A stretch of DNA of 64,000 nt from Arthrobacter cryoconiti (GTDB lineage Bacteria; Actinomycetota; Actinomycetes; Actinomycetales; Micrococcaceae), in assembly GCF_020905375.1 (NCBI RefSeq), contig NZ_JAJJBU010000003.1, positions 1 through 64,000 of the forward strand, read 5' to 3'. The position numbers and the translations under genes are program-made. Below the pieces are notes generated by a model, which worked only from the letters and a program-made list of their open reading frames with translations, had not been told where the DNA came from and did no database searches. This document shows positions 1 through 64,000 of this stretch, piece after piece. Every line of letters begins with the position of its first letter. Position 1 is the stretch's first letter.

Positions 1-1
1 C

Positions 2-76
2 GTGGGCCGCGAATTGGCCAAGTATGGCATGAGCGAGTTCGTCAACAAGAAACTCATCCGCACCCCACTTTCATAG
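2..76 (+). CDS. C-terminal end of a probable aldehyde dehydrogenase (5' end outside window)
   Basis: An open frame enters from the left edge and ends at the TAG at 74-76. The 24 visible residues end GRELAKYGMSEFVNKKLIR-TPLS. The GREL..YGM.EFVN pattern resembles the last residues of NAD(P)-dependent aldehyde dehydrogenases, where a GRE(L/W) motif is followed by a short segment that ends in contacts with the neighbouring subunit. A strong terminator follows five bases later, so this is the last gene of its transcript. The assignment rests on one short motif and is moderate at best; other oxidoreductases cannot be excluded. Confidence 0.45.
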   Translation: MGRELAKYGMSEFVNKKLIRTPLS

Positions 77-80
77 CCAC

Positions 81-131
81 AAAAGAGCAGCGGCCCCACT
101 CCCGGAAGGGGAGTGGGGCCGCTGCTCTTTT
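81..131. terminator. Perfect 23-bp stem-loop terminator
   Basis: Bases 81-103 pair without mismatch with 109-131 around the loop GGAAG. The stem is GC-rich in the middle with AAAA/TTTT at its base, so it can terminate in both directions. It lies directly after the stop codon at 76. Its right arm abuts the start of the amidase remnant. Confidence 0.9.
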
Positions 132-376
132 GCCATGCTGAGTACTACAACGCCGTTGTCGCCAACCTTGGACTGGTCCATCAGCGAGTGAAGAACCTGG
201 CCGGGCATGACTCCACCAATATGAAGGACATTGTTCCCACAGTCATGCTGTTTGTCCCCTCTGTGGATGGCATCTCCCACAACGAACATGAGTACACGCA
301 TGACGCGGACATCGTCTCCGGTCTCCCCATGCTCACGGATGTAGTGGGTCGCCTGGCCGAAGGTGAACTTAGCTAG
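125..376 (+). pseudogene. C-terminal remnant of an N-carbamoyl-amino-acid hydrolase / allantoate amidohydrolase family amidase
   Basis: The frame reads through the right arm of the terminator and then encodes about 80 residues that match the C-terminus of the hydantoinase/carbamoylase-type M20 amidases: an AGHDSTNM segment, then FVPSVDGISHNEHE, which contains the metal-binding histidine of the S-H-N/S motif, then a G..ML..VVGRLAEGEL tail. Intact members have about 410 residues, so roughly four fifths are missing. No convincing start or ribosome-binding site exists; the only in-frame upstream start (GTG at 113) lies inside the hairpin. I read this as a decayed gene. Family members hydrolyse N-carbamoyl-amino acids, which links it in theme to the hyu operon further right, though contact between the two is inference. 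Confidence 0.65.
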
Positions 377-645
377 GCTGCGACTTATGGCCGCCGGCTC
401 TCTTCCAATGGGCAAAGCGTTGATGTGGATATGCCTTCTGGTGTGGCACGGTGGATGTCGTCTCAGGACCATTGCGGGAAAAACTCCGGAGAAACTGACA
501 CCCACGTTTTCTTCGTGGAACTCAAGGAGCCGGCCCGGGACCCGTTTCAGGTCCCAGGCGACTCTTTGGGTCCGCAGAGAACCTGAAGGGAGCCAGGTTT
601 ACCTTGGCATGAGTGCCCGGATGCATCCATCGTCGGGTTAAGGTC
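377..645. other. Gene-free stretch between amidase remnant and copper operon
   Basis: No open frame here has recognisable protein features on either strand; the 92-codon frame beginning at 363 has low-complexity, arginine- and serine-rich content and no ribosome-binding site. It probably holds decayed amidase-side sequence and the downstream region of the multicopper oxidase. Confidence 0.4.
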
Positions 646-2189
646 TTAGCTGAGGTAGGAGAAGACGCCCATCATGCCACGTTCGGCATGGTAGGCGTTG
701 TGGCAGTGGAAGAGCCATTGCCCGGGATTGTCGGCGTCGAATTGGACGGTCACGGTTGTCATGGGGCGGACGATGACGGTGTCCTTGCGGGCGCCTTCGG
801 TCCCGATTTGGAACGTGTGGCCGTGGATGTGCAGGGGGTGCCACATCATAGTTTCGTTGATGAATTTCACCTCAACGCGTTCACCGTCTTTGAGGTCGAA
901 CGCGTTCGCAAAGGGTTTAGTCATGTCAAAGCGGTGGCCGTTGATGCCCCAGTCGTACTTCATCATTCCACCACTAAGCCGCACTTCATGGACCCTGTAA
1001 GGGTTCTTCGCGGGCAAAGTCACGGACGGATCTGCGGTGAGCTGGCCGCCGTCGACCACTGTTCCGGTCAGGGCGGTTGGCAGGCTCTCCCGTGCCGGCG
1101 CAGTCCCGGTTCCGGTGGAGATGAGCCCGTAAGTCATCTGGCTTTTCCCTTCGGCTAGGGCCAGCAACGGCGTGTAGCCGTCCTGGACGGTCAGGAGCGC
1201 GTCGATGCGTTCGCCCATTCCCAGTACGACGGCGTCGACCTTGGTGTGCTGGACGGGGAACCCATCGGTGTGGGTCAGGGTTAGCTGCTGGCCCGGGACA
1301 CCGATCCGGTAGGCGGTGTCACCGGCCGCGTTGATGATGCGCAGCCGGATTTTCTCGCCCGGTTTGGCTGTGAACGTTTCCGGATTTCCCGGGTCCTTGC
1401 CATTGAAGAGATGGAAGGGGTAAGCGACGTCCCCGGCGTCACCGCCCAAAAAGTCGCTGGAAGCACCCATGGCATGTGGCCCATGGGCATGGCGCCGTCC
1501 TGGCTGGTGTTGCCGTGGTCCATGCCCTTCATTCCGCCCCCTCCCATGTTGCCTATGCCTTGGGAGAGTTCCTTCAAGACGTCCGTTGGTGTGCCGTTGA
1601 TGCCGTCGAGCCAGTCGTCAAGGACGATCACCCACTCCTTGTCATAGACGAGAGCCTCGTTCGGGTCCTCGATGATGAGCGCTCCATAGAGGGCCTGTTC
1701 GCGTTGCATTTCCACATGCGAGTGGTACCAGTACGTGCCCGGGTGGGGGAGCTTGAAGTTGTAGCCGTTCTGGGAGCCGGATGGGAAAGCGTCCTGCGTG
1801 AGGCCGGGAACGCCGTCGTCATTGTTGCGCAGAGCCAAACCGTGCCAGTGCACACTGGTGGCGTCGCTGAGTTTGTTGGCAATAGTGACGTTGAACTGAT
1901 CGCCCACCGTACCGCGCAGGGTTGGTGCCATGAGGGAGCCGTTGTAGCCGGCAGTCGTGATCGTTTTGCCTGACAGCGTGGTGGTCAGCGGTGCCGGTGT
2001 CAGGGTGGTCGTGATGGTTTTCCCCGTGGCGGCCCGGCTGGCTTCGACGTCCGCGATCAACGGATCCGTGGGCTTGATGCGATTCTGGCCGGATGCTGCT
2101 GATGGGGGAGTGCAGGCGGCTAGGGCCGTCATGGTCGCAGCGGCCACGGACAATCCCAGGAAGGAACGCCGGGTGGGTGTGTTGGTCAT
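646..2189 (-). pseudogene. Multicopper oxidase (CueO/CopA-like), interrupted by a frameshift
   Basis: Secreted copper oxidase, expected to oxidise Cu(I) outside the membrane. The N-terminal frame (from ATG at 2189, SD AAGGA) starts with a Tat/lipoprotein-like signal (RRSFLGLSVAA then LAAC) and contains the first cupredoxin domain with HWHG and HSH copper ligands. It then has a Met/His/Gly-rich segment (GMKGMDHG, PMGHMP). The rest, including HPLHIHGH and the HCHNAYHAERGMM type 1/type 3 cluster, is in another frame starting MGASSDFLGG at 1470. The frames join at about 1471-1473: the minus strand reads ATG-CCA-TGG where ATG-CCC-ATG-GG would restore the frame, which fits a one-base deletion. The two parts together make about 515 residues, normal for the family, with all copper ligands present. 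It could be a recent inactivation, a sequencing error or a phase-variable tract. It is last in the copper operon. Confidence 0.85.
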
Positions 2190-2264
2190 AATGAAATCCT
2201 TTGTTGGTGGCCTGTTGGACCGTCGGCGGCGTTGGTGGTGGACTGTTCTCGGATATCCACGGCG

Positions 2265-3158
2265 TTAGGGTGTGGCCGGGGCGAAGGAGGCTCCGCCGTC
2301 GGACGAGCTCTGGACGCCAGCGGCCGTGGCCACCCAGATCTTGGGTTTGCCAGCCGTGCCAGCTACGGCGGTCACGGCCTGGACCTGTCCCTCAACCTTT
2401 CCTGCTGCCGTCCACGTCAGCCCGGCATCAAGAGAGACATGGACATCGCCTGCAGGGGTGACGCCGACTACCTGCGTGGGGGCAGGCCCCGCCTCCGGCG
2501 TTCCGGCGGCGAAGGACACTAACTGCATCAGTGGGGCGCCCGGGACTGGTTGCCACGTTTTCCCGCTGTCGGTGGAACGCTGCAGTCCTTCTTGAGTGGT
2601 GGCCAAAACGACGGACGTGGCCGGGTTTCCCGCCACGGTTGCCGGGCTGAAGCTGGCCGTAGACGCTACCCAGGTGACGGCGTCGTTGCTGGTACTCAGC
2701 TTCCCATCGAAGCCGATCAGACCGTGGTCGGTGGAGGTTAGTGCGTGGAAATCTGACTGGCCGCCACGTGAGATCGGTTCCCATGTTTTGCCAGCATCCG
2801 AGGAACGGATCAAACCCATGGGCTCAGGCAGCGAAGATTCGGGGCCGGGGTGGCCGGAGGCGTAAAACACTTTCGGATCGGCAGTTGCGGTGAATCCCAT
2901 CAGGTCAATGGTCTCGGTGCCGACTTTGGTCATGGTGGGGCCGGTGGCGTCGTAAAGGCCGTCGTGGGTGGCAAGGAGGATCTGCGTTGATACAGGATCC
3001 ACAAAGATCCCGTGGACATGCGCGGCTGTAGCTGGCACTGCTTCGGGAGAAACTGCAGCAGTTGTTGCTGGTGTGCAGCCGAGCAGAGCCAGTGGGAGGA
3101 GCAGGGCTGAGCCGAGCAGCGGAAAACGGGTACGCAAAAAGAGGGTTCGAGGGGTCAT
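2265..3158 (-). CDS. Sialidase/BNR-like beta-propeller lipoprotein (F510_1955-type)
   Basis: Predicted secreted lipoprotein of 297 residues. The N-terminus has a hydrophobic signal ending LALLGCTP, with the cysteine as probable lipid attachment site. The mature part has repeated S-x-D-x-G-x-T-W motifs (SSDAGKTWEP, STDSGKTWQP, SLDAGLTWTA, SSDGGASFAP), the Asp-box signature of sialidase-like propellers. Catalytic residues of true sialidases are not evident, so a binding or scaffold role is as likely as hydrolysis. Start is ATG at 3158, seven bases after GGAGA; a TTG one codon upstream is less likely. Proteins of this type are commonly encoded beside copper oxidases and DUF305 proteins in actinobacteria, as here; the precise function is not known to me. 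Confidence 0.75.
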   Translation of the reverse strand: MTPRTLFLRTRFPLLGSALLLPLALLGCTPATTAAVSPEAVPATAAHVHGIFVDPVSTQILLATHDGLYDATGPTMTKVGTETIDLMGFTATADPKVFYASGHPGPESSLPEPMGLIRSSDAGKTWEPISRGGQSDFHALTSTDHGLIGFDGKLSTSNDAVTWVASTASFSPATVAGNPATSVVLATTQEGLQRSTDSGKTWQPVPGAPLMQLVSFAAGTPEAGPAPTQVVGVTPAGDVHVSLDAGLTWTAAGKVEGQVQAVTAVAGTAGKPKIWVATAAGVQSSSDGGASFAPATP

Positions 3159-3254
3159 CAAGGTTCTCCAAGGGAAAGAGGGAAAGAGGGGAAGGCAGAG
3201 ATCGGTGGCGGCCCAAAGCTGGGTTCGCCACCGATCATGAGAGCAGTCGGCTTT

Positions 3255-3869
3255 TTACAGAGTTGCCAGGAGCTCTGTCATGGCCTTGATTTCAGCTTCT
3301 TGGCTGGAAACAATTGACTTGGCCAACGTGACGGCTTCGGCATTCTTGCCGCCGCTGACTTCGATCTTCGCCATTTCCAGAGCGCCTTCGTGATGGGCGG
3401 TCATCTGCGTCAGGAACATTTTTGCGGCTTCGGTTCCCTGGCTTGCCTTGAGCTTGTCCAAATCCGTGCCGGCCAGCATGCCAGCCATGCTGTGATTGCC
3501 GGTCATGGTGGTGGATTCACCCCAGGAGTTGAGGAAGTTCGTCATCGTGGTGATTTCAGGTCCCTGGGCGGCTTTGATGTCCTTGGCCAGGGATACAATT
3601 TTTGCGTCCATGCCGGGCTTTGCCAGCATGATATCGCTCATTTCAACGGCTTGGGAGTGGTGCGGCAGCATCGATTGGGCAAACATCGCATCCGCGGCGT
3701 TGTGGTCGGCGCCGGTTTCAGTACCGACGTTGGTTGGCGGCGCGGTGGACATGGCCGAGCTGCCGTGGTCCATGCCCGGCATTGAGCTGCCATTGGTGTC
3801 CGTGGAGCAACCGGACAGGGCAATTAGGGCGGCCAGGGCAGTGGCGGAAAGGGGCAGAATCTTTTTCAC
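3255..3869 (-). CDS. DUF305 lipoprotein, probable copper-binding protein
   Basis: 204-residue secreted lipoprotein with GTG start. The signal peptide ends IALSGCS; the cysteine is the probable acylation site. A Met/His-rich linker (MPGMDHGSSAM) follows. The DUF305 domain (about residues 55-204) has two repeated halves, each with a paired-histidine motif: MLPHHSQAVEM and MTAHHEGALEM. Such ferritin-like four-helix proteins occur in copper and other metal resistance clusters, and the HH...M pattern suggests metal binding outside the membrane. Neighbours are the propeller lipoprotein downstream and the DUF6153 protein upstream. Confidence 0.85.
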   Translation of the reverse strand: MKKILPLSATALAALIALSGCSTDTNGSSMPGMDHGSSAMSTAPPTNVGTETGADHNAADAMFAQSMLPHHSQAVEMSDIMLAKPGMDAKIVSLAKDIKAAQGPEITTMTNFLNSWGESTTMTGNHSMAGMLAGTDLDKLKASQGTEAAKMFLTQMTAHHEGALEMAKIEVSGGKNAEAVTLAKSIVSSQEAEIKAMTELLATL

Positions 3870-3940
3870 AGTAAACAGTCCTCAACTCAAAATTTTCACG
3901 ATAGGTGGACGTCACCCTTTTTATGGGGTGCGTTAACGAG

Positions 3941-3963
3941 GACCCGTCACACGGTGACAGGTC
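3941..3963. repeat. Short inverted repeat between DUF6153 and DUF305 genes
   Basis: GACCCGTCAC at 3941-3950 faces GTGACAGGTC at 3954-3963 around three bases, with one mismatch. It sits in the 106-base gap and could be a weak attenuator or a processing site. There is no T-run, so I do not call it a terminator. Confidence 0.4.
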
Positions 3964-3975
3964 AGGATCGTTGGT

Positions 3976-4512
3976 TTACGTCCGGCTGATGGAAAGTTGA
4001 GTCAAGGACGGCGGGTCCAGGAGACGCCCGATGAACTTGTATCCTGCACGGTCCGATGAGGTGGGACCGGCGGAGGGATCGGGGGCAAGCCCTGGTTGTG
4101 GGGCCGCTGGTGTTGCAGCCCCAACGGCAGGGATACAGGACCCGTGACTGGCCATAAGCATCTCGCAGCCCGAGGGCGAACACGCACATACCGTGGCGCT
4201 GTCCAAATGATTTGATGCATCCGGAACTTTCGCATGGTCCGCGATTGACATAGCTGGTTGCGTTGCGCGGTGTGCCTGTGATGCCGGTGCCATTGATGAC
4301 GCCGGTGACGCCTGTGCCATCGGTGCCATCGGTGACGCCTGTGCCATCGGTGCCATCGGCGACGCCTGCGCCATCGGTGACATTGATGCCGCCTGTGCAC
4401 CGCCGATCATGTGCATGCCCAGAAGGCCGGCCATAATGACAAGACTGAGGGTGAGCAGCCCGGCCCAGTGCGGAAAGAATCCCGGTAGTCGCAACGTGCT
4501 TGATGTGTTCAT
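3976..4512 (-). CDS. DUF6153-like membrane-anchored Met-rich protein
   Basis: 178 residues starting at ATG 4512 with AAAGGAT upstream. One transmembrane segment lies near residues 16-42 (LLTLSLVIMAGLLGMHMIGG). It is followed by three near-copies of a nine-residue repeat MAPMAQASP (residues 44-70), then a cysteine-containing region with VCACSPSGC. This layout matches small actinobacterial proteins of the DUF6153 family found in copper clusters. The Met repeats and clustered Cys suggest Cu(I) binding at the outer face of the membrane. That is inference from composition and context; no catalytic motif is visible. Confidence 0.65.
   Translation of the reverse strand: MNTSSTLRLPGFFPHWAGLLTLSLVIMAGLLGMHMIGGAQAASMSPMAQASPMAPMAQASPMAPMAQASPASSMAPASQAHRATQPAMSIADHAKVPDASNHLDSATVCACSPSGCEMLMASHGSCIPAVGAATPAAPQPGLAPDPSAGPTSSDRAGYKFIGRLLDPPSLTQLSISRT
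4303..4383 (-). repeat. 27-bp tandem repeats coding MAPMAQASP
   Basis: Three near-identical 27-base units encode residues 44-70 of the DUF6153-like protein. The copies differ by few bases, so copy number could change by slippage or recombination and alter the number of methionines available for metal binding. Confidence 0.75.
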
Positions 4513-4596
4513 GGCGGGATCCTTTCTGGTGGTTTGTCGGTGCCGGTCGCTGTGTAGTGTACCGGAGCGCACTGGGAGGTACGGGTGTGCTGGTGC

Positions 4597-6726
4597 TTAG
4601 CTCACTTCAGCTGGGTTGAGCTTGAGCCGGCGCAGCAGTTGGGCATTTAGTGCCACGACGATGGTGGACAGAGACATGAGCACAGCCCCCGCCGCGGGTG
4701 AGAGCACGAAGCCGACGCCGGCCAGAACTCCGGCAGCCAGTGGGACAGAGATGATGTTGTAGCCGGTGGCCCAGATTAGGTTTTGCCACATCTTGCGGTA
4801 GCTGGCTTTGGAGAGGTCCACAGTGGAGAGGACCGCGCGGGGGTCGTTACCTGCCAGGACTACCCCTGCAGATTCCATGGCGACGTCCGTACCGGCGCCG
4901 ATGGCGATGCCGACTTCTGCCCTGGCAAGTGCGGGTGCGTCATTGACGCCGTCGCCGACCATGGCAACTTTCATTCCACGGCCCTGGAGTTCAGCAACTT
5001 TTTGATCCTTATCTTGGGGCAGGACTTCGGCAAAGACCTCATCGATGCCGAGTTCGGTGGCCACAGTGGCCGCGACCTGATGGGCGTCACCGGTGATCAT
5101 GGCAACTTTGATGCCATGGGCCTGCAAGGCGTGGACTGCCTGCCGGGATTCCGCACGGATTTCGTCTTCCAAGGCGACGGCGCCAATCACGGCGCCATCT
5201 TTGATGACGTGAAGCACTGAAGCTCCTCGGCTCATCCATCCGGTAGTCGCTGAAGAGACCCGCTCCGGTTCGCTCAGATCAAGTTCCTTCAGTAGCGCCG
5301 GACCGCCGACGGCCACGGTGGAACCATCAATGGTGGCTTGAACTCCCCGCCCGGTCATCGACTGGAAACCGGTTGCTGCCATGGCCGGTGCACCGGTCTT
5401 TTGTGCAGCTGCAATGATGGCGCGGGCCACGGGGTGTTCGCTGTCGGATTCCACGGCGGAAGCCAGTGCCAGCAGCTCATCCGCGCTCACACCTTCAATG
5501 GCAGCGACGTCGGTGAGAGCGGGCTCTCCCTTGGTCAAGGTGCCGGTTTTGTCGAAGAGGACGACGTCGATGGTGCGCATCCGCTCCAAAGCCATCCGGT
5601 CCTTGATCAATACCCCTGCCTTGGCTGCGCGTTCGGTGGAGATGGCAATGACCAATGGAATGGCTAGACCCAGTGCGTGCGGGCAGGCGATGACGAGCAC
5701 TGTGACCGTGCGTGTGACGGCATCGGGAATGCTGCCCAAGAGCGACCATACGATGAAGGTGATGACGCCGGAGCCAGCGGCGAAGTAGAACAGGAATGCC
5801 GCAGCCCGATCAGCCAGTGCCTGTGCCCGGGACGTGGAGGATTGGGCCTCGGACACCAGCCGCTGAATGCCCGCCAAAGCTGTGTCATCTCCGACGGCCG
5901 TGACTTTCACCCGCAGGGAGTTATCCGTGGAAACTGTACCCGCCACCACGGAGTCTCCGACCGTACGGGAGACGGTCTTGGACTCGCCGGTGATCATGGA
6001 CTCGTCCACTTCCGAGGAGCCGTCGGTAATCACGCCGTCGGCCGGCAGCCTGGCGCCTGGCCGGACCAGGACAATGTCGCCGGGGTTCAGCTGCGCGATG
6101 CTGATGGTTTCGGTGCCTTCATCGACAACCCGCTCGGCCTCATCGGGCAACAGGGCAGCGAGGGCATCGAGCGCACCCCTCGCCGAACCGAGTGCGCGCA
6201 TTTCGATCCAGTGCCCCAGCAACATGATGGCCACCAGCAAGGCCAGTTCCCACCAGAAATCCAGGTCGAAGCCGCCAATGCCCAAGCTCGTCACCCAGGA
6301 AGCGATAAAGGCGACCGTGATGGCCATGGAGATCAGCAACATCATGGCTGGCTGGCGGGACTTGATTTCCTGCCACCCACCCTTGAGGAACGGCTGGCCG
6401 CCGTAGAAGAAGATCACGGTGCCCAGCAGCGGCGGGATCCAGGCCGAGCCCGGGAACTGGGGCGAGGTGTAGCCCAAGAGGTGCCCGAACATGGGGCTGA
6501 AGAACACGACAGGGATGGATAGGAGCAGGGTCAGCCAGAAGCGGTTCTTGAACATGGCGGTGCTGTGCCCTGCGTGCTGGCCCTCGCTGTGCACGGCATG
6601 GTCATCATGGTCCATGCCGGTTGGACCCATCGCCGGGTGACCCGTCATGGGATGCTTTGTGGTCGAGTGCGCTCCGGGAAGCGCCTGCTTCGGTGCGGTG
6701 TCGGTGGGGTTGCTGTGCTTGTCCAT
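4597..6726 (-). CDS. copB: Copper-translocating P1B-type ATPase, CopB subtype
   Basis: 709-residue membrane pump that exports copper using ATP. The N-terminus (about 1-60) is rich in His and Met (GMDHDDHAVHSEGQHAGH) and lacks a classical HMA domain. Eight membrane helices are expected. The transport helix carries CPHALGLAIPLV, and the CPH motif is that of the CopB group, as opposed to CPC of CopA pumps. The actuator motif TGES is present, as are the phosphorylation motif DKTGTLTKGEP and the hinge GDGVNDAPALA. The start at ATG 6726 follows AAGGAGTGAG closely. The CopZ-like chaperone lies 41 bases upstream in the same direction, so the pair is almost certainly cotranscribed. Silver transport is an alternative substrate for this subgroup. 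Confidence 0.95.
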   Translation of the reverse strand: MDKHSNPTDTAPKQALPGAHSTTKHPMTGHPAMGPTGMDHDDHAVHSEGQHAGHSTAMFKNRFWLTLLLSIPVVFFSPMFGHLLGYTSPQFPGSAWIPPLLGTVIFFYGGQPFLKGGWQEIKSRQPAMMLLISMAITVAFIASWVTSLGIGGFDLDFWWELALLVAIMLLGHWIEMRALGSARGALDALAALLPDEAERVVDEGTETISIAQLNPGDIVLVRPGARLPADGVITDGSSEVDESMITGESKTVSRTVGDSVVAGTVSTDNSLRVKVTAVGDDTALAGIQRLVSEAQSSTSRAQALADRAAAFLFYFAAGSGVITFIVWSLLGSIPDAVTRTVTVLVIACPHALGLAIPLVIAISTERAAKAGVLIKDRMALERMRTIDVVLFDKTGTLTKGEPALTDVAAIEGVSADELLALASAVESDSEHPVARAIIAAAQKTGAPAMAATGFQSMTGRGVQATIDGSTVAVGGPALLKELDLSEPERVSSATTGWMSRGASVLHVIKDGAVIGAVALEDEIRAESRQAVHALQAHGIKVAMITGDAHQVAATVATELGIDEVFAEVLPQDKDQKVAELQGRGMKVAMVGDGVNDAPALARAEVGIAIGAGTDVAMESAGVVLAGNDPRAVLSTVDLSKASYRKMWQNLIWATGYNIISVPLAAGVLAGVGFVLSPAAGAVLMSLSTIVVALNAQLLRRLKLNPAEVS

Positions 6727-6767
6727 CTCACTCCTTGCTGGGCCGTGCAGAAATAACCGGTAGCTGG

Positions 6768-7142
6768 TTAGCTTCGGGTCAGGGTGTAGCCTGCTTGTTC
6801 GACGGCGGACTGTACCGTTTCCCGGCTGGCACTACCGATGATGGAGAGCTGCGAGACGCCGCCGGCCACCAGTTCAACGGTGGCTGATTCCACTTCCGGA
6901 AGGGCTGAGAGCGCCGTTTCCACGGTTTTCACGCAATGCCCGCACGTTAGGCCCTCCATGCCGTACCCCACGCCAGCGGCTTGGGCTGGGGCAGTGGGGG
7001 TCCGGGCAGTGGGGGTCCGGACAGTGGGGGTCGAGACTGCGGCGTTCGAGCCGGTTGAGGCCGAGTCGGTGGAGCAGCACGCGCAGCTGCTGTCGGCTAC
7101 CGGTGTCAGGTTGAGGTCTTTGCGGGTGTCGGTTCCACACAT
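6768..7142 (-). CDS. Heavy-metal-associated (CopZ-like) copper chaperone with Cys-rich N-terminal extension
   Basis: 124 residues. The C-terminal HMA domain (about 57-124) has the metal-binding loop GLTCGHCV and ends with the GYTLTRS strand typical of CopZ proteins. The N-terminal extension is longer than in most 68-residue CopZ proteins. It contains SSCACCST, a second possible thiol metal site, and a Thr/Pro repeat (VRTPTARTPTA). The protein is probably cytosolic and passes Cu(I) to the CopB pump. AAGGAG sits nine bases before the ATG. It is the first gene of the copper operon, with the CsoR-like palindrome about 110 bases upstream. Confidence 0.9.
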   Translation of the reverse strand: MCGTDTRKDLNLTPVADSSCACCSTDSASTGSNAAVSTPTVRTPTARTPTAPAQAAGVGYGMEGLTCGHCVKTVETALSALPEVESATVELVAGGVSQLSIIGSASRETVQSAVEQAGYTLTRS

Positions 7143-7252
7143 GTCAGTTGACTCCTTTTAATGAGGATGAAGGGTGCGTTGGGGTTGAACGGCAGTGGCG
7201 GCCGGAATGCTCCTCAGCCGGGACAAACTACTTCATTGACAACAAACCAAAT

Positions 7253-7269
7253 ATACCCCCTAGGGGTAT
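7253..7269. promoter_or_regulatory. CsoR-like copper operator
   Basis: ATACCCCCTAGGGGTAT is a 7-3-7 palindrome matching the GC-tract/AT-flanked operators of the Cu(I) sensor CsoR. It lies between the divergent copper operon (start 7142) and the SHOCT gene (start 7419), so one repressor dimer pair could control both. No csoR gene is in the window. Confidence 0.75.
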
Positions 7270-7418
7270 CCATGGTCAAGGTGATATGAAACTCATCCTC
7301 CACTCTGCATGCGGCTGGATCCCGGCCGGGTTGAGGACCTTCGACTCTGTTCTGCCAGGCGACGGAAGCCATACACTCCACTCAAAGGCCGCACAGCACA
7401 CAAGGACGGGATGAAGTC

Positions 7419-7676
7419 ATGATGTATGGATGGGACGGAATCGGCTGGGGTGCAGGTGCCTGGGTGGCGATGATCGTGATGATGTTGGTGTTTTGGGGAG
7501 GTGTGGTGACAGTCGTAATTCTTCTGCTTCGACGTACTCATCCGCATCAAGGCCCTGACCCTGTGCGGCCTCCGCACTTCGATGCGGAGCGGATTCTGCA
7601 CGAACGGTTTGCCAGGGGTGAGATCGACGAACCAGAATTCACTGCACGACGCTCCGCGCTCCGGCGTCAGGATTGA
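7419..7676 (+). CDS. Small membrane protein with C-terminal SHOCT domain
   Basis: 85 residues. A glycine/tryptophan-rich start (MMYGWDGIGWGAG) leads into one transmembrane helix (about 14-37). The C-terminal 30 residues (AERILHERFARGEIDEPEF and following) match the SHOCT motif, a short helical pair often fused to membrane or DNA-binding modules. It is divergent from the copper operon and shares its CsoR-like control region. Small SHOCT proteins of this design are commonly found in copper clusters; their role is unknown to me. AAGGA lies about 12 bases before the ATG. Confidence 0.85.
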   Translation: MMYGWDGIGWGAGAWVAMIVMMLVFWGGVVTVVILLLRRTHPHQGPDPVRPPHFDAERILHERFARGEIDEPEFTARRSALRRQD

Positions 7677-7874
7677 AAGCGATCTCGCATCGCATCGCAT
7701 GCAAGTCACTTTCGGCGGCAAGGCTGTGATGGGAGAGTCCCTGCAGTCCGATACGTCCTGCAGCGCTGTTTACGCTCTATTCAGAATAAGAGTGGTCTGC
7801 ATCCCAGCCCATCGCTAAAAGTTACTGATTAAGCACTGGCCAGGTCGACGCCGTCGACTGTGCCGCAGCCAAAT

Positions 7875-8228
7875 CTAGCAACTTAGCCCGCGCCTCATGA
7901 CTTCGGTACGCAGAAGGGCAATTGTGAGAGCAGTTTGGTCCGCTAGCCCAGAATCATTGAACGGAACTTCGGGAGATGGGCGGGCATCGCCAGTCTTGGT
8001 GAATTTCTCTTCAAACATGAGTAGGTTTTCCAGCGCATTGAGAAGCTCCCCATCTTCCATAGCGGAGAGTTCCTTGGAGGACAGCGCTGCAGAAGCTGAG
8101 CGCCTCCGCGAGAACCAAACCCAGCCGCCGATCAAAACGGCCAATGCCACGACGATGGCTAGGCTGACAAATGGAAGCCAGCCTGTCTCGGCAGCAAAAG
8201 TCGCTGGCTTTAATCCTGATGCAATCAT
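7875..8228 (-). CDS. Hypothetical single-pass membrane protein
   Basis: 117 residues with a short outside segment, one transmembrane helix (about 19-40, WLPFVSLAIVVALAVLIGGW), a basic stop-transfer stretch RRR and a mainly helical cytosolic part rich in Glu and Leu. I recognise no family. The ribosome-binding site before the ATG is weak (GGAA far upstream). It stands alone between the copper genes and a pseudogene, so it may be real or a leftover. The topology and even amino-acid composition favour a real protein. Confidence 0.5.
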   Translation of the reverse strand: MIASGLKPATFAAETGWLPFVSLAIVVALAVLIGGWVWFSRRRSASAALSSKELSAMEDGELLNALENLLMFEEKFTKTGDARPSPEVPFNDSGLADQTALTIALLRTEVMRRGLSC

Positions 8229-8334
8229 TGGGAGCGATTATTCCACGTCATGGATCAGCTACAAGCTCAGAGACCATGGCGACAGATACCGCAGGCCGGA
8301 CCCTGCCCAGTGGATCGCCCACGAGATCTGACGC

Positions 8335-8395
8335 CAGGCCAGCACCAGGCCAGCACCAGGCCAGCGCCGGACCAGCGCCGGACCAGCGCCAGGCC
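8335..8395. repeat. 11-bp tandem repeat, about 5.5 copies
   Basis: The unit CAGGCCAGCAC, with the variant CGGACCAGCGC, repeats from 8335 to 8395. Degenerate copies (CCAGCATATGG, CCAGCACATGG) continue to about 8430. It replaces the end of the E2 pseudogene and has no coding sense I can find. Confidence 0.85.
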
Positions 8396-8424
8396 GGGAC
8401 GTGAGTCAGCGCCAGCATATGGCC

Positions 8425-8971
8425 AGCACATGGCCCCCACACCAAGGATTCCAACTTGCGGGGAATTGATGATGGGAGTGTCAAACAATGCTCCCACCGA
8501 TCCAATGTTGGTGATGGAGAAGGTGCCACCGCTGAGCTCGTCGGCCTTGATGGTTCCATTGCGGGTGCGGGTGCGGGTGCGGGTGCGGGACGCGACGTCG
8601 GAGATACCTGCATCCAGTCCGGCCAGGCTCAACGTTCCGGCGTCACGGACCACCGGAACCAGCAGCCCTTTGCGCGAGTCGACGGCAAAGGCTAGATGCT
8701 CGGCGTCGTGGTAGGTGATGGTGCCGGCGGCCTCATCAAAGGACGCGTTCAGCATGGAATACGCCTTGAGCGCCTCGGCAACTGCCAATGCAATGAAGGG
8801 CAAATACGTCAGATTCACCCCATTGGTGGCAACAACTGACGCCTTTGTACGCGCACGCAATCGCACAATTGCACTGACATCCACCTCGTGAACCTGCGTG
8901 AGCTGGGTGGAAGTATCCAGCGATTCACGCATTCGAGCGGCATTAACCGAACGGATCCGATGGGCTTTCAC
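8425..8971 (-). pseudogene. Fragment of dihydrolipoamide succinyltransferase (E2/SucB-like) catalytic domain
   Basis: The frame encodes the middle of a 2-oxoacid dehydrogenase E2 catalytic domain: [20 protein letters not shown], then [55 protein letters not shown] and [15 protein letters not shown]. Intact E2 proteins also have a lipoyl domain, a peripheral-subunit-binding domain and a C-terminal DHR motif with the catalytic histidine. All of these are absent: homology starts abruptly near 8960 and stops near 8425 in the tandem-repeat area. A six-base repeat expansion (8561-8590) inserts extra RT pairs. The fragment cannot be an active acyltransferase. It is probably a partial duplicate of the housekeeping sucB elsewhere in the genome. 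Confidence 0.8.
8561..8590. repeat. GCGGGT hexanucleotide repeat inside the E2 fragment
   Basis: Nearly five consecutive GCGGGT units encode RTRTRTRTR on the minus strand, where intact E2 proteins have one or two such residues. Six-base steps keep the frame, consistent with slippage in an unconstrained sequence. Confidence 0.85.
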
Positions 8972-9169
8972 GGTGGTTCAGCGCAGAGTTGCCGAAGATG
9001 GAGCGCTAGCTGGCGCAGGAGGCACGACGCCGGACCGCGCTGGGTCTCTAACTGAGAGGCCCTGCCGGAGGCAGCAACAATATGGAGCTTGTTCTCTGAT
9101 CCCCATCAAATACGCCACCTTAAAGGGTCGGTGCTTTCGCAAGTTGCACATGGTGTTATCACGCCAGTA

Positions 9170-9616
9170 CTAGTTGGAGAGCATTCCGTCCAAAAGGTCA
9201 GCCGACCTTGCTGCGATCTGCATCGCCGCAGCGGCGGAGTCTTCGTCGTAGCTTCCCGCGGCATCCAGGAAGTTAATGGATCCGATAGTCAGGCCATTCT
9301 TGACCACTGGGACATTGACAATGGCGCCGCAGCCCAACGACTCTATGGTTTCGTGATCGTAAAAGAAGGACTTCACCGCAGCTTCATCCTTACCAAGAAA
9401 GGGTCGGTGTCCTTCAACAACTTGTTCTAGCCAGACCGGGTTGGTGTCCGCGGCGAAGGTCTTTTTACCTCCCACCGGGTACACGTCTGGGTGCGTCGTG
9501 TACACGCGCGCCATACTGGTACCACCATCAGCAATCAGCGAAACGGTAAACAAGCGCGCACCGATACTGGTTTGAACATAGGCGAAAACGTCTTCAAGTG
9601 AGGTGAATTGTTCCAT
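9170..9616 (-). CDS. Stand-alone GAF-domain protein
   Basis: 148 residues forming one GAF-like sensory domain: an amphipathic first helix (LEDVFAYVQTSIGARLFTVS), a central sheet ending CGAIVNVPVVKNG and the GSINFLDAAGSYDEDS strand-loop. There is no output domain, so it may bind a small ligand and act on a partner or on the PucR regulator whose gene it overlaps by 23 bases. It is the last gene of the hydantoin operon. The closest recognisable type is the small GAF proteins encoded with amidohydrolase and hydantoinase genes. The ligand cannot be told from sequence. Confidence 0.75.
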   Translation of the reverse strand: MEQFTSLEDVFAYVQTSIGARLFTVSLIADGGTSMARVYTTHPDVYPVGGKKTFAADTNPVWLEQVVEGHRPFLGKDEAAVKSFFYDHETIESLGCGAIVNVPVVKNGLTIGSINFLDAAGSYDEDSAAAAMQIAARSADLLDGMLSN

Positions 9617-11129
9617 TATGGGGGTCTTTCTGCTCGGTGGTAGAACCTTGAAGGGTTCTTTTCAATACGGTGAGAATGAGGTGCAAGGGTAGGATCTGCT
9701 CCGGTTCGTCAAGGATTATGCCCACGTCCCTGATCCTGTTGATCCTTTGCTGCAAGGTGTTTCTGTGGATATTGAGTGCCTTGGCTGCCAGCGTCATGGA
9801 GTTTTGATGCTCGAGGAAGGCGAGGGTGTCTCGGATAATCTGTTCCCGATCCGGAGCTGCCATAAGTGCTGGAAGCGTCAAACCGGCTACCAAGGAAATG
9901 GCGGCGTCGTCCATGTAGGCGGTCACCGCGCCCATGCCAAGGTCCCCAAAGGACGTGACGGTGCCCGGAGCGATCCGAATGCCGTAGTCGGCAGCCACGC
10001 GCGCTTGCTGGGCCAGGGCAGGCAAATTATTAACTCCGGACTGCCGCATTGAAGTCCCGACGGAAAATCCGAGCTCGGCCAAAGAGGAACTGACTTTCTC
10101 GCCAATACGTGATGGCAGTTGGCCAGGATCTTCACTCTCATCAACCGGGATCAGAGAAAGCCAACCGCCGCGCACTTCTGCCAGTGGTCGCCGGGCAGCC
10201 ACTTTTCGCCACAGCAACCGAAGGATCGCCGTTCTTCCCATTGAGTGCTGCTGGTGAGCCGGGTGAGCAATCCAGACGGCTTGATAGCTGTGCTCGGAAT
10301 GCCACCCTAGCTTGGCCAAGAGGTTGGGACGAGCCTTGTCAGCCAGCTGGGCATCAACTTGTAGGCAATCACTGACGTCTGTAAGTGCTAGGGTGGGGGC
10401 GCTCGCAGCGGAATCGTTGATCTCCCCGGCCATCCACACCGACTGGATGGATGGGACTGCCACCTCTAAATACGTTCTCACATCCAAAGCGTTCAGTTCG
10501 GTGGTCTTTGGCCCGCTGGCACTGAGTTTCAGCTGCCCCCAGTTAGCCGCCGACGGTAACTCGAGCTGGACAGTTGGCCCACCGTCAGCGGCAGGGCCGG
10601 CAGCTGCTAGAACGATTCCATCGTGTTCTAGAGTCAACCGGAAACCCCCTAGTCGGATGGAAATGGTCTTCAAAATGGTAGTGACCGTAGTTTCCTTCGT
10701 CACCGCCCTGGCAAACTGGGCCAGATCTACTTCTGCCAAAGACTTCACGGCACCGATTTCGGCGGCCAATGCCAGCGCGATGATCGATGGGTCTTGTTCG
10801 GCAGCCATCAAGTTGATATCAAGCCGTTCAGCCAAACTGATCACCGATTCTGCATAGGTGCTTTGGGCGATAATCACGGCACTAGCCCGCCGTTCCCACG
10901 CGTGGCGCAGAGCGGCGGAGACTTGCCAACCGCCGGATCCCACATGAGTGGAGAGGACCACAACTGTGTTCGGTGGCACTCTCTTGATGGTCTCCAGATC
11001 AGAGACAATGACCACACCGTCGATCACCGCATTGGTGGAGGCGGCATAGAGCATGGTTACAGTACTCAGCGCACCATGAGCCACAACTCCGGCCACGTCC
11101 AGGCGTATTGCTTTGCTTGGGCTAGGCAT
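9594..11129 (-). CDS. PucR-family transcriptional regulator
   Basis: 511 residues. The N-terminal third resembles the PucR purine-catabolism sensor domain (VVIVSDLETIKRVPPNTVVV). The C-terminus carries the PucR helix-turn-helix (AFLEHQNSMTLAAKALNIHRNTLQQRINRI). Family members activate genes for purine, allantoin or related nitrogen-source use in response to pathway intermediates. It overlaps the DUF917-like gene by eight bases upstream and the GAF gene by 23 downstream, so it is probably part of the operon and may regulate it. Target sites were not identified. Confidence 0.9.
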   Translation of the reverse strand: MPSPSKAIRLDVAGVVAHGALSTVTMLYAASTNAVIDGVVIVSDLETIKRVPPNTVVVLSTHVGSGGWQVSAALRHAWERRASAVIIAQSTYAESVISLAERLDINLMAAEQDPSIIALALAAEIGAVKSLAEVDLAQFARAVTKETTVTTILKTISIRLGGFRLTLEHDGIVLAAAGPAADGGPTVQLELPSAANWGQLKLSASGPKTTELNALDVRTYLEVAVPSIQSVWMAGEINDSAASAPTLALTDVSDCLQVDAQLADKARPNLLAKLGWHSEHSYQAVWIAHPAHQQHSMGRTAILRLLWRKVAARRPLAEVRGGWLSLIPVDESEDPGQLPSRIGEKVSSSLAELGFSVGTSMRQSGVNNLPALAQQARVAADYGIRIAPGTVTSFGDLGMGAVTAYMDDAAISLVAGLTLPALMAAPDREQIIRDTLAFLEHQNSMTLAAKALNIHRNTLQQRINRIRDVGIILDEPEQILPLHLILTVLKRTLQGSTTEQKDPHNGTIHLT

Positions 11130-12198
11130 GACACCTCGGATGTTGCAGCTGCAGACCGAAGGCTGGCGGTCCGGCCAAATTCAGTCCGGCTTCCGTGTAC
11201 CAGATCGGTGCCGCCGGTGTGAGGAAGATGTCGATCAGCTGCCCCACCCTGACGTCATCTAAGTTCACTACCTGACCCAGGTCAGCGCTGAGCAAGGTGA
11301 TGATGTCGGGAACCGCGGCAGCCACGGCGCCGTCGACGAGCACGAGGAGAATCTCATTTCCGATTTCAAGACGAATAATTTGCCCGGTTTGTTCCGCGAC
11401 GAGCGTCAAGCTGGTGGTTTGTGTCGGTAAGCCCAACGCCTTGTCTCGGGAGAAACTCTCCATGTGCTTGACTCGGGCCCGGGCCACCCGGGTAGCGTTA
11501 AGTAAGCGCATCAGCTGCACATATTTGCTCTCCACGGGCTCTTCAGCACCCAAAATCTCACCGATTTTTATCATTCTGGTCATCGTTCCGTGAATGCCGT
11601 GCTCCGCTAGTTGCTGGCCTGTGCACGGATACATGGCAGTTGCTGCCCACCCTCCCAGTTCAATGACGAGGGAGCGTACCAGCGTCTCTGCCCTCTGGGG
11701 GTCCTCGACATCCAAAGTCGAGTGCTCGCCCGTCACTCCCGTAACTGCGATGGGACTGATACGGACACCGCCAAGAGTAAGCGTGGTCTGACTGATCAGC
11801 GGTAGTACGCGTCCCATGGGGTCGGAATCGACGATCGGAAGGCCCGTCTGCAGGCCCGTCATCAACGGCAAAATACCATTGATGTTCCCTGCTGCCAAGG
11901 AATATAGCGCCGAAACCTTGCGCCCCAATCGTTGCTCAATCGCCTGAATGCAACGGACAAATTCGTCCCCCACAGGTGGCATATCGGCGATAGCGAGGCC
12001 CTGAGTGACGAAGCCGAGCGCTACCACCAGATCATTGGGATCGAGTTCGTCGATGTTTATCAGCCGGACATCGCCGGTGGGAAGCGCCTGAACAATCATT
12101 TCTTCATAGGCGAAGACGGCGGCAGGGTCGATGTGGCAAGCAAGGAAGTTTGCCCCTTTACTGAAGTGCCGAACGTCTTCGCTGTTCAAGGTTCTCAT
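11122..12198 (-). CDS. DUF917-like protein lacking the family's glycine-rich motif
   Basis: 358 residues, full length for the DUF917 / S-methyl-thiohydantoin desulfurase family. Family features include VRLINIDELDPNDLVV, the GLPIVDSDPMGRVLP segment and the ILLVLVDG region. Two expected motifs are changed. The N-terminal glycine-rich turn, usually LGTGGGGDP in my recollection, reads FLACHIDP here. The GG-x-N motif reads AAGNIN. This suggests altered or lost catalysis. The ATGA overlap with the HyuA-like gene upstream shows translational coupling, and such gene pairs are a standing arrangement in actinobacteria. Role: probably acts with the HyuA-like partner; substrate unknown. Confidence 0.8.
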   Translation of the reverse strand: MRTLNSEDVRHFSKGANFLACHIDPAAVFAYEEMIVQALPTGDVRLINIDELDPNDLVVALGFVTQGLAIADMPPVGDEFVRCIQAIEQRLGRKVSALYSLAAGNINGILPLMTGLQTGLPIVDSDPMGRVLPLISQTTLTLGGVRISPIAVTGVTGEHSTLDVEDPQRAETLVRSLVIELGGWAATAMYPCTGQQLAEHGIHGTMTRMIKIGEILGAEEPVESKYVQLMRLLNATRVARARVKHMESFSRDKALGLPTQTTSLTLVAEQTGQIIRLEIGNEILLVLVDGAVAAAVPDIITLLSADLGQVVNLDDVRVGQLIDIFLTPAAPIWYTEAGLNLAGPPAFGLQLQHPRCHA

Positions 12199-13511
12199 GC
12201 CTTGACCCGCTGCTGGCAGTCGGCTGGCAGGGCAGTGATTCCCGGCTCTGAATTATCCGCAGCCTGGACGCGTACCCGGACAATCCCCGGATTGCCGTAC
12301 GGCAAGGCGTAAGAATTTGCTTCCATCACTCGTGTCAATACCGGGCTTCCACCCGACTGGACGACGATCGACTTGGCATCCTCTTCGGCTATCCGCTGAA
12401 CGCGTTGGAGGTCCTCCTTGGAGGCGACGTTTTCGAGTCGATCGATCCATGCAGTCCACGGCGCTGTTGCACAACCGATCAGCGCAGCGTCGTCCTGCGT
12501 GCTAAAGCTTGGCTCCAGTCCGAAGGGAAGCGGCCCGTCACGGTCTAGGCGAAGGTCGACCACGGTAGTCGGGGTAAGTGGCTGTACAGGATGGTAGGCG
12601 GTGTACTTTTCAATGGCCGCAGCATTGGTCGCCAGGCTTGCTTCGTACACGTTTCGTAGGAGACTTGTGGACGTGGGGAGACCGTCCCGCGTGGTGCCCG
12701 CTCTGACTGAGTGTTCGCTTCCCACAATGATTTCACCATCGGCTTGGCCGGACAGAAGGGCCAAACCTACCAATTGAGATGCCGGTTCCGGATGCAGCGC
12801 ATGTACTGGCCTCACCGCGAGGTGGCTTATGCTTGCGCGGCCGCCGTCGTTCTTCACGAAGGAAACCTTGGCGCCCGGAAAATATCGGTGACCAAGCTGT
12901 TCAAGGCATACCGCAAGATATTCTCCTGTCTCCATCAGCGCACTGTTGAGGGTTGTTGTGAAGTCGCGATCACGGAACGCATTGGCAAAAAAATCGTGCG
13001 AAATGCTAATTCGCACATCACTATCATGGGCCAAAATGGCGTCGGCAATGCGGGCTTCGTGCTCATCGGTGGAGTTGGCGCCTAGCGCCGTGATCGCCAC
13101 ATTCCGGTGGCCCTGAACAAGGGACGCGACATTTCTTTCGAAAGTGGCCAAATCAAGCTTGGCCAGCTCGTGAGCTCTGATGTCATGGCCGCCGCGCACA
13201 TGCATGATCCGGGTGGCGATCCCTTCCACAATCCTGGGGAGCTTGGAGGTGTGGAAGACATCCGCGGGGGGCCGAGGTGAAATTCGGATGACGGCGACGT
13301 TGGACAAAGGCCGAGAAGAAAGAACCCGCCCCACGTCCACAATGATCTCACCCACGTTGGCTCCCATGGTTGTGCTGAGCGCATTGAGTGTTTGTTCCGC
13401 AGCGTCGCTCAGCGAAGCAGCGTCCCGCGTGGAGACCTCCGCAACCTTGGTCTGACCGGCCATCATCACCCCTTGGCAGGCGCCATCTTCGACTCTCAGC
13501 CCTATGCGCAT
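12195..13511 (-). CDS. Short HyuA-like (hydantoinase/oxoprolinase family) protein without ATP motifs
   Basis: 438 residues, shorter than the roughly 515 of the usual DUF917-paired HyuA proteins. The C-terminus (ANSYALPYGNPGIVRVRVQA) is typical of the family. The first 22 residues align with MRIGIDVGGTNTD-type starts but read MRIGLRVEDGACQG. The second DxGGTxTD loop of the ASKHA fold is also missing; the region reads IIVGSEHSVRAG. ATP-driven ring opening is therefore unlikely, and a structural or sensory role is possible. AAGGGAG lies before the ATG. The next gene overlaps by ATGA. Compare the intact HyuA at 18988-21039. Confidence 0.8.
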   Translation of the reverse strand: MRIGLRVEDGACQGVMMAGQTKVAEVSTRDAASLSDAAEQTLNALSTTMGANVGEIIVDVGRVLSSRPLSNVAVIRISPRPPADVFHTSKLPRIVEGIATRIMHVRGGHDIRAHELAKLDLATFERNVASLVQGHRNVAITALGANSTDEHEARIADAILAHDSDVRISISHDFFANAFRDRDFTTTLNSALMETGEYLAVCLEQLGHRYFPGAKVSFVKNDGGRASISHLAVRPVHALHPEPASQLVGLALLSGQADGEIIVGSEHSVRAGTTRDGLPTSTSLLRNVYEASLATNAAAIEKYTAYHPVQPLTPTTVVDLRLDRDGPLPFGLEPSFSTQDDAALIGCATAPWTAWIDRLENVASKEDLQRVQRIAEEDAKSIVVQSGGSPVLTRVMEANSYALPYGNPGIVRVRVQAADNSEPGITALPADCQQRVKA

Positions 13512-13580
13512 GCTTCGATACTCCCTTGCAGCGTCACTACCCTTAGCTTTCGCGAGTTCATAGTCAAAACCAATAATTGC

Positions 13581-14576
13581 TCATTTACTCCGTTTTCGGA
13601 ACAAGCCGTCCGCCGCGACAGCCGCCAAAATTAGCGCTCCCGTGACAACCTGCTGGTAGGTGGTGTCCCAATGAAGAAGGTTGAAGCCGTTTCCAATGAC
13701 AGTGAGAACCATAACTCCCACGAAGGCCCGCCACATGGCTCCCTGCCCGCCAAGGATACTGGTGCCACCGATGACAACGGCGGCAATGGCCGTGAGCTCA
13801 ACGCCGAGTGCCATGGATGGCTGTGCAGAGCCAGCCCGGGACGCCAGAATCATACCCGCCATGGCCGAGCACAGACCACTGATGGCGAACACTGCGACAT
13901 GGATGGACCCTGTGCGAATACCGCTAAGCCTTGCCGCTTCCTGATTACCTCCGACGGCGTAAATACGGCGGCCGAAAGTGGTCCGCCACAGGACTATACC
14001 CAGAACTATGGTTGTGACGAGCATGAGGAGCGAACCGGCGGTGAGCCCGAATAGGCTCGGCCAGGTCCACGTTTGAAAAGCAAAGATCTGATCGGCTCTG
14101 GGGGAAACGATGGCCCCGCCGGTCAAAACTATCGCCAATCCGCGGTAAATGATGCTGATGGCCAGGGTGCCGATGAAAGAATTAACCTTCGTTCCCACAA
14201 CCACTAGACCGGTGATCGTGCCAAGAACTAGGCCTGCCAGCAGCGCGCCGAAGAAGCCGGCGGCGACACCGAAACGTTCTGTCACCATGACGCCGATGAT
14301 CGCGGAGGATGCCAGCGTTGCCGTTGAGGAAAGATCGAACACGCCACTAATGATGCAGAGGGCTGCGGCAGCGGACAGGAGTCCGACTACGGCTGCTTGG
14401 TCAAAAAGGTTGATGAAGTTCTGACCCGTGAGGAACGTGGTGGTGTTCAGGGCCAGGAATAGCATGATGGCTGCCAGTCCGAAAGTGACACCAAAATCTC
14501 TGAGATTTGGCCTGAACCTGCGTTTTTCCGACGGTTCAGATGAGGTTCTGGGTGCGGTGGCTGTTTTTAATGTCAT
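13581..14576 (-). CDS. Ribose-type ABC transporter permease
   Basis: 331-residue inner-membrane permease of the RbsC family, with about nine or ten hydrophobic helices. The signature VGGTSILGGQGAMWRAFVG occurs near residue 265, and GGNQEAARLSGI is the cytoplasmic coupling loop. It forms an importer with the ATPase (nine bases upstream) and the lipoprotein binding protein. Though related to sugar transporters, its operon with HyuA/HyuB suggests a hydantoin-, purine- or cyclic-amide-like substrate. Confidence 0.93.
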   Translation of the reverse strand: MTLKTATAPRTSSEPSEKRRFRPNLRDFGVTFGLAAIMLFLALNTTTFLTGQNFINLFDQAAVVGLLSAAAALCIISGVFDLSSTATLASSAIIGVMVTERFGVAAGFFGALLAGLVLGTITGLVVVGTKVNSFIGTLAISIIYRGLAIVLTGGAIVSPRADQIFAFQTWTWPSLFGLTAGSLLMLVTTIVLGIVLWRTTFGRRIYAVGGNQEAARLSGIRTGSIHVAVFAISGLCSAMAGMILASRAGSAQPSMALGVELTAIAAVVIGGTSILGGQGAMWRAFVGVMVLTVIGNGFNLLHWDTTYQQVVTGALILAAVAADGLFRKRSK

Positions 14577-14585
14577 GTGATTTAC

Positions 14586-16118
14586 CTATTTCAAAAATGC
14601 TGACGTCATGACGTCATCGCGGGAGGCATTGCGGTCAAATTCGGCAACTATCCGGCCACGGCGCATCACGTTGATTCGGTGTGAGAGGCCAATGACTTCT
14701 TCGAGTTCGGAACTGACAACGACCACGGCCGTACCTTTCGCGGCCAAGTCGATGATCATCTTGTGGATGCGAGTCTTTGCTGCCACGTCGACTCCTCGCG
14801 TGGGTTCATCGACCAGCAGTACAGCGGGTGGATGGATCAACCATTTGGCAAAGAGGGCTTTTTGTTGGTTTCCTCCGGACAAGCCTTCAATGGGTGAGCC
14901 TGGCCGGGCACCCCTTAAATCAACGGCCGTGCTCATAAGTGCCACCGCCTTCTTTTCGGCAGCGCCACGAACGAAGCCAGCGCGCGAGCGGATGTGCAAC
15001 GTCGCCAGCGCGATGTTTTCCACCACTGATCGTGACATGACCAGTCCCTGGTCCTTTCGAGATTCCGGAACAAGAGCGATCCCTGCCTTGATCGCGTCAC
15101 GAATGGAATTGGCTCGGATGCGCTGTCCGTTGACCGCGACACTTCCCGCGCTCACTTTCTCCGCACCAAACACGGCAAGAAGTGTTTCGCTGCGCCCGCT
15201 GCCAACGAGTCCGGCCAAACCCAGGATCTCTCCCCGACGCACAGTAAGCGAGATGTCCTGTACAGTGCTGCTGCAGATACCTTGCACCTCTAAGACTGTG
15301 GCAGCCCCCGTTGTAACGGGAGGGAGATCAGGCACGAGATAGTCCACTTCGCGCCCCACCATGAGTGATACGAGGGAGGCTGGTGTGTGCTCGGAGGCGT
15401 CAGCGGTAGAAATATGGGCGCCGTCCCGCAAGATGGTGACGCGGGTGCAAACTTCCAAGACCTCTTCCAGGTAATGAGAAACCAAGATGATCGTTGTACC
15501 TGCGGCGGAAAGCCTGCGGATGACCCGCAACAAGTTTGCCTTTTCCATTTCGTTCAAGACTGCCGTCGGCTCGTCCATGCAGAGGATAGTGGCTCCCCGT
15601 GCCAACGCCTTGAGGATTTCAACCTGCTGCGCGTGCCCAATTGACAGCTGGGAGACCACCGTATCGGGATCCAGCTCGAAACCGGTTTCTCGAATCAGTG
15701 TCGTGAAGTGATCCCGGTCCCGGCGTCCCGTCACCAAACCGGCCGTATTGGCCCAACGGCCCAAAAAGACGTTTTCCAGAACTGTCCGATTGGGGATGAG
15801 AGAGAGTTCTTGCGAGATCAAGGATATCCCGTGGGCTATTGAATCCCGAGGTGTAGCAATCTTGACTTTCTTGCCGTTCAAGCAGATTGAGCCAGAGTCT
15901 GCCGTTACGGCTCCACCGATAATTTTCAATAAAGTGCTTTTGCCGGCACCATTTTCGCCGAGTATTCCGTGAATCTCGCCTTCGGCGATCGTGAGGTTAA
16001 TGTCGTTTAGGACAGGAACACCCGCGTATCGCTTTCCAGTTCCCGCTACGGAGATTCCCCGAGGAAGCTCCGTTGCGTCCCCAGATTTTGCACCACCGTC
16101 TGCCATCAACGTGTTCAT
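14586..16118 (-). CDS. Ribose-type ABC transporter ATP-binding protein with two nucleotide-binding domains
   Basis: 510 residues with the fused layout of RbsA/MglA. The first domain has Walker A GENGAGKST, signature LSIGHAQQVEI and Walker B ILCMDEPTA. The second has a degenerate Walker A (GLVGSGRSE), signature LSGGNQQKA and Walker B LLVDEPTRGVD. It powers import through the RbsC-like permease encoded next. The ATG at 16118 has a weak ribosome-binding site; an internal ATG at 16106 is an alternative start. Confidence 0.93.
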   Translation of the reverse strand: MNTLMADGGAKSGDATELPRGISVAGTGKRYAGVPVLNDINLTIAEGEIHGILGENGAGKSTLLKIIGGAVTADSGSICLNGKKVKIATPRDSIAHGISLISQELSLIPNRTVLENVFLGRWANTAGLVTGRRDRDHFTTLIRETGFELDPDTVVSQLSIGHAQQVEILKALARGATILCMDEPTAVLNEMEKANLLRVIRRLSAAGTTIILVSHYLEEVLEVCTRVTILRDGAHISTADASEHTPASLVSLMVGREVDYLVPDLPPVTTGAATVLEVQGICSSTVQDISLTVRRGEILGLAGLVGSGRSETLLAVFGAEKVSAGSVAVNGQRIRANSIRDAIKAGIALVPESRKDQGLVMSRSVVENIALATLHIRSRAGFVRGAAEKKAVALMSTAVDLRGARPGSPIEGLSGGNQQKALFAKWLIHPPAVLLVDEPTRGVDVAAKTRIHKMIIDLAAKGTAVVVVSSELEEVIGLSHRINVMRRGRIVAEFDRNASRDDVMTSAFLK

Positions 16119-16171
16119 AGCTTTGCCGACTTCTGTAGTTGTCCATGAAATGAGGAATTTTTGCGATCCCG

Positions 16172-16226
16172 GTTGCCTGGCCCGACGGGCTTTGCGGATT
16201 ACTTTGGCTTCGCGGAGCCAGGCAAC
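16172..16226. repeat. 10-bp inverted repeat between binding-protein and ATPase genes
   Basis: GTTGCCTGGC at 16172-16181 is the exact complement of GCCAGGCAAC at 16217-16226, with a 35-base loop. It sits in the 136-base gap after the binding-protein gene. An RNA stem here could protect the upstream part of the transcript, a common way to raise binding protein over ATPase and permease. Confidence 0.6.
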
Positions 16227-16254
16227 TGATCACATGTCGTGCTAGGAGTTTCCG

Positions 16255-17280
16255 TTAGTCGCTGTACGCAGAAACGTAGTTGATTTTGTCCAGCACCTCT
16301 TTGGTTCCAATGGCATTGTTGGGGGCCAGCGTCGCTTCGTTGATGGCTGTCTCTACCTTTTGTCCCCTGGCTTTAGCCAGACCCAACTCAGTAGCTTTCA
16401 CCCCGTCCTTGACGGTGTCATTGATGTAAATGCCGAACCACTTGCCGGACCGGACAGCTTCCACGTTGGACTTGGAAGCGCCGTTGCCGATGAACTTGAT
16501 GTCGGTCTGGCCTGCCGCCTGGGCTGCACCACTGATGGCCTGGGAAGACCCGATCACCACGTTTAGTCCTGGATTTGCCTGAGATACGTCTTGGAACGCC
16601 TTCCTGCCTTCGTCCGCTGTGTAGCCGCCTTCAACACTGGCCACGAGCTTAATCTTGGGGTCGGTGGCAAGCTCAGCTTTAGCGGCGTCAGTGCGCGCGT
16701 TATCCAGGGGAAGTGATTTGAAGCCTTCCAGATAAGCGACCTGGCAGATGTCCGCAGTAACCGTTGCACAGGCCTGTTTGGCCATTTCGCCAAGAGCCTT
16801 CCCATTGCTGGTTGGCATGTCCACGATGCTGATCGTGCCCGGGATTTGGGGCTCGAAGGTATCGAATTTGTTCCCGACGATTGAAAACTCTGTCACTACT
16901 GTGATGCCGGCCTTGACGGCCTGTGTCAGCGGTGCGACCAGTGCTTGATTATCGTTTGCCTGGACCACCATGACATCAAACTGATGCGAGGTGATGGCAT
17001 CCTGAACCTGCTGTACTTGAGTTTGGGCATTGAAATTCGAGTCGACGAAAGTTGCCTCAGCGTTGTTAGCCTTGGCAGCTTGCTGTACGCCGAGAAATAC
17101 TCCCTGGGCAAAGGCATTCGACTTTGCGAAACCGAAGAAGCCGACGTTCAAAGTCTTGGCGGGGTCGACGGCGACATTGGCGTCGGAGCTTGCCGGTTGT
17201 GTCGGTGGCGAGCACGCTGACATGAGCAAGCTGAGACTGACAAGGGCGGCGGCGACGGCGGGGCGTGTATTTTTTTTCAC
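16255..17280 (-). CDS. Ribose-type ABC transporter substrate-binding lipoprotein
   Basis: 341 residues with GTG start. The signal peptide MKKNTRPAVAAALVSLSLLM ends at SACS, giving a lipidated cysteine. The mature part has the type I periplasmic-binding fold: NVGFFGFAKSNAFAQGVFLG at the start, AITSHQFDVMVVQANDNQAL in the first lobe and NVVIGSSQAISGAAQA in the second. It captures the solute outside and delivers it to the permease. Upstream neighbours are hyuB and hyuA. The ligand is unknown; the context suggests a hydantoin or related nitrogenous ring compound and not ribose. Confidence 0.92.
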   Translation of the reverse strand: MKKNTRPAVAAALVSLSLLMSACSPPTQPASSDANVAVDPAKTLNVGFFGFAKSNAFAQGVFLGVQQAAKANNAEATFVDSNFNAQTQVQQVQDAITSHQFDVMVVQANDNQALVAPLTQAVKAGITVVTEFSIVGNKFDTFEPQIPGTISIVDMPTSNGKALGEMAKQACATVTADICQVAYLEGFKSLPLDNARTDAAKAELATDPKIKLVASVEGGYTADEGRKAFQDVSQANPGLNVVIGSSQAISGAAQAAGQTDIKFIGNGASKSNVEAVRSGKWFGIYINDTVKDGVKATELGLAKARGQKVETAINEATLAPNNAIGTKEVLDKINYVSAYSD

Positions 17281-17304
17281 GATGTGCTCTTTCTGGTTAG
17301 GGGG

Positions 17305-18978
17305 TTAGTAGCCGTAGTGGGATCTGGCGAAATCTTCTGTGATGTAGCCGTTGTCGATATCGTTTGTGATGTCTTTGCGCGACCGTTTGGATACGTCACC
17401 AAATCCGCCGCCGCCTCCCACTGCAAGGCGGACGATGTCTCCTGCTTTCACTTTTCGGGCGTTTGCCTTCAACGTCGCAAACTCATCCGTGCGGCCAGGA
17501 TTAATGACCACTTCGGGGCCTTGGGCATCGGACCCTCCGAAGAGGCCCCAAGCTGGAGAAATGGAACGTTCGAACCAGAGGCCCACCGCGCAGTCTGCGA
17601 GGAACTCGTACTCACGCACCACGCCATTGCCACCGCGCCATTGGCCCTGCCCGCCGGAGTTGGGCCGGAATGAGTATTCATTGATCCGGAAGGGGTAGCG
17701 CGTTTCGAGCATTTCAATTGGAAGGTCCTTCAAGGAACCGTTGACGTTGTTGATCATCGCGGATTCGCCGTCGCTACCGCCCCAGGCGCCCCAGCCACCC
17801 AGCGTGGCTTCCATGGTGACAAAGTTGCGGCCAAACCGAGGGTCAAACCCTGCGGTGGTGATGATCATGGAGTCACCATGACTGGCGGCGGTAACCCGTT
17901 CTGGCATGGCGACGGCCATGGCCTTGGAGACCAGATCAATCAAGAGGCCCAGGTGGGAGAAATACCACTGGCAAGGCGCTGGCGCCATGGCTCCAAGGAC
18001 CGACCCTTCCCGAACCTGTGTCGTCATGGGGCGGAAAGATCCGCCATTGGAGTTGGAATGGGGGCTGATGAGAAGTTTGTAACCGACACGCAGCCCGGAG
18101 ACTGCCTGGGCTATCCCGCAGTTCACCGGACCGACCGTCTGGTCCGAGGAGTCCCTGACATCGAAGTCAATAGTGTCGCCGGCCACCGTGATGGTCAATT
18201 TGATCGGAATAGGCATGTCCAGATTGATTCCATCGTTGTCCAGGACGCCCTCGGCCTTGTAGACCCCGTCTGGAATACTGCGCACTGCCTCGCGTTCGAT
18301 CACCTCTGTCTGGCGAAAAATTTCGTCCCTGGCCGCGTTAAGCTGCTCCAGACCGAATCTGCGCACCAATTCTGTGATGCGCGTTTTTCCCATCCGCAGC
18401 GCAGCGATCATGGCGTGCATGTCTCCGATGGTCTGGTAGGGGAAGCGCACATTGGTGCGGATAAGATCCACCACCGAGGTTTCTACACCAGCTTCAAGTA
18501 GCTTTACCGGCCCCATCCTGAAACCTTCTTGGAAAATATCGATCGAGTCCATTGACCCGCCAACATCTTTGGAGCCCATGTCCATCCAGTGGGCACGGGT
18601 CGCAGCGAATCCGACCACGGCGCCGTCGTCGAAGATGGGGGCAAATATGGTCACATCGTTCAGGTGCGTGCCGCCCAAATAGGAGTCATTGAGCACCCAA
18701 ATATCGCCATCTTTCCAAACTTCCCGACCATATTTCTCCTCAACGGCGAGCGAACAGGTCTCCAGGTTCCCCAAAAAGAGGGGAAGCCCTGCGGATTGGC
18801 CCAGAACCCGGTGCTCCGGGTCCAGGAGGGCAACCACGCAATCGCCACCTTCATAGATGATGGGCGAGTAGGCGGAACGGATGAGGGTTGCATTCATGTC
18901 GTCAGCGGCACTTGTCAGTGCATTTCGGATGATTTCTACGGTCACTGGGTCAAGTGTTTTGACTGCCTGAAGTGTCAT
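17305..18978 (-). CDS. hyuB: Hydantoinase B / oxoprolinase beta-type subunit
   Basis: 557 residues, usual length for HyuB. Recognisable blocks are DPVTVEIIRNAL at the start, NDSYLGGTHLNDVTIFAPIF, GFAATRAHWMDMG, INLDMPIPIKLTITV and GGNGVVREYEF with a Gly-rich end (LAVGGGGGFGD). With HyuA it forms an ATP-dependent ring-opening amidohydrolase (N-methylhydantoinase, 5-oxoprolinase or acetone-carboxylase-like family). AAGGAATTGAA precedes the ATG, and hyuA ends nine bases upstream. The exact substrate cannot be read from sequence. Confidence 0.92.
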   Translation of the reverse strand: MTLQAVKTLDPVTVEIIRNALTSAADDMNATLIRSAYSPIIYEGGDCVVALLDPEHRVLGQSAGLPLFLGNLETCSLAVEEKYGREVWKDGDIWVLNDSYLGGTHLNDVTIFAPIFDDGAVVGFAATRAHWMDMGSKDVGGSMDSIDIFQEGFRMGPVKLLEAGVETSVVDLIRTNVRFPYQTIGDMHAMIAALRMGKTRITELVRRFGLEQLNAARDEIFRQTEVIEREAVRSIPDGVYKAEGVLDNDGINLDMPIPIKLTITVAGDTIDFDVRDSSDQTVGPVNCGIAQAVSGLRVGYKLLISPHSNSNGGSFRPMTTQVREGSVLGAMAPAPCQWYFSHLGLLIDLVSKAMAVAMPERVTAASHGDSMIITTAGFDPRFGRNFVTMEATLGGWGAWGGSDGESAMINNVNGSLKDLPIEMLETRYPFRINEYSFRPNSGGQGQWRGGNGVVREYEFLADCAVGLWFERSISPAWGLFGGSDAQGPEVVINPGRTDEFATLKANARKVKAGDIVRLAVGGGGGFGDVSKRSRKDITNDIDNGYITEDFARSHYGY

Positions 18979-18987
18979 TTCAATTCC

Positions 18988-21039
18988 TTAGTTCTCAACT
19001 GCGTCGTCGGTACGGATGACTAGGGATCCAAATTCGTCAACAACCACGGTGAAGCCGGGCGGGACCACCGTCGTTGCGGTTTCTTCGACGATGATGGCGG
19101 GTCCACTGAAAGCGTGGCCAGCCGCCAAATCGTCACGACGGACAACAATTGTCTGATGATTGTCGTGGTCAAAGATCACGGAACGGACCTGGTGTTTGAA
19201 CTTGGCGCTCGTTGCCGACGCAAAGCGAGGTGCGCTCAGAGTACCCAAGTCTCCTTCGGCCTTCGTGCGGAGAGTAACGATTTCGATGGGGGCACCCAGG
19301 TTGGAGTGACCGTAGCGTTCCTTGTACATCACGGAGAATCGGATGCCTAGATCTTCTAAGAAGTTCGGCGACTCGGGCTCTTCTGCAGTGAGCAGCGGAA
19401 CATTGAGGGTGAATTCCTGGGACTCGTAACGGACATCCACGGAGGCGACCGTGGCCCGGCTCTCCGGTGGGACCCCTTCCGAGGCCAATGATTCAAGTCC
19501 ATCCAATTCCATGTCGCGCAGCACGTTGGACATGTCTGCGAAATCGATGTCCTGATCCAGGAAATAATACGGCTCGGAGAAGTCCTTGCGGATATTGGTT
19601 TGCAGCATGCCCCACGCCGAGAATGCGCCTGGGAAGCGGGGAACCACTGTCTCAGGGATACCCAGTTCTTTGGCCAGAAATACCGCGTGCATCGGGCCCG
19701 CACCTCCAAAAGCCACCAAGGAGAAGTCTCTTGGTTCGATGCCTCGGGAGATGGTTATAGTCCGGATGGCCTGCGCCATCTGAGAATTGGCTACATCGCA
19801 AATGCCTTCCGCCATGGCTATGGGATCAAGCCCTAGCTGGTCACCAACGGTCCGCATCGACTCAAGTGCGGCGTCCTTATCCAATGAGACCTGGCCTCCT
19901 GCAAACCAGTCCGGATCGACGCGTCCCAAGACCAAGTTCGCATCCGTCACCGTTGGTTCGGTTCCGCCTCGGCCGTAGCAGGCCGGGCCGGGATTGGCGC
20001 CCGCGGAGCGGGGGCCGACTCGCAGTCCGCCGGCCTCGAGCCAAGCTACGGATCCGCCACCAGCTCCGACGGTATGGATATTGACGACGCTCATCAACAT
20101 TGGCAGACCTTCGAGCATTGCCTCTGTTGCGACGTCGGGCTTGCCGTCAACCACCAGTGAAACGTCGAAGGAAGTCCCGCCCATATCGACGCCGATCAGG
20201 TTCCCTCGTCCTGACGCTTCCGCCAACTCCACGCCACCCATCGCCCCGCCTACGGGCCCCGACAACAACGTCTGAAGGGGTCGTTTGCGAGCCGATTCCG
20301 CGGTGAGTACGCCACCGGAGGACTGCATGATGTGCAGAGGAGCCTCAACACCACGCTGGTCAAGCTTCTTCTCAAGATCGTAGAGATAGTTCCGAACTAC
20401 AGGTCCCGTATAGGCCTCAACGACGGCGGAGGAGGTGCGTTCGTACTCGCGCCATTCCTTGGCGGCCTCGTGTGACAGGGAGACAGTGAAATCCGCACCC
20501 AGCTCCTCGAGTAAAATCTCGCGAGCCCGGAGCTCATGAGAGGGGTTTTTGTAGCTGAAGAGGAACGCGACGGCCACAGCGCCGTAGCCGTCCTCGGCGG
20601 CTCTGCGAGCAGCGCGACGCAAAGCCACCTCGTCTAGTCCCCGGATCTCACGTCCCTGATCGTCCAGACGTCCACCGATCCCGACTACGTCCTTGCGCTC
20701 AGTGAGAGGCTTGGGCTTGCGGTATTGGGCGTTGTAAAGTTCAGTGCGAGGGCCACGGGCAATGTGGTAAACGTCCTCGAGGCCTGCCGTAGCAAGGAGC
20801 AATACCGGGACGCCCCGACGCTCCAAGAACGCGTTCAGCCCTTGGGTCGTGCCATGTACAAGAAAATCAATGTCGGAAAGATTCGGGACGATTGACTCCA
20901 GACCTGCGATCACCCCGGCGCTGAGGTTCCCAGGCGTGGTTGATGCTTTCGCTGCCGAGTACGAACCATCATCTTGGTCGTACGCCACGATGTCCGTAAA
21001 TGTTCCGCCAATGTCCATCGACACTCTATAACGTGTCAT
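18988..21039 (-). CDS. hyuA: Hydantoinase A / oxoprolinase alpha-type subunit
   Basis: 683 residues from the ATG at 21039, chosen because AGGAGAT lies just upstream; a longer frame to 21123 has no such site. Both ASKHA phosphate-binding loops are intact: MDIGGTFTDIV at residues 7-17 and GVDMGGTSFDVSLV in the middle. Also present are LVHGTTQGLNAFLERRG, SSGGVLTAESARKRPLQTL and AVNPGPACYGRGG-like GANPGPACYG. The protein activates the ring amide with ATP for hydrolysis together with HyuB. It is the first gene of an operon that continues through the transporter to the GAF gene. Confidence 0.92.
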   Translation of the reverse strand: MTRYRVSMDIGGTFTDIVAYDQDDGSYSAAKASTTPGNLSAGVIAGLESIVPNLSDIDFLVHGTTQGLNAFLERRGVPVLLLATAGLEDVYHIARGPRTELYNAQYRKPKPLTERKDVVGIGGRLDDQGREIRGLDEVALRRAARRAAEDGYGAVAVAFLFSYKNPSHELRAREILLEELGADFTVSLSHEAAKEWREYERTSSAVVEAYTGPVVRNYLYDLEKKLDQRGVEAPLHIMQSSGGVLTAESARKRPLQTLLSGPVGGAMGGVELAEASGRGNLIGVDMGGTSFDVSLVVDGKPDVATEAMLEGLPMLMSVVNIHTVGAGGGSVAWLEAGGLRVGPRSAGANPGPACYGRGGTEPTVTDANLVLGRVDPDWFAGGQVSLDKDAALESMRTVGDQLGLDPIAMAEGICDVANSQMAQAIRTITISRGIEPRDFSLVAFGGAGPMHAVFLAKELGIPETVVPRFPGAFSAWGMLQTNIRKDFSEPYYFLDQDIDFADMSNVLRDMELDGLESLASEGVPPESRATVASVDVRYESQEFTLNVPLLTAEEPESPNFLEDLGIRFSVMYKERYGHSNLGAPIEIVTLRTKAEGDLGTLSAPRFASATSAKFKHQVRSVIFDHDNHQTIVVRRDDLAAGHAFSGPAIIVEETATTVVPPGFTVVVDEFGSLVIRTDDAVEN

Positions 21040-21355
21040 CCGTATCTCCTTGTTGTTCGACTGAGAACCTGTGTCGGAGATCACGTTACAATTTGCGGTT
21101 TGAATAGAGTGTGCGGTTTGCACAGTCGGGTGGTCGGGAAAAGTGCACTATGCATTGTTTTCTAGCTGGCTGGTATTCCACTTTCAACTCTTTTGGGCAT
21201 AGCGCCTTCTGCCATGACGCTAAACGGGGCGTTTCAAAGCGAGTGGCTGGTTCTACGTTCACCGAGAGTACGATCACGTTAAAGCGATCGGATGCCGCTG
21301 GAGGATTTCCCGCAGCTGGCTTCCCGGTGCAGTGAAAGCTACGAAGGAGCGTCTG
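21040..21355. promoter_or_regulatory. Divergent control region between hyu operon and alcohol dehydrogenase
   Basis: 316 bases without a gene. TGCGGTTTG occurs twice in direct orientation (21094-21102 and 21112-21120), 18 bases apart, near where the hyuA promoter should lie. This spacing of almost two helical turns suits a dimeric activator, for example the PucR protein, but that link is inference. I saw no clear -35/-10 pair. Confidence 0.45.
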
Positions 21356-22498
21356 ATGACTGAGCCGACAATGATGGTAAGCGCCGTTCTGCACACTTCA
21401 GGGGCGGCGCGCCCATACACGGACAGCGGCCCTCTAGTCCTCGAACGCATAACTATCCCAACACCGCGCGCTGGGGAAGTGCTAGTCAAAGTGGAAAGAG
21501 CCAGCCTGTGTCACTCCGATTTATCGGTGATCAACGGCTCCCGGATCCGCCCCTTACCAATGGCATTGGGTCACGAGGCCAGCGGCACCGTGGCAGCTAT
21601 TGGACCGGAGGTTGATGGAGTCGCTGTGGGTGAGCGGGTAGTCCTCGTATTTGTTCCCAGCTGTGGGCACTGCCGGGCCTGTACCTCCGGACGACCGGCG
21701 CTGTGCCACCGTGGAGCTGAATCCAACGGCACAGGCGATCTTCTACACGGGGAAGCACTTTTACGCTCGGCCACCGGAGAACGGATCAACCATCACCTCG
21801 GCGTGTCAGCCTTCTCGGAGTACATAGTGGTCGCCCGGGAGTCAGTTGTGGTGATTGATGATGACGTCCCCTTCGACATCGCTGCAATGTTTGGGTGCGC
21901 GGCACTCACGGGCATCGGTGCTGTGGTCCACACAGCACATGTCACACCGGGCCAGTCGGTCATCGTTTTTGGCCTGGGTGCCGTGGGACTGGCAGCCGTC
22001 ATGGGGGCCGCACAAATTTCTGGAACCACCGTCATTGCCATTGATCCGATTGCCGAAAAACAAGACTTGGCTCTTCGGTGTGGCGCAAACTTCGCAGGCT
22101 TGCCGGAAGACGCAGCGCAACTGGTTGCTGACCACGCCGGAGACGGAGTGGACGTTGCCATAGAAGCGGTGGGCAGTGCAAAGGTCATGGAAATTTGTCT
22201 AGGCTTGTTGACCCGAGGCGGCGCTCTGGTGTCCGTAGGTTTGCCCCACCCAGACCAGAAAATCCAAATCCAGGCACTTCAATTTGCTGGGATGGGAAAG
22301 CGGCTGCTGGGCTCATACATGGGAGATGCTGATCCCGCCCGTGACATTCCCAGCTACATTCAGCTCTGGCGCGATGGGCAACTTCCCATCCAACTACTCC
22401 ACACGGACACGAAACCACTGGCGCAGATCAATGAAGGTCTGGACGCGCTCGCCGACGGCCACGTGGTCCGTCGTCTCTTTAGCTTCGACGCCGTGTAG
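21356..22498 (+). CDS. Zinc-dependent alcohol dehydrogenase (MDR superfamily)
   Basis: 380 residues from ATG 21356, six bases after GAAGGAG; a GTG 24 bases upstream is less likely. Catalytic zinc ligands are in CHSDLSVING and GHEASGTV. The structural zinc site is CGHCRACTSGRPALC. The NAD(P) fold is marked by GLGAVGLAAVMGA. The length and the structural-zinc lobe fit class III-like or long-chain ADHs. It is divergent from hyuA and may act on a product or co-substrate of the same pathway. Confidence 0.9.
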   Translation: MTEPTMMVSAVLHTSGAARPYTDSGPLVLERITIPTPRAGEVLVKVERASLCHSDLSVINGSRIRPLPMALGHEASGTVAAIGPEVDGVAVGERVVLVFVPSCGHCRACTSGRPALCHRGAESNGTGDLLHGEALLRSATGERINHHLGVSAFSEYIVVARESVVVIDDDVPFDIAAMFGCAALTGIGAVVHTAHVTPGQSVIVFGLGAVGLAAVMGAAQISGTTVIAIDPIAEKQDLALRCGANFAGLPEDAAQLVADHAGDGVDVAIEAVGSAKVMEICLGLLTRGGALVSVGLPHPDQKIQIQALQFAGMGKRLLGSYMGDADPARDIPSYIQLWRDGQLPIQLLHTDTKPLAQINEGLDALADGHVVRRLFSFDAV

Positions 22499-22577
22499 GC
22501 GCAGCCACCGAGGATGACTTGGCCGATCCGTGACTAATTGATGACGCGGAAAGCCCAGTATCTTCAATTCAGACACC

Positions 22578-23510
22578 TCACAGGATGAACCACGAGAGTC
22601 TCGGAACCAACTGGCGCGGGGAGTCAAGACTGCGAGGCTGATCGCCAAGTATTGGGGCGGTGGCACCACCAGTGATGCTCACAACTGGCGCCGCGGGGTT
22701 GGTGAGTGTGTTGGTGGTGAGGGTGATTGCGCTGGTGTGGGTGAGGGCGCGGCCGGTGATGTTGGTGTTGGCGCCTAGGGTGATTGCTCCTTGGGCGAGG
22801 ATGGTGCCTGCGAATGTGGAGGATGCGCCGGTTCCTGCTGCGCCGAGGACTTGCCAGAAGACGTTGTTGGCTTGGGCGCCGTTGGTGAGTTGGATGGTGC
22901 TGGCGGCTGCTGTGTTTAGTGCGGCATCGACTTGGAAGATGAAGACGGCGTTGGGGTCCCCGCCTGCGTCGAGTGTCAGTGTTCCTGTTAGGGCGAATGC
23001 GGCTGCTGTGTGATAGACGCCGGGGGTGAGGGTTTTGCCGTTTTGGTCTCCTGCGAAGTTCGGGGCGGTGGGGGTGCGTGCTGCGGCGTCGTTGTAGGCG
23101 GTGAGGGAGTCTGTTTGTGCTTGGGTGGCTGCTGCGTCGCCGGTGTGGGTGGTTCCGGCCACGATGCCTGGGGGGAATCCTACGATTGCGCTCCCTGGGC
23201 CTACTCCGATGTCCCCGCCTACCGACGTCGTGCCGGTGCTGGTGATACCTCCGCCGCCCAAGACCAGATACGAACCGGCAGAACCCAACGCCACCGGTGA
23301 TGTATGTGGCCCTCCGGCGCCCGCCGTGACCGCAATGGTTGCTGTGCTACTTTGCTGCCATTGCGCCGCGGCAATGCCACCTACGCTCAGTAGCATCACT
23401 AAGAAAAACGCTATGATCGCAACTTTGAAACCTGGGAGGCGACGCAGCGTTGATAGCCAGCTCTGTGACTGAGGGGCAGGGGTGCCACCGGGCGATTCCG
23501 TGCTGATCAT
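22578..23510 (-). CDS. Ice-binding family protein (DUF3494), membrane anchored
   Basis: 310 residues. An N-terminal transmembrane or signal-anchor segment (about 30-50, VAIIAFFLVMLLSVGGIAAA) is followed by a complete DUF3494 domain of about 210 residues: ALGSAGSYLVLGGGGITSTG, GDIGVGPGSAIVGFPPG, LTAYNDAAARTPT, LTPGVYHTAAAF, DPNAVFIFQVD, ANNVFWQVLGAA and TILAQGAITLGANTNITGRAL. This beta-solenoid domain binds ice crystals in cold-adapted microbes. The last 30 residues after NPAAPVVSITGG look unlike the family and may be a frame-read tail. GGAAAG precedes the ATG. It stands alone. Not every DUF3494 protein has shown antifreeze activity. Confidence 0.92.
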   Translation of the reverse strand: MISTESPGGTPAPQSQSWLSTLRRLPGFKVAIIAFFLVMLLSVGGIAAAQWQQSSTATIAVTAGAGGPHTSPVALGSAGSYLVLGGGGITSTGTTSVGGDIGVGPGSAIVGFPPGIVAGTTHTGDAAATQAQTDSLTAYNDAAARTPTAPNFAGDQNGKTLTPGVYHTAAAFALTGTLTLDAGGDPNAVFIFQVDAALNTAAASTIQLTNGAQANNVFWQVLGAAGTGASSTFAGTILAQGAITLGANTNITGRALTHTSAITLTTNTLTNPAAPVVSITGGATAPILGDQPRSLDSPRQLVPRLSWFIL

Positions 23511-23742
23511 TGTGGTGCTTTCCGCTTATTAAAGCTCAACCTAATGGTCACTACGGAGCCGCCAACGAACAATTTTTGTTCACGATACGCATGAGTGGTT
23601 GCAACGATACGCTGTTTGGGTCCTGGTGGGAATTACGACTTTTGGGATGTGGGGAAATGGTCTTCTTTGTGACGTACCTGCACCCAGTTCTGGAACTCAA
23701 TCGGCAAGGGACATTCTCTTAAGCTATGGACATTAGCTAAAA

Positions 23743-23751
23743 AGGTAACTA
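23743..23751. promoter_or_regulatory. AGGTAACTA operator-like element over the hydrolase promoter
   Basis: AGGTAACTA lies directly before TAATAT (23750-23755), a plausible -10 box. The gene's ATG is only about eight bases further on, with no ribosome-binding site, so the transcript may be leaderless. The same nine bases occur at the promoter of the second TetR gene (27128-27139). TAGCTA repeats at 23734 and 23755 flank the element. Confidence 0.5.
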
Positions 23752-23762
23752 ATATAGCTACT

Positions 23763-24614
23763 ATGACTTTACGCAAAGAAAACGCACCAAACGCAAACAC
23801 GTCAGTCTCCTCGACTCAGTATCTGGATCGTGAGGAAGGGAAAATTGGCTACGACGTCCAGGGTAGTGGTCCGTTGCTGGTCCTGGTGCCCGGAATGGGA
23901 GAGCTGCGCTCCTCCTACCGGTTTCTGGCTCCCATCCTCTGCCAAGCTGGCTATCGAGTCGCCACGACGGATCTTCGCGGGCACGGTGACAGCGACACCT
24001 CGTTTTCCAGCTATGGGGATGTAGAGACCGCCGGAGACATTAGGGCGCTGATCGAGAAGCTGGGCGGTCCCGCCGTGATCATCGGCAACTCCATGGCCAG
24101 TGGGTCCGGAGTCATTGTCGCGGCCGAGCACCCGGAGCAGGTCACGGCGCTGGTGCTGGTGGGACCCTACGTCCGCAATCCTAAAGTCAACGCCATAATG
24201 TTGGCCCTGTTCAAGGCGATGATGGCACCTCTTTGGGTAGCGAGCGCCTGGAAGGCGTATATGCCGACCCTGTATGCCGGAGCGAAGCCGGTTGACTTCG
24301 CGGATTACCGCGCCGCCGTCTACGCACACCTTCGCCAACCTGCCTATGGCAAAGCGTTCTCTTTGACCACTCAGACCGACCATGCACCTGCCGAGGCGCG
24401 GCTTCCCGAGGTTAGCGCGCCAGTTCTGGTCATCATGGGTGAGAAGGATCCCGACTTTAAAGACCCCGACGCCGAAGCCCGCTGGATCGGTGGCGTCCTG
24501 CACGGCGAAGTAATCATGGTCCCCGACGCCGGCCACTACCCGCAATCTCAGCAGCCAGAGATCACCTCCGCCGCCGTCCTCGGCTTCTTGAAGGCGGTGT
24601 TCCACCGTGCCTAG
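23763..24614 (+). CDS. Alpha/beta-hydrolase
   Basis: 283 residues with a typical alpha/beta-hydrolase core. The oxyanion region is VPGMGELRSSYRF. DLRGHGDSD follows, then the nucleophile elbow IGNSMASGSG with serine as nucleophile, the acid in MGEKDPDF and the histidine in DAGHYPQSQ. Substrate unknown (ester, lactone or peroxide). The downstream TetR gene overlaps by eight bases, so the two are coexpressed and the regulator likely controls the pair. Confidence 0.9.
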   Translation: MTLRKENAPNANTSVSSTQYLDREEGKIGYDVQGSGPLLVLVPGMGELRSSYRFLAPILCQAGYRVATTDLRGHGDSDTSFSSYGDVETAGDIRALIEKLGGPAVIIGNSMASGSGVIVAAEHPEQVTALVLVGPYVRNPKVNAIMLALFKAMMAPLWVASAWKAYMPTLYAGAKPVDFADYRAAVYAHLRQPAYGKAFSLTTQTDHAPAEARLPEVSAPVLVIMGEKDPDFKDPDAEARWIGGVLHGEVIMVPDAGHYPQSQQPEITSAAVLGFLKAVFHRA

Positions 24615-25200
24615 GGTTGGTCTGACGCGAGAACGCGTAGTGGAAGAAGCTGCTGTGCTGGCCGATGAAGTAGGCCTGGGACAACTCACCCTCGCTGCCC
24701 TCGCCGAACGGTTGGGCGTCCGTCAGCCGTCCCTGTATAAACACATCGAGTCTTTGGCGGGATTGCGTCGCAATATCTCCATTCAGGCGAAAGGCGAGCT
24801 GGGAAACGTACTCCTCCGGGCCGCCGTCGGCCGCTCTGGAGCGGACGCCATTCACTCGATGTCCCGCGCCTACCGTACCTGGGCACTTGAGCACCCGGCT
24901 CGCTATGCCGCAGCGCAGATCGTAGCCGGTCCGCATGATGAGGAAGACGCAGCGGCGTCGCTGGCCGCCATTGCGATTATCACTGACGTCCTGATCGCGT
25001 ATGAGCTAGAAGGAGATGACGCCATCGACGCTATTCGGGCGTTTCGCTCCACGCTGCACGGATTTGTCGCTCTTGAGGCAGAGGGTTCTTTTGGTTTGGA
25101 CGTGGACATTGAGCGTAGCTTTGAGCGCATGATCCGAGGTTTCGTAACAGCTCTCACCAACTGGACGGAAACCATCGCCACGCACGACGGCGGTCGCTAA
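24607..25200 (+). CDS. TetR/AcrR-family repressor (WHG-type C-terminal domain)
   Basis: 197 residues. The N-terminal helix-turn-helix is LTLAALAERLGVRQPSLYKHI. The C-terminal ligand domain resembles TetR_C_33 (WHG), with ALEHPARYAAAQ and FRSTLHGFVALEAEGSFG. It is encoded in the same operon as the hydrolase at 23763. It is related to the TetR protein at 26508 (shared L-x-SLY-x-H-ES and H-P-x-R-x-A), and both have AGGTAACTA at their promoters. Confidence 0.9.
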   Translation: MPRVGLTRERVVEEAAVLADEVGLGQLTLAALAERLGVRQPSLYKHIESLAGLRRNISIQAKGELGNVLLRAAVGRSGADAIHSMSRAYRTWALEHPARYAAAQIVAGPHDEEDAAASLAAIAIITDVLIAYELEGDDAIDAIRAFRSTLHGFVALEAEGSFGLDVDIERSFERMIRGFVTALTNWTETIATHDGGR

Positions 25201-25231
25201 GGAAAGATGGGCAGGGGCACGACGGCGGCCA

Positions 25232-26458
25232 TCAGTGTGGTGCCGAGGGCGGCAACCCCGCAGGCGGCAACGCGGCAGGTGACAGCCCAGCAGGTGACAG
25301 TGGCGCATTCGCAGCAAAGGCCAGCCGCGCGAATCGTTCACCCATCAAGCGGTGCGTTGCCTGGTCCGGATGTAAGGCGTCAGGCAGCGGAAGTTCGGCA
25401 TAGTCAGCCTCTCCATAGAGCTCCAACCCGTCAAGGTAGTGCAGCTTCGGATCAGACTTTGAACGCTCGCGAACGATGCGATCCAACTCCTCCCGGATCA
25501 CGCGAAGGGTGAGCTTTCCGCTGGCACTCTCGGCGGGGTCCCCGGTGGCACGGAACCGAAGTTCGCCAGCCGCCAGGGATTCAAGGTCAAAAGCGCCGGG
25601 GCCGGGAGTGTCTTCATGGATCGGGCAATAAATGGCAGACACCAGCAAAAGAGGTGTCTCGGGGTGCCCCTCGCGGATGGTGTCAAGGAAACCGTGGATG
25701 GCCGGGCCCAATGCACGCAAGCGCATCAGATCGAGATTGACCAAGTTGATACCAATTTTCAAGCTGATCACATCCGCCGCCATGTCACGGATGGCGCGGG
25801 CCGTGAACGGATCAAGGAGCGCACTTCCGCCAAAGCCTAAGTTGGTCAGTTCGACGCCACCTAAGCGAGCCGCAATTGCCGGCCAAATCGCCGTCGGCGA
25901 CGTTGCATTTGACCCGTGGCTGATGGAACTACCGTGGTGGACCCAGACGGGTAGTCCCGTGAGCGCAGTGGGCTCCAGGGGAGCGTTGGTGCGCAGGGCA
26001 ATGAGCTCGATTCTTTCGTTATGAGGCAACCATAGCTCGATGTCATGAGTGCCCTCGGGAAGATCATCAAAGCGAATCGTCCATGTGCCATCAGCCACTT
26101 CACTGAGAGTTCCCGTGGCCATGTCGATCGTCGTGGTCTTGCCACCACCGGTCGCCGAGCTGTCGTGTACCTGGCCATCGACAACAAGATCGACGGCCCC
26201 GTCCGGGCGCGGGCGAAGTCCGGAGAACGTGGTTCGTGAGCGTATGAGCTCCAGTTCCAGGGCGCTGGCCCGGCTCCGGAAGGCCAGCCGCACACCTGAG
26301 GGTTGGGACTCTGCCATGAGAAGTTGTGGGTCAGTGGTCTGCGCGCGGGCGCTCGCTGGCAGGCGATGGGGGAGGGTTCCTTGGCCCGTTGTTTCAAGTT
26401 CGACGGCGCCCCTAAAGTAGTCTTCCGGGATAGGCGCTGTAGTGATCCATTTTTCCAT
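25232..26458 (-). CDS. SGNH/GDSL-family hydrolase (esterase)
   Basis: 408 residues. An N-terminal beta-sandwich-like domain of about 170 residues precedes the SGNH hydrolase domain. Block I is VWVHHGSSISHGSN with the catalytic serine, block III is KIGINLVN with the oxyanion asparagine, and block V is DALHPDQATH with the Asp-x-x-His pair. Such two-domain enzymes include acyl and carbohydrate esterases. There is no signal peptide, so it should be cytosolic. The C-terminal 30 residues are an Ala/Pro-rich repeat (SPAGLSPAALPPAGLPP). GAGG lies nine bases before the ATG. The TetR gene 49 bases upstream is in the same direction. Confidence 0.88.
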   Translation of the reverse strand: MEKWITTAPIPEDYFRGAVELETTGQGTLPHRLPASARAQTTDPQLLMAESQPSGVRLAFRSRASALELELIRSRTTFSGLRPRPDGAVDLVVDGQVHDSSATGGGKTTTIDMATGTLSEVADGTWTIRFDDLPEGTHDIELWLPHNERIELIALRTNAPLEPTALTGLPVWVHHGSSISHGSNATSPTAIWPAIAARLGGVELTNLGFGGSALLDPFTARAIRDMAADVISLKIGINLVNLDLMRLRALGPAIHGFLDTIREGHPETPLLLVSAIYCPIHEDTPGPGAFDLESLAAGELRFRATGDPAESASGKLTLRVIREELDRIVRERSKSDPKLHYLDGLELYGEADYAELPLPDALHPDQATHRLMGERFARLAFAANAPLSPAGLSPAALPPAGLPPSAPH

Positions 26459-26507
26459 TGTCAGGGCCTCGTAATTCCTCGTGATTCACAGCGCATATTC
26501 GGTGCAC

Positions 26508-27086
26508 TTACCAGTTTTCTAACAGGACATTCAGTCCGTGGACGATGTGTTTCCAGCTCTCACCGGAGGAAGGCTCGCTGTGGCTAAAACTCCCGCTGAG
26601 CTCCAGACTGACGTAGCCGCGCAAGACGCTGCCAATGAGACGGATGGCGTGCGTTTGGTCTGCCTCGTTGAGCTGGTAGCCGTCCAGGATTGCCCGCATA
26701 AGGCGGACGTGCCGAGGGCCCGCGCTCTGGGCGGCCGTCTGCGGGTCAAGCTGGCGTTGCATGGCGGCGAAACGGCCGGGATGTGCGTGGGCGTAATTTC
26801 GAAATGAGTTTCCCAGCGCAGTCAGAGCTGGCTCTCCGGAGCGTCCGGCCACCGCCTCCGCAGTACTATCCGCCAGTTCGGTCAGTGCCAGCAAGGTGAT
26901 GCGGGTTTTGAGGTCGGCGGAACTCTCAACGTGTGAATACAGGCTGGCCGGTTTCACGTTGAAGTGACGTGCCAACTTAGCGACGCTTACGTTCTCAAAG
27001 CCGATCTGATCGGCAAGGTCCGCCCCGGCTAACGCCAGACGGTCAGCGCTTAGTCCTGCTCGCGCCACAGCGAGGCTCCTTCCCAT
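26508..27086 (-). CDS. TetR/AcrR-family repressor (WHG-type C-terminal domain)
   Basis: 192 residues. Helix-turn-helix is VSVAKLARHFNVKPASLYSHV. The C-terminal part (AHAHPGRFAAMQ, GYQLNEADQTHAIRLIGSVL, GYVSLELSGSFS) is the WHG type, like the regulator at 24607. Its promoter has a TATAAT box on the minus strand at 27120-27125 with the palindrome AGGTAGTTACCT immediately upstream, consistent with autorepression. It likely controls the downstream esterase. Confidence 0.9.
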   Translation of the reverse strand: MGRSLAVARAGLSADRLALAGADLADQIGFENVSVAKLARHFNVKPASLYSHVESSADLKTRITLLALTELADSTAEAVAGRSGEPALTALGNSFRNYAHAHPGRFAAMQRQLDPQTAAQSAGPRHVRLMRAILDGYQLNEADQTHAIRLIGSVLRGYVSLELSGSFSHSEPSSGESWKHIVHGLNVLLENW

Positions 27087-27119
27087 GTCAAGGTCACGGT
27101 GGATTCATATCTAAAACTA

Positions 27120-27139
27120 ATTATAGCAGGTAGTTACCT
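27120..27139 (-). promoter_or_regulatory. TATAAT -10 box with adjacent palindromic operator
   Basis: On the minus strand a perfect TATAAT (27120-27125) is preceded by AGGTAACTACCT (27128-27139), a five-base inverted repeat with two central bases. Repressor bound there would block RNA polymerase at the TetR/esterase promoter. AGGTAACTA is shared with 23743-23751. Confidence 0.65.
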
Positions 27140-27174
27140 AATGATCGTAGGTAGCTTGAGTGATTGAGACAACG

Positions 27175-27220
27175 CGGGCCTCCATCCCCAGTCCGAAGTT
27201 GGGCTGGGGACGGAGGCCCG
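27175..27220 (-). terminator. Hairpin terminator after the propeller lipoprotein gene
   Basis: CGGGCCTCCATCCCCAG (27175-27191) pairs with 27204-27220 with one mismatch. It lies 24 bases past the stop of the gene ending at 27244. The T-tract is weak. Confidence 0.7.
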
Positions 27221-27243
27221 AATAATGGTTTAGAGGCGGCTGA

Positions 27244-28296
27244 TTACTGACTAATTGTTTGTGTCACGGAGAGGTCACTGACGTTCAGTTTGGCAATCGA
27301 GAGATCCTTGTTCAAGACATACGCGGTACTTTGATCCTTGTTGAAGACAATGGCTTGGCGAGGCTCCTTGAATCCATCAATCGTTTTCACAACCGAATTG
27401 TCGCTGGCATTGATGACACTGATGGTGTTATCCACCTTGTTGCTTGCCAAGAGAAGCTTGCCGTCCGGGGACAAAGATGCACCATAGGGATCATTACCTA
27501 CCGCGATGTCCTGGCTAATGGCCCCCGTCGCAGTATCAACCACGGAAACGCTGTTGCGCCCGCTATTGGCAGCATAGAGGGTACCCCCATCCGGGGAGAC
27601 GGAGATTCCTCGGATCTTGGAGAATCCGCTGATTTCGCGAACGATTTTCCAGCTGGCTACGTCGATCACTGTGACCTTGTCGCCTTGGAAATTGGTGACA
27701 AAGACCTGCTTGCCGTCCGGAGAAGCTTGGATACCCTGGCGCGGCTGGGAGAACCCGGTGAGGACATCAACAGCTCTGCGGGCTGCGATATCGACGCGGG
27801 TCACGGAACTGTGTGCCTCATTGTTTACGTAAAGAGTTTTGCCATCCGGGCTCACTGACGTTCCGAACGCACCGGGCCCTACTACCACCTCATCTTTGAA
27901 GCTGGAATCATTAGTGTTGTAAAAGCGGAGGGTCCCAAGGGTGCTGTCAGAAACTACAAATTCTGAACCCTCGTTGACGAAAGCGATATCGCGCGGAGTG
28001 CCGAAGCCTTCGATCTTCTTACGCAGTTTGCCGTCGGTGAGGTCGTAGATAAGAATCGATTTTTCGCGGCTGTCAGAAACCACCGCGGTTTTCTCATCTG
28101 GGCTCACAGCCAGAGAGTTGTTGGTTATGTCGCCATCGAATGCGGCGATGGCCTTTGCCGGGGGCGAACTGACCACAGGTGTTTCGGAGGAAGCGGCGGG
28201 AGTACTCGGGGCGCTACAGCCAGAGAGAACTAGCGCCCCCAAGGTTAGCGTTGTCACTGAAATTGAGGTCATGGTGGCGTGTAAACGTTTGATCAA
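27244..28296 (-). CDS. YVTN/YncE-like beta-propeller lipoprotein
   Basis: 350 residues. A TTG start at 28296 gives a positively charged signal peptide (MIKRLHATMTSI) ending LVLSGCS with a lipobox cysteine, and GAGGA lies about 12 bases upstream; an ATG at 28272 would remove the charged region. The mature protein has seven YVTN-type blades with repeated SPDGKTLYVNNE-, SPDGKQVFVTNF- and SPDGGTLYAANS-like motifs. Such surface propellers bind ligands or partners, or act as lactonase-like enzymes; no catalytic site is apparent. It is a single-gene unit with its own terminator. Confidence 0.88.
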   Translation of the reverse strand: MIKRLHATMTSISVTTLTLGALVLSGCSAPSTPAASSETPVVSSPPAKAIAAFDGDITNNSLAVSPDEKTAVVSDSREKSILIYDLTDGKLRKKIEGFGTPRDIAFVNEGSEFVVSDSTLGTLRFYNTNDSSFKDEVVVGPGAFGTSVSPDGKTLYVNNEAHSSVTRVDIAARRAVDVLTGFSQPRQGIQASPDGKQVFVTNFQGDKVTVIDVASWKIVREISGFSKIRGISVSPDGGTLYAANSGRNSVSVVDTATGAISQDIAVGNDPYGASLSPDGKLLLASNKVDNTISVINASDNSVVKTIDGFKEPRQAIVFNKDQSTAYVLNKDLSIAKLNVSDLSVTQTISQ

Positions 28297-28519
28297 TTAA
28301 ATCTGATTCCTCAAAGGTCTACCGCGACGGCGATTGACGGGCGTGCCGTTGCAGTCAGGGTCTGCGGCGGGGTTCCGCCGTTGCGCTCTAAAACGCGGCT
28401 GGCGAGAAGTATGAATCACCCGTCTGTGGCTACCTCGCCACTGCGAGCCTATAAGGGCAAACTGGCGGCTTCCTGTTAGCTCGGAAAGGCCCCTTTAGGC
28501 GCCAATAACTCCCGAATTT

Positions 28520-29311
28520 TCACGGGGTGTTGCGGCCATCACGACGAAACGTCCCAAGACGTAACTGCATCTGGGCGTAGGGAGTAGCGGTTGGTGCCAG
28601 CGCGCCGTCGCGCAGGGCAATTGCAGCATTTACACCGGCATCTACGGCGCATCGATAAGGCAGCGAACCGGAACTGACGCGCTGCACGCCAAGTTGCCCC
28701 AACTCGGCCACGCTCAGGGTGGGGTGAGCCAACACATTGACCGGCAACTTGAGTTGTGTAGTTATGGCGCGGATGTCTTGCGAGGAGCTGACGCTGGGGA
28801 CAAAAATTCCGTCAGCGCCGGCTTGAGTATAGGTGTGGGCACGCAGCAAAATGGCGTCCACGGTAGCCTGCTCACCAATCCACATATTATCTACCCGGGC
28901 ATTGATGAAGATGTCCGGGGAGCTCTTTTTGATGGCGTCGATCTTCGCGGCAGCAATTGAAGGATCTATCAGCTGACCCTCAGTACTGTCCTCAAGGTTA
29001 ATCCCGGCTACTCCCATGGCCGCCAGTTCCGCAACGAAGCTTGCCACCTCTACCGCGTTGCTGGAGTACCCGTCCTCGATGTCCGCGGTGATGTGCACGG
29101 GCAAGCGGACCAGTTCCGCCAGCAAAGCGAGCGTTGCCGCCTGGCTGGAACGGTCGCCGTCGGGCTTTCCGGCACTAGCGGCAATCCCAAAACTGGTGGT
29201 CCCAATAGCGGAGAATCCTGCTGTAGCAAAGGCTAAAGCCGAGCCCATGTCCCAGGCATTCGGCAGGAGCAGTGGCGCATTAGCGTGATGAAGTTCGCGA
29301 AAAGTAGCCAT
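28520..29311 (-). CDS. Isocitrate lyase / PEP-mutase family enzyme
   Basis: 263 residues from ATG 29311; a TTG 24 bases upstream is an alternative. The fold is a TIM barrel with PNAWDMGSALAFATAGFSAIG, the metal-binding ITADIEDGYS, and GINLEDSTEG. INARVDNM and GADGIFVPSV follow. Residues match the oxaloacetate-decarboxylase/PEP-mutase side of the superfamily; the isocitrate-lyase KKCGH motif is absent. It probably cleaves or rearranges a C-C or P-C bond in a small 2-oxo or hydroxy acid. It stands alone. Confidence 0.85.
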   Translation of the reverse strand: MATFRELHHANAPLLLPNAWDMGSALAFATAGFSAIGTTSFGIAASAGKPDGDRSSQAATLALLAELVRLPVHITADIEDGYSSNAVEVASFVAELAAMGVAGINLEDSTEGQLIDPSIAAAKIDAIKKSSPDIFINARVDNMWIGEQATVDAILLRAHTYTQAGADGIFVPSVSSSQDIRAITTQLKLPVNVLAHPTLSVAELGQLGVQRVSSGSLPYRCAVDAGVNAAIALRDGALAPTATPYAQMQLRLGTFRRDGRNTP

Positions 29312-29638
29312 TGATATTCCATTCCGAAGCGGCAAAAAGTTGATCTTCTTCTTGCAGCCTACAAGCGGGGCGGAAAGCGCTGGCGCGAATGCAAGTGGAG
29401 CGCTCGCTGGAACGCTGCGGGAGCGCTCGCGGGAGCGCCGCCCAAAAATGCGCAGCTAGATCGGCTGCTGTGTGCGTTTATGCGCACACACTCTGCGCGA
29501 AAGAACGTTGAAGTTGCGTCGGAGCACTGCAATACTCAAGAAAACCATCATTGTGTGCTGCGCATCACATGTCGTGCCCGGTGATGGATTCATTTGTCAA
29601 CGAGGACACGCGCGCTACGGCGCGCAGGGGAGAACGCA
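29312..29638. promoter_or_regulatory. Divergent control region with inverted repeats
   Basis: 327 gene-free bases between the PEP-mutase-like gene and the MHS transporter. TGTGTGCG (29469-29476) faces CGCACACA (29483-29490) around six bases, a good operator candidate. A related imperfect element, TGTGCTGCGCATCACA, lies near 29554-29569. Around 29370-29440 GGAGCGCTCGC-like words recur. No core promoter was identified with confidence. Confidence 0.5.
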
Positions 29639-31042
29639 ATGAATCAACGCGCTGATTCGAATCAATCAGTCAAGGACTCCGGTCTGCGGAAAGTGGTGGC
29701 CGCCTCTATGGCCGGCACCGTAGTGGAATGGTATGAGTTTTTCCTCTATGCCACTGCCGTCAGTTTGGTGTTTGGCAAGATGTTCTTCCCCAACGCCGGC
29801 TCGGTGCTGGACGGGATTATGGCGGGCTTCTTGACGTACGCAGTGGGCTTCGTCGCCCGTCCCATTGGTGGGATTGTGTTCGGCCACTTTGGTGACAAGT
29901 TCGGCCGCAAAAAACTGCTGCAACTGAGCATCATCTTGGTCGGTATTTCCACCTTCCTCATGGGTTGCCTGCCAGGATTCAACCAAGTGGGTTACTGGGC
30001 GCCGGCCATGCTGGTGGCCCTGCGATTCATTCAGGGCTTCGCCGTCGGTGGGGAATGGGGTGGCGCCGTTTTGCTGGTGGCCGAACATAGTCCCAACGAA
30101 TCCCGCGGGTTCTGGTCCTCATGGCCGCAGTCCGCCGTGCCCCTCGGAAACCTGCTTGCCACGACAGTGCTGCTGTTCCTTTCCTCAACTCTTAGCGACA
30201 CCGCATTCCTGAGCTGGGGCTGGCGCGTTGCCTTCTGGCTCTCCGCAGTGATTGTGCTCATTGGCTACTACATCCGCACCAAGGTCAACGACGCCCCCAT
30301 CTTCTTGAAGGCGCAGGAAGAATTAGAGAATAATCCCAGCGCCGGCTATGGCGTGATGGAGGTCTTCCGGCGCTACCCCCGCGGCGTCTTCACTGCCATG
30401 GGCTTACGCTTTGCCGAAAACATCCTGTATTACCTGGTCGTCACGTTCTCCATCACGTATTTGAAGGTCATTGTTAACATCGATACCTCCCGGATACTGC
30501 TTCTGCTTCTGATAGCTCACGGCATCCACTTCTGCGTGGTACCTCTAGTCGGCAAGCTCTCCGACGCCATTGGCCGTAAACCCACGTACATGCTTGGCGC
30601 CATAACAGGGGCAAGCTGGGGCTTCTTCGCCTTCCCCATGATGGACAGCAAGAACGATTTTCTGATCCTGGCATCCGTGACCATCGGTTTGATGTTCCAT
30701 GCGCTGATGTACGCTGGCCAGCCGTCCATCATGGCGGAAATGTTCCCCACTCGCATGCGCTACTCGGGTGTTTCCTTGGGCTACCAAGTGACCTCGATCG
30801 TGGCAGGTTCCATCGCTCCGTTCATCGCTACGGCGCTGGTTCAGCACTATCATTCCTCGGTACCGGTAGCCATCTACCTGCTTGGCGCCTGCGCCGTGAC
30901 GGCAGTGGCCGTGCTGTTCTTGAAGGAAACCAGGGGAGTTTCCCTGCAGGACATTGACGACGCCGATGCTGCCGGAACGCTGGCCCTGAGCCTTGCCGCT
31001 TCGGGGAAGGCCCCGGCGTCGGCCGCAGAGAAGATAGGTTGA
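29639..31042 (+). CDS. MFS transporter of the metabolite:H+ symporter (MHS) family
   Basis: 467 residues, 12 predicted membrane helices. ATG 29639 is preceded by GGGGAGAACGCA; a GTG 45 bases upstream is rejected. MHS signatures include VVEWYEFFLYATA near residue 25, GHFGDKFGRKKLLQLS after helix 2 and GKLSDAIGRKPTYMLG in the second half. Relatives take up shikimate, alpha-ketoglutarate, proline or betaine and other organic acids. The gene four bases downstream encodes 3-hydroxybutyrate dehydrogenase, so a short hydroxy- or keto-acid is the likely cargo. Confidence 0.92.
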   Translation: MNQRADSNQSVKDSGLRKVVAASMAGTVVEWYEFFLYATAVSLVFGKMFFPNAGSVLDGIMAGFLTYAVGFVARPIGGIVFGHFGDKFGRKKLLQLSIILVGISTFLMGCLPGFNQVGYWAPAMLVALRFIQGFAVGGEWGGAVLLVAEHSPNESRGFWSSWPQSAVPLGNLLATTVLLFLSSTLSDTAFLSWGWRVAFWLSAVIVLIGYYIRTKVNDAPIFLKAQEELENNPSAGYGVMEVFRRYPRGVFTAMGLRFAENILYYLVVTFSITYLKVIVNIDTSRILLLLLIAHGIHFCVVPLVGKLSDAIGRKPTYMLGAITGASWGFFAFPMMDSKNDFLILASVTIGLMFHALMYAGQPSIMAEMFPTRMRYSGVSLGYQVTSIVAGSIAPFIATALVQHYHSSVPVAIYLLGACAVTAVAVLFLKETRGVSLQDIDDADAAGTLALSLAASGKAPASAAEKIG

Positions 31043-31046
31043 TCCA

Positions 31047-31922
31047 ATGGCTGAGGCAACGCAGGAACCACAGGTAGAGCAGATTCCGGTTGGCCCTTCG
31101 CCGGCTGGGACCGAAGCGCAGACCGGTGCGCCCGCACTGGCTGGCGAGGTGGAACGTGCGCTAGCAGACGTGGTGGGAGGTGCCAGTCTTGCTGGGAAAC
31201 GTGCTCTTGTTACCGGTGGTGCCAGCGGGCTAGGTGCCGCCTGTGCGCGTGCGCTCGCCGCCCAGGGCGCCTACGTGATCGTGGCAGACCGCGACGGCGC
31301 CGGTGCAGCCGCCGTCGCGGCTGATGTGGGCGGCGAAGCATGGGAAGTGGACCTGCTAGACACCTCTGCCTTGGAATCGCTGAAGCTGCAGGTGGACATC
31401 CTGATCAACAACGCTGGCATTCAAACCATTAGTTCCATCGTGGACTTTGAGCCAGCCGCATTCCGGCGCATCATCACGCTCATGCTGGAGGCACCATTTT
31501 TGTTGATCCGTGCAGCCCTTCCGCATATGTACGAACAAAACTATGGGCGCATTATCAATATGTCCTCCGTCCACGGCTTGCGGGCGTCATCGTTCAAGTC
31601 TGCGTATGTGGCGGCCAAACATGGTTTGGAGGGGCTCTCAAAAGTTACTGCCCGCGAGGGAGGTGCCCATGGCGTGACGAGCAACTGCGTGAACCCCGGG
31701 TACGTGCGCACCCCGCTGGTCGAGGGACAAATTGCCGATCAGGCCCGCATTCACGGCATCCCCGCGGAGGAAGTACTCACCGAGGTGATGCTGGCTAAGA
31801 ACGCGATCAAGCGTCTGGTTGAACCGGAAGAGATTGCCAATTTGGTGGCGTGGCTAGCGTCCGATCAAGCGGCCATGGTCACGGGCAGCTCCTACGGCAT
31901 GGATGGCGGCTGGTCTGCATAG
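31047..31922 (+). CDS. 3-hydroxybutyrate dehydrogenase-like SDR
   Basis: 291 residues of the short-chain dehydrogenase family. A 48-residue Ala/Glu-rich N-terminal extension precedes the NAD-binding TGGASGLGAACARALA. Also present are NNAGIQ, the catalytic serine in NMSSVHGLRASSFKSAYVAAK with Y and K, and NCVNPGYVRTPLVEGQI, a stretch typical of BdhA. The product would be acetoacetate from 3-hydroxybutyrate. It is translationally close to the MHS transporter, so uptake and first oxidation are joined. The long N-terminal extension is unusual. Confidence 0.88.
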   Translation: MAEATQEPQVEQIPVGPSPAGTEAQTGAPALAGEVERALADVVGGASLAGKRALVTGGASGLGAACARALAAQGAYVIVADRDGAGAAAVAADVGGEAWEVDLLDTSALESLKLQVDILINNAGIQTISSIVDFEPAAFRRIITLMLEAPFLLIRAALPHMYEQNYGRIINMSSVHGLRASSFKSAYVAAKHGLEGLSKVTAREGGAHGVTSNCVNPGYVRTPLVEGQIADQARIHGIPAEEVLTEVMLAKNAIKRLVEPEEIANLVAWLASDQAAMVTGSSYGMDGGWSA

Positions 31923-32005
31923 CGCGACGACGGTCCATAGCTTGGCGGGGCTAGTTGCGTTTCGTTAGTTATGTTGGGCTAGTGGGCTGACTGAAGTTGC
32001 AGGGC

Positions 32006-32929
32006 TCATGTTGCCACTGGGTCCTCCGGCAGAAGCTCCCGACGCCGGTGATGGGTCTCTTGCAACAAGGCGGTAATGACTGCCTGCACCGAGGGGGAGC
32101 GCAGGGATTCCGGCCGCGCAGCCGCCCAATACTGCACTTTTTGGGCCACCTCGCCAGGCAGCACGCGGACAAAGCCGAGCTGCCCGTCCACCATAAAGGC
32201 GGGCAACATGCCGATCCCGGCATTGGCGCGGACGGCTTCGATCTGGCCAAAAACGCTTGTGGACTGGAACTCGGCTGGCTCGCTAGTCAGTGTTCTGTGT
32301 TGGCGCGCCAACTCCGTCACTTGGAGCGTGGACTCCACATAGGAGACAAAACGGTGGCCCGCCAGTTCGGTGGCGGATTCTGGGAGACCAAAAACGTCTG
32401 CATAGCCAGTGCCCGCGTATAAACGCAAGGTGTAATCGGTGAGCAAGATGGTCTCGGCGCGGCCCGCGTCCACGCTGCCGGCCACCACTTCAATGTCCAC
32501 CCCGGACCTGTTTTGACTGAGCCGGCGGGTAGCGCTGAGCAATTCCACGCGCAGGAGCGGGTGCTGTTTTTGCAGTCGGACCAGTGCCGGGGTGGCGATG
32601 AGAGCTCCGAAACCGTCGGAGGTGTTCAAGCGCACCACCCCGGAGACTACGTCAACTCCGTTCTCCAGCCCCGAGGTGAGAGAACTGAGACTTCTTTCAA
32701 TACCCTCAGCGGCAGTGACAGCCGTGCGGCCCAGTTGCGTCAACTCCCACCCCTGGGGCGTCCGTTCAAGTGTGCGGCCACCCAACTGCTTATCCAGAGC
32801 CAAAATCCGCCGTGAAACGGTGGTGTGAGTGGTATTCAGGGCATCGGCCACAGCCGTAAAACGTCCTAGCCTGGCCACCGTGAGCAGGATCAGCAGGTCA
32901 TCCGGGCTTGGCAGTTTCTTAAATTCCAT
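32006..32929 (-). CDS. LysR-family transcriptional regulator
   Basis: 307 residues. The N-terminal winged helix is DDLLILLTVARLGRFTAVADALNTTHTTVSRRI (given in part), followed by the effector domain. AAGGAAAG precedes the ATG. It is divergent from the hydroxyisobutyrate-dehydrogenase operon and convergent with the 3-hydroxybutyrate dehydrogenase, so it may control either or both sets. The candidate site is the palindrome at 32956-32969. Confidence 0.92.
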   Translation of the reverse strand: MEFKKLPSPDDLLILLTVARLGRFTAVADALNTTHTTVSRRILALDKQLGGRTLERTPQGWELTQLGRTAVTAAEGIERSLSSLTSGLENGVDVVSGVVRLNTSDGFGALIATPALVRLQKQHPLLRVELLSATRRLSQNRSGVDIEVVAGSVDAGRAETILLTDYTLRLYAGTGYADVFGLPESATELAGHRFVSYVESTLQVTELARQHRTLTSEPAEFQSTSVFGQIEAVRANAGIGMLPAFMVDGQLGFVRVLPGEVAQKVQYWAAARPESLRSPSVQAVITALLQETHHRRRELLPEDPVAT

Positions 32930-32955
32930 TCGAAGCTTTCCTTGCTATTAGCGAG

Positions 32956-32969
32956 GTGCAAAAATGCAC
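32956..32969. promoter_or_regulatory. Palindrome GTGCA-N4-TGCAC in LysR/mmsB intergenic region
   Basis: GTGCAAAAATGCAC has perfect five-base arms and lies 27 bases upstream of the LysR start in the divergent control region. It contains a T-N11-A-like spacing as expected for LysR binding. The assignment to this regulator is inference from position. Confidence 0.5.
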
Positions 32970-33085
32970 AGTCTGTCTGCCCTTTTCGGTCTTGTTTGCA
33001 CTCTAGCAGCATGTGATGCTGGTCATAGGCGCCCCGTGTCTGATGCACGGGACATAATGGCAATGTAAGCAAAGGGGCTTTTATC

Positions 33086-34039
33086 ATGGCAACAGTGGCG
33101 TGGATTGGTTTGGGAAACATGGGTGGGCCCATGACAGCGAACATGGTAGCGGCTGGCCACACGGTCAACGGTTTCGATCTCAGTGCCGACGCTCTTGCGG
33201 CCGGTGTCGCCAGCGGTGTCACGGCAACGTCGTCAGTGGCGGAGGCCGTCCAGGGCGCCGACGTCGTCTTCACCATGCTCCCCAAAGGCGACCACGTCCG
33301 CAGCGTGTACTTCGGTGATGCTGGCATCTTGGCCCACGCCGCCAAGGAGACGCTCTTGATCGATTCCTCAACCATTGATATTGAATCTGCTCAAGCCGTG
33401 CACGACGCCGCTGCTGCCGCCGGATTCCGCTTTGTCGATGCCCCGGTCTCGGGAGGCATGAGCGGCGCGGCCGCCGGAACCCTCACCTTCATGATTGGCG
33501 GGGAAAGCGGCGCAGTGAAGGACGCATCGGCATTTATTTCACCGATGTCCGCCAACATCATCCCCACTGGGGGAGCCACCACGGGTCAGGCTGCGAAGAT
33601 CTGCAACAACTTGATGCTGTTCATCAACTTGGCCTCCACTTCGGAAGGCGCAGTGCTCGCCGACCGTCTCGGCTTAGATAAAAAGGTGTTCTGGGACATT
33701 GCCTCCGTTTCCTCTGGCGACAGCTGGGCGCTGCGCACCTGGTATCCCATCGCAGGGGTGGTGCCGAACGCCGCTTCCAACCACGACTTTGCTCCCACAT
33801 TTACCGCCGAACTGGCCAACAAGGACATCAATCTGGCGATTGCCGCAGCTCGGAGCACCGACACACCCTTGGAAATTGGCGAGCACGTCCAGCAAATGTT
33901 CCAGCGTCTCATCGATGGTGGACAGGGCGGCAAGGACTGCACCATGATTGTTTCCCTCGTGGATGGAAGCCTTCCCGGCGCAGCAGGAAATAATGATGCA
34001 GAGACAAACGCGGCAGCGATCAACGGAAAAGGAAAGTAA
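33086..34039 (+). CDS. mmsB: 3-hydroxyisobutyrate dehydrogenase family protein
   Basis: 317 residues, AAAGGGG before the ATG. The NAD-binding motif is WIGLGNMGGPMTANMV. The substrate motif DAPVSGGMSGAAAGTLTFM and the catalytic lysine region TGQAAKICNNLML follow, with the C-terminal helical domain complete. It would oxidise a beta-hydroxy acid to its semialdehyde. It is first in a four-gene operon whose next gene (aldehyde dehydrogenase) would oxidise that semialdehyde. The exact substrate (3-hydroxyisobutyrate, hydroxypropionate or other) is not settled, so the gene symbol is by family. Confidence 0.88.
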   Translation: MATVAWIGLGNMGGPMTANMVAAGHTVNGFDLSADALAAGVASGVTATSSVAEAVQGADVVFTMLPKGDHVRSVYFGDAGILAHAAKETLLIDSSTIDIESAQAVHDAAAAAGFRFVDAPVSGGMSGAAAGTLTFMIGGESGAVKDASAFISPMSANIIPTGGATTGQAAKICNNLMLFINLASTSEGAVLADRLGLDKKVFWDIASVSSGDSWALRTWYPIAGVVPNAASNHDFAPTFTAELANKDINLAIAAARSTDTPLEIGEHVQQMFQRLIDGGQGGKDCTMIVSLVDGSLPGAAGNNDAETNAAAINGKGK

Positions 34040-34044
34040 CAACC

Positions 34045-35538
34045 ATGAGCGAAGTTTCAACAGAGACGGTTGTCCGGGACTGGCCCATGTGGATCGGCGG
34101 CGAAGAGACTGCCTCCCTTGGCTCGCAATGGCGCGACGTCCACAACCCTGCACGCCGTGAAACTGTAATTGCTCGGGTCCCCGCCGGCACCGTGGAAGAT
34201 GTGGATAGGGCTGTGAGCGCTGCCCGGGCTGCCTTCCCTGCGTGGCGTGCCCAGCACTTCACCGGCCGCGCAGCTGCCTTGCTGGCAATCGCTGATGAAC
34301 TCGAACGCCGCAGTGAGGAATTTGCCAGGCTCACCGCCTTGGACACCGGAAACGCGCTGCGCACTCAGGCCCGCCCGGAATCCACCACCATGGTGGCCAT
34401 GTTCCGTTACTTCGCCGGAATTGCCGGTGAGGTCAAGGGCACCACTCTCCCGGCTGGCGACAACCAGCTCCAGTACACGCGTCTAGAACCTCTTGGTGTG
34501 GTGGCGTGCATCTTGCCGTGGAACTCGCCCCTGATGATCGCCGCCTTCAAGATTCCGGCGGCTCTGGCCGCAGGAAACACCGTCATCATGAAGGCTGCTG
34601 ACGACGCGCCGCTGACCATCTTGCTCCTCGCACAAGTGTGCAACAAACACTTGCCGGCGGGAGTCGTCAATGCCATGACTGGCCGCGGCGCAGTGATCGG
34701 CAGCGCGTTGGCCAACCACCCCGGCGTAGATAAAGTCTCCTTCACCGGCTCCACCGAGGTAGGCCGGGAAGTCGCGGGGGAGGCCGGTGCCCGCCTGGCC
34801 CACATGTCACTGGAACTTGGTGGGAAAAACCCGTCCATCGTCTTCCCGGATGCTGTGGACGACGAACTCATTGACGGCCTGCTCCTTGCTTCGCGCTTCA
34901 CACGGCAGGGACAAAGCTGTACGGCCGGCTCACGCCTGTTCCTGCACGAAGACATCCACGATGAAGTGCTGTCCCGACTCAGTGCCAAGCTGGGTGCCCT
35001 CAAAGTGGGCGATCCCTTGGATGAAGCTTCCGACATGGGCGCCATCATCAACGCCAAACAGCATTCGGCGATCGCCAATTATCTTGACGAGGGGCGTACC
35101 ACGTCTGGGATGAAGGCTGTGCTGGGCGGGGACACCCCGGATTCCGGGCCGCTGACCGAGGGCTACTACCATCTGCCCACCGTCTTTAGCGGGGTGCGCA
35201 ATGAATTCCGCCTAGCGCAAGAAGAGATCTTTGGTCCCGTCTTGGTTGCCATTCCGTGGCGTTCAGTGGATGAAGTGGTGGCCATGGCCAACGACACCAA
35301 CTACGGGCTGGCCGCGTACGTGTGGAGCCACAACCTGGATGACGCCCTTAATACTGCACACCGGATCGACGCTGGCTGGATTCAAGTCAACCAAGGTGGC
35401 GGCCAGGTTCCCGGGCAGTCGTATGGTGGCTACAAGCAAAGCGGCATGGGCCGTGAAGTATCCCTCGAAGGCATGCTGGCTGGCTTCACCCAGACGAAGC
35501 AGATCAATGTCCGGCTCCGTGGGACCTCCAATGGATAA
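34045..35538 (+). CDS. NAD(P)-dependent aldehyde dehydrogenase
   Basis: 497 residues. AAAAGGAAAG lies just before the ATG. NAD fold markers are PWNSPLMIAAFKIPAALAAG and FTGSTEVGREV. The general base glutamate is in LELGGKNPSIVF, the nucleophilic cysteine in RQGQSCTAGSR, and the C-terminal signature is GYKQSGMGREVSLEG. It resembles betaine/vanillin-type ALDHs more than CoA-acylating MmsA, so the product is likely a free acid, which the next enzyme could turn into a CoA ester. Confidence 0.92.
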   Translation: MSEVSTETVVRDWPMWIGGEETASLGSQWRDVHNPARRETVIARVPAGTVEDVDRAVSAARAAFPAWRAQHFTGRAAALLAIADELERRSEEFARLTALDTGNALRTQARPESTTMVAMFRYFAGIAGEVKGTTLPAGDNQLQYTRLEPLGVVACILPWNSPLMIAAFKIPAALAAGNTVIMKAADDAPLTILLLAQVCNKHLPAGVVNAMTGRGAVIGSALANHPGVDKVSFTGSTEVGREVAGEAGARLAHMSLELGGKNPSIVFPDAVDDELIDGLLLASRFTRQGQSCTAGSRLFLHEDIHDEVLSRLSAKLGALKVGDPLDEASDMGAIINAKQHSAIANYLDEGRTTSGMKAVLGGDTPDSGPLTEGYYHLPTVFSGVRNEFRLAQEEIFGPVLVAIPWRSVDEVVAMANDTNYGLAAYVWSHNLDDALNTAHRIDAGWIQVNQGGGQVPGQSYGGYKQSGMGREVSLEGMLAGFTQTKQINVRLRGTSNG

Positions 35539-36802
35539 GCAATCCGGCCTACCGCTGGAGGGAATCCGCGTCTTGGATCTGAGCCGGGCACTGGCCGGCC
35601 CGTACGCCACTGCGCTGCTCAGTGACTTGGGCGCTCAGATCATAAAGACAGAGAGCATCAAAGGTGGTGACTCAAGCCGGTCGTGGCCACCCTTTGAAAA
35701 CGAGCACAGCCTGTACTTCGACTCTGCCAACCGTGGCAAACAGTCGATTGCCATCGACTTCTACAGCCAGGAGGGCCGGGACCTGCTGTGGCAGCTGGCC
35801 GTCAGCTCCGACGTCGTCGTTGAAAACTTCCGCCCCGGCGTGCTGGCCACCATGGGCCTTGACCCCGACGCGCTCCGCGAAACAAAACCAGAAATCGTCA
35901 TTGCGTCCGTGAGTGGATTCGGAGCAACCGGACCGCTGGCACAGGCGCCCGGACTGGACCAAGTAGCGCAGGGAATGACGGGGCTGATGTCCGTGACGGG
36001 GGCTGACGCCGCGAACATGTACCGGGTCGGCGTGCCAATTATCGACATGGTCTCGGGCATCAACACGGCACTGGGCATCGTTGCCGCTTTGGTCGGGCGG
36101 AACCGGACGGGGACGGGGATGGAAGTCTCGACGTCGCTCCTGGAAACCGGGCTTGCCCTGGCAGCATTCCAGGGTCAAAAGTATCTCAGCACCGGTGAAG
36201 TGCCGGTTCCTGCGGGCAATAACCACCCAGTTCTCTCACCCTATGGAGTGTTTAGCACCGGCGATATTCCGGTCATCATCGCGGTGGGCAACCAAACTCA
36301 CTGGCGAGTGCTGTGCGAACTTCTCGGGGCCCCGGAACTGACGGACCACCCGGAGTACGCCACTGGCAAACTGCGCAACGTCAATCGGCATGCCTTGAAA
36401 GTGGTGTTGGAAGAGTTACTGGCCAGTGGCAGTGCCGAACACTGGCTGGGTGAACTTCGCACCGCGAAGATCCCGGCCGGGCCCATCTACAACTACGAAC
36501 AGGCTTTCGCCGATCCGCAGGTCAAAGCCTTGGGAATGGTGCAAACGGTGCAGCGCCGCGACGGTAGCGAACTCCCGCTGGTCCGGGGACCCATCTCCGT
36601 GAACAGGACAGCGCCGCGCATTACGACGGCGCCTCCCGTGCTAGGACAAGACACCTTGGACGTCCTGGCGGAGTTGAACCTCAGCCCGGAGCAAATCAGC
36701 GGACTGGTTCAGGCCGGGATCGTTTTGGCAGCGCCGGATGTGAATGTTGGCGGCTCCGCCGGTTCCGCTGCCCATCTTGGAGGGGCTGGGGTCAGGGCAT
36801 GA
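35531..36802 (+). CDS. Class III (CaiB/BaiF) CoA-transferase
   Basis: 423 residues from ATG 35531, overlapping the aldehyde dehydrogenase by eight bases. Family blocks are IRVLDLSRALAGPYATALLS and LGAQIIKTE. FDSANRGKQSIAIDF, VVENFRPGVLATMGLD and GNNHPVLSPYGVFS follow. These enzymes move CoA between acyl donors and acceptors through an aspartyl-CoA intermediate. It probably activates the acid made by the previous gene. The last 25 residues are Gly/Ala-rich and may be a flexible tail. Confidence 0.9.
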   Translation: MDKQSGLPLEGIRVLDLSRALAGPYATALLSDLGAQIIKTESIKGGDSSRSWPPFENEHSLYFDSANRGKQSIAIDFYSQEGRDLLWQLAVSSDVVVENFRPGVLATMGLDPDALRETKPEIVIASVSGFGATGPLAQAPGLDQVAQGMTGLMSVTGADAANMYRVGVPIIDMVSGINTALGIVAALVGRNRTGTGMEVSTSLLETGLALAAFQGQKYLSTGEVPVPAGNNHPVLSPYGVFSTGDIPVIIAVGNQTHWRVLCELLGAPELTDHPEYATGKLRNVNRHALKVVLEELLASGSAEHWLGELRTAKIPAGPIYNYEQAFADPQVKALGMVQTVQRRDGSELPLVRGPISVNRTAPRITTAPPVLGQDTLDVLAELNLSPEQISGLVQAGIVLAAPDVNVGGSAGSAAHLGGAGVRA

Positions 36803-37626
36803 GTACGTCGGCAACTTCTACACCGGCACGGGCAGGCCTGCTGCGGGTTGAGCAGCACGGGCCCGTGGCGACACTTGTCATGGACAATCCCACTATGCGC
36901 AATGCGCTCACACAGGCGATGTGGCAGCAGTTCGCGGCAGTGCTGGACAAACTCGACTCTGACGATTCAGTCAAAGTGGTGGTGGTCCGGGGCGAAGGTG
37001 CCCATTTTAGCGCCGGAGCAGATATTGCCACGGTTGAAAGAATTCTGCACGATCCAGCAACCGGCCAGCACGACGGCGGCGACATCACAGTGGCCGAGAC
37101 AGCACTGGCCACATTCCGCAAGCCCACCATCGCCGCAATCGACGGTTACTGCGTGGGCGGAGGCTGGCAGATCGCCGGAGCCTGCGACATCCGTTTGGCC
37201 TCGGAGAACGCCGTCTTTGGCATCACCCCGGCAAAGATCGGGATCGTCTACCCCCTTTCCGGGATCCGCCGGCTGGTTCAGTTGGCAGGACCAGCCACCG
37301 CCAAGTACCTGCTGTTCACCGGTGATTTCGTCAATGCGCAGGAGGCTGTGCAGCTTGGCCTGGCGGCGAAGATCATGGAAGCGTCCTCTCTATGGGAGGA
37401 CGTCCACGCATTTGCGCTCAACCTTGCCGGGCGCTCGCAGTTTTCCGTGCAATCACAAAAGGATCTGGTCAACGCCATCAGCGAAGGGATACCTGAGGAC
37501 GCGCTAGCGAACTTGAACGTGTTCTGGCAACAGGAAATGGCGGCAAGTGATGATCCTCGGATTGGCGTTGCCGCATTCCTGGCTAAGGAGACACCACAGT
37601 TCACCTGGCTCCGCCCCTCCACCTAA
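36799..37626 (+). CDS. Enoyl-CoA hydratase/isomerase family protein
   Basis: 275 residues, coupled to the CoA-transferase by an ATGA overlap. The crotonase fold is shown by oxyanion-hole motifs HFSAGADIATVE and GYCVGGGWQIAGACDIRLAS, then FGITPAKIGIVYPLSG. The catalytic glutamates of true hydratases are not obvious: the second site reads AKIGIVYPL, so isomerase, hydrolase or decarboxylase activity is possible. It is last in the operon and followed by a long palindrome that probably ends transcription. Confidence 0.9.
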   Translation: MSTSATSTPARAGLLRVEQHGPVATLVMDNPTMRNALTQAMWQQFAAVLDKLDSDDSVKVVVVRGEGAHFSAGADIATVERILHDPATGQHDGGDITVAETALATFRKPTIAAIDGYCVGGGWQIAGACDIRLASENAVFGITPAKIGIVYPLSGIRRLVQLAGPATAKYLLFTGDFVNAQEAVQLGLAAKIMEASSLWEDVHAFALNLAGRSQFSVQSQKDLVNAISEGIPEDALANLNVFWQQEMAASDDPRIGVAAFLAKETPQFTWLRPST

Positions 37627-37640
37627 TACTCCGCCTGTCC

Positions 37641-37685
37641 AACTGGCCGTCCCCAAACTGGCCGTCCCCAAACTGGCCGTCCCCC
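37641..37685. repeat. Three tandem copies of a 15-bp unit
   Basis: AACTGGCCGTCCCCA occurs at 37641-37655 and 37656-37670, with a third copy at 37671-37685 that differs at the end. The start AACTGGCC also matches the outer part of the palindrome that follows, so the repeat may derive from it. Confidence 0.8.
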
Positions 37686-37686
37686 C

Positions 37687-37758
37687 CAACTGGCCCGCAA
37701 TTGATGTCGAGAAATCGTGGAAAACCACGATTTCTCGACATCAATTGCGGGCCAGTTG
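37687..37758. repeat. Perfect 34-bp palindrome, terminator-like, copy 1 of a repeat family
   Basis: Bases 37687-37720 are exactly complementary to 37725-37758 around the loop AAAA. The outer 17 bases are CAACTGGCCCGCAATTG. The element at 40134-40206 has the same outer arms except G-to-A on the left and C-to-T on the right, which keeps pairing. It lies 60 bases after the enoyl-CoA hydratase stop and 98 bases before the tetR start, so it can act as a terminator, or as a boundary of the TetR/MFS pair. Confidence 0.85.
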
Positions 37759-37806
37759 TCGATTGGCTAGAAGTTTGCGTCAACAGTGACCAAGAACATG
37801 CTCGAA

Positions 37807-37827
37807 TGCAAAGTTTGCACTTGTGCA
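37807..37827. promoter_or_regulatory. Overlapping palindromic operators at the tetR-MFS promoter
   Basis: TGCAAAGTTTGCA (37807-37819) and TGCACTTGTGCA (37816-37827) are perfect palindromes sharing four bases. They lie 30-50 bases before tetR, where the -35 box should be. TACATAAACT near 37841 may hold the -10 box. No ribosome-binding site precedes the ATG at 37857, so the transcript may be leaderless. Autorepression by the TetR product is the natural reading. Confidence 0.65.
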
Positions 37828-37856
37828 ATCTATGCATGAGTACATAAACTGTAGTT

Positions 37857-38480
37857 ATGCAAAAAACTGCCGTCCCGTTGCGTGAGCGTAATCGACTGGA
37901 TACCTGGGCGTTGATTCACGGTGCCGCGTCGACCATGGCGCTCTCCGATGGCTTGAACCACACCACCGTGGAAGCCATCTCCGAATCCGCTGGCATTTCA
38001 AAGCGCACGTTCTTCAACTACTTCCCCACGAAGGAGGACGCCATTTTGGGCGTCCAGGAACCCGTGCTCAACGATGACGCCGTCACTGCCTTTCGCGCCA
38101 ACAGCTCCGCCGACCTCTTCGGCAGCACCGTACGCCTGATGACCTCCGTGGTGCGCACCATGTTCCCAGAAGAACCGGTGCTGCCTCGGCGCAAGGAGTT
38201 GATGGAGCAGTGCCCGGAACTGCGTAAGCGGATGTTCGCACACGTTAATACGGCGGAAACGCTGGTGGAATCGGTGCTTACCGAGCGTTACTCCGAGGGT
38301 GGATCCGCCAGCTCAGGGGTGACGTTAGACAGCGACGGGGCCACGGCTCTGCTCTTGCTGGCCGGCACCGTTATGCGCTTCACCTACCGGCGTGATCCGT
38401 CCGCCGCCTTTTCCGACGGAAGTGCAGCGGTCGATGAATCCATTGAAATCTTTCGAGAGGCAATTCAAGCAACCTTATGA
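37857..38480 (+). CDS. TetR-family repressor of the adjacent efflux pump
   Basis: 207 residues. The helix-turn-helix is TTVEAISESAGISKRTFFNYF followed by PTKEDAILG, matching the AcrR group with FFNYFP. The C-terminal ligand domain is unclassified. It is coupled to the MFS gene by an ATGA overlap, a common layout of drug-responsive repressor and pump. Palindromes in its own promoter suggest autoregulation. Confidence 0.92.
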   Translation: MQKTAVPLRERNRLDTWALIHGAASTMALSDGLNHTTVEAISESAGISKRTFFNYFPTKEDAILGVQEPVLNDDAVTAFRANSSADLFGSTVRLMTSVVRTMFPEEPVLPRRKELMEQCPELRKRMFAHVNTAETLVESVLTERYSEGGSASSGVTLDSDGATALLLLAGTVMRFTYRRDPSAAFSDGSAAVDESIEIFREAIQATL

Positions 38481-40129
38481 GTACCCCACAAACCCTTGAC
38501 GCATCGGTTGATCCCGGTGAGAAACGTAAAATAGTCTTGCTCTTCGCCGGCCTCATGGTCACCATGCTGTTGGCGTCCTTGAATCAGACGGTTCTCTCAA
38601 GCGCGCTCCCCACGATGGTGGGCGAGCTCAACGGCGTCGAACATATGGCATGGGCCATCACGGCCTTCATCCTCGCCTCTACCATCATGATGCCGGTGTA
38701 CGGCAAGCTAGGTGACCTTTTGGGCCGCAAGCCCATGCTGTTATTTGCGATCTCCATCTTTACGGTGGGTTCCGTGGTTGGCGCGTTGGCCCCCGATATG
38801 ACAACACTGATCGGGGCCCGCGTCATTCAAGGCTTGGGTGGCGGAGGTTTGATGATCCTCTCACAGGCCACGATTGCCGACGTCGTTCCTGCCCGCGAAC
38901 GTGGCAAATACATGGGCATCATGGGTGGCGTCTTCGCCTTCTCCTCGGTGGCTGGACCGCTCATTGGCGGCGGGTTGACTGAGGGTCCCGGCTGGCGCTG
39001 GACGTTTTGGATGAACGTTCCGCTGGCAGCTTTGGCCATTCTTGCCACCGTGTTTTTGCTGCACATACCGAAGGTTGTTCACTCGGTCCGGCCCAAAATC
39101 GACTACCTGGGCATGATGCTGATTGCCCTTGCGACCACCGCGCTGGTGTTGGTGGGAACTTGGGGCGGTTCGCAGTACGCCTGGATGTCTCCAGAAATCA
39201 TGACCCTGGCGTTCGTTGCCGTAGTGACCGGCGCTCTCTTTGTGTTCGTAGAGAGCCGTGCTGAGGAACCGGTGATGCCGCTAATGTTGTTCAAGAGCCG
39301 CAACTTCAACTTGACTACTCTGGCGGGCCTACTGACCGGTATAGCCATGTTCGGCGCCATCGGTTACATGCCCACGTACATGCAGATGGCCACGGGCTAC
39401 TCGGCTACTCAAGCCGGACTTCTCATGATCCCCATGATGGCGTGCATGCTGGTGGTCTCGGTGATTATTGGCCGACGAGTCTCCACGACTGGCCGCTACA
39501 AGGTGGCTCCGATTGTGGGCTCAGTGATCCTCGGTGCGGCGCTTTTACTGCTGGCCACCATTCACGCCGATTCACCGGTCTACCTCATCTGCATCTACTT
39601 GGGACTCATGGGCATAGGACTGGGAGCCAGCATGCAGATCCTCACACTGGTCGCGCAGAATTCGTTCCCGCTGAAGTTCGTGGGCACTGCTACTGCCGGG
39701 CAGAACTATTTCCGTCAGGTGGGAGCCACGCTGGGTTCCGCCGTCGTCGGTGCCGTCTTTGCCAGCCGCCTCAAGGATCTCATTAGTGAAAAGCTGCCTG
39801 CGGGGGCCGGTGGCGGTAGCAATTCTTTCACACCACATTTGGTTAGCACTTTGCCTGGGCCCATCAAAAAGATCGTGATTGAGTCCTACAATGAGGCCCT
39901 GATCCCACTGTTCCTCTGGATGGTTCCGTTGGCTGTGCTCGCGGCAATCGTGCTGTGTTTTGTGAAAGAAGTGCCGTTGGCGACCAAGATCGACCGCGAA
40001 ACGATTGTGGATATCGCTCCGGGCACCCTAGCCGAGTTCGAGCAGGAGATCTTGGTGGAGGAAATAGTGCTGCACGACGCCGAGCACGAAAGTGAGCTTG
40101 AAACTGCCGGTTCCGCTTCGCGAAGGTAG
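38477..40129 (+). CDS. DHA2-family multidrug MFS exporter
   Basis: 550 residues with 14 predicted membrane helices. Motif A is GKLGDLLGRKPML and motif C for antiporters is FSSVAGPLIGGGLTEGPGWRWTFW (seen in part). The early LNQTVLSSALPTMVGEL is typical of EmrB/QacA-like proteins. It should expel hydrophobic or cationic compounds by proton antiport. The C-terminal 60 residues are cytosolic and acidic. A palindrome follows four bases after the stop. Confidence 0.92.
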   Translation: MSTPQTLDASVDPGEKRKIVLLFAGLMVTMLLASLNQTVLSSALPTMVGELNGVEHMAWAITAFILASTIMMPVYGKLGDLLGRKPMLLFAISIFTVGSVVGALAPDMTTLIGARVIQGLGGGGLMILSQATIADVVPARERGKYMGIMGGVFAFSSVAGPLIGGGLTEGPGWRWTFWMNVPLAALAILATVFLLHIPKVVHSVRPKIDYLGMMLIALATTALVLVGTWGGSQYAWMSPEIMTLAFVAVVTGALFVFVESRAEEPVMPLMLFKSRNFNLTTLAGLLTGIAMFGAIGYMPTYMQMATGYSATQAGLLMIPMMACMLVVSVIIGRRVSTTGRYKVAPIVGSVILGAALLLLATIHADSPVYLICIYLGLMGIGLGASMQILTLVAQNSFPLKFVGTATAGQNYFRQVGATLGSAVVGAVFASRLKDLISEKLPAGAGGGSNSFTPHLVSTLPGPIKKIVIESYNEALIPLFLWMVPLAVLAAIVLCFVKEVPLATKIDRETIVDIAPGTLAEFEQEILVEEIVLHDAEHESELETAGSASRR

Positions 40130-40133
40130 TCGG

Positions 40134-40206
40134 CAACTGACCCGCAATTGATGTCGTCGATCAACCTATATCGGTTGATGAAACTACAACAATTGCGGGT
40201 CAGTTG
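40134..40206. repeat. Palindrome copy 2, terminator-like
   Basis: CAACTGACCCGCAATTG (40134-40150) pairs exactly with 40190-40206. An inner stem ATCAACC/GGTTGAT lies at 40160-40166 and 40173-40179. The outer stem is the same as copy 1 (37687-37758) but for one compensated base pair. It begins four bases after the MFS stop and is followed by TTTATA, which fits a terminator. Confidence 0.85.
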
Positions 40207-40306
40207 TTTATAGCGTCAGCTTTCCATGGGACGGCCGTGCGTGGGCTGTGAGAATTCGGGCCGGTAGACTGGGACGGGAAAAGACAACAACGTAATTGAG
40301 GGTCCC

Positions 40307-41380
40307 TTGCCAGAATTTACCGCCCGATTTGCCACCGCCGCTGAAACCGACCAGTGGGACATCTTGGTCACAGCAAACCCCAATGGCGGCAATTTGCTCC
40401 AGTCCGCAGCCTTTGCTGCCGTGAAGAAAAACTATGGATGGACACCGCAATTTGTGGTGATCGAGGGTGCTGGCTATGTCAGTTATAACCTGGTCCTGGA
40501 AAAGTCATACCCCCTTCTAGGGCGCTTGTGGTACCTGGTCAAAGGTCCCGACACCACGGTCCTAGCGGACATTCCTGCCATGACACAAGCCCTGCGCGTC
40601 TTTAGCAAGCGTGCCGGTCTCAACGTCTTCGCCGTGAAGATTGAACCAGACATTATTGCCTGCGATGAAGCCACTACTGTGCTTTCTGGCGCCGGGTTCA
40701 TCAAAATGCCTAATCTGCAACCCAACGACAGCACGGCTTTGCTGGATATTTCCCCCGAGCCACAACAGTTGTTGCGAAACCTCCAATCCCGTGGCCGCAA
40801 CGCCGTCCGCCGAGCCATCCGCGAAGAGGTTGAGGTGGTTCGCATGGAACCAGACGAAACCACCATGCGGACAATGTACGAGCTGATGCTCGGCACCATC
40901 GCTGCCAAATCAAACACCCAGGCGCGCAAGTACGAATACTACAAACAGTTCTGGAGCGAGTTTGCTAGCCGGGGGCAGGGCAGGTTCTATTTTGTGTTTG
41001 AAGACGGTGTGGCCTCAGTGGGTGCCTTCGTGGTCAACTACGGCAGGAAGGCAACGTATAAGGACGGCGGATCGCTGCAGAAACGTTCACAATACGGGGA
41101 CTCGCACCTGGTCCAATGGGTGGCCATCAACGATATGAAGGAACTGGGCGCTCTTGAGTACGACCTCTGCGGCACCCCGCCGGCTGACCAGCTGAAAGAC
41201 ACCACGCATCCGTACCATGGGTTGGGTTTGTTCAAAACGAGTTTCTCAAAAACTGTGACGGACTTTGTGGGGTGCTGGGAGCTACCCTTCGCCCCGTTGC
41301 GATACAAGATCTGGACCACCGTGGCAGAACGAATAGCCCGCCAAGTGTATGTCCGGCGCACAGGGGACAGGTTCTATTAG
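40307..41380 (+). CDS. FemX/FemAB-family peptidoglycan bridge aminoacyltransferase
   Basis: 357 residues from TTG 40307 after GAGGG. It shows two GNAT-like halves typical of Fem proteins, with LLQSAAFAAVKKNYGW near the start, QSRGRNAVRRAIREEVEV in the middle and YKDGGSLQKRSQYGDSHLVQW with the family's core tyrosine/glycine region. YDLCGTPP and HPYHGLGLFKTSF close it. The family adds amino acids from aminoacyl-tRNA to lipid II peptide stems. Arthrobacter-type walls have interpeptide bridges, so the role fits. It is monocistronic. Confidence 0.88.
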   Translation: MPEFTARFATAAETDQWDILVTANPNGGNLLQSAAFAAVKKNYGWTPQFVVIEGAGYVSYNLVLEKSYPLLGRLWYLVKGPDTTVLADIPAMTQALRVFSKRAGLNVFAVKIEPDIIACDEATTVLSGAGFIKMPNLQPNDSTALLDISPEPQQLLRNLQSRGRNAVRRAIREEVEVVRMEPDETTMRTMYELMLGTIAAKSNTQARKYEYYKQFWSEFASRGQGRFYFVFEDGVASVGAFVVNYGRKATYKDGGSLQKRSQYGDSHLVQWVAINDMKELGALEYDLCGTPPADQLKDTTHPYHGLGLFKTSFSKTVTDFVGCWELPFAPLRYKIWTTVAERIARQVYVRRTGDRFY

Positions 41381-41581
41381 AAGCTTCCTGGCACCCATGA
41401 CTGACGCGAGGAGTGCGCAAAAGAGACGGTGTGGCCTATTCAACGGTCAGACTTACTCAAGGTCCATGGGATAGAAGTTAGGGTAGTGAAGAAAGTTCGT
41501 CAGAGATCCGTCGGGTAGCTGACGGGGCTGGGCCGACTGGCTGCCCGGTCGACGTTATTGAGCAGTTGAGGAAGTCATCAG

Positions 41582-43435
41582 GTGGCAGAAGATCCATGGA
41601 ACCCTCCGGCAAGGGCACTGCCCAAGATCGAGCCTAAAATACAGCCACGATCACTGCCGCGGGTCGAAGTTGAGAGCTCACCGGCGCCCAAACCTGTGCC
41701 CAAGGTTACGTCAATGCCGGCGCCCAAACCTGTGCCCTAGGTTACGTCTATGCCGGCGCCCAAACCTGTGCCCTAGGTTACGTCTATGCCGGCGCCCAAA
41801 CCTGTGCCCTAGGTTACGTCTATGCCGGCGCCCAAACCTGTGCCCAAGGTTACGTCTATGCCGGCGCCCAAACCTGTGCCCAAGGTTTCGTCCAAGCCTG
41901 CGCCCACGACGGCGGCCAAGCCTGCGCTCAAGTCGCAAGCTAAAACCCAGCCCAAGATTAGTGCCAAGGCGCAAGCCAAATCTCAAGCGAAAGTGCATGC
42001 CAAAGCCCAGCCTCTGACTCCCGCGCAGGCGCGGGCTAACGAGTCTGCGCGCAGAGTTTTGCGCCGATTAGTCCAGGGCGAAGCGCCACCTACGGCGCCG
42101 ATGAACATTGTGGATCGGCTGGCTGGTAGCCCGTATGCGAATCCCATGATCCAGGTGGGGCAAGCCGATGAATCAGCCCGGAAAACAATCGACTTTGCGC
42201 TGCGTCTGGCGGAAACCATGTTCCGTTACGGGGCTGGAGCTTTGGAAGTGGAGACGTCTATCATCGCTGTGACGGCGGCTTTCGGGCTGCGGAACATCGA
42301 AGTAGATATCACCAACCAGTCAGTAATTATCAACTATGCCCACCGCGACGGCGTTCCGATCACCGTGCTGCGCGTTGTCCGGTCTTGGACTAACAACTAT
42401 GCGGGCTTGGTGGAGGTGCATGAGCTGGTCACTGACATTGTGGGTGGCGGGTTGCCACGTTCCGACGCCTATCACCGCTTAGATGTGATCATCAAGCGAC
42501 CCAAGCCCTTTCCCCGGTGGATGGTGGCGTGGGCTGAAGCTGTTTTTGCCGCGGCAGTGGTGGGGGTCATCGGCGGGACAATATTTGGCATGCTCGTGGC
42601 TCTGCTGACCATCTTGATGGCCGGTCAAGTGGCCCGGGTGATGGGCAAATGGCGAGTACCGGACTTCTTTGTCACGGCCATCAGCTCCTTCATTGTCACT
42701 GCCGTGGCCGTGCTGTGTTTCATGTTCCATGCGCCCTTAAGTCCCTCAGTGGTGGTGGCCGGTGGAATCTTGCTCATGTTGCCGTCAGGGCGGCTGGTTT
42801 CCGCGGTGCAGGATGCCATCAACGGCTTTCCAGTCACGGCTGCTGGTCGGTTCCTCTCGGCATTTTTGACGTTTGGTGCCATCGTGGCCGGAATCGCTGT
42901 GGCCCTTGTGACCAGTGCCTTGTTTGGTGCAAGCCGTCTCGATGTCGCCGAGCCAATCGTCGGGAGCTGGCCACTGTATGTTGTGGTGCCTCTCGTTGCT
43001 GTGGCCACAGTGGCAATCTGCATCGCCGAACAAACGTCGGTGAAGCTCCTTCTGCCCACCATGGGCGTAGCCCTGGCAGGCTATTTGTCTTACTACGTGG
43101 GCATGGAATTTGGCCTTGGCGGCCGGTTTGCCCCGGCGGTGGCAGCGATCGTAGTCGGGGTGTTATCTCGAGTGATTGCCCTGCGCATGCGCGCCCCGCA
43201 ACTGGTGGTGGCCGTGCCGTCAATCATCTTCTTGTTGGTGGGCTTGTCTATCTTCCGGGCCATGTTTGTTATGACCCTTACGCCGGAAGATTCCGTGACG
43301 GGTGCTGTTGGCATCTTCAACGCGTTGGTGGTGATCTTGGCCGTGGCGGCCGGCGTCGTCCTAGGAGATAACATTGCCCGCCCGCTCACCCGCACCAACG
43401 GTAATAAGGACAGGCGACGTAACCGCAGACGGTGA
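41582..43435 (+). pseudogene. thrE: Threonine/serine exporter (ThrE) gene with three in-frame TAG codons in an N-terminal repeat
   Basis: The membrane part is intact ThrE: an N-terminal DUF1212 domain (FALRLAETMFRYGAGALEVE, then IIAVTAAFGLRNIEV) and about ten helices ending GVVLGDNIARPLTR, with a basic tail. It exports threonine and serine by proton antiport. The natural start is GTG 41582 with GAGGA upstream, in frame with the rest. A Lys/Pro/Ala-rich N-terminal region follows with six copies of PAPKPVPKVTSM. Copies 2, 3 and 4 have TAG for AAG at 41738, 41774 and 41810. An intact frame remains from the ATG at 41822, which gives 537 residues and keeps the whole membrane domain. That ATG is 10 bases after the last TAG, so reinitiation could yield working protein. 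Status therefore ambiguous: broken long form, possibly functional short form. Confidence 0.85.
41681..41896 (+). repeat. Six tandem 36-bp units in thrE
   Basis: Units begin at 41681, 41717, 41753, 41789, 41825 and 41861, and each encodes PAPKPVPKVTSM or a variant. They are nearly identical at base level, which points to recent expansion. A single A-to-T change is present in three neighbouring units. Confidence 0.92.
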
Positions 43436-43451
43436 GAGGTGCGCGTGGGGG

Positions 43452-44306
43452 CTAGAGAATCTTTCCGATGGGTTCCTTCTTTTCGGCCTGGAAGCGGTCC
43501 TCGCTGCGCCCGTAAGCCCAATAGCCGGACAACGAGACCTGGGAACGTTCTAGCCCGCGCTGCTTGAACAAGATGTCACGCAAGGCCTTGATGGACTCAC
43601 GTTCACCGTGCACAAAAGCATCCACCCGCCCGGATAGCCACGGACCGGTTGCGACGGCATCGATCAATGCGGTGCTTGCGGCAGGTGTGGCGCCGTCTCG
43701 GAACAACCACGTTAGTTCGACGCCGGGGGGTGCTGTGAGGGTGAGGACGTCCGCCGGAGTATCTACCTCGAAGTAGGCGTGACCGCGTGCATCGGAGTCG
43801 AGGGACTCAAGTGCAGCGGCGATGGCCGGAAGGGCAGATTCATCACCCGCAAATAAGTACCAGTCGGCGTCGGGGTTGGGGCGGTAGGCCCCTCCTGGCC
43901 CGGAGAAGATGATGCGATCTCCTGGCTTCGACGCCGCAGCCCACGGGCCGGCGAGTCCGGAGTCACCGTGCAAGACGAAGTCGATGGCAACTTCACCGGC
44001 GTCCATATTTATCCAGCGCAGCGTGTAGGTCCGAGTGAGCGGCCACTGCTCGCGGGGCAAGTCCTCGCGGAGGGCAAAGACGTCCACTGGTTCGGCATAC
44101 TCCACGCCGGGCTGTAAGAAGTGGATCTTGACGTACATGTCCGTGGCATCCTTGGGCACAAAACGAGCCAGATCGCCTCCTCCAGCCACAATCCGCACCA
44201 TATGCTCACCCAGTCGTTCCTTGCGCAGCACGCTCAACGTAAATTGGGTGCGCGGCTTGACGGCGGGGGCTACGAATGGCTCGGTGCTGGTGGGGGCGTG
44301 GTTCAC
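43452..44306 (-). CDS. Siderophore-interacting protein (ViuB-like ferric reductase)
   Basis: 284 residues. An FAD-binding domain with FTLSVLRKERLGEHMVRIVAGG and TRTYTLRWINMDAGEVAIDF (R-x-Y-T/S flavin motif) is followed by the SIP NAD(P)-like domain with WYLFAGDESALPAIAAALES. The C-terminus has SLSGYWAYGRSEDRF. It reduces Fe(III)-siderophore complexes in the cytosol to release iron. An iron-box-like palindrome lies about 40 bases upstream of the start, so iron-dependent repression is likely. It is convergent with thrE. Confidence 0.92.
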   Translation of the reverse strand: MNHAPTSTEPFVAPAVKPRTQFTLSVLRKERLGEHMVRIVAGGGDLARFVPKDATDMYVKIHFLQPGVEYAEPVDVFALREDLPREQWPLTRTYTLRWINMDAGEVAIDFVLHGDSGLAGPWAAASKPGDRIIFSGPGGAYRPNPDADWYLFAGDESALPAIAAALESLDSDARGHAYFEVDTPADVLTLTAPPGVELTWLFRDGATPAASTALIDAVATGPWLSGRVDAFVHGERESIKALRDILFKQRGLERSQVSLSGYWAYGRSEDRFQAEKKEPIGKIL

Positions 44307-44345
44307 AAAATCTCCTGGATCGTGGTGGCTCGCGAACGTAAAAAG

Positions 44346-44359
44346 TTAGGTAATCCTAA
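44346..44359. promoter_or_regulatory. DtxR/IdeR-type iron box
   Basis: TTAGGTAATCCTAA is a perfect five-base inverted repeat with a four-base centre and matches the TTAGGTTAGGCTAACCTAA class in its arms. It lies 40 bases upstream of the siderophore-interacting protein and just inside the window of the uracil-DNA glycosylase stop. Confidence 0.65.
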
Positions 44360-44364
44360 GAATA

Positions 44365-45126
44365 TCAGGCTGGAGTTGCGGGCAAAGCCCAGTTGACGGG
44401 CGAGGCGCCCTGGGACGTTAGAAGCTCATTGACGTGGCTGAACGGCTTAGAGCCGAAGAACCCGCGTGAGGCGGATAAAGGACTGGGGTGGGCTGATTCT
44501 ATGACGGCTGTGCCTTCTAGCTTGGGCGCCATTTTTTGGGCGTCTTTGCCCCAGAGGACACTGACCAAGGGTTGCGTTCGCGCTACCAGAGCTGCAATTA
44601 CGGCGTCGGTCACTTCTTCCCAACCTCGACGCCGGTGGGAGCCTGTCGCCCCTGGTGCAACAGTCAGGACGCGGTTGAGTAAGAGCACGCCCTGGTTTGC
44701 CCAGGAGCTGAGGTCACCGTGATGAGCTGGCGGGATACCCAGATCAGTTTCGAGCTCTCGGTAAATGTTTTTCAGGCTCCGTGGCAGGGGCCTAGTGATG
44801 CCAGAGACAGCGAAGGCTAGCCCTACCGAGTGCCCGGGTGTGGGGTAGGGGTCCTGGCCAACTATCAGTACCTTCACCCCGGATAGTGGCGCTGTCAACG
44901 CGCGTAGCACCCGGGTGGGCGGTGGCAGGCAGGGGGACCCGGCGTCGTACTCCGTCGCCAACATTGTCCCCAGCGAGCGCAGCGTTGACTCCACGGGAGC
45001 GAGTGCCACCGCCCACTCGGGGTCGACCAGGGAGAGCGGTGCCGTGGACAGCGTTCTCAGCGCTGCAATCTCACTGGCGTCCCGGGCAGGCAAATGTGGT
45101 TCGAAAAGACCGGGTGCAGAATCCAT
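44365..45126 (-). CDS. ung: Uracil-DNA glycosylase, family 1
   Basis: 253 residues from ATG 45126, chosen because the family fold starts soon after and AGAGAT precedes it; the frame stays open to 45222. Motif GQDPYPTPGHSVGLAF contains the catalytic Asp. LLLNRVLTV and the uracil-recognition loop HPSPLSASRGFFGSKPFS with the catalytic His follow. It removes uracil from DNA in base-excision repair. Divergent from the DUF3263 gene. Confidence 0.95.
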   Translation of the reverse strand: MDSAPGLFEPHLPARDASEIAALRTLSTAPLSLVDPEWAVALAPVESTLRSLGTMLATEYDAGSPCLPPPTRVLRALTAPLSGVKVLIVGQDPYPTPGHSVGLAFAVSGITRPLPRSLKNIYRELETDLGIPPAHHGDLSSWANQGVLLLNRVLTVAPGATGSHRRRGWEEVTDAVIAALVARTQPLVSVLWGKDAQKMAPKLEGTAVIESAHPSPLSASRGFFGSKPFSHVNELLTSQGASPVNWALPATPA

Positions 45127-45334
45127 ATCTCTATTCTGACCCGTCCGGAGCCTGAAAGAGTCCTCCACAGGGTGGGCCACGGAGTTATGCGTCCACAGAA
45201 GAGCAAATGACATGGCTGTCATTCCCCCTTATCATGGAGGAACGGGTTGCAGTGCTTGAGGCTTGAGTGCTTGGTGCTGCCGTTCGTAAAAAATGATCGC
45301 GATGAAGTCCCCGCAACGAAGTCAGGAGTGTGCT

Positions 45335-45658
45335 GTGAGTCAAAGCGCCAAGTCGATGCAGATGGATCAACCCTTCGCTGTGGACAATGACCAGTCCACT
45401 TGCAAGGACACGGATCTGGCGCTGAGTGAGCGCGATGTGGAAATACTGGCGCTTGAACGGCAGTGGTGGAAGTATGCCGGTGCCAAGGAACAAGCCATCC
45501 GGGACATGTTCGACTTATCTGCCACGCACTACTACCAAATCCTCAATGCGTTGATCGACACGGAAGCCGCGCTGGCCCAAGACCCCATGCTGGTCAAACG
45601 GTTGCGTAGACTACGTACGTCGCGTCAACAAGCCCGCACTGCACGTCGGACCCACTGA
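45335..45658 (+). CDS. DUF3263 domain protein
   Basis: 107 residues from GTG 45335, eight bases after AGGAG; upstream in-frame ATGs at 45293 and 45302 lack a ribosome-binding site. The conserved core LSERDVEILALERQWWKYAG, then IRDMFDLSATHYYQILNALI, looks like a helix-turn-helix. The family is confined to actinobacteria and has no known biochemical role that I can name. The LytR_C gene follows 46 bases downstream, a standing arrangement before groEL. Confidence 0.9.
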   Translation: MSQSAKSMQMDQPFAVDNDQSTCKDTDLALSERDVEILALERQWWKYAGAKEQAIRDMFDLSATHYYQILNALIDTEAALAQDPMLVKRLRRLRTSRQQARTARRTH

Positions 45659-45704
45659 GAGACGCGCGCCCCTACTGCCTCACCCACAAGGACATCACTG
45701 CACC

Positions 45705-46307
45705 ATGAGTAATTACCCTCGGGATGAATTTGACCGTGTTCTTGAGAACTCCGCCCGCCACGGCGTGCATCGGTCGTCTCTGGAAACCACAAAGCGCAGT
45801 CTTGTCCCGTTAATGGTTTTCGGTGCTGCAGCCTTGTGCATCGGTCTACTGGCCTTCCTGATTGTGCCCAATCTTGGGACCAATAAGACGGACACCACAC
45901 CTATTGCTGCGGTTCAGACCACGGCATCCGCGTCACCCACCACGTCCAGTGCCCCCACGACGACGGCAGCACCCACACCGGTACAGACACCGTCTGCCGC
46001 ACCCACGGCCGTGCCAACACCAGATTCAGTAGTGAACAAAACCACGCCCCTGTCGATCTACAACGCAACAGGGGTCAGCGGTCTAGCAGCCAAGTACTCG
46101 GCCACCGTGACAGCGGATGGCTGGACTGTAGCCCAGGCGGCCAACTGGGCCGGGGCCGTCCAAGGAACATCCTCCATCATTTATAACGGGGTAGCGCAAA
46201 AAGCCAACGCCGAAGCCCTGAGCAAGCTTCTCGGGATTGCGACCTTGATTGACTCAGCGGAAATGGGTCAGCCATTGGTCGTCATCCTTGGACCGGGAGC
46301 GAAGTAA
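45705..46307 (+). CDS. LytR C-terminal (LytR_C) domain membrane protein
   Basis: 200 residues. A cytosolic N-terminus (about 1-30) leads to one transmembrane helix (about 34-55, LVPLMVFGAAALCIGLLAFL), then a long Ser/Thr/Pro/Ala linker outside the cell. The C-terminal LytR_C domain (about 112-200) has LSIYNATGVSGLAAKYSA and ends with IDSAEMGQPLVVILG. The catalytic LCP domain of LytR is absent, so it probably has a binding or regulatory role at the wall. It ends at a strong bidirectional terminator. Confidence 0.9.
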   Translation: MSNYPRDEFDRVLENSARHGVHRSSLETTKRSLVPLMVFGAAALCIGLLAFLIVPNLGTNKTDTTPIAAVQTTASASPTTSSAPTTTAAPTPVQTPSAAPTAVPTPDSVVNKTTPLSIYNATGVSGLAAKYSATVTADGWTVAQAANWAGAVQGTSSIIYNGVAQKANAEALSKLLGIATLIDSAEMGQPLVVILGPGAK

Positions 46308-46323
46308 CGTCCGTTTGCAATAA

Positions 46324-46382
46324 ATAGGGCCAAAGAGGAGGCCACCAACCCATTGGGTTGGTGGCCTCCTCTTTGGCCCTAT
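46324..46382. terminator. Bidirectional terminator, 28-bp stem
   Basis: Bases 46324-46351 pair with 46355-46382 around a three-base loop; the stem includes GGCCAAAGAGGAGGCCACC. It lies between the convergent LytR_C gene (stop 46307) and TM2 gene (stop 46393) and serves both. Confidence 0.9.
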
Positions 46383-46392
46383 ACGCCTGTAA

Positions 46393-46944
46393 CTAGTCCT
46401 TCAGCGGGACGCCTTGAGCGTCGGTGCGGTAGCTTTCATGACCAATGAGGATCAAGATGCCCTCAATCAGTCCCCAAACCGCCATGAATGGGGCAAGGAT
46501 GCCGAAGCTGATCACAGACACGAGGAGCTGAATCAATGCGATTTTGGTTTTACCCAAGTAGAAATTGTGGATACCGAAGGCCCCGAGGAGGATGCCAAGG
46601 ATTCCGGCAACTACCTTGGATTTTTGCTCACCGCCCTGCTGATAACCCTGCTGGTATCCCTGCGGACTACCGGGCTGCTGGTAACCCTGCTGGTTTCCCT
46701 GCTGCTGAGGCTGATAGGCCGGGGGCGCCTGGTAAGCCGGGGTTTGAACATCGGCTTGCTGATAAGGGGCTGGTTGCTCAAAGGACCCGAAATCGGGCAA
46801 CTCGGCGCCTGCCGGCTTGTCAAGTGTTATCGGGTCCTGCTGCTCAAAACTTGGAGAAGACGACGGGGCCGCAGGAGCGGGAACAGCCTGTGCGGGCTGG
46901 CCGGCTAGGTCTGCGGGCTGATCAGGGGTTTGGTTCTCACTCAC
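46393..46944 (-). CDS. TM2-domain protein with Gln/Pro-rich N-terminus
   Basis: 183 residues. About 110 N-terminal residues are Pro-, Gln- and Tyr-rich with GYQQ repeats (QQGYQQPGSPQGYQQGYQQG). The C-terminal TM2 domain has KSKVVAGILGILLGAFGIHNF, then YLGKTKIALIQLL, two membrane helices joined by a short turn. TM2 proteins are common in actinobacteria, with no firm function. The low-complexity region may mediate weak self-association; that is inference. Confidence 0.88.
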   Translation of the reverse strand: MSENQTPDQPADLAGQPAQAVPAPAAPSSSPSFEQQDPITLDKPAGAELPDFGSFEQPAPYQQADVQTPAYQAPPAYQPQQQGNQQGYQQPGSPQGYQQGYQQGGEQKSKVVAGILGILLGAFGIHNFYLGKTKIALIQLLVSVISFGILAPFMAVWGLIEGILILIGHESYRTDAQGVPLKD

Positions 46945-47150
46945 GGTGACTCCTTGTATGAGGCGCTTGGCAGAGACGACTCTGTGCGCCGGGTGCAGGG
47001 TGGTTGATGAATCTGTACGGCTTCCACGCTAGTCGGTTACTTGTACTAGTGGAAGCGTGCACATGCCGAAGATGCGGTTTGTTTTAGGTTGATGCCCGAC
47101 GGCGCGCCGCACCGTGTGCCGTTCGCCCGCAGCACACAATGCCGTTAGCG
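46945..47150. other. Gene-free stretch upstream of the groEL control region
   Basis: Between the TM2 start and the CIRCE element I find no convincing coding frame; minus-strand frames across it lack start sites and protein features. It holds the TM2 promoter and the outer groEL promoter region. Confidence 0.45.
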
Positions 47151-47194
47151 CTTGCACTCTTAGGTGTCGAGTGCTAATTATTGAGTTAGCACTC
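47151..47194 (+). promoter_or_regulatory. CIRCE (HrcA operator) with an extra half-site
   Basis: TTGCACTC (47152-47159), nine bases, then GAGTGCTAA (47169-47177) matches the CIRCE element TTAGCACTC-N9-GAGTGCTAA with one or two changes in the left arm. A second TTAGCACTC at 47186-47194 forms an outward-facing palindrome with the right arm. HrcA repressor should bind here and release under heat stress. It lies about 180 bases before the groEL start. Confidence 0.88.
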
Positions 47195-47262
47195 TGAGGT
47201 GGTGACTGCCAGTTTTTGGTAAGACCGCCGCCGTCGGAGGTAATTCTTTCTCCAAATGGTGA

Positions 47263-49008
<1,746 letters not shown>

Positions 49009-49026
49009 TCCCCAGCACTAACGTCA

Positions 49027-49235
49027 AAAGGCGTCCTTGCCCTGCGGGCAGTAAGATTTCGCGAAATGCGTGCGAAATCCATCCCCGCTTTGGGCGAGGA
49101 CGCCTTTTGTTTGTCTGTTGCAAGGTGTCCTTGCCCCGCGGGCAGTAAGATTTCGCGAAATGCGTGCGAAATCCATCCCCGCTTCGGGCGAGGACGCCTT
49201 TTGTTTGTCTGTTGCAAGGTGTCCTTGCCCCGCGT
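49027..49235. repeat. 94-bp tandem repeat with nested hairpins after groEL
   Basis: Copy 1 spans 49027-49120, copy 2 49121-49214, and a truncated third 49215-49235. Each full unit has an outer stem (AAGGCGTCCTTGCCC against GGGCGAGGACGCCTT) and an inner one (GATTTCGC facing GCGAAATC, e.g. 49055-49079), followed by TTTTG. Copy 1 can act as the groEL terminator; copy 2 is a near-identical duplicate. Confidence 0.88.
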
Positions 49236-49276
49236 TACTGGTGCTCATGAGTAAGGAAATCTGAAAGTATGGACCC

Positions 49277-50290
49277 ATGACGATTGTTGCAGCAGCCGAT
49301 GGCTCGGCACTAGGTAATCCGGGACCCGCTGGCTGGGCTTGGTATGTGGATGACTCCTGCTGGAGAGCTGGTGGCTGGCCGCACGGCACTAACAATATGG
49401 GTGAGCTCATGGCGGTGCTGGATTTGTTTCGTTGCACGGCTCATCTGCCCGAAGAGCCGCTGCATATCCTGTGCGATAGCCAATACGTCATCAACGCCGT
49501 CACGAAATGGATGCCGGGCTGGAAACGCAAGGGTTGGCGCAAGGCAGATGGTAAGCCAGTGCTCAATGTGGACTTGCTCAAAGATATTGACGCAGCCATT
49601 GCGGGCCGTAAATACAAATTTGAGTGGGTCAAAGGTCATGCCGGACATGACCTCAACGAGGCAGCAGACGATCGTGCCCGTGCCGCAGCCACCGCCTACC
49701 AAGCTAAACAGGCACCACCTGAGGGCCCCGGATTTCCTGGAGCTGAGCTGGGTGCGTCAGCCACCGCAACGTCAGCCGCCGTAACGTCAGCCACCGCAAC
49801 GTCAGACGTCGTAACATCTGACGGCCCAGCATCTGACACAGGCCTTCCTCTGCGGTCGGAACAGAAAAAACTGGCTGAGGATAGCGAGCAGTTGGATCTA
49901 TTCTCGATGCTAGAAGATGACGCTGACCCCGCCTTCAGCCAAACGCAGGACGCAGGGCTTGAAACATTGGTGGAGTTGGAACGGGAGCTTCTGGACCCGA
50001 CCGTGCGGGCAGATACCATCCGTACCGGGGAACTTCTGCATGCCAACTTTGAAGAAATAAGTGCGTCTGGTCGCCGCTGGACCCGCCCAGAGATCCTGAC
50101 GAAGTTGAGCGAGGAGGAACAACGGGAGACCTCTCTTGAATTGCTCTCGCTCAACCGTCTGGATACTGCAGCGGTGTTGCTGACTTACCGCAGCATGGCT
50201 GCTGGGGTAAGCGCGCTGCGCAGTTCCATCTGGTTACGGGAAAATGGCCGGTGGCAGCTGCGTTTCCACCAGGGGACACCGGAGGTGTAG
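49277..50290 (+). CDS. RNase HI fused to a C-terminal DUF4440-like domain
   Basis: 337 residues. The first 145 form RNase HI: AAADGSALGNPGPAGWAWYV with the first catalytic Asp (residue 8), NNMGELMAVL with Glu, ILCDSQYVINAVTKWMPGW with Asp, and VKGHAGHDLNEAADDRAR with the last His/Asp. It cuts RNA in RNA-DNA hybrids. A Ser/Thr/Ala repeat linker (about 155-185) leads to a C-terminal domain of about 110 residues (LERELLDPTVRADTIRTGEL, LHANFEEISASGR, SSIWLRENGRWQLRFHQG) of the NTF2/DUF4440 fold. That combination is found in some actinobacteria; the role of the second domain is unknown. Confidence 0.85.
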   Translation: MTIVAAADGSALGNPGPAGWAWYVDDSCWRAGGWPHGTNNMGELMAVLDLFRCTAHLPEEPLHILCDSQYVINAVTKWMPGWKRKGWRKADGKPVLNVDLLKDIDAAIAGRKYKFEWVKGHAGHDLNEAADDRARAAATAYQAKQAPPEGPGFPGAELGASATATSAAVTSATATSDVVTSDGPASDTGLPLRSEQKKLAEDSEQLDLFSMLEDDADPAFSQTQDAGLETLVELERELLDPTVRADTIRTGELLHANFEEISASGRRWTRPEILTKLSEEEQRETSLELLSLNRLDTAAVLLTYRSMAAGVSALRSSIWLRENGRWQLRFHQGTPEV

Positions 50291-50331
50291 GCCGGCTTTG
50301 AGGCGTCTGGGTCCAGATCAACCTTTCCTTG

Positions 50332-50625
50332 TCAGCGCGTGGTAAACATCCTGGTGTTGGCGTCCTCGGCCTGCGCATATTGGGTTGCAGCCATGGACAG
50401 AGCTGAATTGATGCTCTCCAAGGACGCCTCCACTTTGATTTGGGTGGCATGCCATTCCTGAAGCAGTGCTTGGAAGTTGGTCGCTGCCGCTCCAGTCCAC
50501 GTGCTTTCCAAATCCAATAGGTTGCGCTTCATGGCATCAACCTCCATTCGGATCCGATCCACTGATCCTTTGACTGCGGCGCTTTTGAGTGTCAGGTCTT
50601 CGCTGTTGACATTGAACTGTGCCAT
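50332..50625 (-). CDS. WXG100-family (ESAT-6-like) protein
   Basis: 97 residues of helical hairpin type. The central W-x-G turn is in ESTWTGAAATNFQALLQEW, and the C-terminal helix ends with the YAQAEDANTRMF stretch, which is close to the Y-x-x-x-D/E export signal (YAQAE). AAGGAG lies eight bases before the ATG. Such proteins are exported as dimers by type VII secretion, but no EccC-type ATPase or partner gene is near. It is convergent with the RNase HI gene. Confidence 0.92.
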   Translation of the reverse strand: MAQFNVNSEDLTLKSAAVKGSVDRIRMEVDAMKRNLLDLESTWTGAAATNFQALLQEWHATQIKVEASLESINSALSMAATQYAQAEDANTRMFTTR

Positions 50626-50732
50626 AGTGGCTCTCCTTGGTGGGCCTCACCTCATGGCTATTGCTAGAGGTGTTTCCACCGTAGAACTGTGCTGCCCTCT
50701 TGCGTTGCTAGCGGCTGGTGAATGTGGACGGC

Positions 50733-52235
50733 TCAGTCCTGTGGGTCCTCTGTGGAGGAATCAATGTCGTCGTCCGGTGTTTGGAATGGAAGCTCGATCG
50801 CCAAGGTGGCGCCACCTCCTGGCGTCTGTTCAACCCGGACAGTGCCATTGTGCGATGCCACAATGGCTGCGACGATGGCCAAACCAAGTCCGCTGCCCCC
50901 GGTGTTGCGGTCTCGTGATGAGTCGGCCCGGTAAAAACGTTCAAAGATACGTGGAGCCTCCTCCTCGGGAACTCCAGGACCGTGGTCACGGATCTTAATG
51001 ACGGCTGTTTTCTGCTCGCCGTCCCCCCGGGATCCCACCATGATCTCCACCGGTGAGCCCTCTGGCGTATAGCGAAGCGCATTGCCCATCAGGTTGTTCA
51101 CCACTTGACGCAATTTTGCTTCATCGCCGATGGTGGGTGCGGAAGTTCCAGTTCCGCCGTCGAGCCCCACAACAGTGAACGTCCGCTCGCGCGCAGAAGC
51201 CCTGGCATCCACCACGGCGTCATGGCCAATGAGCAGAAGATCCAGGGGCCGGAGCTGCAGAGGTCGTTGTTCGTCGATCCGCGCGAGCATGAGCAAGTCC
51301 TCCACCAGCGAGCCCATGCGCTTGGATTCGCTTTCAATCCGGCCCATGGCGGTGCCCACGTCGTCCGGGGTTTGCAGGGCGCCGTGGCGGTACAACTCGG
51401 AGAATCCCCGAATAGTGACCAGGGGCGTGCGGAGCTCGTGTGATGCATCAGCGACGAAGCGGCGCATTCGCTTCTCCGAGGCCGTACGCGCGGCAAAAGC
51501 ATGCTCGATGTGAGCCAGCATGGTGTTCAGTGACTCTGACAACCGGCCGACCTCCGTGGCCGGGTTTTCAATGTCAACACGGCGTGAGAGATCTCCGGCA
51601 GCAATCGCGGCAGCAGTTTTCTCCACCCTCCCTAATGGTCTAAAGGAGCGGCTCACCGTCCAGTACGCGATCATTGTGCCGAGGGTGATAGCCAAGATGG
51701 CAACGCCAGCAATAACCACGGCCAGGCGTTCCATGGTGTTGTTGAGGTTTTCATAGGGCAAGCCCACCACGACGTAACCGCTATATTCAGGAGCGCTACC
51801 CACCAGATTGGCCGGGCCGTAGGTGAAGGACACGGGTGCGATCACTGTGACGCGCCAGGGTGCCCCGCCGTCAGTACTGGGGAGCGTGAATTTCTTCCCA
51901 TTGAGGGCACCGGCCTGCGCCATCGTATAGCTAGGGTAGACAGGCTTGTCCTTGCCGGACCGGTTTTGATCTGCCAGCGTGGAATCGCTGAAATGGTAGC
52001 CGACGTAGTAATCAAAGCCGAAAGGCGACTGACCGGTGCTCTGAGAGTCGACCGTGCCATAGCCCACGATCGACTTTTGGAAGGTGGTCAGCTGCGAATC
52101 CATCTGATCTTCCAGAAAAGAGTGCAGCAATAAGAACGTTGTGGCTCCCAGTGCCAGGAGCGAAAGTGTCAGCAGGGCACTGGTGATGGCCACCAGCTGT
52201 GAACGCAATGATGCGTTCTTCCACAACGTAATCAA
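50733..52235 (-). CDS. Sensor histidine kinase (HAMP-HisKA-HATPase)
   Basis: 500 residues. Membrane helix 1 is near 15-37 and helix 2 near 170-192, with an extracytoplasmic sensor of about 130 residues between. The HAMP linker follows (SRSFRPLGRVEKTAAAIAAG). The phospho-acceptor motif is DASHELRTPLVTIRG, with N box NLMGNALRYTPEG and G boxes IRDHGPGVPEEE and GGSGLGLAIV. It is a partner of the response regulator 15 bases upstream. The signal sensed is unknown; the layout is like TcrY/MprB-type kinases. Confidence 0.95.
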   Translation of the reverse strand: MITLWKNASLRSQLVAITSALLTLSLLALGATTFLLLHSFLEDQMDSQLTTFQKSIVGYGTVDSQSTGQSPFGFDYYVGYHFSDSTLADQNRSGKDKPVYPSYTMAQAGALNGKKFTLPSTDGGAPWRVTVIAPVSFTYGPANLVGSAPEYSGYVVVGLPYENLNNTMERLAVVIAGVAILAITLGTMIAYWTVSRSFRPLGRVEKTAAAIAAGDLSRRVDIENPATEVGRLSESLNTMLAHIEHAFAARTASEKRMRRFVADASHELRTPLVTIRGFSELYRHGALQTPDDVGTAMGRIESESKRMGSLVEDLLMLARIDEQRPLQLRPLDLLLIGHDAVVDARASARERTFTVVGLDGGTGTSAPTIGDEAKLRQVVNNLMGNALRYTPEGSPVEIMVGSRGDGEQKTAVIKIRDHGPGVPEEEAPRIFERFYRADSSRDRNTGGSGLGLAIVAAIVASHNGTVRVEQTPGGGATLAIELPFQTPDDDIDSSTEDPQD

Positions 52236-52250
52236 TGTACTGGCGGGGGG

Positions 52251-52964
52251 CTAGCGCTTGTCGTTCGTCCGCAGCACATAGCCCACGCCGCGCTTGGTCT
52301 GGATCAGTGCCGGGAGCGTAGTGTCAGTGTCCACCTTGCGGCGCAGGTAGGAAATGTAGGATTCAACGATTGACGCGTCGCCGTTGAAGTCGTACTCCCA
52401 TACGTGGTCAAGGATTTGAGCCTTAGAGAGGACCCTGTTGGGATTGAGCATCAGGTAGCGCAGCAACTTGAATTCTGTGGGGGAGAGTTCCACAGTGGTT
52501 CCAGCGCGGCGTACCTCATGGGCGTCGTCGTCGAGCTCCAGATCACCCACGCGCAAGACGGCGTCATCGTCCTCGGTGGGTTGGGTGCGGCGCAACACGG
52601 CGCGGATCCGGGCCACTACCTCATCCAGGCTAAATGGCTTGGTGACGTAATCGTCCCCGCCGACGGTCAGGCCCGTCACCTTGTCCTCGGTGTCGTCGCG
52701 AGCGGTTAGGAACAGGACAGGAAAATGGCGTCCCGCGGCCCTTAGCCGGCGTGTAACGGTAAACCCGTCCATGTCCGGGAGCATGACGTCAAGGACGGCA
52801 AGGTCAGGGTTGTACTCTTCAGCGGCGGCCAGTGCCTCGCGGCCATTGGCTGCTGCCACCACTTCGAATCCGGCGAACCGGAGGGAAGTTGAGAGTAGTT
52901 CGCGAATATTGGGCTCGTCGTCAACGACGAGCAGCTTTGCTTCAGGTCCGGTCTTCTTCACCAT
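52251..52964 (-). CDS. OmpR-family response regulator
   Basis: 237 residues. The receiver domain has the acidic pair in LLVVDDEPNIRELL, the phospho-acceptor Asp in DLAVLDVMLPDMDGF and the lysine in VGGDDYVTKPFSLDE. The winged-helix DNA-binding domain has ELSPTEFKLLRYLMLNPNRVLS and VESYISYLRRKVD. It is transcribed before its kinase. Target genes cannot be told from this window; the sulfatase gene downstream runs the same way but begins a separate unit. Confidence 0.95.
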   Translation of the reverse strand: MVKKTGPEAKLLVVDDEPNIRELLSTSLRFAGFEVVAAANGREALAAAEEYNPDLAVLDVMLPDMDGFTVTRRLRAAGRHFPVLFLTARDDTEDKVTGLTVGGDDYVTKPFSLDEVVARIRAVLRRTQPTEDDDAVLRVGDLELDDDAHEVRRAGTTVELSPTEFKLLRYLMLNPNRVLSKAQILDHVWEYDFNGDASIVESYISYLRRKVDTDTTLPALIQTKRGVGYVLRTNDKR

Positions 52965-53048
52965 TTAAGTCTCCGACCATTGGCTGGGAATTTGCTGAGT
53001 ATTCTATGGGCAATAACTGTCAGCCTACGCTCAGGCAGTTCACAGCGG

Positions 53049-54353
53049 CTAGTAGGGAAGGGTAAAAATCTCTTTCCGGATATGTGCGGGTGCCGACATT
53101 GGAAGGACTAATCTTTTCAGAAAGGACGTATCGCGGCTTTCCAGCGCCCAGTTCAGCAAGTGCTCACGCATTTCCTCTAGGACCTCAGCAAACGAGTCCT
53201 CCACCGCCAGGTTGCGTTGTTCTCCAGGATCAGCGCGGAGCTGGTGCAGTTGCTCCCGATTCAGGCCCCAGCTGTACACAGTGTATTTCCACGCCCCGCA
53301 AAGAAGGGATCGGCCGGAGGTTCGTGGCCCGGGGCGCGCCCCGTCACTGAAAACTGTCTGCACCACCACTGGACTCGGGTCCGGTTGCAGCACCGAAACC
53401 CCAGCGATTCCATCGGGAGCCGGAATGCCGGCAACGTCGCACAGCGTCGGAAGCAGGTTCAGCACCGCGGCTACCGGCGTATCAATGGTGGCCGCGGCCA
53501 CCCCGGGGACGTGCAGCAGGAACGGGACTCGAATACATTCTTCGTACAGAGCGGTCTTTTGGTTCCAACCGTGCGAGGCATCCCCGTCGCCGTGATCACT
53601 GACGAAGACGACGGCGGTCTCCGCAAGATCGACGCTGTCCATGAGTTTGCCGATCTTTTCGTCAACTCGTGTGACGAGCGTTGCGTAAGCTGCCCGGTAC
53701 GCCCTCCAGTCGTCGCTCGTGTAGTCCCGGGTTCCGTAGACGCGCTGGGCGGAATCTACTTCGACGGCAAGCGCCGACGGCGCGTAGGGGGAGGGAGAGA
53801 AATTCGCCGGCAGCGGAGGCGCCGAACCGACCGGTACGCGCGGAACATCGCCGTAAGGGAGAGGCTGCGAACGGGCGTACTCGCAAATGGTGTGAGGATC
53901 GTCAAAAGAGGCTACCAACATGAACGGGCGCTTCGAAGGGCGCTTGGACAGCCATTCCTTGCAGGCCTCCACCAGTCCTTCGTCGCCAAACGGATGGACG
54001 GCGGTGAAGCCGTCCTCCACCGAGGCGCTTGCCTGCTGAGCATGCCATTTTCCGGCATAGGCGCAGTCGTAACCGGCTACGCGAAACCAATGCCCCAGCG
54101 AAGCTGGATCGCGGCCAGGTTCCTCACCGTCCGCGGTATTGGAGCCGATGCCCAATTCATGCGGGTAGCGGCCCGTCACCATGGAGCTTCTGGCCGGTAC
54201 GCACAGCGGAAAAGGCGTATATGCATGGGTGAAGGACAGGGAAGCCGCTGCCAGACGGTCCAAGTGTGGGGTGCGGAAATGGGAGTCAGTATCACGTGTC
54301 CGGTGCAGCGCATGGGCGGAGAACTGGTCCGCCATGATCAGCAGGATGTTCAT
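53049..54353 (-). CDS. Sulfatase (formylglycine type), cytosolic
   Basis: 434 residues from ATG 54353, chosen because MNILLIMADQFSAHAL is the usual sulfatase start and it overlaps the previous gene by ATGA. The active-site motif LCVPARSSMVTGRYPHELG has the C-x-P-x-R signature whose Cys is converted to formylglycine. Metal-binding residues are in IMADQ and VFVSDHGDGD. GKWHAQQ and a C-terminal subdomain follow. No signal peptide is seen. It is last in the five-gene sulfatase/transporter operon and probably removes sulfate from an imported saccharide. Confidence 0.93.
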   Translation of the reverse strand: MNILLIMADQFSAHALHRTRDTDSHFRTPHLDRLAAASLSFTHAYTPFPLCVPARSSMVTGRYPHELGIGSNTADGEEPGRDPASLGHWFRVAGYDCAYAGKWHAQQASASVEDGFTAVHPFGDEGLVEACKEWLSKRPSKRPFMLVASFDDPHTICEYARSQPLPYGDVPRVPVGSAPPLPANFSPSPYAPSALAVEVDSAQRVYGTRDYTSDDWRAYRAAYATLVTRVDEKIGKLMDSVDLAETAVVFVSDHGDGDASHGWNQKTALYEECIRVPFLLHVPGVAAATIDTPVAAVLNLLPTLCDVAGIPAPDGIAGVSVLQPDPSPVVVQTVFSDGARPGPRTSGRSLLCGAWKYTVYSWGLNREQLHQLRADPGEQRNLAVEDSFAEVLEEMREHLLNWALESRDTSFLKRLVLPMSAPAHIRKEIFTLPY

Positions 54354-55771
54354 CGGCCCTCGGCCAGTGCCGCGAGGGCAGCTTCCCCTGGCCAAGTCTG
54401 TGAGGCGTGGGCCAGCTTGGTTTGTAACGCCACGGCGTGGATCCGAATCCGTTCAGGGTCACTGACACTCACCAGTTCAAAGGGGTCCACAGCCAGGTCA
54501 TAGAGGGTGGTGGAGAGTCCGTCGCGCTCATTGAAGCGGGCAATGAACTTGTCCGTGGCCGTGCGCAGGCCGCGTACATGATGTTCGGTTTCGTCTCGGG
54601 GGTAATAAAAGTACAAGGCAGAGTACGACGGCGGTGCGTCCTGCCCGGCGTCGTTGGTCCCGCCCTGTAAAAGAGCTCCGGAGACGTCCGCGCCCTGCAT
54701 TTCGGAGGGCACCTGGCCGCCGTAACCCAGTAAGCCCAGGAGAGTCGGGGCGATGTCCACGCTGCACAGGCCCACGCTGCCGGCCATTGCCGGGTCGCGG
54801 CGCAGCTTGCCTGGCCACTTCAGAATGAAAGGGATCCGCATGGACTCCTCAAACGGCACGTTCTTGTACAGGAGCTCGTGGCTGCCCATTTGCTGACCAT
54901 GATCGGACGTGAAAATCACCAAGGTGTCCGCGGTGAGGTTCAACTCGTCCAGGGTCTGCATGAGCCGACCTACTTGGGTATCAATGGCGCTGACTGCTGC
55001 ATAGTACAGGGGCGCGATGGTGGCAGCTTCACGGCCTATAGTCGAGTCCAGCTCGACGTTGGGCCGTGTCAGTAGCTCGGCGGGGGACATCGCGGCATAG
55101 CTGGCGTCATGGCCGTCCGGGAGCTGGTCAAAGGGCTGGTGTGGCGGGTTCCACGACACCGCCAAAGCAAACGGAGCACGGTTCGCACCCGCGGCCCGGT
55201 GCAGAAAGTCAATTGCCATGTCAGTCTCATGGGCAGCGGACCACCCAGTTACGTCGACGCGTTGGTGCCGGGCGGCGTCGCCGGTCCAGTAGTGCGGGGA
55301 GAGGTGATCGTCGCAACAGCCGTAGGAGTACCAAAAATCAAAGCCGTGGCGCCGGTCAAGAGGGGAATAGGCATCCCAATAGCGCCCATCCTCCAGGGGG
55401 CCGCGGCCATGGATGGCGTCTTCGGACACGGGTGCTTCGAGATGCCATTTGCCGATGTAGCCAGTGTTGTATCCGGCATCCCTGAGCACTCCAGCCCATG
55501 AAGGGGCATCGGGGCGCAGGCCAACGCCCCACTCCGCGGTTTCAGAATTCACGTTATACGTCACCCCGTTGAAGGACGGGTACTGCCCGCTCATCATCAT
55601 GGCCCGGTGCGGGCTGCACACGGGATAGTTGCTGACAGCGTTAGCCAAGGACACGCCGTCGGACGCCATGGCATCTAAGAAAGGGGTGGAAACAGCGTCG
55701 CCGCCCAGTTCCACGCACATGGCCCGGAACTGGTCGGCGACGATGAAGAGCAGGTTAGGCGTCTTTGCCAT
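54350..55771 (-). CDS. Sulfatase (formylglycine type), cytosolic
   Basis: 473 residues from ATG 55771 (MAKTPNLLFIVADQF). The active-site motif is YPVCSPHRAMMMSGQYPSFNG, C-S-P-x-R with Cys for formylglycine; metal ligands are in VADQFR and IFTSDHGQQMGSHELLYK. It differs in sequence from the sulfatase next door, so the two probably hit different positions or linkages. There is no signal peptide. The permease gene ends nine bases upstream. A formylglycine-generating enzyme is needed but is not in the window. Confidence 0.93.
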   Translation of the reverse strand: MAKTPNLLFIVADQFRAMCVELGGDAVSTPFLDAMASDGVSLANAVSNYPVCSPHRAMMMSGQYPSFNGVTYNVNSETAEWGVGLRPDAPSWAGVLRDAGYNTGYIGKWHLEAPVSEDAIHGRGPLEDGRYWDAYSPLDRRHGFDFWYSYGCCDDHLSPHYWTGDAARHQRVDVTGWSAAHETDMAIDFLHRAAGANRAPFALAVSWNPPHQPFDQLPDGHDASYAAMSPAELLTRPNVELDSTIGREAATIAPLYYAAVSAIDTQVGRLMQTLDELNLTADTLVIFTSDHGQQMGSHELLYKNVPFEESMRIPFILKWPGKLRRDPAMAGSVGLCSVDIAPTLLGLLGYGGQVPSEMQGADVSGALLQGGTNDAGQDAPPSYSALYFYYPRDETEHHVRGLRTATDKFIARFNERDGLSTTLYDLAVDPFELVSVSDPERIRIHAVALQTKLAHASQTWPGEAALAALAEGR

Positions 55772-55779
55772 GATATTTA

Positions 55780-56703
55780 CTATTTGCCCATGCCCAGGGT
55801 TAGGCCCTCTGTAAGGCGCCGACCCAGCCAAATATAGATGACCAGCATGGGCAGGATCACGATGCACAGGCCTGCGAACAGTCCACCCCAGTCGGCGCCG
55901 GAGTAAGTTTGCTGCTGTACGAAGGAGATCAGGGCGACCGGCAGTGTGTACTTGTCGGAGCTCTGGAGCAGGGTCAACGCGAGCAGGGTTTCATTCCAGC
56001 TACCTACCACCAGCAGCACAAAGGCGGTGAGGATGCCGCCCTTGGCCAGAGGCAGGGTGACCTGGACAAAGGTGCGCAGAGCGGACGCTCCGTCGAGGGC
56101 AGCCGCTTCCTCCATTTCAAGAGGGAGACTGCGGAAGAAGGCCGTCAACAAGAAAACGGTGAACGGCAGCGACAAACCAATGTAGACCAGGTTCAAGCCG
56201 ATCAAGCTGTTGGTCAGGTGCACCTTGTCCAGCATGACAAAGAGCGGGATCAAGATGACCTGGGCTGGGATGCCCAGTCCAAGGATGAAGTACAGGCTCA
56301 GGCCATCGGTGAGACGGTTTTCCACCCGGCTGAGATAGTAGGCGGCAGGTGCGGCAACGGCCACGCACACGAACGAGGACACCGCCGTGGTCAAAATACT
56401 GTTAAGTGTGGCCAAGGCGAAACCACTGACATTCCAGGCCGTGGCGAAGTTGTCGAAGTTGAACGACGTTGGCAGACCCCATGGGCTTTCCAGGATTGCA
56501 TGGGTGTCGCGGAAGGCCTGAAGCACGATCCAGACGAGCATGGCGATGAATAGCACCACCACTGCCCACAGAATAAAGACTCCGATGCTGCGGACCCAGT
56601 TGTGATCGGCCTGCAGGGCGGGACTGACGCCGCCACGGTTTCTTTTGCGACGGACCGGCGGTGGACCGGCTTGCTCGGACGGAGACGAGGTAAGGGCTGT
56701 CAT
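55780..56703 (-). CDS. Carbohydrate ABC transporter permease (MalG-like)
   Basis: 307 residues, six predicted helices, with EEAAALDGASALRTFVQVTLPLAKG as the EAA coupling loop (motif shown in part). LGMGK at the end and ALISFVQQQTYSGADWG in the last loop fit the CUT1 family. It follows the MalF-like permease by nine bases and forms the transmembrane pair with it. Confidence 0.93.
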   Translation of the reverse strand: MTALTSSPSEQAGPPPVRRKRNRGGVSPALQADHNWVRSIGVFILWAVVVLFIAMLVWIVLQAFRDTHAILESPWGLPTSFNFDNFATAWNVSGFALATLNSILTTAVSSFVCVAVAAPAAYYLSRVENRLTDGLSLYFILGLGIPAQVILIPLFVMLDKVHLTNSLIGLNLVYIGLSLPFTVFLLTAFFRSLPLEMEEAAALDGASALRTFVQVTLPLAKGGILTAFVLLVVGSWNETLLALTLLQSSDKYTLPVALISFVQQQTYSGADWGGLFAGLCIVILPMLVIYIWLGRRLTEGLTLGMGK

Positions 56704-56712
56704 GAGGATTCC

Positions 56713-57678
56713 TTAGAACTCAATGGCGTCACGGCGCATGGCACGGCGCAGGAGCACCACCAATACGGTAACCAAGGCCAAAGAAATGATGGCTGATGCT
56801 GTGGCGGCACCATAGGCCGGGGTGGACATGCCGGAGAATGCTGTGACATAGGTGTACACGGCCACGGACCAGGTTTGGGTGGGTGGCAGGCCTGCGCCGC
56901 TGCTGCCGCCAAAGACCCAGATGATTTCGAAGATCTTGACGGAGGAGATGGTCCACAGCACGGCACACGTGCCGAAAACGTCCCAGGTCAGTGGCAGAAT
57001 GACGTACCGAAGGCGCTGGAGCGCCGTTGCACCGGCAAGAGCGCAGTCCTCATAGAAGTACGGCGGGATCCTGTCTACTCCGGCCATGATGATGGTTGTG
57101 AAGTAACCGGTCGTGGTCAGCACCATGGTGGCCATGATCAACGGAAAGATGTTGTCCTGGGCCAGCCAAGCCGGCGGTTCCGTGACTCCCAGAGGCTTGA
57201 GCAGGCTGTTGACCATGCCGCCCGGGTTGAAGATGAAGCCGGCCAGAATGCCAAAAACAAGGGCGTTGATCAGGTGAGGGAAGAAGATGACGTTGCGGGC
57301 TATCTTCTTTGCAGCCATGTCCCGGAGAACCAGCGTCATGGCAAAGGCCAAAATGAAGATTGCCGCACCAACCACGAACAACAGGAGCAGCGTGTTTCCG
57401 AAGGATTTCACGAACAACGGGTCTTGGAAGACTTGAATGTAGTTCTTGAAGCCCACGAAGGTCATGGGGCCGGAACCGGCCCATTCGTTGAGACTGATCC
57501 AGACTGCTGCTATCGCGGGGACGATGAACAACACGGTGTAGAAGAGGAAAGCCGGTCCGACGAACGGTACCAGAAGCTTGCGGCGCTGGCGTTCAATGCT
57601 GCTGCCGCCCCGACCCTGCTCCGGCTTGAGAGCCGGAGCAGGGTTGCGACGGGTGCGCTTGAGGGTGGAGGCAGACAT
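56713..57678 (-). CDS. Carbohydrate ABC transporter permease (MalF-like)
   Basis: 321 residues, six helices after a basic N-terminus (KRTRRNPAPALKPEQGRGG). The coupling loop is EDCALAGATALQRLRYVILP. Its start codon shares one base with the stop of the binding-protein gene (TAATG). With MalG-like and the binding protein it makes a CUT1 importer that lacks an ATPase gene nearby. Confidence 0.93.
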   Translation of the reverse strand: MSASTLKRTRRNPAPALKPEQGRGGSSIERQRRKLLVPFVGPAFLFYTVLFIVPAIAAVWISLNEWAGSGPMTFVGFKNYIQVFQDPLFVKSFGNTLLLLFVVGAAIFILAFAMTLVLRDMAAKKIARNVIFFPHLINALVFGILAGFIFNPGGMVNSLLKPLGVTEPPAWLAQDNIFPLIMATMVLTTTGYFTTIIMAGVDRIPPYFYEDCALAGATALQRLRYVILPLTWDVFGTCAVLWTISSVKIFEIIWVFGGSSGAGLPPTQTWSVAVYTYVTAFSGMSTPAYGAATASAIISLALVTVLVVLLRRAMRRDAIEF

Positions 57679-58988
57679 TAGCCCTGCGCCTTCCAGTAAG
57701 CGATCGTCTTCTCCTTCATTTGGGAGACGAACTCGCCAGCATCAATTTTGCCTGTGAACAACAGGTCATCGGTGGGGTTGAAGTTTTTCTCCATGTAGCC
57801 GGCAGTGGTGACTCCGTCATTACCCATGTAAATTTCCTTAGCGTTGTCAATCGCTTTCTTGACGGAGGTGAGCTCCGGTGCAATGGCGGCGTCGGCACGC
57901 ACAGGCAGAACCTTGGCATCCGTTCCTTCGGCGTCTTGGTACTTTTTGCCCATCAAGAAGGCTGCCAGTTGCTGGGCGCCTGCGGCGTTCTTTGCCTTCT
58001 TGGGAACGGCAAAGCCGGTGAAGTCAGCTCGCGCCATGGCGGGCTTTCCGGCCACGGACGGGTATGGGAATGAGGCGTATTTGAATCCGGGAGCGGCATA
58101 CGTGCCGGTCTCTGTCGGGATCCATGAGCCGTTGAAGAGCAGATCTGCTCCTCCGGTGGCCCAGGCTTGCTGCTGGGCGGGCCACTTGCTGGCGTTGTAG
58201 CCCTTGATCATGTATCCGTTGTCGACGAGTTGCTGCACCGTCTTTGCTGCGGCCATGACCGCAGGGGAGTCCCAACCGGCGCCGGTCTTGTCGGCAGTAA
58301 TTTTGGCGAATGCGCCGGGTCCTTCACTGTGGACCAGCGCACTAACAAACCAGTAAGCGTTGTAGCCGGCGATGTCGGCATCAGCAGCTATTGGCGCCTG
58401 CCCGGCAGCTTTTTGCTTGTCTAGGAGAGAGATAAAGTCTGTCCACGACGCCGGCGGGTTCGTCACCAGGTCCGGGTTCTTTTCTGCGTTGAACCAGACA
58501 GCGTCCGAGGTGAGACTGTAGGGCACCATCCACGGCTGGCCGTCTTTACCCTTGATGTTGTTCACAGCGAGGAACTTAGCCGGAATGAGCTCCGAGAGCT
58601 TCTTGCCGTCAATCATGGTGTTGTACGCGTCCGTCATTGGCAGCGCTTGTCCGGTGCTTCCCAATGCGATGTCGAGATTGGATTCAGAACCGTCAATGAT
58701 GTCCGGGACGTTGTTGGTGTTCAGTGCCGGAATGATCTTTTTGGTGTTGGTTCGGCCCTGCCACTGCACATCGACCTTGGTACCAGTTTGTTTTTCGAAA
58801 TCGGCGATGGCGTTTGCCATCACTTTTTGCTGCGGCTCGCCGACCTTCCACATAGACCAGTACGTCACTGTACCGCCCCCAGCAGAATTGGCGCTGGTAC
58901 TGGCGCCACCACCCCCACAGGCTGTCAGGGCGAGCGTAGCTCCGGCCAACACGGCCAGGGCCTTTGAAAACCTAAAGTTAGGACTCAT
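57678..58988 (-). CDS. Extracellular sugar-binding lipoprotein (family 1 solute-binding)
   Basis: 436 residues. The signal peptide (KALAVLAGATLALTACGGGG) gives a lipobox cysteine. The body matches family 1 solute-binding proteins: YWSMWKVGEPQQKVMANAI, DFEKQTGTKVDVQWQG and GSWIPTETGTYAAPGF with the ligand-cleft aromatics. It binds oligosaccharide outside. First gene of the sulfatase operon; its promoter region is shared with the divergent regulator. Confidence 0.93.
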   Translation of the reverse strand: MSPNFRFSKALAVLAGATLALTACGGGGASTSANSAGGGTVTYWSMWKVGEPQQKVMANAIADFEKQTGTKVDVQWQGRTNTKKIIPALNTNNVPDIIDGSESNLDIALGSTGQALPMTDAYNTMIDGKKLSELIPAKFLAVNNIKGKDGQPWMVPYSLTSDAVWFNAEKNPDLVTNPPASWTDFISLLDKQKAAGQAPIAADADIAGYNAYWFVSALVHSEGPGAFAKITADKTGAGWDSPAVMAAAKTVQQLVDNGYMIKGYNASKWPAQQQAWATGGADLLFNGSWIPTETGTYAAPGFKYASFPYPSVAGKPAMARADFTGFAVPKKAKNAAGAQQLAAFLMGKKYQDAEGTDAKVLPVRADAAIAPELTSVKKAIDNAKEIYMGNDGVTTAGYMEKNFNPTDDLLFTGKIDAGEFVSQMKEKTIAYWKAQG

Positions 58989-59299
58989 TTAGGACACCTC
59001 GTAAAGTAGTTGTGCCGTAGATCACGGCCTAGTGAGATGACTCAACCAGTCGGCAAAGAGATGAATCAAGGAGTATTTTGAGCTCTTTTTGGAAAACTTT
59101 CCACTCTTTGCTCGTCCTAGACACTCCAGATCACCGCGTAGGCGCGGATTCTGCGGCCTTTTGGTGCGATAAAGAACAGGCACTTTAAAAAAGGCATCAA
59201 CGGATCCGAAAAATTGTTGGAAGAATGTTTCCTAAATCAACCTTTATTCCTATCTTCTTGGCTTGGCAGACTGGCCGGGATGCACTGTGAAAGGAAGCC
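58989..59299. promoter_or_regulatory. Divergent control region of the sulfatase locus with operator-like palindromes
   Basis: 311 gene-free bases. TGGAAAACTTTCCA (59090-59103) has perfect six-base arms with a two-base centre. GGAAGAATGTTTCC (59219-59232) is a looser version. Both lie between the binding-protein start (58988) and the regulator start (59300), as expected for control of both operons by the GntR/LacI-type protein. Confidence 0.55.
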
Positions 59300-60439
59300 G
59301 TGACTAAGAACCCAGCCCCGCGAAAGATCCGAGATGCTGATACACGCGACCTAAAATTCCGCTCATTGGCTGCAGATCTTCGCCGCGGCATTCAGGCTGG
59401 GACCTGGGCGGTGGGCGCCAAACTACCCACTGAAGCCCAACTGGCTGCAGAGACCGGCTTGTCTCTGACAACCGTGAGGCGGGCCTTTGATGACCTGGTC
59501 CATGAAGGGCTTGTGCTGCGGCGCCAAGGTGCTGGCAGTTTTGTTGCAGCGAGGCAACCGGCTCGGCGTCGTTCCCGGTTGACGGTCGGAGTGCTGCTCC
59601 CTGATACGCAGCTGTACTACCCTCGCGTTCTGCAGGGAATTGAGGAGACGTTGTCGGCACAGGATGTGAGTCTGCAGTTGGCTACGTATAACTACCTCCC
59701 TGAGCGGGAGGATTCGAGCATCGCTTTTCTCATTGAGTCCGGCGTGGATGGACTTATTCTGGTGCCCACCTTGACGGACATTGCGGACCCAGGCCGTCGC
59801 GTCACGGACCTGATGGCGCTGGACGTGCCTGTGGTGCTGCTTGAGCGCAGCCTGACGGACCTTGGGCCGGGGGACCGAACAGAGCACGTTTGTTCGGATC
59901 ACCAAGGTGGAGCCTACGACGCCGTATTGCACCTCCTCGGTCTGGGGCACAAGAGTGTGTCGTTGCTAACGAGAGCGCAAACACCTACTGAAGCGGCCAT
60001 TGTGGCCGGGTATCAGCGTGCTGCGGCTGACCAAGGGTTCGCCCCTCAGATGACCCGAATACTCAAAAGCGACTGGGAAAACGGTGCCCCGGACAAGGCT
60101 GTGGCCATGTTGCGACAGGTGGGGGCCACAGCTGCCCTTGTCTTTGGTGACAGGGAGGCAACATTACTTGAGGCCGCGGCGCAGCGAGCCGGAGTCCGGA
60201 TTCCCGAGGACCTTGCGCTTGTTTCCTATGACGATGAAATGGCGGACCTTGCGCAGGTTCCGTTGACCGCAGTCGCCCCCGCCAAACATCGGATGGGAAA
60301 AATGGCTGCTGAAATCTTGCTCCGTCGGCTTGCTGAAGGAGACGACTGCCCGATCCACCAAGTTCGGCTTCGACCGCGGCTTGTCGTTCGGAAATCTTGC
60401 GGTGCCATCAGGCCACCTGCACACAACGAAGAGGAATGA
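59300..60439 (+). CDS. GntR-type regulator with LacI-type sugar-sensing domain
   Basis: 379 residues from GTG 59300 after AAAGGA. The N-terminal GntR winged helix (about 18-85) has KFRSLAADLRRGIQAGTW and LPTEAQLAAETGLSLTTVRR. The C-terminal domain (about 92-370) is periplasmic-binding-like: TVGVLLPDTQLYYPRVLQGIEE, GVDGLILVPTL and DLALVSYDDEMADLAQVPLT. This AraR-like layout represses sugar genes until the ligand binds. It is divergent from the transporter operon and followed by the oxidoreductase after seven bases. Confidence 0.92.
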   Translation: MTKNPAPRKIRDADTRDLKFRSLAADLRRGIQAGTWAVGAKLPTEAQLAAETGLSLTTVRRAFDDLVHEGLVLRRQGAGSFVAARQPARRRSRLTVGVLLPDTQLYYPRVLQGIEETLSAQDVSLQLATYNYLPEREDSSIAFLIESGVDGLILVPTLTDIADPGRRVTDLMALDVPVVLLERSLTDLGPGDRTEHVCSDHQGGAYDAVLHLLGLGHKSVSLLTRAQTPTEAAIVAGYQRAAADQGFAPQMTRILKSDWENGAPDKAVAMLRQVGATAALVFGDREATLLEAAAQRAGVRIPEDLALVSYDDEMADLAQVPLTAVAPAKHRMGKMAAEILLRRLAEGDDCPIHQVRLRPRLVVRKSCGAIRPPAHNEEE

Positions 60440-60446
60440 GTCGAAC

Positions 60447-61460
60447 ATGCGGTTGGGAATTATTGGAGCCGGGGCTGTGGCAGTGCTGCATGCCGAAGGT
60501 GCCGCCGTCCTCGACGGAATCGAACTCACTGCTGTCTGTGATCTCCGGGCCGACGTCGGCGCACGAGTAGCCGAACCCTGGGGAGCCGCGGTCTTTACGG
60601 ATTATCGTCAGATGCTGGCGGCCGGCGTGGTGGACGCGGTGGTCATCAACACTCCGCATAGCTTGCACAAGGAGATGGTGCTTGCAGCGGCAGCTCACGG
60701 CATCCATGTGCTTGTGGAAAAGCCGATGGCCACCACCCTCGCTGACTGCGTGGCCATGGAAGAGGCGTGTGTCCGTGCCAACGTGGTCATGGTGGTCGGG
60801 CTGATTCAGCACTTCATGGGTGAAAAGATCGCGCTATCTGCGGAGCTTTGCTCTGGGCGTCTTGGGAAAGTTCTGATGATCCATGATTACCGCAGCACGG
60901 ATTACCGTCCCGCTGCCCGCCCTGCCTGGTTTTTTGACCGCGCAATCTCCGGGGGTGGGGCATTTATCAACATTGGCGCCCATTGTTTGGACCGTTCAAT
61001 CTGGATCGGTGGGGCTCCTGCTGTGCGCATAGCTGCGAGCACACTGAATCGCTTTGGGGCTCCCGTTGAAACTGACGGCACCATGGAAATTGTTTTAGAA
61101 AATGGTGTTCAAGTGCGCATTTCCATCGTTTCTGACACACCGCACCATGTGGATGAAATGCTGGTGGTCTGCGAGAACGGGACCATTACGGCGGACCCGC
61201 GCAGCGGAACCTTCGTGGAGATCGACGGCACTTGCACCCAGATACATGAGTCATCGGAGCAGGACATTCAGCACGCCTTCACAGCCCAGCTAAAAGATTT
61301 TGCCGCTGCCGTGGACGGCGCCGTACCCAGCGTGGATGGCGAGCATGCCAAGCATGTGGTGGAGTTGGTGATGGCCGCATACGTCTCAGCCCAATCCGGC
61401 GTACCCGTTGACGTGGGCATTGCCGCGCGGCCGGGGGTGTCTTTACAGGACGCGCAGTGA
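60447..61460 (+). CDS. Gfo/Idh/MocA-family oxidoreductase
   Basis: 337 residues from ATG 60447; the frame upstream to 60330 lies in the regulator gene and has no start site. The N-terminal NAD(P) fold has MRLGIIGAGAVAVLHAEGA and VVINTPHSLHKEMVLAAAAHG, then the family lysine in HVLVEKPMATTLADC. The C-terminal sheet domain includes GGAFINIGAHCLDRSIWIGG. These enzymes oxidise or reduce sugar hydroxyls (uronic acids, inositols, amino sugars). It probably processes a monosaccharide released from the sulfated polymer. Confidence 0.92.
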   Translation: MRLGIIGAGAVAVLHAEGAAVLDGIELTAVCDLRADVGARVAEPWGAAVFTDYRQMLAAGVVDAVVINTPHSLHKEMVLAAAAHGIHVLVEKPMATTLADCVAMEEACVRANVVMVVGLIQHFMGEKIALSAELCSGRLGKVLMIHDYRSTDYRPAARPAWFFDRAISGGGAFINIGAHCLDRSIWIGGAPAVRIAASTLNRFGAPVETDGTMEIVLENGVQVRISIVSDTPHHVDEMLVVCENGTITADPRSGTFVEIDGTCTQIHESSEQDIQHAFTAQLKDFAAAVDGAVPSVDGEHAKHVVELVMAAYVSAQSGVPVDVGIAARPGVSLQDAQ

Positions 61461-63373
61461 ATTGGCGCAAGGTGGGCACCGATCCGCACATTTCCCCATT
61501 TACCGGGTGGACCCGGGAGCACTGGGAGGCTGCGGCTGATGAACAAATCGCTGCAGCTTGGCGCTATTCTTCCCCCGGGGCTGCCCAGGTGCGTTTCCCT
61601 TCCGGACACGACCAGGATTCGGTGGAGCTCCTTGAAGGCTTCGCGCGGACATTTTTACTAGCCGCCTTTCGCCTTGCGGGGGCGGCGGGGAACCCAGAAC
61701 GAGTGCCGGCGGGTTTGGCGCAGTGGTATGCCCGGGCTTTGGATGCTGGAACGGCACCGGAGTCACCAGAACGTTGGCCCCGCCTGACAGACCACGGACA
61801 AGCCACTGTGGAAGCCACTGGCATTGCCTTGGGACTACACCTGACGCGCCCCTGGATCTGGGACGAAGTACCCCAATCTGTACGCGATAACACTGCTGCG
61901 TGGCTCTCTGAGTCCGCATATTCGTATGGTGCGGAGAACAATCATGTCCTCTTCGCCGCCACTATCCAAGCTTTCCTCTGTTCGGCTGGATACCCTTACG
62001 ACGGCGCCGGCATCGAGGCCGCACTAGCTCGGATTGAGGACTGGTACGTCGGTGACGGGTGGTATTCTGACGGTGAAGGTCGCCGGTTTGACCACTACAA
62101 CGCCTGGACGTTCCACCTGTACCCGTTCTTCATCCTTGACATGTTGGGTGAACCGGAAAGCACCGGACGCCGGCAGATCTACCGGGACAGATTGGCTCAA
62201 TTTGTGCACGGCTACAGCCACCTCTTCGGAGCCAACGGGGCGCCACTGATCCAGGGGCGATCGCTCATCTACCGGTGGGGCGTGACAGCACCCTTCTGGA
62301 TGGCCTTACGCGAAGGAATTGCCGTCATTTCTCCGGGAACGTCCCGACGCTTGGCGTCCGGGACGCTGAAATATTTCCTCACTGGTGGTGCTGCCCCCGA
62401 CGGCGTATTGACCCTCGGGTGGCACGGCGTGGATAGCTCAATCTTGCAGTCTTACAACGCTCCGGGCTCACCGCAATGGGCGGCAAAAGGCTTTCTGGGG
62501 CTGCTACTACCGGCTGATCATCCCGCCTGGGCGGACGTGGAGGAAGCGCTCCCCGTAGAACAGGCGGACTTCGCGCTCCCGCTGAAAGGTCCGGCATGGC
62601 TGGCCGTGGGAACACGGGCCACAGGTACCGTTCGCGTACTCAACGCAGGAAGCGACGGTCACCCACAAAAGGATGAGCCGCTTTACCGCCGTCTGGCGTT
62701 TTCCACCGCCACGGTTCCATGGCTCGACGCCGGTTGCCGGGACAACGATGTTTACCTCACCGGCCACGGTTCCACCAGTCGGCACCGCGGATTGCGCGGG
62801 GGTAGCGTGCGCCCTGGGGGCACTTCTAGTACATTCTCCCTTGATGCCGACGGCCGGGATGTGAGTGTCCAAATAGCCTGCTCCGTGATCGAAGGCATTG
62901 AAGTGCGCGCCGCCAAACTCACCGGCGTCGTGGGGCTAACCCCAGCCGTCTCCGGCTACCCGCGCAGTGCCCGTGAAGCACTCGTTGGCTGGTCAAAGAT
63001 GCAGGGCGCCGAAGTGAGCTCCGTGGCGGGCGCCATCATGTCCAGCTTGCTCCTGCTGGACGGCAGCGCCGAGGCAACCGCCCGTGTGGTTTATGGCGGG
63101 GCAACCATCCTCGGTGTACACTCGGCCGTTCCCATCCTTGAATGGGGCCCAGTGCGAGCCAATGAACTTCGGGTGCTCTACCTTGTGGGACTGGACCTAT
63201 CCTTGGCTGATCTTGAGCAATTTGCCGCGCGGATGCAGTGGGAATGGACCCCGGACGGGGTGCAACTACTCATCGGTGAGCAGCATGTGGTGCTTCCGTG
63301 GCAGCGTAAGACACCATGGCAGGCAGATGCAATCAACCAAAGCGTTTTTCGCTGGGAACCGCCCCGATACTAG
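61457..63373 (+). CDS. DUF2264 protein, probable glycoside hydrolase (GH154-like)
   Basis: 638 residues from GTG 61457, overlapping the oxidoreductase stop by GTGA. DUF2264 features include SPFTGWTREHWEAAADEQIA at the start and an alpha/alpha-barrel-like half with ENNHVLFAATIQAFLCSAG, WYVGDGWYSDGEGRRFDHYN and YRWGVTAPFWMALREG. A beta-rich C-terminal half follows. As I recall, DUF2264 members with beta-glucuronidase activity were placed in CAZy GH154. Here it would release uronic acid from the imported oligosaccharide. There is no signal peptide, so it is cytosolic. Its 3' end overlaps the convergent sulfatase by 41 bases. Confidence 0.85.
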   Translation: MNWRKVGTDPHISPFTGWTREHWEAAADEQIAAAWRYSSPGAAQVRFPSGHDQDSVELLEGFARTFLLAAFRLAGAAGNPERVPAGLAQWYARALDAGTAPESPERWPRLTDHGQATVEATGIALGLHLTRPWIWDEVPQSVRDNTAAWLSESAYSYGAENNHVLFAATIQAFLCSAGYPYDGAGIEAALARIEDWYVGDGWYSDGEGRRFDHYNAWTFHLYPFFILDMLGEPESTGRRQIYRDRLAQFVHGYSHLFGANGAPLIQGRSLIYRWGVTAPFWMALREGIAVISPGTSRRLASGTLKYFLTGGAAPDGVLTLGWHGVDSSILQSYNAPGSPQWAAKGFLGLLLPADHPAWADVEEALPVEQADFALPLKGPAWLAVGTRATGTVRVLNAGSDGHPQKDEPLYRRLAFSTATVPWLDAGCRDNDVYLTGHGSTSRHRGLRGGSVRPGGTSSTFSLDADGRDVSVQIACSVIEGIEVRAAKLTGVVGLTPAVSGYPRSAREALVGWSKMQGAEVSSVAGAIMSSLLLLDGSAEATARVVYGGATILGVHSAVPILEWGPVRANELRVLYLVGLDLSLADLEQFAARMQWEWTPDGVQLLIGEQHVVLPWQRKTPWQADAINQSVFRWEPPRY

Positions 63374-64000
63374 CAGTGCTGCTTGGGGCCGTACCGTCCC
63401 AGTTGGGTTGCGTAAACGCTCCGGCCGGGTCCTCAGCAAGTCTCCCGTCGGCCGCTCTGATCGGGCAGTGCTGCCCTGCGCCTGCCACGGGTAGAGCGGA
63501 GCCATCAAATTCGGGAACACCATGAAGGGTAAACCACTCTGCCATTTGTGCGCGCAAGCCACTAATGGTGTGGTGGGTGTCGCCGTCGTCCATCAAATTC
63601 TGCCGCTCTCCCGGATCCGCGGCTAAGTTGTAAAGCTCGTGGGGTCCATCAGGGTAGCGGTGAACGTACTTCCATTCGTGCGTGCGGATCATCCGGACAG
63701 GTCCGTATTCGTCATACACCACCACCGCTTGGTCCTGGCGGTCGGCGGCAGCACCGCTACGGGTCTTCGCAGCTGGAGCCAACAACGGTGCAAAGGAAGA
63801 ACCTGGCCCGGCCTCGAAGGGTGCCGGGTCCAAGCCAGCCAAATCGAGGATGGTGGCGGCGACGTCGTAGGCGGAGAGAAGCTCGTGGCGCACCACGTCC
63901 GCATCAATATGGCCTGGCCAGTGGAAAATGGCAGGAACTTTCACCGACGAGTCATACATGTTTTGTGGGAACGTGCCGTTGCCCTTGCCCCACACGCCGT
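63333..64000 (-). CDS. Sulfatase, C-terminal part (5' end outside window)
   Basis: About 220 residues are visible and the frame stays open at the window end. The stretch WGKGNGTFPQNMYDSSVKVP is the typical sulfatase segment after the SDHG metal motif, followed by PAIFHWPGHIDADVVRHELL, DVAATILDLAGLD, RTHEWKYVHRYPDGPHELYN and NLAADPGERQNL. The active-site Cys region must lie to the right of base 64000. This is the third sulfatase of the locus. Its last 41 bases lie inside the 3' end of the DUF2264 gene on the other strand. Confidence 0.9.
   Translation of the reverse strand, partial: GVWGKGNGTFPQNMYDSSVKVPAIFHWPGHIDADVVRHELLSAYDVAATILDLAGLDPAPFEAGPGSSFAPLLAPAAKTRSGAAADRQDQAVVVYDEYGPVRMIRTHEWKYVHRYPDGPHELYNLAADPGERQNLMDDGDTHHTISGLRAQMAEWFTLHGVPEFDGSALPVAGAGQHCPIRAADGRLAEDPAGAFTQPNWDGTAPSSTASIGAVPSEKRFG

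Follow-up and report, generated by a model that had tools for sequence, protein, structure and literature searches.

We propose that, in the window (the whole stretch of 64,000 nucleotides of Arthrobacter cryoconiti DNA analysed here), a nonsense change in the 5′ extension of a gene for a ThrE-family exporter also built a leaderless promoter for a 537-aa form of the protein, and that slippage then copied the repeat unit bearing it; judging from the DNA sequence, we give this reading a probability of about one in two. According to the proposed mechanism, a single A-to-T change would have turned AAG GTT into TAG GTT within the repeat array of the extension, and that base change would have had two effects at once, namely the closure of the long frame and the completion of a TANNNT −10 hexamer that precedes an in-frame ATG by 12 bases. 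The unit would then have been brought to three adjacent copies by slippage or by unequal exchange, transcription would start at position 41822, and the leaderless mRNA would be translated into the 537-aa form. The copying would have been recent enough for units 2–4 to be identical, and the base change may have been either selected or merely tolerated; relatives manage with extensions down to 44 residues. The features of this gene and of its upstream neighbour described below are on the forward strand.

The array consists of 36-bp tandem units, occupies positions 41681–41896, and lies in the region specifying the N-terminal extension, which is a low-complexity Lys/Pro/Ala sequence; Tandem Repeats Finder reported it as 41681–41906, with a period of 36, 6.3 copies, 96% matches and a score of 396. 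A first-pass annotation of this DNA had described six like units. This is right for the five units starting at 41681, 41717, 41753, 41789 and 41825, which are conserved and follow the pattern PAPKPVP[K/stop]VTSM, with TCA in unit 1 and TCT in units 2–5, but not for the sixth, starting at 41861, which is divergent and ends in VSSK instead of VTSM. The same annotation had placed TAG codons in units 2, 3 and 4, 36 bases apart, and we confirmed them, in frame, at positions 41738, 41774 and 41810; AAG is found in units 1, 5 and 6, and the three TAG units are identical, adjacent and flanked by AAG units. Unit 5 keeps AAG GTT ACG TCT ATG where units 2–4 read TAG GTT ACG TCT ATG. An in-frame ATG is indeed present after each TAG (41750, 41786 and 41822), with 9 bases between the two codons. 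The three TAGGTT hexamers (41738–41743 in unit 2, 41774–41779 in unit 3 and 41810–41815 in unit 4) are at the same time amber codons and candidate −10 elements, the first being 12 bases before ATG 41750 and the third 12 bases before ATG 41822, which is the leaderless spacing. Two 8-codon mini-ORFs can be read in the sequence, one from the first to the second TAG (41750–41776) and the other from the second to the third (41786–41812).

Since independent point changes are not a plausible source of the same stop at 36-base intervals in units that otherwise do not differ, one change followed by copying of the unit appears to be the simple explanation of the three TAGs, and the identity of units 2–4 supports the earlier suggestion that a single A-to-T change was spread by unit duplication. 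When 395 genomes sampled from the family were searched at the DNA level, the full array was found in its own genome only; in 12 others a single short match to the array was obtained, of 29–91 bases. It might be argued that the TAG units are a product of sequencing or assembly, or that at least their number is. Assembly tends to collapse short tandem repeats, and the genome is represented by a single assembly, a draft of 57 contigs. On the other hand, the same base is altered in three units and the flanking ones keep AAG, whereas assembly errors would rather be expected to alter the number of units; moreover, the completeness of the genome is 99.97% and its contamination 0.03%. We thus consider an artefact quite unlikely. 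Elsewhere in the window two further repeats were observed: a 94-bp unit in 2.2 copies (97%) at 49028–49234, and a perfect 15-bp repeat in 2.9 copies at 37641–37684, just past a predicted gene which, by resemblance only, we take to be enoyl-CoA-hydratase-like.

The first-pass annotation had also stated that the long form is stopped. To this regard, no CUA, UUA or UCA anticodon was found among the 48 distinct tRNA sequences identified by ARAGORN, in a survey that included all the 51 tRNA places of the genome, through 50 loci covering them with at least one ARAGORN tRNA each; no tRNA able to read TAG, on which readthrough or recoding would depend, was found in this set. In the 464-kb sample described below, TAG terminates 109 of the 346 predicted genes. 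The gene immediately upstream (40307–41380), which we presume to be FemX-like on the basis of resemblance, is one more case in point, as its frame ends at a TAG (C-terminus ..RRTG..FY) that coincides with the conserved C-terminus of several relatives; the shared C-terminus indicates that translation stops at TAG here. The long form can, thus, be regarded as closed, as had been claimed. A change of the genetic code, or TAG suppression, was ruled out by the lack of a CUA-anticodon tRNA together with the use of TAG as gene end. RNA structure as a control element was likewise dismissed, as the region 41560–41860 folds no better than shuffled sequences (z 1.16; 88 of 100 shuffles were at least as good).

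The frame starting at the proposed leaderless start, 41822, is open up to 43435 and encodes an intact ThrE-family protein of 537 aa. Both Pfam domains are present: PF06738 (ThrE) at 42191–42910, with an E value of 5.9e-58 and 196.6 bits against a gathering cut-off of 26.3, and PF12821 (ThrE_2) at 42992–43366, with an E value of 1e-09 and 39.1 bits against a cut-off of 27. This agrees with the previous proposal that an intact transporter could be produced from this position. ThrE is the threonine/serine exporter of Corynebacterium glutamicum; the protein of the window has the same two domains in the same order, but it differs in that its N-terminal extension is variable among relatives and in that it scored 204.7 bits against the NCBIfam ThrE equivalog NF047720, the cut-off of which is 550. 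Because of this lower score, we refer to it as a ThrE-family exporter and assign no substrate to it. When the 445-aa domain part was used as query, the only match that its own genome gave with an E value of 0.001 or lower was itself, and a thrE-family gene was found in each of the 23 searched genomes of the genus, own genome included. A gene at 85% identity was also observed in a record titled Sporosarcina beigongshangi; that genome is placed in the same genus as the window, and the record looks mislabelled. The closure of the original frame could be read as the sign of a pseudogene on its way out; nevertheless, the frame from 41822 runs uninterrupted through both Pfam domains to its end, and the 445-aa part is stop-free and 88% identical to its best match in the genus, making such a fate very improbable.

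As for the old start, a Shine-Dalgarno-like GAGGA (41568–41572) lies 9 bases before GTG 41582, which is in frame with the ThrE domain and opens a 52-codon frame (41582–41740, N-terminus VAEDPWNP) ending at the first TAG. This GTG, with its GAGGA, had been indicated as the natural start, and the assignment is backed by matching GTG starts, each with a Shine-Dalgarno-like site, in three relatives, in which the N-termini VESEPRNP (L003), VGVDRWNP (L013) and VGSDRRIQ (L015) resemble that of the window. In addition, LTPAQARAN is found ahead of the domain in L003, in L013 and in the window, where it opens the block LTPAQARAN..LVQGEAPPTA (42014–42097) common to the three. On the basis of these similar N-termini and of the shared block, it is highly probable that GTG 41582 was the ancestral start in this gene. 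The eight matching residues are separated from the LTPAQARAN block by 24 residues in L003, 13 in L013 and about 10 in L015; the same interval in the window amounts to 136 codons, lengthened by the repeats and with the three stops included.

A plausible in-frame start with a Shine-Dalgarno-like site was found in 21 of the 22 other genomes of the genus (part of a set of 80 named loci was inspected by eye, 23 genus loci and six others among them, and the start was picked by eye in relatives showing several candidates), which indicates that, as far as seen, thrE is not leaderless in the genus. In these 21 relatives the stretch from the start to the domain ranges from 44 to 151 residues, with a median of 85, and in 9 of them it is at least as long as the 92 residues of the form from 41822; the closed long form would have 172. 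Given this range, the loss of the first 80 codons leaves a protein of ordinary shape. Two types of thrE N-terminus were observed in the genus, one GTG-started and V..D.WNP-like, the other ATG-started and mostly M[ST]... That the four N-termini of the GTG type (L001, L003, L013 and L015) form one clade was ruled out by the domain tree, on which this label requires 3 changes, with at least 2 of them forced by well-supported branches. The N-terminal type has, therefore, a history of its own, and its disagreement with the membrane-domain tree points to exchange or to repeated change. Two loci showed peculiarities of a different sort. In L039, about 15 Gln codons lie in the thrE frame, open, just 5′ of its ATG start. 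In L018 (genome G006), which is the one remaining genome of the 22, a conserved ATG (MTDKPSSWDQ...), about 340 bases before the domain, lies in another frame than the ThrE domain; the extension may be broken there too, or a sequencing indel is possible, the completeness of that genome being 95%.

A TANNNT hexamer about 12 bp before the start codon is reported to mark leaderless genes in bacteria, and such genes make up on average 19.2% of the genes in the Actinobacteria examined in the same work (PMC3160421). We looked at this signature in 464 kb, made of the window and 400 kb of the same contig and corresponding to about 13% of the genome, in which a simple, uncurated ORF selection with longest-frame starts gave 346 genes; in view of these starts, decoy ORFs and other offsets were taken as controls. 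TANNNT was found at exactly −12 in 27 of 283 ATG/GTG genes (thrE excluded) and at −13 in 10, against a mean of 2.47 and a maximum of 6 at the other offsets from 6 to 39 (p 1e-19). The peak at −12 persisted in the longer genes (19 of 240 at 200 aa or more, and 9 of 175 at 300 aa or more). The commonest hexamer at this position, TAGGCT (7 of the 27), is itself an in-frame amber codon. In fact, −12 is in frame, so that a −10 box beginning with TAG is an in-frame stop and the longest-frame start lands after it automatically; for this reason we tested the excess of T at −7, which is not demanded by any stop codon. With an in-frame TAG or TAA at −12, T at −7 occurred in 21 of 33 genes (thrE excluded), compared to 50 of 371 decoy ORFs (p 6e-10). 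A matrix-free control, in which the three array sites were excluded and frames of at least 100 aa after ATG/GTG were counted, gave a similar picture: TAGNNT at −12 opened such a frame in 20 of 34 cases, versus 23 of 155 at −6, −9, −15, −18, −21 and −24; for TAGG[C/T]T the values were 10 of 11 at −12 and 1 of 23 at other in-frame offsets; and for TAG at −12 lacking T at −7 they were 13 of 199. At internal in-frame ATG/GTG codons of the predicted genes, TANNNT at −12 was present in 15 of 6229.

As regards the thrE gene itself, the first T of TAGGTT at 41810 is 12 bases before ATG 41822, as in the leaderless signature. A hexamer as good as this one precedes only 17 of the 31,294 ATG/GTG triplets in the 464 kb, three of which belong to the array; among the remaining 14, 11 are predicted gene starts, a count that is partly circular since the matrix was built from the 27 gene-start sites. 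The flanking sequence did not match that of other leaderless candidates: with thrE excluded from the matrix, the 18-base context of 41822 scored 0.34, under all the 27 other sites (leave-one-out minimum 1.3), and this score was reached by 461 of the 31,294 triplets; the value of 4.8 obtained with thrE among 28 matrix sites is circular. The hexamer at 41810 is preceded by CCC and not by [G/C][A/G]N, which is found before 49% of the TANNNT boxes of M. tuberculosis (PMC3898074). A scan of 41300–42200 for classic sigma-70 promoters gave none, although no conserved −35 motif was found in the M. tuberculosis TANNNT study either (PMC3898074). In the present extension 41 single-base nonsense changes are possible, 2 of which would make TANNNT-N6-RTG, both of them falling in the same AAG codon, in units 1 and 5. 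With 2 of 41 nonsense changes giving the signature, and with a single base added to what the repeat already supplies being sufficient for it, the match at −12 before 41822 could be a coincidence, and not a remote one. For the first two TAG copies no evident function can be seen.

A different explanation, to be taken seriously although we hold it to be less likely than not, is that the extension is dispensable, that the nonsense change was neutral and created no new promoter, and that ThrE is produced from the old transcript, either through reinitiation, by passing three times through TAG, 9 bases and ATG, or through internal initiation at 41822, at 41858 or at another in-frame start. Such tolerated decay is consistent with the free variation of the extension within the genus, both in length (44–151 residues in the 21 relatives) and in sequence, with the ATG lying in frame 9 bases past every TAG, and with an AAGG located 8 bases before ATG 41858, which could be a weak ribosome site; the out-of-frame ATG of L018 suggests that a broken extension may be tolerated elsewhere. 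By contrast, three terminations and reinitiations in series would presumably cost much of the yield, and ribosomes coming from the old start would have to pass the two 8-codon mini-ORFs; a leaderless start at 41822 explains the arrangement at least as well. Furthermore, there is no good Shine-Dalgarno sequence before 41822, where the AAGG of the repeat reads TAGG, and the match at −12 would remain a coincidence.

The number of the units deserves a separate consideration, as the first-pass annotation had suggested that changes in it could switch the N-terminus on and off. A deletion between AAG units could, in principle, drop all the TAG units at once. Nevertheless, since the unit is 12 codons long, the number of units never alters the frame; a single TAG left in the array suffices to keep the long form closed, and once all the TAG units were lost none would be left to switch back, so that the switch would be one-way at best. 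On these arguments we abandoned the idea of an on/off device, and a reversible control of the N-terminus by repeat number seems to us scarcely credible. Each TAG unit has the same hexamer and the same spacing, and therefore there may be three start sites in the array, the last being the only one to open ThrE. Going further, the repeat might have passed from coding for protein to working as a promoter array, with three leaderless promoters stacked 36 bp apart, the number of which, and the exporter output with it, would change by slippage; we regard this possibility as unlikely.

If the reading that we prefer, in which the amber codon is also the −10 element of a leaderless start, were true, one base change would have swapped a Shine-Dalgarno start for a leaderless one with the protein kept, and the stop codon of the old form would be the promoter of the new form. 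In 21 of the 33 predicted genes with an in-frame TAG or TAA at −12, the T completing TANNNT is present as well, so that changes of this kind may offer led genes of Actinobacteria a simple path to leaderless starts and to shortened N-termini. For annotators, this would mean that a start codon found right after an in-frame TAG may be genuine and leaderless.

Compared to the leaderless genes of Actinobacteria (PMC3160421), the site of the window has the same hexamer and the same spacing, and the peak at −12 was recovered here independently; the difference is in its flanks, which fit poorly in comparison with the 27 other sites of this genome. In mycobacteria, base changes completing TANNNT have been reported to create new transcription starts, some of which lie inside genes and lead to shorter proteins (PMC3898074, PMC4128351, PMC10653884). 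Those cases concern point changes between strains or recoded genes, and the parts of these papers on which we rely describe neither a nonsense codon serving as −10 element nor its tandem amplification. Similarly, a stop codon acting as −10 element of the next start, or nonsense-bearing repeat units, were not found among the open-licence literature matches listed. A close parallel is CYP144A1 of Mycobacterium tuberculosis, again in an actinobacterium, in which the long form starts with GTG and a leaderless start inside the gene yields an enzyme shortened at its N-terminus (PMC4880925). According to that report, neither form of CYP144A1 is closed, and it was transcriptomics that revealed the internal start; in the window, the same base change shuts off the long form and makes the candidate −10 hexamer, and the unit is present in three tandem copies. 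Thus, −10 hexamers made by mutation and internal leaderless starts are already known, and what the thrE gene of A. cryoconiti would add to them is a stop codon doubling as the −10 element of the next start and amplified in tandem.
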